A stretch of DNA of 22,822 nt from positions 1-22,822 of the IMG/VR virus record IMGVR_UViG_3300044640_001789; one strand, written 5' to 3'. Every line of letters starts with the position of its first letter. The first letter of the stretch is position 1. A program made the translations under genes and the position numbers. Shown here in pieces: positions 1 through 22,822 of the stretch. The stretch comes from a virus. A model generated the notes under the pieces. It had not been told where the DNA came from. It worked only from the letters and a program-made list of their open reading frames with translations, and did no database searches.

Positions 1-161
1 CCAGTTTTCTTGGTAGTATCAAGATTTTCTTTGATCAATAAGCCAATCAATTCTCTTTCAGTGTATCCTAGATGCATTGCCTCGTTGTATGTCAAGCCGC
101 CCCTCATGCCCCAACACATTCTAAGCACGTCGGATTTTATACCTTTTGTTTCCCGCTCCAT
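1..161 (-). CDS. Small gp51-like baseplate hub-associated protein (partial)
   Basis: This reading frame runs off the left edge, so only the first 53 codons are visible. The start chosen is the ATG at 161, because no ATG, GTG or TTG occurs in frame between gp26's stop and this codon. No clear ribosome binding site precedes it, so translation may be coupled to gp26, whose stop lies about 40 bases upstream. The visible protein has a short charged N-terminus, then WGMRGG, then YTERELIGLLIKEN and LDTTKKTG. This pattern (a W-x-MRGG turn, an ER-containing helix, and a Lys-rich KENL-x-TTKK end) is one I associate with small proteins next to gp26 in marine T4-like phages, sometimes labelled gp51, the hub assembly catalyst. 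T4 gp51 itself is much longer, so the name is tentative. The gene looks real from its adjacency and conserved-looking helices. Confidence 0.5.
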   Translation of the reverse strand, partial: MERETKGIKSDVLRMCWGMRGGLTYNEAMHLGYTERELIGLLIKENLDTTKKT

Positions 162-199
162 ACGATCAATTGTTTTGATAATTTGATCAGTGGTTTGAG

Positions 200-1036
200 T
201 TAAGAGGCGGCTCCGAAAAAATTTGTCATGTCCAGTGTAAACGATTGTTTGTACTCGTTTGCACAGTTATTGCACTTGACATCCAAGGGTTGTAATTCAC
301 CTTGTTGTTTTTGTGCAATGATATGATCTCGTATACGTGCAAACATTGTGCGGTCGCAATTGCCCAACCACTCGGTGATGTGTGCAAGGTCGCTGACCTG
401 GGCACTTGGCGTTTTGACCAGTTCAATGTTTTGAGCCAAAGCAGCAGTTGTGACTGCTGTGATTTTTTTCAACACTTCCCCAAGTTGATTGAGTTTGGTT
501 GCACTATCGCTGTCATCAGACTGTAGCATCTGCAGAGTTTTTTGTTCTTCAAACTGCGTCATGCTGTTTTCATTCATTTGTTTGTAGGACATGGGCTTGA
601 AATAAATCTCTAAATCTCCGAGATTCAATTGTTTAGAGTAGTCAGGTGCGTGAATCGAGTCCATCACAATTCGTAAATCAGCACCGTAATCTGCTTCTTC
701 TCCGCATTTTGGGCACTGACTAGAAATGTCTAACACATGCCCATAAGTGGCTGTTCGAATAGCCACCAGTACAGTGTCAATGTCCATGCCGGGCATTTGC
801 CAAGCATTTTTAATGTTGGGCACACAGCTTTGGATTACCGAAATAACAGCTTGACCGTTGAACAATGCATCAGGGGTTCGGTAAGTGATTTCATCCAGTG
901 TGGTCATGGGCAACACAGGATATTCTCCATTTGCAGTTGCTTCCAGGGCACCAGCAGGATAGTACTTGCCTTGGCTGGGCAGTTTGATGAAAACTGCGGG
1001 TTGTCTAAAATATTGGCTTAGTGGGTTTGGGTTCAT
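200..1036 (-). CDS. gp26: Baseplate hub subunit, gp26-like
   Basis: This is a 278-residue protein of the T4 baseplate family represented by gp26, a hub component of the contractile tail baseplate. The N-terminus (SQYFRQPAVFIKLPSQGKYY), followed by LPMTTLDEITYRTPDALFNG and a CVPNIKNAW segment, is typical of gp26-like proteins in aquatic T4-like phages. Two cysteine pairs, C108-P-K-C111 and C255-N-N-C258, could bind a metal together. They are seen directly; the metal is inferred. T4 gp26 is shorter, about 208 residues. The start at 1036 is supported by TAAGGA eight bases upstream and by a perfect TATAAATA late promoter on the same strand at 1077-1070. The gene is divergent from the tape-measure-like gene and is followed by a small gp51-like gene, which suggests a hub cluster. 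Confidence 0.85.
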   Translation of the reverse strand: MNPNPLSQYFRQPAVFIKLPSQGKYYPAGALEATANGEYPVLPMTTLDEITYRTPDALFNGQAVISVIQSCVPNIKNAWQMPGMDIDTVLVAIRTATYGHVLDISSQCPKCGEEADYGADLRIVMDSIHAPDYSKQLNLGDLEIYFKPMSYKQMNENSMTQFEEQKTLQMLQSDDSDSATKLNQLGEVLKKITAVTTAALAQNIELVKTPSAQVSDLAHITEWLGNCDRTMFARIRDHIIAQKQQGELQPLDVKCNNCANEYKQSFTLDMTNFFGAAS

Positions 1037-1049
1037 GATTTTCCTTAAC

Positions 1050-1057
1050 GGTAAATA
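1050..1057 (+). promoter_or_regulatory. Possible degenerate late promoter for the tape-measure-like gene
   Basis: GGTAAATA differs from TATAAATA at two positions and lies 31 bases before the ATG at 1089. The same GTAAATAT core recurs before the gp67-like gene at 6398, which supports its use. It lies inside the leader of the divergent gp26-like transcript, so the two leaders overlap in antisense. Confidence 0.35.
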
Positions 1058-1069
1058 TACAGTTAGAAT

Positions 1070-1077
1070 TATTTATA
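1070..1077 (-). promoter_or_regulatory. T4-type late promoter for the gp26-like gene
   Basis: The minus strand reads TATAAATA, a perfect match to the T4 late promoter consensus. It lies 33 bases before the ATG of the gp26-like gene, with a Shine-Dalgarno sequence (TAAGGA) in between. T4 late promoters have no -35 box and are read by host polymerase with the phage gp55 sigma factor and gp33/gp45. Confidence 0.72.
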
Positions 1078-1088
1078 GGTTAAAATCC

Positions 1089-4000
1089 ATGGATCAACAA
1101 TTATTAGACCTTATTGAAGAACTGAGACGATTGGTGCCAGTTCTCAACTCTATGAGTGCAACTCGCGGAACAGAAGACACAAAATCTGGCGAGCGCGGCA
1201 CTGACAAGATTGTCAATGCACTGGCACGACTCTCGGCTACCATGGATACCAACAATCGCACTCGTGCACAGCAAGATCGAGCCATGGGCGAGTTTGTTAA
1301 AGAAGTTGACAAAGCTACCGATGCCCAGGAAGCTCTTCGAAAAGCCCAAGCAACTGCAACCAAAACTGCTGAAGAAGCAGCAGCCGCACAACGAGAAGTT
1401 GCTCGTCGGGCAACACTGAGCCAAGCAGAACTTGCTATTGAAGACAAAAAAGCTAGGGAAGTCAATCGTCGTGCAGAAAATCAATCTGCACTGGCTAGTA
1501 TAGAAGCACAAAACAGACAACGAACAGCAGCCGGGCAATACGTTGATGAAATGTTCCGTGGGCTAACAGTTAGTAGTATGTTCAACAAGAAACTTGAAGC
1601 CATGGCTGGTGAAAGTGTTGCGCTTAATATTGCGTTCCGTACACTGGGCGCAGCAGTATCAGGAGCAATGGACACACTGGGTGCATTTGCCAGTGCCACT
1701 GGCAAGTTCTTGATGGAACTGGCTGATGGCAACAACAAATTCACTGCACTAAACCCAATCATTGATTCAGTAAGCAATTCTCTTGGTAAAATGGCTGAAG
1801 CCATTCCGCTTGCTGGATCTGCTATTTCAGGTGCTATTAAAATAGTAGCTGAAGGCAGCAAGTTTGTAATAACCCAGCTACAAAAAACTGTAGAAACTTT
1901 TAATGATCTAGGCCAGACTGGGGCACTCACTGCACGTGGCATGAGTGGAGTTCAACAACAGTTCTTGGATTCAGGCATGAGCCTAGATGGATTCAAAAAA
2001 TCCATTACAGAAAATTCAGCTACTCTAGCTAGATTCCGTGGCACTGTGGGCGACGGGGCAGCAGATTTTAGTAAGATTGTTGGCGATATTGTTGACAGCG
2101 ATGCTGGTGACGCTCTTCGTAGAATGGGATACAATGCTGACCAGATGGGCGAGGCTGCTGGAGCGTTTGTTTCTCAACAGACACGCCTGGGGCTAAGTCA
2201 AAATAAAACAGCAATGCAACTAAAACAAGGCACAGTTGAATATGCCAAGGAATTGGATTTGCTGGCCAAAGTGACTGGTATGAATCGCAAGGCCATTCAA
2301 GATCAGCAGGATGCCGCACTAGGCGAAGGTCGCTTCCGTGCATCAATTGATGAAATGATTGCCAGCGGTGGCGAACAGGCTGCTAAGGAGTTGCTGGGTT
2401 TCCAAACAGTGGTTTCAAAGATAGCTCCAGAACTAGGCGCCGCAGTGCGAGACACTGCTACTGGATTTACTAATAGTAGTGCGGCAGTCAAAGGATTCCA
2501 GGCCACCGGCGGCGCAATTGTTGACATTGTTGATGCTTTAAAACGTAGAGAAATTGATCAAGGTGAAGCACTAGTAAGATTGCAACGTGCCACACGCGAA
2601 AATGAAGCTATTCAGCAATCTTATGCCAAGGCAGCTGGCGACGGAACAGACGCTTTTATAAAGTACGCTGAACTGAGCGATTTCAACAGAGCCACAATTG
2701 AAGGCAACACCATTAAAGCACAAAAGGCACAGGATGCACAAGTTGCTGGTCAAGATGAGTTGACTAACAAAACAGTTGATGCTCAAAAAGCCATGGAGCA
2801 AATGGGTCGACAGATTCAGAATTTTGGCTTTAATGCAATGCCGGCGGCAACAACAGCAGTTCAGGGTTTTACCACATCGTTGAATGAGTTTATCAAGGTT
2901 GTGGCCCGAGAAACTGGCATGGATTTAAAAGGCATAACAGCCGAGGAGCCGGTTAATCCAGTAAACGAAGTTCAAAGACCAAGAACTGCGGCTGATACAA
3001 CAGCTACGCTAGCGACTCTGGGACTGAACCCTGAAAAATTGCTAACAGATCAAGCATCTCGAGCAGCAATGGTTGAAGAACAAGACAAAGCCAACTGGGA
3101 AAAAGCCAAACTCACAGAGAAAGCCAGTATTGCTACTGCACAAGCAATTGAGAATCTTGGTGACGCACTAGGCGACATAATTGGGTTTGTTGGTGCTGAG
3201 GGTATAGGCAAGCGTATCAAAGGGCTAGCTGGCGCAGCCAAAGAAGAGCGAGTTGCGTCAGATACACAGGTTCTCAAAGATACCGGCCGGCTGCCAGCAA
3301 CAGGTGGTACAGCTCCAGCAACAGGTGGTACAGCTCCAGCAACAGGTGGTACAGCTCCAGCAACAGGTGGCAGGGCAGGGGCAACAGCGGCACCAGGAAC
3401 TCCAGTTTCAGCAAAACCAGCTGCAGGCGTGGTGGATGCTGGAAGGGGGTATACTACAGTTAGTACCGTGGATGGCGATAAACAACGTCGTGAGGGCGCA
3501 CGTAATTGGCGCAACAACAACCCAGGTAATATTGAATTTGGGCAATTTTCGCAGAGCATGGGAGCCGTTGGCAGCGACGGAAGATTTGCTGTGTTTCCAA
3601 CACTGGAAAAAGGATCCAAAGCCAAAGAAGAATTGCTGTTTGGTTCTAGAAGCAAATATGTCAATCTCAGCATTGCTGATGCAATATCTCGATATGCACC
3701 ACCTACTGAAAATAACACAGCAGGCTACATTAATTCAATAGTTAAGGCTTTGGGCGTTCCTCCTACTACCAGACTAGGGACGCTAGATGCTGGGCAAAAG
3801 TCAACTTTGTTGAATACAATTAATCAAGTTGAGGGATTTAGAGAAGGTAAAGTTTTACAAGCGTCCAAGGGTGGCATACTAACTGGACCGCTAAGTGGAT
3901 ATCCAGCAACATTGCATGGTACAGAAGCTGTGGTTCCGTTACCAGATGGCAAAAAAATTCCAATGCAACTGGATCCAAAATTTAGTGATGCAATTAGCAG

Positions 4001-4298
4001 TCTCACAGAATCACTGGCAGGCCCAGCAAACAAATATACATCAATGTTAAAAGGCATTGATGCCATGATGTCAGCGCCTGGTAAGACTAATCCAACTCAA
4101 ATGGATCCAAACTTTGCTGAAATTATCAAAGGTCTCACCACAGCAGTGGTTCAAGAAATTAGATCAACATTTCAACAAATATCACAACCGCAACCAATTG
4201 ATCAAAGTGTACTGATTTCAACCATGCAAGAGATGGTTAGAGAACAACGCAGTAATAATTCCATTAGTCAGCAAATGTTGCGTGTAGCACAAAATTAA
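1089..4298 (+). CDS. Tail tape-measure-like protein with C-terminal lysozyme-like domain
   Basis: The ATG at 1089 (MDQQLLDLIEEL) is preferred over upstream in-frame codons, which lie within the antisense gp26 gene; AGG sits about nine bases upstream. The protein is 1069 residues. Residues 1-140 are Ala/Glu/Arg-rich and look coiled-coil. Residues 180-280 hold small-residue hydrophobic helices, as in tape measure proteins that cross or pore the membrane. Residues 300-700 are mostly helical and Ala/Gln-rich. A PATGGTA repeat occurs at about 736-761. N809-N-N-P-G-N-I-E begins a domain like the NNPGNI family of virion-associated peptidoglycan hydrolases, continuing through FAVFPTLEKG and ISRYAPPTENNTAGY. 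At 928-951 is GGILTGPLSGYP followed by LHGTEAVVPL, a segment common near the C-terminus of tape measure proteins. T4 gp29 (590 residues) lacks such a domain, and T4 carries lysozyme on gp5 instead. The role as ruler plus wall-degrading tip is inferred. Confidence 0.68.
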   Translation: MDQQLLDLIEELRRLVPVLNSMSATRGTEDTKSGERGTDKIVNALARLSATMDTNNRTRAQQDRAMGEFVKEVDKATDAQEALRKAQATATKTAEEAAAAQREVARRATLSQAELAIEDKKAREVNRRAENQSALASIEAQNRQRTAAGQYVDEMFRGLTVSSMFNKKLEAMAGESVALNIAFRTLGAAVSGAMDTLGAFASATGKFLMELADGNNKFTALNPIIDSVSNSLGKMAEAIPLAGSAISGAIKIVAEGSKFVITQLQKTVETFNDLGQTGALTARGMSGVQQQFLDSGMSLDGFKKSITENSATLARFRGTVGDGAADFSKIVGDIVDSDAGDALRRMGYNADQMGEAAGAFVSQQTRLGLSQNKTAMQLKQGTVEYAKELDLLAKVTGMNRKAIQDQQDAALGEGRFRASIDEMIASGGEQAAKELLGFQTVVSKIAPELGAAVRDTATGFTNSSAAVKGFQATGGAIVDIVDALKRREIDQGEALVRLQRATRENEAIQQSYAKAAGDGTDAFIKYAELSDFNRATIEGNTIKAQKAQDAQVAGQDELTNKTVDAQKAMEQMGRQIQNFGFNAMPAATTAVQGFTTSLNEFIKVVARETGMDLKGITAEEPVNPVNEVQRPRTAADTTATLATLGLNPEKLLTDQASRAAMVEEQDKANWEKAKLTEKASIATAQAIENLGDALGDIIGFVGAEGIGKRIKGLAGAAKEERVASDTQVLKDTGRLPATGGTAPATGGTAPATGGTAPATGGRAGATAAPGTPVSAKPAAGVVDAGRGYTTVSTVDGDKQRREGARNWRNNNPGNIEFGQFSQSMGAVGSDGRFAVFPTLEKGSKAKEELLFGSRSKYVNLSIADAISRYAPPTENNTAGYINSIVKALGVPPTTRLGTLDAGQKSTLLNTINQVEGFREGKVLQASKGGILTGPLSGYPATLHGTEAVVPLPDGKKIPMQLDPKFSDAISSLTESLAGPANKYTSMLKGIDAMMSAPGKTNPTQMDPNFAEIIKGLTTAVVQEIRSTFQQISQPQPIDQSVLISTMQEMVREQRSNNSISQQMLRVAQN
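3294..3370 (+). repeat. 21-bp perfect tandem repeat coding PATGGTA
   Basis: Three identical 21-base units followed by a 14-base partial copy encode PATGGTA repeated in frame. The array joins the helical body of the tape-measure-like protein to its lysozyme-like domain and reads as a flexible Pro/Thr/Gly linker. Exact identity of the units suggests recent slippage, so copy number may vary between isolates. Confidence 0.9.
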
Positions 4299-4299
4299 C

Positions 4300-4307
4300 T
4301 ATAAATA
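4300..4307 (+). promoter_or_regulatory. T4-type late promoter immediately upstream of gp20
   Basis: TATAAATA is a perfect consensus match lying just after the stop of the tape-measure-like gene. Its end is only eight bases before the gp20 ATG at 4316. With the usual T4 late spacing (start about six bases after the octamer), the transcript would begin two to three bases before AUG. Confidence 0.75.
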
Positions 4308-4315
4308 GAAGCACT

Positions 4316-6097
4316 ATGTCTTGGAAAAAATATTTTAAAGTTGCGAATGTAGGCGGGCAATTGAGTCCGTTATCTGGCCGAGATGCAGATGGTCTGCCAG
4401 GGTATGGTCGGAATAATGGTAGAACAGATCTAAGCAATCACGCCGATGTTGCATATCGAAACTATGCAAGCAGGCTTCCTGAAGTGTACTCGGGGCATCC
4501 AAATCGTGTTGAACGTTATAATCAATACGAAAACATGGATAGCGATAGTGAAATCAATGCATGCTTGGATATTCTAGCAGAGTTTTCAACACAAACTCTT
4601 GAAGGAGATGTTGTACCGTTTGAAGTAACATACAACGAAACTCCAACTGATAATGAAGTAAAAATTATCAAACGTCAGTTACAGCAGTGGACCAAACTAA
4701 ACAAGTTTGATCAACGTATCTTCAAAATTTTCCGCAACACACTCAAATACGGTGATCAAGTGTTTGTGCGTGATCCAGAAACATTTGAATTGTACTGGAT
4801 TGACATGTCCAAGGTTGCTCGAGTTATTGTCAATGAAAGTGAAGGCAAAAAGCCTGAACAATATGTTATTAGGGATATAAACCCTAACTTTCAGAATTTG
4901 ACCATGGCAGCAAAAACCACAACTGATTACCAGTCAAATCCGCCCAGCTCGGGATATGTTGCGCCATTTAACTACACTGCACCAAATTCAGGCGCAGGCG
5001 GATCAGGTGGCTCGGGACAAAGTCGATTTGCCGCAGCAATGAACGAAGCAGTACTTGATGCTAAACACATTGTGCACCTTAGTTTGAGCGAAGGCCTGGA
5101 CTTTTATTGGCCTTTTGGACAAAGTGTACTGGAAACAATTTATCGGGTGTTCAAGCAAAAAGAATTGCTAGAAGATGCTGTGCTTATCTATCGTGTGAGT
5201 CGAGCACCAGAACGTAGAGTATTTAAAATTGACGTGGGCAACATGCCAAGCCACATGGCCATGGCCTTTGTTGAACGAGTGAAAAATGAAATACATCAAC
5301 GCAGGATTCCCAGCCACAACGGTGGTGGTGCTCACACCATGGACAGCAGTTACAATCCATTGAGCATTAACGAAGATTACTTTTTCCCTCAAACAGCTGA
5401 TGGCCGCGGATCGTCAGTTGACACACTACCTGGTGGGTCAAACCTGGGAGAAATTGACGATTTAAAATATTTCAATAATAAAATGTGTCGTGGATTGCGT
5501 GTGCCCAGTAGTTACTTGCCTACTGGCCCGGACGACAGTGATCGACCAATGAATGATGGTCGTGTGGGCACAGCACTGATACAGGAATATCGTTTCAATC
5601 AGTATTGTGAACGCCTACAGCGTTTGATTATACAAAAGCTAGACGATGAATTCAAGATGTTCATGCGCTGGAGAGGATTTAACATTGATTCTGGATTGTT
5701 TGCAATCAGCTTCAATCCCCCGCAAAACTTTGCCAGCTATCGTGAAGCAGAATTAGACAAAGATCGAGTTGGCACATTTACCCAACTTGAAGCATACCCT
5801 TATTTGAGCAAAAGATTTTTGCTCAAACGATATCTTGGATTGACTGAAGAAGAGATCCGTGAAAACGAAGAACTCTGGCAGGAAGAAAGATCTGATCCTG
5901 AAGCACCTCCGCCAACTGGTCAAGATTTACGTAGTGTGGGTGTAACTCCTGCAGATCTTGAGTCAGATCTTGCAACTGGTGAAGAGTTAGGCAATTTAGA
6001 TGCTGGACCAGAGGGTGCAGTACCTGGGGCTGATGCTGGTGTTGGACAACAACCAGCGGCTGGTGCAGCACCTGGCGGAAGTGCACCATCTGTATAA
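4316..6097 (+). CDS. gp20: Portal vertex protein gp20
   Basis: This 593-residue protein is a T4-type portal (head-to-tail connector). Portals form a dodecameric ring on which the prohead assembles and through which DNA is packaged. Recognised segments include YNQYENMDSDSEINACLDIL near residues 60-90, the VIYRVSRAPERRVFKIDVGN-type stretch near residues 290-310, and NKMCRGLRVPSSYL near residue 390, followed by DRPMNDGRVG. These are hallmark regions of gp20 across T4-like phages. It is longer than T4 gp20 (524 residues). The extra length includes a Gly/Ser-rich insert (SGAGGSGGSGQS, about residues 225-236) and an Ala/Gly/Pro-rich tail after about residue 530. No convincing Shine-Dalgarno precedes the ATG; a TATAAATA lies eight bases upstream. 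It heads the head-assembly block, but is preceded by a tape-measure-like gene, not by tube gene 19 as in T4. Confidence 0.93.
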   Translation: MSWKKYFKVANVGGQLSPLSGRDADGLPGYGRNNGRTDLSNHADVAYRNYASRLPEVYSGHPNRVERYNQYENMDSDSEINACLDILAEFSTQTLEGDVVPFEVTYNETPTDNEVKIIKRQLQQWTKLNKFDQRIFKIFRNTLKYGDQVFVRDPETFELYWIDMSKVARVIVNESEGKKPEQYVIRDINPNFQNLTMAAKTTTDYQSNPPSSGYVAPFNYTAPNSGAGGSGGSGQSRFAAAMNEAVLDAKHIVHLSLSEGLDFYWPFGQSVLETIYRVFKQKELLEDAVLIYRVSRAPERRVFKIDVGNMPSHMAMAFVERVKNEIHQRRIPSHNGGGAHTMDSSYNPLSINEDYFFPQTADGRGSSVDTLPGGSNLGEIDDLKYFNNKMCRGLRVPSSYLPTGPDDSDRPMNDGRVGTALIQEYRFNQYCERLQRLIIQKLDDEFKMFMRWRGFNIDSGLFAISFNPPQNFASYREAELDKDRVGTFTQLEAYPYLSKRFLLKRYLGLTEEEIRENEELWQEERSDPEAPPPTGQDLRSVGVTPADLESDLATGEELGNLDAGPEGAVPGADAGVGQQPAAGAAPGGSAPSV

Positions 6098-6100
6098 ATA
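6093..6100 (+). promoter_or_regulatory. T4-type late promoter overlapping the end of gp20
   Basis: TATAAATA overlaps the gp20 stop codon (TAA at 6095-6097) and ends six bases before the ATG at 6107. At usual late-promoter spacing, transcription would begin at or next to that A. Overlap with a stop codon can create TATAAATA by chance, which lowers confidence. Confidence 0.62.
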
Positions 6101-6106
6101 TCATAT

Positions 6107-6325
6107 ATGATACTATTAGAACTCTATCAACGATCGCCTGAAGCTTATCAAGATGTTGCACAAGATAACAGTCAGCCACGACTTGGTGATTTGCGCAAGA
6201 CAAAACTAACTTTACGACAAATTAACAAATTGCGCAGACTAAATGATGTTCGTAAATATGAATTCAAAGAGAGAGTTAAAAAAGTAAAGCAACAGTACTC
6301 TCCAGTAGCTGAACCAACAGCGTAA
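6107..6325 (+). CDS. Small basic protein between portal and prohead core genes
   Basis: This 72-residue protein has a short N-terminal segment, then a strongly basic helical part: RLGDLRKTKLTLRQINKLRR followed by NDVRKYEFKERVKKVKQQY. Small proteins with an R-K-x-K-LTL-x-x-x-NKLRR pattern occur at this position in aquatic T4-like phages, and I know no assigned function. T4 has no equivalent between genes 20 and 67. The basic charge next to the very acidic core protein encoded downstream invites the guess that it binds the core or DNA, but nothing in the sequence proves it. There is no Shine-Dalgarno sequence before the ATG; a TATAAATA ends six bases upstream. A hairpin follows directly after its stop codon. 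Confidence 0.72.
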   Translation: MILLELYQRSPEAYQDVAQDNSQPRLGDLRKTKLTLRQINKLRRLNDVRKYEFKERVKKVKQQYSPVAEPTA

Positions 6326-6359
6326 CATGAAAATCAGTGCTCGACACTGATTTTTCATG
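6326..6359 (+). terminator. Hairpin terminator after the small basic gene
   Basis: A 14-base arm (6326-6339) pairs with 6345-6359 with a single extra T, around a CTCGA loop. The inner stem TCAGTG/CACTGA is followed by TTTTT, and AAAA precedes it, so it could act on both strands. It starts at the base after the TAA stop, and separates the portal unit from the prohead core unit. Confidence 0.7.
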
Positions 6360-6397
6360 AAAAAAACACCGATAACCATATATATTTCTAGAATGGT

Positions 6398-6405
6398 AGT
6401 AAATA
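6398..6405 (+). promoter_or_regulatory. Possible degenerate late promoter for the core and capsid block
   Basis: AGTAAATA (followed by T) lies 32 bases before the ATG at 6438 and just after the hairpin at 6326-6359. It has two mismatches to TATAAATA and shares GTAAATAT with 1051-1058. A promoter here would restart transcription for gp67-like, gp21, gp22 and gp23. Confidence 0.4.
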
Positions 6406-6437
6406 TCTTACTGAGCCATTACCTTTGGAGGAATACA

Positions 6438-7220
6438 ATGAACAAATTTGAACAACTGATCGAATACGTGATCAATGACGAGACTGCTAAAGCTCGTGAA
6501 CTTTTCCATGACATCGTCGTAGAAAAAAGTCGTACCATCTACGAAGAGATGATGAACGATGAAGAACTTGACGAGTCAGCAGAAGACGAAGAAATTGACG
6601 AAGAAATTGAAGAAGGCCTAGGCGGCGACCAAGCAGGTGACCTAATTGACGATGTTGAAGTCGAAGAAGAAGGTATCAGCATGGAAGGCGAAGGCGATGA
6701 AGAAGATCATCACGCCGATGTTGGTGGCGAAGAAGAATTAGAAGACCGTGTGGTTGATCTTGAAGACAAACTAGATGAACTAATGGCCGAATTTGAATCC
6801 CTAATGGGTGACGGAGATGGCCAAGACATGGACATGGCCATGGACGCTGAACCAGGCGACGAAGTTGCTGACGAATTTGCTGACGAAATGGACGGCGAAG
6901 AAGTTGAAGACGACGAGTTTGAAACAGAAGGCATGTTTAACGAAAACGTTGATCTAAAAGCTGTGCCTAAGCCAACACCTGGTGATCACGGTGCTAACAA
7001 TAAAAGCGTAGTAGCTTCCAACAGCGGAGCACGTGGTGCAATGGCTAAGCCAGTAACAACAACTGGCGCTGAAGCTACAGGACGACCAGCTCCTACTGCT
7101 AAAGATGCAATTGGTAAAGTTGGTAACACTCCAGCTCAAAGCACTCAAAAGCCAACTCCAGCCACCAAGCCTAGCTTGGGACAAGCAGCTGGTGTGAATA
7201 ACAAATCTGTTATTCAATAA
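6438..7220 (+). CDS. gp67: Prohead core protein, gp67-like
   Basis: The ATG at 6438 is preceded by a strong GGAGG at the right distance, so it is chosen over an in-frame ATG at 6357 that lies in the terminator hairpin. The protein is 260 residues. Residues 1-40 (FEQLIEYVINDETAKARELF, then KSRTIYEEMM) match the architecture of T4 gp67: a short helical head followed by a highly acidic region. Residues 41-185 are almost entirely Asp/Glu with small residues and include the helix LEDRVVDLEDKLDELMAEFE. The last 75 residues are unlike this: Pro/Thr/Lys/Ala-rich and basic, with NNKSV occurring twice. T4 gp67 is only 80 residues and is cut to internal peptides by gp21. The same fate is likely here. 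It precedes gp21 as gp67-gp68 do in T4; no separate gp68 is seen. Confidence 0.78.
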   Translation: MNKFEQLIEYVINDETAKARELFHDIVVEKSRTIYEEMMNDEELDESAEDEEIDEEIEEGLGGDQAGDLIDDVEVEEEGISMEGEGDEEDHHADVGGEEELEDRVVDLEDKLDELMAEFESLMGDGDGQDMDMAMDAEPGDEVADEFADEMDGEEVEDDEFETEGMFNENVDLKAVPKPTPGDHGANNKSVVASNSGARGAMAKPVTTTGAEATGRPAPTAKDAIGKVGNTPAQSTQKPTPATKPSLGQAAGVNNKSVIQ

Positions 7221-7232
7221 GGACACGGGTAA

Positions 7233-7856
7233 ATGGCTCTTTACCTCCGAGAAAATCTAACCTTTGACGCCGCCCGCATGATTGTGGAAGGCGTTGAAGG
7301 CAAAGATCTCTACATGAAAGGTATCTGCATTCAAGGCGGAGTTAAAAACGCCAACGAACGTGTGTACCCAGTCAACGAAATTGAGCGTGCAGTTGGCACA
7401 CTTAATGAACAGATTTCAGGTGGATATTCGGTACTGGGCGAAGTTGATCACCCAGATGATCTAAAAGTAAATCTAGACCGCGTGAGCCATATGATCACAG
7501 AAATGTGGATGGATGGTCCTAACGGATACGGCAAATTAAAAATTCTTCCCACCCCAATGGGCCAGCTGGTTAAAACTATGCTGGAATCCGGTGTGAAGTT
7601 AGGAGTTTCAAGTCGCGGTAGCGGAAACGTTAACGAGGCAAACGGACATGTCAGTGACTTTGAAATTGTCACTGTGGATGTGGTTGCCCAACCCAGTGCA
7701 CCAAATGCATACCCTAAAGCCATCTATGAAGGCTTGATGAATATGCGTCATGGACATCGAGTGCTAGATCTAGCACGAGACGCTGGCAAAGACAACAAAG
7801 TACAGAGATACTTGAAGGGCGAGATTTCTCGACTCATCAAGGATCTCAAGATTTAG
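7233..7856 (+). CDS. gp21: Prohead core protease gp21
   Basis: This 207-residue protein is the T4-type prohead maturation protease (MEROPS S77), which cleaves core and shell proteins after L/I-x-E inside the prohead. The catalytic histidine is His73 in GEVDHPD, and the serine lies in GVSSRGSG (Ser126 or Ser127). Asp149 in TVDVVAQPSAPNAYP is a candidate third residue. The opening, ENLTFDAARMIVEG followed by LYMKGICIQGG and NANERVYP, is also typical. The length is close to that of T4 gp21 (212). AAGGA precedes the start, 13 bases after the gp67-like stop. The stop codon overlaps the AGGAG that serves gp22, so the two are probably translated together. Confidence 0.95.
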   Translation: MALYLRENLTFDAARMIVEGVEGKDLYMKGICIQGGVKNANERVYPVNEIERAVGTLNEQISGGYSVLGEVDHPDDLKVNLDRVSHMITEMWMDGPNGYGKLKILPTPMGQLVKTMLESGVKLGVSSRGSGNVNEANGHVSDFEIVTVDVVAQPSAPNAYPKAIYEGLMNMRHGHRVLDLARDAGKDNKVQRYLKGEISRLIKDLKI

Positions 7857-7865
7857 GAGAAATCG

Positions 7866-8954
7866 ATGCTAGATGCAATCAAACCATTGCTCGATAGTGG
7901 CCTGATCAACGAGGATGTTAGTCAAGAACTCAATGAAGCTTGGGAATCAAAACTAATAGAAGCTCGTGAACAAGTCCGCGCAGAACTCCGCGAAGAGTTT
8001 GCGCAACGCTATGAGCATGACAAAACTGTTATGGTGGAAGCCCTAGATCGCATGGTTACAGAAAGTCTCTCTGCGGAGATTCAAGCAGTGGCAGCTGAAA
8101 AGCAGTCATTGGCTGAAGACCGCGTCAAGTTCCAAAGCAAAATGAAAGAATCAGCCACAAAGTTTAACGACTTCATGGTTACTAAGTTAGCTGAGGAAAT
8201 TGGTGAACTACGCAAGGATCGTAAAACTCACAACGAAAGCTTGGAAAAGCTAGAGAAGTTTGTGGTACGAGCACTTGCAGAAGAGATTTCGGAATTCGCC
8301 CAAGACAAGCGTGACTTAGTGGAAACTAAAGTACGTTTGGTAAGCGAAGCCCGTAACAAACTTGAAAATCTCAAGGCACGATTCGTAAAAGAAAGTGCTA
8401 GCAAGATGAGCAAGGCTGTTGCCCTGCATCTCAAGCAAGAGCTTAATCAACTGCATGAAGATATCAAAATTGCTCGTGAGAACAATTTTGGTCGACGTAT
8501 TTTTGAAGCATACGCTGCTGAATTCAGTCATACTCACCTCAATGAGAATGCCGAAGTGCGTAAGCTAAAAACTATATTGTCGCAAAAAGACAAGCAGCTA
8601 AGTGAAGCCACCCAGATTGTACATAGAGCCAAAACTCTAGTAGAATCTAAAGAGTCGGAGATTCGCGTAATTAAGGAATCCAATCAACGTGCAAACGTCA
8701 TGGAAGAATTACTTGCCCCTCTTAACAAAGAGAAGCAAGATATTATGAAGAATCTCTTAGAAAGCGTACAGACAGCTCGTCTAAAAGGCGCTTATGAAAA
8801 ATATCTACCAGCAGTACTCGCAGATACTTCACCGAAAGCCCGTAAAGCAATCAACGAAAATGTGCGAGAAGTAACTGGTGATAAAACCATGCCTACAATG
8901 CAAAATGATGATCGCAGCAATGTGATTGACATCAAGCGTTTGGCTGGTTTGTAA
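7866..8954 (+). CDS. gp22: Prohead scaffold protein gp22
   Basis: This 362-residue, highly charged protein is the major scaffold of the prohead core, which guides shell assembly and is then digested by gp21. The whole length is rich in Glu, Lys, Arg and Ala with heptad-like spacing, so long coiled coils are expected at about residues 20-200 and 225-300. The segment FGRRIFEAYAAEFSHTHLNE, followed by EVRKLK, near residues 205-235 is a signature I recognise from gp22 of T4-like phages. Several L/I-x-E sites suitable for gp21 cleavage are present. T4 gp22 is shorter (269). AGGAG sits just upstream of the ATG, inside the end of gp21. It lies between protease and shell genes as in T4. Confidence 0.92.
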   Translation: MLDAIKPLLDSGLINEDVSQELNEAWESKLIEAREQVRAELREEFAQRYEHDKTVMVEALDRMVTESLSAEIQAVAAEKQSLAEDRVKFQSKMKESATKFNDFMVTKLAEEIGELRKDRKTHNESLEKLEKFVVRALAEEISEFAQDKRDLVETKVRLVSEARNKLENLKARFVKESASKMSKAVALHLKQELNQLHEDIKIARENNFGRRIFEAYAAEFSHTHLNENAEVRKLKTILSQKDKQLSEATQIVHRAKTLVESKESEIRVIKESNQRANVMEELLAPLNKEKQDIMKNLLESVQTARLKGAYEKYLPAVLADTSPKARKAINENVREVTGDKTMPTMQNDDRSNVIDIKRLAGL

Positions 8955-8975
8955 TAGTAATATAAGGAGACTTAA

Positions 8976-10193
8976 ATGTCACAAGAACTATTAGAAAGCC
9001 GTTGGGACGAGACCAAGGAAGCCCTCCTGGAAGGCCTTAAAGGTAACCGTCGCAACTCAATGAACGTGATTCTCGAGAATACACGTAAGTACTTGAAGGA
9101 AAACGCTTCCGCAGGTTCAACCGTTTCTGGTAACATCGCTACACTAAACCGTGTGATTCTTCCAGTTATTCGACGTGTTATGCCAACTGTTATCGCTAAC
9201 GAAATCGTTGGTGTTCAGCCCATGACAGGTCCTGTGGGTCAAATTCACACTCTACGTGTGCGTTATGCATCTACAATGACTGACCAGACCGCAGCAGGTA
9301 CTTCTGTTGTAGCTGGTGAAGAAGCATTGTCACCATTCAAGATCGCTGTTGCATACTCTGCAGGCGCTCGCGGTGCTGATAACGCTGCCACTACACAGAC
9401 AGCCGCACAAGGCTACTCTGGTGCATCAACTGCTACTCTTGAAGGTAACGGCGGTCGTCAGATCAGCGTTCAAATCTTGAAGCAAGCTGTTGAAGCCAAG
9501 ACTCGCAAGTTGCAAGCACGTTGGACATTTGAAGCTGCTCAAGACGCACAAGCCATGCACGGTATTGACGTTGAAGCAGAAATCATGGCAGCTTTGGCAC
9601 AAGAAATTACTGCTGAAATTGACCAAGAGATCCTATTGAGCTTGCGCTCATTGGCTCAAACTGAGTTCACATACAACCAAGCTACTGTATCTGGTACTGC
9701 TACATTCGTTGGTGACGAACACGCTGCTCTAGCTGTTTTAATCAACCGTGTTGCTAACTTGATCGCTCAGCGTACACGTCGTGGCGCTGGTAACTGGGCT
9801 GTTGTATCTCCAGCTAGTTTGACTGTTCTACAGTCTGCTACAACTTCTGCTTTTGCTCGCACTACAGAAGGCACATTCGAAGCTCCTACAAACACAAAGT
9901 TTGTGGGTACATTGAACGGCGCTATGCGTGTGTTCGTTGACTCTTATGCATCTGACAGCACTCCTGTGCTAGTTGGTTACAAAGGTTCTTCAGAGGCTGA
10001 TGCAGCGGCATTCTATTGCCCATACATTCCTCTAATGAGCTCTGGTGTTGTTCTGGATCCAAGCACATTTGAACCAGTCGTGTCATTCATGACACGTTAT
10101 GGTTACATTGAACTAACTAACACTGCATCATCTTTCGGTAATGCTGGTGACTACGTTGGTGAGATTGCTGTGTCCAACTTGTCTTTCTCTTAA
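8976..10193 (+). CDS. gp23: Major capsid protein gp23
   Basis: This 405-residue HK97-fold shell protein forms the hexamers of the T4-type head. The N-terminal extension (SRWDETKEALLEGLKG, then NSMNVILENTRKYLKEN) should be removed by gp21. Candidate L/I-x-E sites are Leu40-Lys41-Glu42 and Ile32-Leu33-Glu34; the first is followed by the small-residue NASAGSTVSGN segment and seems the better choice. The conserved core includes LPVIRRVMPTVIANEIVGVQ followed by PMTGPVGQIHTLRVRYA, WTFEAAQDAQAMHGIDVEAE, and FYCPYIPLMSSGVVLDPSTF near the end. It is clearly shorter than T4 gp23 (521). A strong AAGGAGA precedes the start, and a strong terminator follows, as expected for a very abundant product. Confidence 0.97.
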   Translation: MSQELLESRWDETKEALLEGLKGNRRNSMNVILENTRKYLKENASAGSTVSGNIATLNRVILPVIRRVMPTVIANEIVGVQPMTGPVGQIHTLRVRYASTMTDQTAAGTSVVAGEEALSPFKIAVAYSAGARGADNAATTQTAAQGYSGASTATLEGNGGRQISVQILKQAVEAKTRKLQARWTFEAAQDAQAMHGIDVEAEIMAALAQEITAEIDQEILLSLRSLAQTEFTYNQATVSGTATFVGDEHAALAVLINRVANLIAQRTRRGAGNWAVVSPASLTVLQSATTSAFARTTEGTFEAPTNTKFVGTLNGAMRVFVDSYASDSTPVLVGYKGSSEADAAAFYCPYIPLMSSGVVLDPSTFEPVVSFMTRYGYIELTNTASSFGNAGDYVGEIAVSNLSFS

Positions 10194-10212
10194 TCAGAGA
10201 TTGCACCCAATC

Positions 10213-10240
10213 AAAAAAGCGCCGAAAGGCGCTTTTTTGT
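10213..10240 (+). terminator. Strong intrinsic terminator after gp23
   Basis: AAAAAAGCGCC at 10213-10223 pairs perfectly with GGCGCTTTTTT at 10228-10238 around a GAAA tetraloop. The GC core is followed by six T. This closes the head-assembly unit. Confidence 0.93.
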
Positions 10241-10270
10241 TGACTGATAACTAGCACACTATATAACTGC

Positions 10271-11122
10271 ATGAAACATTATATACATGCATGGAATGAA
10301 TTTTACAATGCTATCCGTGATCCAAGTTGGCCCAACTGTAGCACCGAACACGAATTTCATAAGTTACCAGACCACATCAAAAAAGAAATACTAGAAGTGC
10401 ACAATGGTGCCCAGCATGTGGCTCTAACTGCTAGTGGACTTGCACCAATCTTGGAAAATATTGTACTCAAAGATAACAAATCCGATGAACATGTTCCTGA
10501 ATGCAAATTGCAATTAGCAGTTGCCAATGACTTTGATGTATATTATGATGAGTACATGGACGGCGGTGGCACAACATTTGGTCAAAACTTTCCTAAAATT
10601 ATTAAACATCTGTATTCTAATCGTGTGTTTGAAAACTGTCTAGAGTGGTGTTCTGGTCCATCCTTTATTGGATTTAGACTGTTGGCCGACGGCATCTGCA
10701 ACAATCTAACACTCATGGATACTTACAAACCATCTTTGTTGGCAGCAGAGAAAACAATTAAACACATGCCTGATAGATTTGCAGGTGCAGTTTCTATATT
10801 TCACAATGATAATGTTTCAAACTTATCTGGAGTTTATGATCTCATAGTGTCTGACCCTCCTTGGTATGCAAGTTTACAGTTTGATGACCCTAACACAAAT
10901 CGATTGGGAGTCGACTACGAATGGAAGATACACGAAAACTTTTTTAGAAATATAAAGAAAAATCTAGCACCCGATGGTGTTATCTTGTTACAAGAAGATC
11001 GCATGGGGTCTGCGCCCATATGTTTTGACCGATTCATTGAAGAAAGCAATCTACAGATAACCAATGCCTTTTACGAAAAAGCCTTTCCAGAATTTTGGTA
11101 TCTAGAAGTTCGACACAAATAA
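10271..11122 (+). CDS. SAM-dependent methyltransferase-like protein with DPPW motif
   Basis: This 283-residue protein looks like a class I methyltransferase. The SAM-binding motif I appears as L124-E-W-C-S-G-P130 followed by FIGFRLL, and the catalytic motif IV as SD195-P-P-W-Y199 in the context YDLIVSDPPWY. DPPW/NPPY motifs act on a planar nitrogen: N6-adenine in DNA or RNA, or the glutamine amide in PrmC/HemK. The EWCSGP motif recalls HemK-like proteins, but the target cannot be read from sequence. The 115-residue N-terminal part is unlike the target domains I know. No Shine-Dalgarno precedes the ATG, and a loosely late-promoter-like TATATAAC ends three bases before it. It lies alone between the gp23 terminator and the accessory small genes, where T4-like genomes vary. 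Confidence 0.66.
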   Translation: MKHYIHAWNEFYNAIRDPSWPNCSTEHEFHKLPDHIKKEILEVHNGAQHVALTASGLAPILENIVLKDNKSDEHVPECKLQLAVANDFDVYYDEYMDGGGTTFGQNFPKIIKHLYSNRVFENCLEWCSGPSFIGFRLLADGICNNLTLMDTYKPSLLAAEKTIKHMPDRFAGAVSIFHNDNVSNLSGVYDLIVSDPPWYASLQFDDPNTNRLGVDYEWKIHENFFRNIKKNLAPDGVILLQEDRMGSAPICFDRFIEESNLQITNAFYEKAFPEFWYLEVRHK

Positions 11123-11138
11123 ACACAATATACTCAGA

Positions 11139-11197
11139 ATGTGTCAACTAACACACATAGCAAGGCGTTATATATGTACGCAGGTAGAAATCTGCGT
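11139..11197 (+). other. Two short inverted repeats upstream of the secreted protein
   Basis: ATGTGT (11139-11144) pairs with ACACAT (11153-11158), and ACGCAG (11178-11183) pairs with CTGCGT (11192-11197). Each has six pairs and an eight-base loop. The second lies 22 bases before the start codon at 11220. No T-run follows the first, and only TTTAACTTT surrounds the second, so termination would be weak. They may instead stabilise or regulate the leader. Confidence 0.3.
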
Positions 11198-11219
11198 TTA
11201 ACTTTAAAGGAAACTTGTT

Positions 11220-11483
11220 ATGAAATTAATCGCAACTCTAATTGCCACAGCGTTTGCTGTATCCGCTTTTGCACAGGCCCCAGCCGCAAAGAAAGAAGAA
11301 ACCAAGCCAGCCACACCGGCTGCAACAGCAAGTGTTCCAGCAACTCCTGCCCCAGCTCCAGCCAAAGTGGACGCTAAAAAGGACGAGAAAAAGCCTTCAA
11401 AAAGCGAGCCTGCAAAAAGTGACGCTGCTAAGAAAGACGCACCTAAAGCAGACGCAAAGCCAGCCGCTACTCCAGCAAAGTAA
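11220..11483 (+). CDS. Secreted Ala/Lys/Pro-rich low-complexity protein
   Basis: This 87-residue protein starts with a clear Sec signal peptide: MK, then the hydrophobic core LIATLIATAFAVSAF, then AFA-QA, a good signal peptidase I site after about residue 18. The mature part (about 69 residues) is made almost only of Ala, Lys, Pro, Asp, Glu, Ser and Thr, with repeats such as PATPA, KVDAKKDEKK and KKDAPKADAKP. It should be unfolded, basic and periplasmic. Similar small exported proteins are common in Gram-negative bacteria, especially betaproteobacteria as I recall. In a phage late region it looks like a gene taken from a host. AAAGGA precedes the ATG with good spacing. Its 3' end adjoins, and in another frame overlaps, an ORF with no start codon. 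Its function is unknown. Confidence 0.72.
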   Translation: MKLIATLIATAFAVSAFAQAPAAKKEETKPATPAATASVPATPAPAPAKVDAKKDEKKPSKSEPAKSDAAKKDAPKADAKPAATPAK

Positions 11484-11664
11484 ATTTGATTTAGACGACA
11501 GTGGCCTTGTCATTGATGATGAGGTTACTTTTGGTCGTAATCGACGAAGTGCAGAGTTTGGCAAAGTAGTTGATGAAGATACAGAATTATCAGACTATGT
11601 AAAATTTAGATTATGGTTAGCTAGGCACTTGGCTTTGATGAAGCTGCAACAAACCCGGGGATAA
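11482..11664 (+). CDS. Conserved-looking ORF lacking a usable start codon
   Basis: In the frame one base ahead of the secreted protein, codons from 11482 encode KFDLDDSGLVIDDEVTFGR, then a charged stretch, then ELSDYVKFRLWLARHLALMK, and stop at 11664. The composition (acidic head, amphipathic helical tail) looks like a genuine small phage protein and unlike the antisense or shifted translation before it. No ATG, GTG or TTG occurs in frame between 11484 and the C-terminal helix. The frame stays open back to an ATG at 11242, but that part is a shifted reading of the low-complexity gene. Options are a fusion by +1 frameshifting at the end of the secreted gene, a near-cognate start, a gene whose 5' end was replaced by the inserted secreted gene, or an assembly indel. 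Its last codons lie in a terminator stem. Confidence 0.45.
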   Translation, partial: KFDLDDSGLVIDDEVTFGRNRRSAEFGKVVDEDTELSDYVKFRLWLARHLALMKLQQTRG

Positions 11665-11679
11665 CACTCCGGGTTTTTT
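11651..11679 (+). terminator. Intrinsic terminator closing the accessory patch
   Basis: AAACCCGG (11651-11658) pairs with CCGGGTTT (11669-11676) around a ten-base loop and leads into six T. It overlaps the end of the start-less ORF and is directly followed by a late promoter-like motif. Confidence 0.85.
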
Positions 11680-11687
11680 GTTAAATA
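11680..11687 (+). promoter_or_regulatory. Late promoter-like motif at the ATG of the 202-residue protein
   Basis: GTTAAATA (then C) directly follows the T-run of the terminator and ends five bases before the ATG at 11693. It keeps the TAAATA core. At usual T4 late spacing the transcript would start at the AUG. Confidence 0.5.
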
Positions 11688-11692
11688 CACGC

Positions 11693-12301
11693 ATGTCCAA
11701 TACATTCTATACACCGCCCGGCAATTCCGGAACAGCAGAACTCACAGCATCAACTGGTTTAATTGTTCATGATCAAGGATTGTGGAGGTTCAGTCAAGCT
11801 GGTTACAATGACCAGGCCACGTTTGGATTAAGTCTCACAAGGCCAAAACCAGTCAATGGTGGAGAGCTGAATTTGGCTGCTCGTGGATGGACAATTGCTA
11901 ATATTGGAAATGAGTTAACTGAATATTATGATCCTGCTACTGGTAACACATATCCAGCAAGTCAGTGTCGTATTCAAGTGACAGGACAGTGGCAAGTTGT
12001 TAGACAACAAAATTCCAACAGCTATAACAGTTTTGGCATTTCGTATCAAGGTTACACAAATACTGATCTTGGCAATCGAAGCATGAATCCCAATCTACTG
12101 ACATTTTTTACTGACCTAGCAACTTATACAATTCAAGGTGCAAATGTCACAGGCGGTGCCCAGGATACTTTTACCAATCACGAATTTTATTGTAGGATAA
12201 CTGAAGCTGCCACAAGTGATAACAGCAACAAAGAATTTCAAAGCAACACAATAAGCAGACCTGTATGGGCCTATTCCTACAGCAAAAGCTGGGAAATCTA
12301 G
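11693..12301 (+). CDS. Predicted virion structural protein, unknown family
   Basis: The ATG at 11693 gives a 202-residue protein (MSNTFYTPPGNSG). An in-frame TTG fifteen bases upstream lies inside the terminator T-run and is rejected. The sequence is rich in Thr, Asn, Gly, Ser, Tyr and Gln with few charges, which suits a beta-structured virion or fibre-associated protein. Segments such as GLWRFSQAGYNDQATFGL and WQVVRQQNSNSYNSFGISYQ alternate polar and aromatic residues. I do not recognise a family. No Shine-Dalgarno precedes the ATG. The gene is convergent with the glycosyltransferase, with seven bases between the stops and no terminator hairpin between them. Confidence 0.68.
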   Translation: MSNTFYTPPGNSGTAELTASTGLIVHDQGLWRFSQAGYNDQATFGLSLTRPKPVNGGELNLAARGWTIANIGNELTEYYDPATGNTYPASQCRIQVTGQWQVVRQQNSNSYNSFGISYQGYTNTDLGNRSMNPNLLTFFTDLATYTIQGANVTGGAQDTFTNHEFYCRITEAATSDNSNKEFQSNTISRPVWAYSYSKSWEI

Positions 12302-12308
12302 TTGTAAA

Positions 12309-13505
12309 TTAAATTTTAGCCCAACCCAGATGTTTTGTAACATCGCGGATTACTGATTCCCAATCGTCCATCTTTTCTTGTCTAAACAGCACTGCTGATG
12401 GATACCAAGGGGTTGAGTTGCGACCCAGTAACCAGCGCCAATCAACTGCATAATCATTTAACATTATCCAAGTTGGCCGCCCAAGAGATCCTGCCAAGTG
12501 TGCTGTTACAGTATCCACTGACAACACAATGTCTAGATGCATCATGAGCGCAGCCGTATCTGCAAACCCACTAACAGTGCCCGGAAAAACAGTTACTCCT
12601 AAATCTGTCAGAGTCTGATTTTCTTCGTCTGTGGCATCAGCTTGTAAATTTATCCAGTTATAGTCGGGATTGCGTTTGATGATATCAATCATTTTGTTGA
12701 ATGGCATACCCTTGTGGCCGTTCAGCCAAGAATCACGACGACCGCTCCAACCAAAGCCAACTCTCATTTTATTTTTAAATCCAAGACGTTTGGCCCACTG
12801 TGCAACCAGTGCAGAATCAGCGCTGATGTAACTGAGTTGTCTTGGCAAGTTGTCCAATGTGATACCAAGTATTCTGGGAATACTCATGATTGGAGTCCAG
12901 TAATCAAACGGTCCTAGGTCATCGGTGTAGGTACCAACTTTGGCAACTCCACCACCAGGCTGAAAAACTGATACTAGTCCTGCTGTTACCTGTAATAAAA
13001 CATTGGCACCAGCATCAATTAATTGTTGCACAAATCTCACAAACTGAACAGTGTCGCCATGCCCCTGCTCACCTATCACAAGAATAGTTTTGTCCTTAAG
13101 GGGTTCTCCTTGCCATCTGGGTTGCTCAAATTTAGGCAACGTTCCAGCCAAATGCTCGTATTCCCACCGAGACTCATATGAAGCCCAGCCATGCTTGTAG
13201 TCACCTAGCAACAACTGGCACACAGCTATGTTAAACTTTGCTGTTGTGTATCTAGGCTCAAGAGTTAGTGCTCTTTCTAAAAATGGTATTGCTCCAGCTG
13301 GGTCTCCTACTTCTCTCAGTACATTTCCGTAATTGTTAAATGCTGCCGCATTTGTTCTATCTTGAACAAATGCCTGTGCATAACATGCCAATGCTTGTTC
13401 GGGCAGACGCTGTTCACGGTGTTGGTTTCCTAGATCAATTAGTTCATTTGGTTTCATGTGCATATTTAAACTCGTAACTACACTGGCATTTATTATCTTG
13501 CTCAT
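12309..13505 (-). CDS. TPR-domain glycosyltransferase-like protein
   Basis: This 398-residue protein combines tetratricopeptide repeats with a GT-B type, heptosyltransferase/OGT-like glycosyltransferase domain. Residues of about 17-115 hold TPR helices (ALACYAQAFVQDRTNAAAFN, followed by NYGNVLREVGDPAGAIPFLE). The sugar-transfer part starts near residue 125 with FEQPRWQGEPL, then E146-Q-G-H-G-D151. Near the end are SVD331TVTAHLAGSLGRPTW and DWRWLLGRNSTPWYPS followed by LFRQ. These motifs are usual in TPR/GT9-like bacterial proteins and their phage relatives. Starts at ATG 13463 or 13457 (MHMKPNELID) are also possible and fit the candidate promoter better. It is the only minus-strand gene within the fibre region. 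Targets could be a fibre, a capsid protein or host surface sugar. Confidence 0.82.
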   Translation of the reverse strand: MSKIINASVVTSLNMHMKPNELIDLGNQHREQRLPEQALACYAQAFVQDRTNAAAFNNYGNVLREVGDPAGAIPFLERALTLEPRYTTAKFNIAVCQLLLGDYKHGWASYESRWEYEHLAGTLPKFEQPRWQGEPLKDKTILVIGEQGHGDTVQFVRFVQQLIDAGANVLLQVTAGLVSVFQPGGGVAKVGTYTDDLGPFDYWTPIMSIPRILGITLDNLPRQLSYISADSALVAQWAKRLGFKNKMRVGFGWSGRRDSWLNGHKGMPFNKMIDIIKRNPDYNWINLQADATDEENQTLTDLGVTVFPGTVSGFADTAALMMHLDIVLSVDTVTAHLAGSLGRPTWIMLNDYAVDWRWLLGRNSTPWYPSAVLFRQEKMDDWESVIRDVTKHLGWAKI

Positions 13506-13518
13506 AAATACTTGTCAA
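13492..13518 (-). promoter_or_regulatory. Possible sigma70-type promoter for the glycosyltransferase
   Basis: The minus strand carries a perfect TTGACA (13518-13513), a 15-base spacer and GATAAT (13497-13492), five of six matches to TATAAT. The spacer is shorter than the preferred 17. Transcription would begin inside the longest ORF, which favours initiation at 13463 or 13457. Such a promoter would allow expression without phage late factors. Confidence 0.38.
13503..13510 (+). promoter_or_regulatory. Late promoter-like motif upstream of the MGRPLK protein
   Basis: CATAAATA (then C) has one mismatch to TATAAATA and is identical to the motif at 16324. It overlaps the start codon of the minus-strand glycosyltransferase gene and would give an approximately 90-base leader for the gene at 13604. 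The leader holds a short AACACA/TGTGTT inverted repeat at 13517-13532. Confidence 0.52.
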
Positions 13519-13603
13519 CACAATAATGTGTTTTATGCTGATGATTAAACCCAGCGGCGTAGCGGCTAGAACCCGCATCGGACTTCTTTAAGGAGAAAAC
13601 AAA

Positions 13604-14290
13604 ATGGGACGTCCTCTAAAAATAAAAAAATCAACCACTGTTGACATTGGTTTTAACATGTGGTCTGAACTTACAAATCCAGTATTTCCAGCAACGTTTA
13701 ACACGGATCAGTTTGCTGGCGTTGTTGGCGGTGCCAAATCTGTAGCATCAACAGCATATCCAGTAGTCAAATGTGTGGCATTTATTGCCGGTGACAGTGA
13801 ATTTCGTGATGCTTTTATTCTGCGCCAGAAGGGCACTATCAAATACCTAGTGGCCGCAGTCAATGCTATCAACGACGAAGCCATGGTTGTTGGTAACACA
13901 TATTACATTGTTAGTCTTGGTACTACCAATTGGCAAGCCTCCGGTGCTGCATCCAATGCCAGCGTGGGTGACACGTTCACTTGCACGGCTGCCGGCAGTG
14001 GAACAGGAACAGTTTACCTAGTGGGAACTTGTGCTCTAGTCAACGACACAACTCCAGCTAGTGGTGAAATGAACATCACAATGAACGTGAACTCTGACAG
14101 TACAGAAATTGGGATCAGCAAATTAACCAATAAATTTGCACTTGACTACAGCGTTCCTCCAGTTCGTTATGCCATCAACTTCTTTACTGATGAAGGTACT
14201 GAAATAAAATCAGGCACACAAAACATTGGCAACTCAGCAACTCAACAAAATATATTGAGCCTGGGTCAGATATTACAGTATACATCTTAA
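13604..14290 (+). CDS. Virion structural protein with MGRPLKIKKST N-terminus
   Basis: This 228-residue protein begins MGRPLKIKKSTTVDIGF. A short basic start of the type MGRPL-x-K-K is one I know from structural proteins of cyanophages and other aquatic T4-like phages. Around residues 95-145 it has YYIVSLGTTNWQASGA, then VGDTFTCTAAGSGTGTVYLV, a glycine/threonine-rich beta motif widespread in phage tail and neck proteins. The C-terminal 60 residues (YSVPPVRYAINFFTDEGTEI) look beta-structured. No enzyme motif is present. TAAGGAG precedes the ATG with ideal spacing. A role as a fibre- or neck-associated structural protein is inferred from context; I cannot match it to a numbered T4 gene. Confidence 0.72.
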   Translation: MGRPLKIKKSTTVDIGFNMWSELTNPVFPATFNTDQFAGVVGGAKSVASTAYPVVKCVAFIAGDSEFRDAFILRQKGTIKYLVAAVNAINDEAMVVGNTYYIVSLGTTNWQASGAASNASVGDTFTCTAAGSGTGTVYLVGTCALVNDTTPASGEMNITMNVNSDSTEIGISKLTNKFALDYSVPPVRYAINFFTDEGTEIKSGTQNIGNSATQQNILSLGQILQYTS

Positions 14291-14304
14291 TATTTTCCAA
14301 TCCA

Positions 14305-14339
14305 AATCCTCCCTACTACATAATAGGGAGGATTTTTTT
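14305..14339 (+). terminator. Terminator hairpin that contains the downstream ribosome binding site
   Basis: AATCCTCCCTA (14305-14315) pairs perfectly with TAGGGAGGATT (14324-14334) around an eight-base loop, followed by five more T and then the ATG at 14340. GGGAGG (14326-14331) in the right arm is also the only Shine-Dalgarno for that ATG, spaced eight bases. One element therefore appears to end the upstream transcript and to mask the next ribosome binding site in read-through RNA. Confidence 0.87.
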
Positions 14340-14924
14340 ATGGCAGCATTTGTGTTGGGAAACGGAGTCAGTAGAGATTCCATAGAAGTTGACGAGTTAC
14401 TCAAAATTGGTCCAGTTTATGGCTGCAATGCACTGTACCGGACACACACGGTCACGGCCCTGGTAGCAACAGACACCCCTATTGCGCAGGCCATTCAAAA
14501 ATCAGGTTACAGTTTAACCAACAGATTTTACACTCGTCGTCCTGTAGCCGACACCGGCGCTCAAAAAGTCCCCAAAGAGTATTTTGGATTTAGTTCAGGG
14601 CCAATTGCCGCAGCAATTGCAGCCCAGGATGGTAATGTGCGAATCTACTTGCTGGGATTTGATATGGGTCCGTCAGAATCGGGGAAATTTAACAATATGT
14701 ACGCAGGTACAGAGTTCTACAAGGAATACGGGGCACACCCTACATTCACTGGCAACTGGATAAAACAGATAACTAAAGTTATTGCTGATCATCCTCGACA
14801 GCAATTTATACGTGTGCAAGGGCCCACAACGGCGTCTGTGCTTGAGCTATCAAAAATTGAAAATCTCACTCATCTAGCACTTGATACCTTTATCAAACGA
14901 ATAAATAATAAAAAGGATCTATAG
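14340..14924 (+). CDS. Conserved phage protein of unknown function (GNG-SR family)
   Basis: This 194-residue protein starts MAAFVLGNGVSRDSIEVDEL, with GPVYGCNALYR, then ALVATD, YFGFSSGPIAAAIAA, IYLLGFDM, FNNMYAGTEFYKEYG and NWIKQ. The opening beta-strand with GNG-x-SR, followed by YGCNALYR and L-V-A-x-D, suggests a Rossmann-like alpha/beta fold, as in proteins that bind nucleotides or sugar nucleotides. I have seen proteins of this pattern in aquatic phages and know no assigned function. It is not a fibre: it has normal globular composition, unlike its neighbours. The start codon immediately follows a terminator hairpin whose 3' arm supplies the Shine-Dalgarno. The stop at 14924 abuts the next ATG. 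It may serve glycan or fibre modification together with the glycosyltransferase, but this is only a guess from context. Confidence 0.68.
   Translation: MAAFVLGNGVSRDSIEVDELLKIGPVYGCNALYRTHTVTALVATDTPIAQAIQKSGYSLTNRFYTRRPVADTGAQKVPKEYFGFSSGPIAAAIAAQDGNVRIYLLGFDMGPSESGKFNNMYAGTEFYKEYGAHPTFTGNWIKQITKVIADHPRQQFIRVQGPTTASVLELSKIENLTHLALDTFIKRINNKKDL
14900..14907 (+). promoter_or_regulatory. Late promoter-like motif before the 216-residue fibre protein
   Basis: AATAAATA has one mismatch to TATAAATA, lies inside the end of the preceding gene, and ends 17 bases before the ATG at 14925. AAAAAGGA between them serves as ribosome binding site. Confidence 0.48.
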
Positions 14925-15575
14925 ATGGCTACTTACAAAAGAATTGATGGAGATTACACAATTGCCAGTGTTGACCCCTCGGCCGGCGACAATGTAAACA
15001 TCATCACCCACACAGTGACCGTTACTGGCAACTTGGAGGTGACAGGTAACGTTACATACATCAATGTAAACGACCTCACAGTTGATGATCCGTTCATTAC
15101 AGTGGCTGGTAACAATGCTGGTATAATTGCCAATGCAACATTCCAGCAACAGGGCCTGGTTACTCAAACATCATCAAATACATTTGCTGGCATACGGTTT
15201 GATAACGGTAACTTGGCCTGGCAAGTGAGCCCAAGTGTGGATGCTAATGGTGCCCCTATTGTAGCCTATGCCAACCTTACTACTGGGGCCACTACTACTC
15301 CCGGTGGTAGTAATACATTTGTGCAGTTCAACGATAGTGGCACATTTGGTGGCAACTCTGCTTTGGCATTTGACAAAGTCACAGGAAAATTAACAATTCA
15401 GGGCCATGTGGCGTTGGGTAACATTGGAACAACCCCATCAAGTGTGGCCAATTCAGTAGTGATGTACAACAAAGTAGTTGGTGCTGGCGGCACTGGGTTA
15501 TACGTGGTATCTAGTTCAGTTGACGATGAACTAGTGAGCAAGAGCAAAGCAATTGTGTTTGCTATAATATTTTAA
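14925..15575 (+). CDS. Fibre-like structural protein, 216 residues
   Basis: The ATG directly follows the stop of the preceding gene, with AAGGA upstream. Residues 30-65 (THTVTVTGNLEVTGNVTYIN, then VNDLTVDDPFITVAG) closely match a stretch of the large fibre at about 17401-17480 (GNLAVQGNLTYINVTDLRVVDPVIQ), so the two share a module. The middle part contains SNTFAGIRFDNGNLAWQVSP and TTPGGSNTFVQFNDSG followed by FGGNSALAFD, phrases common in T4-like fibre and collar proteins. The C-terminal 40 residues (GTGLYVVSSSVDDELVSKSK, then AIVFAIIF) end in a hydrophobic strand. It is probably a short fibre or an adaptor at the base of the longer fibre. The exact role is not visible. Confidence 0.72.
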   Translation: MATYKRIDGDYTIASVDPSAGDNVNIITHTVTVTGNLEVTGNVTYINVNDLTVDDPFITVAGNNAGIIANATFQQQGLVTQTSSNTFAGIRFDNGNLAWQVSPSVDANGAPIVAYANLTTGATTTPGGSNTFVQFNDSGTFGGNSALAFDKVTGKLTIQGHVALGNIGTTPSSVANSVVMYNKVVGAGGTGLYVVSSSVDDELVSKSKAIVFAIIF

Positions 15576-15584
15576 GGAATCAGA

Positions 15585-15899
15585 ATGACAATTACAACAG
15601 CAAATGTATCAACTACCACAACAGCAGTTTATACCAGCTCGGGTAATACTGCTATTACATTTTTAAGTTTGTGTAATTACAGTGTGGGCAATATAACTGC
15701 CAATGTCCATGTGGTGCCAAGCGGTGGGACTGCAAATAGTATTAACAAAGTACTGGCAAGTATACCAATCACCACGCTGGATACATATCAACTGTATGCA
15801 GGCGGTGAAAAACTGTTGTTATCCAATGGCGACACGGTGCAAATCAATGCCAGTGGAAACTCAGCAGTGAGTGCAGTCACAAGTTACACTACAATTTAA
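15585..15899 (+). CDS. Small beta-rich virion protein, 104 residues
   Basis: TAAGGAA precedes the ATG, nine bases after the upstream stop. The protein is Thr/Ser/Ala/Asn-rich with almost no charge. It has YTSSGNTAITFLSLCNYS, then NITANVHVVPSGG, then LDTYQLYAGGEKLLLSNGDT and VQINASG, ending AVTSYTTI. This pattern (a Cys-Asn pair, a V-x-x-VPSG turn, and E-K-LLLSNGD) recurs in small structural proteins of aquatic T4-like phages, usually among fibre genes. It probably forms a single immunoglobulin-like beta sandwich. Its stop overlaps the next start as TAATG, so the next gene is probably translationally coupled to it. Confidence 0.76.
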   Translation: MTITTANVSTTTTAVYTSSGNTAITFLSLCNYSVGNITANVHVVPSGGTANSINKVLASIPITTLDTYQLYAGGEKLLLSNGDTVQINASGNSAVSAVTSYTTI

Positions 15900-16294
15900 T
15901 GGGCTACTACGTTAAAAACAGACAGTTACAATCAGGCAGCAGTGGTGTTGTGTTACCTGCTGGCGGATCAGCCACTAGACCCCTGGCACCCAGCTTTGGA
16001 CTTATTCGGTACAATACTGACATTGCATCTGTGGAGTTCTTTAACGGAATTCAATTTGTGACACTATCTCAAGCTGGATCAATTGCTTACACAGTTGACT
16101 CATTCACAGGCAACGGAGTCACAACCACATTTACCATGAGCATTGCCGAATCTCAGTCGGCACAGATTATTGTGTTTATTGGGGCAATATATCAAGATCC
16201 CACAGTGTATTCTGTCAATGGTGGATTTGACATCACTTTCTCAGGTGCGCCACCAGACGGCATGCCCATCAATGTTATTCATAGCGCAACTTAA
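15899..16294 (+). CDS. Small structural protein with fibre-type C-terminal domain
   Basis: This 131-residue protein begins MGYYVKNRQLQSG, followed by VVLPAGGSATRPLAPSFGLI and RYNTDIASVEFFNGIQF. The LP-x-G-x-S-x-x-RP ... G-x-x-RYNT ... x-EFFNG arrangement also occurs in the large fibre at about 18214-18310 (LLPVGNTAQRPATG, then RFNTTSNSLEYY). The remaining half (VDSFTGNGVTTTFTMSIAES, then IIVFIGAIYQDPTVYSVNGG) corresponds to the next part of that fibre (GDGTTVAFTLPQ, then LVTINGVTQSPVNAYSVSG). This small gene is therefore a free-standing paralogue of a two-domain fibre module. No Shine-Dalgarno is visible, and the start overlaps the previous stop by one base. Confidence 0.75.
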   Translation: MGYYVKNRQLQSGSSGVVLPAGGSATRPLAPSFGLIRYNTDIASVEFFNGIQFVTLSQAGSIAYTVDSFTGNGVTTTFTMSIAESQSAQIIVFIGAIYQDPTVYSVNGGFDITFSGAPPDGMPINVIHSAT

Positions 16295-16323
16295 ACACAC
16301 AGTTTAGTTATTCTGGCCCAGAT

Positions 16324-16331
16324 CATAAATA
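16324..16331 (+). promoter_or_regulatory. Late promoter-like motif before the large fibre gene
   Basis: CATAAATA (then C) has one mismatch to TATAAATA. It ends 27 bases before the ATG at 16359, with TTGGGGAT between them as a ribosome binding site. Confidence 0.6.
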
Positions 16332-16358
16332 CCAATAACATTATATTGGGGATCAAGT

Positions 16359-19300
16359 ATGGCAATCACAAAAGTTGTAGGTAATATACTTGCAGATAAT
16401 CTGCAACGTGGAGCCAACCTCTCCATTCAGGGGAACTTGGCATTTTTTGATATTACCAACAACAGGGTTGGTATTTTAAACAGCTCGCCCACTGCCCCGT
16501 TGCATGTTATAGGTAACATTCTAGGCAGCAACGTCAACACAGGTGGTATTGTCAATGCGACTGGCAACGTTGTTGGTGGTAACATAACCACAGGCGGTTT
16601 GGTCACAGCAACCGGCAACGTGATCGGCGGCAATATTGTCACTGCTGGCTTGGTCAGTGCAACTGGCAACCTAAACGGTGGTAACCTGAATATCACAGGC
16701 AACATTGTTGATACAGGTGCATTGAGTATCATTACCGGTTCAAGTGGCAACATTAACCTGGCACCCAATGGCACAAACGTACTAGTAGCCACCACAACTG
16801 GCGCCAATATCACAGGTACAGCAAGCGCAAGTGGTAACATCACCGGCGGTAACCTAATAACAACTGGCCTTGTCAGTGCAACCGGTAACTTGATTGGCAA
16901 CTACTTGCTGGCAAACATTGCGTTTGCAACTGGTTATACTTCAAGCAAAATTTTCAACGGCACAACTGAAGCCAACATTGGTGTTGCTAACGGCAATGCC
17001 AATATCTCAGTTGGCGGAACTTCAAACGTGGCAGTGTTTGCCACAACAGGTGTGTTTGTTACTGGCGTGTCAAGCGCAAGTGGCAACGTCACTGGCGGAA
17101 ACATAATAACTGGCGGTTTGGTCACAGCAACTGGCAACATTAATGGTGGCAATATTGTCACTGCTGGCAACATCAGCGGTGGTAATCTTCTTCTTACCGG
17201 GGCAATTATTGATGCCCTGGCAAACTTAAACATACAGGCCACAGCAACAAATGCTAATATAAATCTTGACACCAACGGAACTGGTATTGTAACTGTATCA
17301 ACAGCATTGAGTGCAACTGGTAACGTAACTGCTGGCAACTTGACAACAACTGGCTTAACATCAACAGGTACACTGGTCACCAGCGGTGATGCTACCATTG
17401 CCGGTAACTTGGCAGTGCAAGGTAACTTGACATATATCAACGTTACTGACCTGCGTGTGGTTGACCCTGTTATTCAAATGGGCGGCGGAGCGAACGGTGC
17501 TCCATTAACCATAAACGACGGCAAAGATCGTGGTAGCTTGTTAACATATTACACCACTGCACCTGGCAATGCGTTCATGGGTTGGGATAACTCGTCTGGC
17601 AACATGTTTGCAGCCGGCAATGTTACCATTGCTAACGATGTTATCACTGTCAACTCGTTTGGAACTTTCCAAGCTGGTAATGCATTCCTGCAAAGTTCCA
17701 CTGCAACAGGCAACGTGTCGGGTGGCAACTTAATCACTACCGGCCTTGTTAGTGCAACTGGCAACCTAATTGGCAACTATTTGCTGGCAAACATTGCGTT
17801 TGCCACAGGTTACACTTCAAGCAAGATCTTTAACGGCACAACTGAAGCCAATATTGGAGTTGCCAACGGCAATGCCAACATCAGCGTGGGTGGCACTTCA
17901 AACGTGGCGGTGTTTGCCACAACAGGTGTGTTTGTAACTGGTGTGGCATCAGCAACTGGTAACATCACCGGCGGCAACGTAACCACAGCTGGGTCAGGCA
18001 CATTTGGCAATATTGAAATCAGCGGCAGCAATGTAAACTCAAATGCTGGTAGAATCACCATGAACAGTGCTGATGCTGATGTTGACTTTGCAGTTGATGG
18101 CGATACACTAGCCAACGTATTTTATATTGATGCTGGAACCGGTACTACTAGTTTTGGCAGTTCAGCACAGACAGTGAATGCTATTGCAGCATTTAACACA
18201 ACCAATTCTATCTTGTTACCTGTTGGTAATACAGCTCAGCGTCCAGCAACTGGCGTGACTGGTATGACACGTTTCAACACAACAAGTAATTCGTTGGAAT
18301 ACTACACAGCCAATGCATGGCAAGCTGCTCAAACAGCATTTACTGTGATCGTCAACACAGCAGCAACTGGTGATGGCACAACAGTAGCATTTACATTGCC
18401 ACAGACTGGCACAACAAATGGCACACTGGTCACCATAAACGGTGTTACACAAAGTCCTGTGAATGCATACTCTGTGTCGGGAACAACACTGACATTTACT
18501 GAAGCTCCTTTCCCGGGCGCAGAACTTGAATTCCGTCAATTGACAACCACATCAAGTGTGTCATCAATTCAAGGCCCAGTTGGAGCATCATTTGATGGCA
18601 ACTCAACTGCAATACAGTTTGATGTGACAGGTAACTTGGTACCAGTTGGCAATGGTGTGTACAGCCTAGGCAGCATCACCAATCGTTGGGACAGTTTGTT
18701 TGTATCTGGCAGCACAATTGTTATGGGCAACGTGGTCATGAAGAACGTGGCAGGTGGTAACACTATTGCGTTCTACGGTCCAGATGGAACAACTCCAGCC
18801 ACAATTGCATCAACCAGCGTTGACACAACAACCATTGCAAACGGCACAAGTGCTGTATCAGTAATTGCATCCGGTGGCAACATCAGAGGCAACGTTGCAG
18901 GCGCCACAGTGTTTAATGTGAGCAGCACAGGTATTGACATCACAGGTAACTTGTCCGTGTCAGGCAATGCCACATTGAGTGGTAACATTTTGGGTGATAG
19001 AGTACAAAACGGTACAACTAGTATTGATATTCAAACACCTAGCGGCAACGCCAACATCACTGTGGGTGGAACTTCAAACGTGGCAGTGTTTGGCACAACC
19101 GGTGCTTTTGTAACTGGTGTTGTGAGTGCTACTGGCAACATCACAGGTAGTTTTATTCTGGGTAACGGTAGCCAACTAACAGGTATTGATGCAACCAGTA
19201 TCCAAAGTGGTACAAGTAATGTTCGCGTGACAAGTAGTGGCGGAAACGTATCGGTGGGCGTCGGTGGAACCAGCAACGTGGCTGTGTTCTCAACTGGTGG

Positions 19301-19802
19301 TTTAACCCTAGGCACTGGATCACTCACAGTTGGTAACATTGTTAACTCTAACGCTAACGGCGTAGGTAACATTGGTAGTTCCAGTGTGTTCTTTAATACA
19401 ATTTTTGCCAAAGCAACGTCTGCACAATACGCTGACTTGGCAGAGAAATATGTTGCTGATGCAGAGTACGCACCGGGAACAGTGCTGGCATTTGGTGGTG
19501 AAGAGGAAGTTACACTGTCTACTGAAGCAGGTTCAACTCGCGTGGCAGGTGTAGTATCTACAAACCCAAGTTACATTATGAATGCTGGCTTAACTGGCGA
19601 ACACGTGGCAATGGTAGCATTGCAAGGGCGTGTGCCGTGTCGAGTAGTTGGCACTGTGGCCAAGGGTGATTTGATGGTGGCTGCTGGTAACGGTGCAGCT
19701 CAAGCTGATAATGCAGCTCGTGCAGGTACTATTATTGGTAAAGCTCTGGAAAACTTTAGTGGTGCTGAGGGCACAATTGAAGTTGTGATTGGTCGAAACT
19801 AA
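16359..19802 (+). CDS. Large repetitive tail fibre protein, 1147 residues
   Basis: The N-terminus (VVGNILADNLQRGANLSIQG, then NLAFFDITNNRVGIL and PLHVIGNI) is typical of fibre proteins of aquatic T4-like phages. Residues of about 50-450 are built from repeats of the form SATGN-x-x-GGN-x-x-TxGLV, likely an elongated beta-structured trimeric shaft. A 255-base module occurs twice (16848-17102 and 17724-17978). Near 18214-18560 comes a domain paralogous to the 131-residue protein upstream. Two SNVxVxSSGGNVxVGVGGTSN-type segments follow. Residues of about 1018-1147 form a different, non-repetitive domain starting SAQYADLAEKYVADAEYAPG, with RVAGVVSTNPSYIMN and GRVPCRVVGTVAKGDLMV. This recalls phage fibre C-terminal chaperone or autocleavage domains (Peptidase_G2-like), without proof. 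It is followed by a strong terminator. A role in receptor recognition is inferred. Confidence 0.85.
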   Translation: MAITKVVGNILADNLQRGANLSIQGNLAFFDITNNRVGILNSSPTAPLHVIGNILGSNVNTGGIVNATGNVVGGNITTGGLVTATGNVIGGNIVTAGLVSATGNLNGGNLNITGNIVDTGALSIITGSSGNINLAPNGTNVLVATTTGANITGTASASGNITGGNLITTGLVSATGNLIGNYLLANIAFATGYTSSKIFNGTTEANIGVANGNANISVGGTSNVAVFATTGVFVTGVSSASGNVTGGNIITGGLVTATGNINGGNIVTAGNISGGNLLLTGAIIDALANLNIQATATNANINLDTNGTGIVTVSTALSATGNVTAGNLTTTGLTSTGTLVTSGDATIAGNLAVQGNLTYINVTDLRVVDPVIQMGGGANGAPLTINDGKDRGSLLTYYTTAPGNAFMGWDNSSGNMFAAGNVTIANDVITVNSFGTFQAGNAFLQSSTATGNVSGGNLITTGLVSATGNLIGNYLLANIAFATGYTSSKIFNGTTEANIGVANGNANISVGGTSNVAVFATTGVFVTGVASATGNITGGNVTTAGSGTFGNIEISGSNVNSNAGRITMNSADADVDFAVDGDTLANVFYIDAGTGTTSFGSSAQTVNAIAAFNTTNSILLPVGNTAQRPATGVTGMTRFNTTSNSLEYYTANAWQAAQTAFTVIVNTAATGDGTTVAFTLPQTGTTNGTLVTINGVTQSPVNAYSVSGTTLTFTEAPFPGAELEFRQLTTTSSVSSIQGPVGASFDGNSTAIQFDVTGNLVPVGNGVYSLGSITNRWDSLFVSGSTIVMGNVVMKNVAGGNTIAFYGPDGTTPATIASTSVDTTTIANGTSAVSVIASGGNIRGNVAGATVFNVSSTGIDITGNLSVSGNATLSGNILGDRVQNGTTSIDIQTPSGNANITVGGTSNVAVFGTTGAFVTGVVSATGNITGSFILGNGSQLTGIDATSIQSGTSNVRVTSSGGNVSVGVGGTSNVAVFSTGGLTLGTGSLTVGNIVNSNANGVGNIGSSSVFFNTIFAKATSAQYADLAEKYVADAEYAPGTVLAFGGEEEVTLSTEAGSTRVAGVVSTNPSYIMNAGLTGEHVAMVALQGRVPCRVVGTVAKGDLMVAAGNGAAQADNAARAGTIIGKALENFSGAEGTIEVVIGRN
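16848..17102 (+). repeat. Fibre module, copy A
   Basis: This is an 85-codon segment that recurs at 17724-17978 with the same length. The first 74 residues are identical in both copies, while 27 of those 74 codons differ silently. The last 11 residues differ at three positions (Ser/Ala, Ser/Thr, Val/Ile). Confidence 0.92.
17724..17978 (+). repeat. Fibre module, copy B
   Basis: This is the second copy of the 85-codon module. It lies 876 bases after copy A, in the same frame and orientation. Between the copies is a non-duplicated part with the NLTYINVTDLRVVDPVIQ segment. Confidence 0.92.
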
Positions 19803-19824
19803 GCATTTGTATCACTAGCTCAAG

Positions 19825-19856
19825 AATAGGATCATTTGAAATGATCCTATTTTTTT
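19825..19856 (+). terminator. Strong intrinsic terminator after the large fibre gene
   Basis: AATAGGATCA (19825-19834) pairs perfectly with TGATCCTATT (19842-19851) around TTTGAAA, whose ends can pair further. Five more T follow the stem. Confidence 0.92.
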
Positions 19857-19857
19857 G

Positions 19858-19865
19858 ACTAAATA
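19858..19865 (+). promoter_or_regulatory. Late promoter-like motif before the second fibre gene
   Basis: ACTAAATA (then C) directly follows the terminator T-run and ends 21 bases before the ATG at 19887. It keeps the TAAATAC core seen at 11682 and 16326. The arrangement terminator then promoter repeats that at 11651-11687. Confidence 0.5.
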
Positions 19866-19886
19866 CTCCATTAGAATGGTGAATAC

Positions 19887-22822
19887 ATGGCATTAACACG
19901 GATCGCAGCACAACAGATTTCGAACCTTGACTACAAGCAAGCAGTTCGTGTGATCACGATATCAAATGTGACATTATCAGGTGGTGCTCCCAGCAGTGTC
20001 GACGGGGTAACGCTGGTTCTTAACGATCGTGTTCTAGTGGCAGGCCAGAGTACTGGAAGCCAAAACGGTTTATATTATGTAACCACATTAGGAACTGGAT
20101 CCAACGGTACCTGGCAACGCACTGGCGATGCTGATACCAATGGTGAGATTGAGGCTGGCATGATTGTAATGGTCACTGAAGGCTCAGTCAACGCTGACAC
20201 ACAATGGAAGTTAATAACAAATAATCCAATTGTAATTGGAACCACGGCATTGGTATTTGAAAAAAATGCTGCATTTGGTTATAGCAATATCTTTGCAAAC
20301 GGTACAGCAGTGTTGGCCACATCAGTTGGCGATACACTTACCCTGACTGCTGGTAATAACATTTCTATTGTGGGAAATAACGGAACTAGAACTGTTACCA
20401 TTGGAGTTACTGGAGTAAGTTTAAATTCCATCAGCAACGGCACTAGCAACGTTAATGTAGTAAGCTCTGGCGGCAACGTGACTGTTGGTGTGGGTGGTAC
20501 ATCAAATATAGCAGTATTTATCACCAGCGGCCTGGACGTCACGGGTAGAGTTAGTGTAACAGGCAACATAACCAGTAGTAATTTAGTAATCAGCAATGCT
20601 GATGCCAGCATTGGTTCTGTAGCTACCACAGCTGGTTGGTACTACGAGACCAGCTTTAGCGTTGCCTCAGAGGATTCAGAACCAAGAGGTGTGTTTTTTA
20701 AACCCGATGGCACCAGGATGTATGTGGTGGGAAACTCCGGCAATGATATCCTACAGTATGATCTAGGTACCGCCTGGGATGTATCAACAGCTACGTATAG
20801 TAATGCTTTTGTAGTGTCCAGTCAAGGCACAAGCCCCTATGATGTGCATTTCAAGAGTGATGGCACTGTTATGTATGTGTTGGATGGTTCCAACGACGAC
20901 ATAGATCAATACACCTTATCATCAGCTTGGGACATAGGATCAGCTAGTTTTGCCAGCATTCAGTTTAGTCTAAGTAGTCAAGAATCTGCACCCACTGGTT
21001 TTTGGTTCCGCCCTGATGGTACCCAACTGTTTGTAACAGGCTCCACTGGTGATGATGTCAATGAATACAATCTTGGCACTGCATGGAATGTAAGCACAGC
21101 CAGTTTTGTTCAGGTATCATCGTCACTGGCTGCTTATGAAACCGTGCCGGAAGGTTTGGCCTTTTCCAGCGATGGCACCAAGATGTGGATTGTGGGATCC
21201 ACTTACAATCGTATCACGCAGTTTGATCTGTCTACACCCTGGAATGTCAGCACCCTGTCTTACAACAGTCAATTGCCCATATACGGATCCGGACCATATG
21301 CTATTGGTGGGGCTAGTGGACTCTATGTGAATGAATCGGCAGGTGTGGCTTATGTGTCAGACTATGATAACGATCGCGTATTCCAGTATGCCACAGACAC
21401 CCCAACTGGGCAGTTTTACGGTCCCCAGTGGACTACTGAAACAGATTTTAATGTGGGCAATAATCTTTCGGTCAACAATAACTTTAATGCTAGCGGATCC
21501 ACAAGACTCGTGGGCGCTGTGACCGCAGCTACATCCATTAGTTCTCCAAATCATGCCGCTACTTCAAGTAGTGGCACCACTTCATTGATCACAGGCACTA
21601 CCTCTGGTACAATAAACTTTGCCACAGGTATTACCACTGGTACTTTGAATCAGATGACAGCTCAGACCACGGGAGTCTACACGCTGGGCGGCACAGGTGC
21701 CACTGGTGCCATCAACATTGGACGTAGTACAGCCAATCAAAGTATTGTTATTGGCAACGGTGTTACTGCTTCAGGTAGTGTCAAGACCATCAACATTGGT
21801 ACTCTGGGAGCATCGGGATCCAACACCGATGTCACTGTTGGATCTGCTACTTCTGGTGCTGTAACTAATATTACTCTTTATGGCAATACTGCCGCGGGTA
21901 ACCTTTCTACCACAGGGCTCATATCAGCAACCGGCAACATCAGTGGCGGTAATTTATCAGGCACTAGTATCGTGGGTACGTTGACCACAGCCGCACAAAC
22001 CAACATTACATCAGTGGGCACATTGGGTAGTTTGGCTGTAACTGGTAACATCACAAGTGGCAATTTATCAGGCACTAGTATCGTAGGCACACTGACCACA
22101 GCGGCACAGACAAATATCACTTCGGTGGGTACATTGGGATCGTTATCGGTGACCGGAAACGTAACATCGGGTAACGTAAGCGGAACACGAGTAAGTGGTA
22201 CAAACGGTGACTTTACTAATGTATCTGGAAACGGCTCTGCACTAACAGCACTGAATGCAAGTAACATTTCAACTGGAACATTGGCACAAGCACGTTTGGC
22301 CAATGCCACAGTGACATTGGGTAGTACAGCACTCACACTTGGATCCACAGTTACGACAGTTGCTGGATTGACCAGTGTGACATCAACTACATTTGTAGGT
22401 GCATTGACTGGCGCAGCCACCACAGCAGCCACTGTGACCACTGCGGCACAACCTAATATTACGTCAGTTGGTACATTAACTGGCCTGACACTAAGTGGTA
22501 CATTAACTGGCACAACTGTCAATGCAGCCACAATTGGTAACGCAGGGGCTGCCTTTACTGGTGCAAGTATCTCAGCGGCCACAATTGGTAACTCAGGAGC
22601 ATTGATAACCGGTACACTACAAACTGCCGCACAAACAAATATTACTTCGGTGGGTACTTTAGGTAGTTTAAGTGTAACCGGCAACATCACAGGTGGCAAT
22701 ATCTTAGGTGGTGCCAATGTCAATGCCACAACTCACACAGGAACCACAGTTTCGGTAACTGGCAACATCACAGGTGGTAACATACTCGGTGGTGCCAATG
22801 TCAATGCCACAACTCACACAGG
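19887..22822 (+). CDS. Second tail fibre with N-terminal adaptor domain and beta-propeller insert (partial)
   Basis: The frame is open from ATG 19887 through the right edge (978 codons, no stop). Residues 1-130 (LDYKQAVRVITISNVTLSGG, then DGVTLVLNDRVLVAGQ, NGLYYVTT, WQRTGDADT) form a domain common at the N-terminus of phage fibre proteins, probably an attachment region. Next come SNGTSNVNVVSSGGNVTVGV and GGTSNIAVF, shared with the first fibre. Nucleotides 20679-21420 encode four clear repeats of about 52 residues and a weaker fifth, each with P-x-G-x-x-F-x-x-DGTxMYV, then I-x-QY-x-L-x-x-x-WD/N-V-S-T-A-x. That is a YVTN/NHL-like beta-propeller pattern. The rest is a Gly/Thr/Ser/Asn-rich shaft with four AAQ(T/P)NITSVGTL motifs. 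The ribosome binding site is weak (a GGTG nearby). Confidence 0.85.
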   Translation, partial: MALTRIAAQQISNLDYKQAVRVITISNVTLSGGAPSSVDGVTLVLNDRVLVAGQSTGSQNGLYYVTTLGTGSNGTWQRTGDADTNGEIEAGMIVMVTEGSVNADTQWKLITNNPIVIGTTALVFEKNAAFGYSNIFANGTAVLATSVGDTLTLTAGNNISIVGNNGTRTVTIGVTGVSLNSISNGTSNVNVVSSGGNVTVGVGGTSNIAVFITSGLDVTGRVSVTGNITSSNLVISNADASIGSVATTAGWYYETSFSVASEDSEPRGVFFKPDGTRMYVVGNSGNDILQYDLGTAWDVSTATYSNAFVVSSQGTSPYDVHFKSDGTVMYVLDGSNDDIDQYTLSSAWDIGSASFASIQFSLSSQESAPTGFWFRPDGTQLFVTGSTGDDVNEYNLGTAWNVSTASFVQVSSSLAAYETVPEGLAFSSDGTKMWIVGSTYNRITQFDLSTPWNVSTLSYNSQLPIYGSGPYAIGGASGLYVNESAGVAYVSDYDNDRVFQYATDTPTGQFYGPQWTTETDFNVGNNLSVNNNFNASGSTRLVGAVTAATSISSPNHAATSSSGTTSLITGTTSGTINFATGITTGTLNQMTAQTTGVYTLGGTGATGAINIGRSTANQSIVIGNGVTASGSVKTINIGTLGASGSNTDVTVGSATSGAVTNITLYGNTAAGNLSTTGLISATGNISGGNLSGTSIVGTLTTAAQTNITSVGTLGSLAVTGNITSGNLSGTSIVGTLTTAAQTNITSVGTLGSLSVTGNVTSGNVSGTRVSGTNGDFTNVSGNGSALTALNASNISTGTLAQARLANATVTLGSTALTLGSTVTTVAGLTSVTSTTFVGALTGAATTAATVTTAAQPNITSVGTLTGLTLSGTLTGTTVNAATIGNAGAAFTGASISAATIGNSGALITGTLQTAAQTNITSVGTLGSLSVTGNITGGNILGGANVNATTHTGTTVSVTGNITGGNILGGANVNATTHT
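21957..22178 (+). repeat. Two 111-bp repeats in the second fibre shaft
   Basis: Units at 21957-22067 and 22068-22178 (37 residues each) encode SGTSIVGTLTTAAQ, then TNITSVGTLGSL, then a VTGN segment. The second unit degenerates near its end. Less complete copies of the AAQ-x-NITSVGTL core recur near 22440 and 22620. The motif is widespread in aquatic virus fibres. Confidence 0.82.
22674..22822 (+). repeat. 81-bp direct repeat running off the right edge
   Basis: A unit of 81 bases (27 residues: VTGNITGGNILGGANVNATT, then HTGTTVS) begins at 22674. A second copy begins at 22755 and is cut by the window end after 68 bases. The last 38 visible bases of both copies are identical, and earlier differences are silent. 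Confidence 0.88.

Follow-up and report, generated by a model that had tools for sequence, protein, structure and literature searches.

Hairpin in front of the gene at 14340

How can a gene be expressed when its only Shine-Dalgarno (SD) sequence is paired within a hairpin that also has the make-up of a transcription terminator? This question is raised by the segment preceding the ATG at 14340 in a 22.8-kb virus record with T4-like genes (the whole stretch of 22,822 nucleotides analyzed is hereafter called the window), of which the capsid protein shares 64-67% identity with its counterparts in large T4-like phages, including Vibrio phage 2.275.O, PA5oct and CBB (best 15 matches). Masking of the ribosome-binding site (RBS) of the gene e type has mostly been described for a small number of genes in T4 and closely related phages; the mechanism for T4 gene e has been reviewed, and soc, 49 and I-TevI are also named (PMC3014915, part of the text). 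We consider it probable that the window carries a late gene masked in the manner of gene e and merged with an intrinsic terminator, and that late transcripts start inside the 3′ arm of the hairpin and thereby escape both.

The hairpin, on the plus strand, is composed of the left arm AAATCCTCCCTA (14304-14315), which pairs with the SD as judged from folding and covariation, an 8-nt loop CTACATAA (14316-14323), and the right arm TAGGGAGGATTT (14324-14335), identified by folding, which contains the SD sequence GGGAGGA (14326-14332). The loop includes TACATA (14317-14322), herewith proposed as the core of a late promoter of the class TANNTA. A run of seven T (14333-14339), of which TTTT lies between the right arm and the ATG, would serve both as the tail of an intrinsic terminator and as the spacer between SD and ATG. 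The earlier note on this DNA described an 11-pair stem with the T-run ending one base before the ATG; the stem is indeed perfect and the T-run is present, but the pairs are 12 in number (14304-14315 with 14324-14335) and the T-run touches the ATG at 14340. Its reading of GGGAGG in the 3′ arm as the sole SD agrees with the sequence, in which GGGAGGA is the only SD-like element within reach of this ATG. The fold energy is -17.8 kcal/mol (z -4.7), a value equalled by none of 200 shuffled sequences (RNA fold). The window hairpin has an SD held in a stable stem next to the ATG, as in the gene e type, and also a GC-rich stem followed by a T-run, as in intrinsic terminators. In RNA thermometers of the fourU type, UUUU faces the SD in a weak pairing; in the window the SD faces TCCTCCC and all the pairs are Watson-Crick.

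A scan of the window yielded 19 terminator-like sites, this hairpin included, against 16.2 expected in shuffled sequences, so that the terminator scan alone would not single it out; a sigma-70 promoter scan (37 found, 33.1 expected) was uninformative. What singles out the hairpin, at the level of sequence comparison, is conservation among homologues, covariation and the covariance model R1 (see below). In Rfam, freshwater-2 RNA (13516-13606) alone reached its gathering score in the window; the matches overlapping the hairpin were all below theirs. No description of a hairpin serving as terminator, mask and promoter was found in the literature searched. Within the same window, a separate terminator (about 19825-19856), a promoter CTAAATAC (19859-19866) and a start codon (19887) stand side by side on the plus strand (19825-19887), whereas the corresponding elements overlap at 14304-14340.

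Conservation and covariation of the hairpin among homologues

Protein searches gave 55 relatives at first, and at least 595 with the 30-sequence alignment A2, of which 80 were kept. A total of 134 loci were given to the upstream scan (L039, with its match at the locus edge, and L094 were left out); three of these (L088-L090) carried no start, and the remaining 131 gave 93 distinct upstream sequences. Since pattern scans recover loci but fix the loop, all loop statistics were taken from the loci found by protein; pattern matches with neither hairpin nor family gene (e.g. L095, L107, L115 and L130) were taken as chance. Within this close family, 91 of the 93 sequences passed the hairpin scan, and TANNTA was present in all 91 loops. 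As to the two failures, L264 carries the element with one mismatch, and in L227 the start was set too far downstream.

The earlier note had suggested comparing the stem across related genomes for compensatory changes. Among 37 distinct elements with a 7-base loop, pairing was found in 99.7% of cells, and 38 cells showed double changes against 13.4 in shuffles (0 of 500 reached 38) and at most 9 when the arms were slid against each other. On the tree of 93 proteins, at least 26 changes from one Watson-Crick pair to another were counted at five varying pairs (8+5+7+5+1), and loss of the left arm with retention of the SD, which would have spoken against the earlier note, was not seen. The lack of A.C mismatches in 35 arms is a biased count, because the stem finder accepts G.T but not A.C; L264, with its mismatch, dropped out of the scan. 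Since 91 of 93 upstream sequences keep the hairpin, with compensatory changes along the tree, the left arm is maintained.

The covariance model R1, built from alignment A1 which contains the window and elements of some of the tested phages, matched the window and five of six related contigs strongly and once each (E ≤ 1.1e-7), and the sixth more weakly (E 0.0035); beyond these it gave two echoes on the opposite strand and a pair of matches at E 0.12 and 0.52. R1 had no match in HTVC008M, T4, the L088 record or the L289 genome (for L289, 150 of 1477 candidates were scored), and no such hairpin was found upstream of the distant homologues L088-L090. The elements are related by descent, a reservation with regard to the masked late gene model.

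The T-run is conserved as well, its length being 6-8 in 87 of 91 homologues. Of 143 family starts (a set including loci fetched by pattern), 138 have a run of T5 or more no farther than 12 nt from the ATG, against only 13 of 686 others. The proposal of the earlier note that terminator and RBS mask reside in one hairpin is supported in both parts, the left arm being kept by compensatory change and the T-run being kept in its place. One may ask if the element is a plain terminator of the upstream gene that overlaps the SD by chance, the masking having no regulatory role. The conserved T-run, the presence of intrinsic terminators between late genes elsewhere in the same phage and the compactness of these genomes would all fit such an explanation, but a TANNTA loop at a fixed distance is unneeded for termination, and RBS-masking hairpins are rare: each of six contigs measuring 114-340 kb has only one or two, with the 14340-type gene among them in all six. 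We therefore judge a plain terminator to be unlikely.

Late promoters and the loop hexamer

The late promoter of T4 (consensus TATAAATA) spans -13 to -6, i.e. with a spacing of 6, and that of Aeh1 is CTAAATA (PMC1524935, part of the text). In the loci analyzed here, TAAATA is the most enriched hexamer 5′ of genes; with the family itself excluded, it was found at 44 of 133 starts against 1.9 expected, 26 of them at -23 and 7 at -24. All 14 large related contigs, which are relatives of the window phage, encode a gp55-like late sigma (phrog_234). The gene next to the 14340 gene (14925-15575) has its TAAATA late promoter at 14902-14907 (plus strand), 23 nt 5′ of its ATG and inside the end of the 14340 gene. 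Of 41 distinct upstream sequences of head-tail adaptor genes, 40 have TAAATA between -23 and -27 (77 of 80 loci were used, L387, L395 and L422 being too close to the locus end; six had no start). In many of these genes (L367-L444), TAAATA is followed by a small leader hairpin, for example GGGGGAACGGAGTTCCCCC, which contains the SD and abuts the ATG. TAAATA also peaks 10-13 nt 5′ of start codons in six contigs (L297-L363), a place unlike that of the late promoter.

The gene upstream of the hairpin carries its own late promoter and leader (13505-13606, plus strand), recognized from Rfam RF02980 and the promoter spacing: TAAATA at 13505-13510 and a freshwater-2 RNA at 13516-13606. This RNA is present in 13 of 14 related loci. 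In all 14 freshwater-2 leaders the last A of TAAATA lies 3-10 nt before the start of the RNA model, and in six, the window included, exactly 6 nt before it. The RNA begins where TAAATA would start transcription, and resembles a late-gene leader of T4-like phages. It is similar to the hairpin at 14304-14335 in being a cis-acting leader within the same gene block, belonging to the next gene upstream, but differs from it in both structure and gene.

In the 93 upstream sequences, the loop hexamer was TACATA in 58, TAAGTA in 12, TAACTA in 8, TAAATA in 7, TAATTA in 4 and TATATA in 2, with 2 unscored; an initial observation from 29 distinct elements that TAAATA never occurs in the loop was overturned by this wider set. 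The middle two bases differ from AA in 84 of 91 loops, and C or A stands before the TA..TA core in 82 of 91. The two TA of the loop in the main class do not pair with each other in the stem register, and their conservation is thus a sequence signal. The hexamer starts 20-23 nt 5′ of the ATG in 87 of 91 elements, so that TANNTA, as read from the sequences, is positioned close to where the neighboring genes have their TAAATA late promoters (-23/-24). The remark in the earlier note that no clear late promoter lies inside the hairpin is not supported: the loop contains TACATA, and TANNTA occurs in the loop of all 91 scanned elements. The loop of the window, CTACATA, is one base off the TAAATA core and does not agree with the late promoter consensus TATAAATA or NTAAATA. 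Moreover, none of the 133 other starts in these loci carries TACATA, which is therefore not a usual promoter of these phages. In its TA..TA core, its position 5′ of the ATG and the presence of gp55 in relatives, the element resembles T4-type late promoters including CTAAATA of Aeh1; it is unlike them in that the middle two bases are mostly not AA. Because most loops carry TACATA and not TAAATA, promoter activity of the hexamer is a point that we can only infer.

A different role of the loop has to be considered, namely a translational operator, in which a phage RNA-binding protein recognizes the loop and controls translation of the read-through RNA, the loop then being no promoter. Such operators have precedents in T4, for instance gp43 with its own hairpin (PMC3014915, part of the text). 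The strong conservation of the loop, the restriction of the element to one gene family and the mostly non-consensus hexamer agree with this model. However, the loop varies in size from 4 to 14 nt and the place of the hexamer within it from -3 to +4 (91 elements), yet the distance to the T-run and ATG is nearly fixed: the hexamer lies 15 nt from the T-run in 76 of 91 (sd 0.89), against sd 1.27 and 1.17 for its place in the loop. In addition, the hexamer was altered at least 15 times on the protein tree, the middle bases changing with TA..TA retained, and its position is that of the late promoters of neighboring genes. An operator is thus a minor candidate with a low probability. The prevalence of TACATA could mean that the promoter has been kept weak by design; otherwise the loop would have some other function, for which recognition by an RNA-binding protein is the leading alternative. 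The element also raises the question of why a non-consensus late promoter is retained at a single gene when the neighboring genes have TAAATA.

Proposed mode of expression of the 14340 gene

Under the masked late gene model that we prefer, transcripts from the upstream gene would run into the intrinsic terminator, with its T-run ending at the ATG of the next gene. Any read-through RNA would fold into the same hairpin, and the pairing of its sole SD with the left arm would block translation. The loop would carry a variant T4-type late promoter, TACATA of the class TANNTA, from which the phage late RNA polymerase, carrying the gp55 sigma, would initiate midway along the 3′ arm, at about 14328, with +1 placed six bases beyond the final A of the hexamer. 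The late leader predicted from the T4 spacing (PMC1524935, part of the text) is the 12-nt GAGGATTTTTTT (14328-14339, plus strand). The SD is unpaired in the fold of 14328-14360, and the SD core is present in 90 of 91 predicted late leaders. Because such a leader of about 12 nt has an open SD and no left arm, neither terminator nor mask should form in the late RNA. The 14340 gene would be insulated from upstream transcription and expressed from its own late start alone, as is T4 gene e.

The comparison with T4 gene e, drawn already in the earlier note, proved apt. The T4 sequence folds as AATACCTTCT-ATAAATACTT-AGGAGGTATT-ATG with the promoter in the loop of the RBS-masking hairpin, and the late RNA of gene e is devoid of the left arm (PMC3014915, part of the text). 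In both hairpins the 3′ arm holds the SD immediately 5′ of the ATG. TAAATA occurs in the loop of 7 of 93 homologues. They differ in the gene, in the promoter (the consensus TATAAATA in T4, mostly TACATA here) and in the T-run, which is present here while none follows the gene e hairpin in T4's own sequence; besides, R1 does not match T4. What is new relative to the known gene e case is a terminator merged into gene e-type masking and kept across many uncultured phages.

The same note held that the read-through RNA is the messenger, to be translated with the aid of a helper, a moving ribosome or temperature. A stable stem over the sole SD would be in accord with this, but we regard it as very improbable. 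In all 23 loci compared, the upstream gene has its stop codon 47-58 nt 5′ of the ATG, and in the window this codon is 13 nt short of the left arm, so that a moving ribosome would terminate before the stem. A perfect, GC-rich stem of -17.8 kcal/mol does not look like a thermosensor, and a start in the loop is available that avoids the problem, making such assistance unnecessary.

Returning to the late start within the hairpin, we lean, with less assurance than for the masked late gene model, toward a fuller picture in which a large group of uncultured T4-like phages carries a 36-40 bp module before a gene of glycosyltransferase fold, where terminator, translational lock and deliberately weak late promoter share bases and the start site alone decides between locked and open RNA. 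Across this group, masking is preserved through compensatory changes, and its merger with a terminator makes for a very compact gene boundary. With this element one can examine directly how two transcription programmes are kept apart by a start within a hairpin, and it provides a short insulated part combining promoter and RBS.

Other RBS-masking hairpins

RBS-masking hairpins were detected at 11 of 686 other starts. TAAATA was located at -18 to -30 in 9 of 11 masking hairpins (693 starts; Fisher p 1e-4), while shuffles gave a mean of 0.49 and a maximum of 2 in 300 rounds. Of these nine masked late starts, six are those of the MTQQII fibre gene, a single family with a different stem. In this tail-fibre-like gene (L120, L193, L124, L176, L200, L098, L191 and others), GGTAAATA lies between the arms, and the 3′ arm contains the SD. 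Its 32 distinct starts include 29 with TAAATA in range, and 23 of these 29 hairpins have z < -2 (mean -3.3). For comparison, z < -2 was observed for 31 of 189 other late starts (mean -0.6) and for 91 of 91 of the 14340 family. Judged from these folds, the MTQQII gene is a second masked late gene, without a T-run. A hairpin at the head-tail adaptor gene of L171 was rejected as a second conserved case, since it is confined to one lineage. On contig G003 (about 236420-236900, L325), a gene starting MPWIENVAAADIPLRF is preceded by a 15-pair RBS-masking hairpin with a T-run and the loop CTATAATA.

The controlled gene and its neighbors

The controlled gene (14340-14924, plus strand) encodes a protein of 194 residues, assigned to phrog_30607, with a predicted fold like that of Maf and the CstII sialyltransferase. 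Profile searches gave phrog_30607 and weak matches to sialyltransferases. The AlphaFold model (pLDDT 89.6) was aligned by VIA-align with the Maf glycosyltransferase 5mu5 (Z 11.9, rmsd 4.0, 169 aligned) and CstII 1ro7 (Z 10.5, rmsd 3.7, 169 aligned); a Foldseek search of the model against PDB gave nothing at E ≤ 0.001. The product is likely to have a glycosyltransferase fold according to this model, with a putative enzyme activity.

The gene order around the hairpin is conserved. The upstream gene (13604-14290, plus strand), starting MGRPLKIKK in the window, is co-directional in all 23 loci and mostly has a similar start; its transcripts would meet the terminator. The downstream gene is present in 20 of 23 loci, mostly of the MATYKR or MSTYKR type. 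A TPR-repeat protein is encoded on the minus strand (12309-13505), opposite in direction within the late block, and its C-terminal part is similar to phrog_36377.
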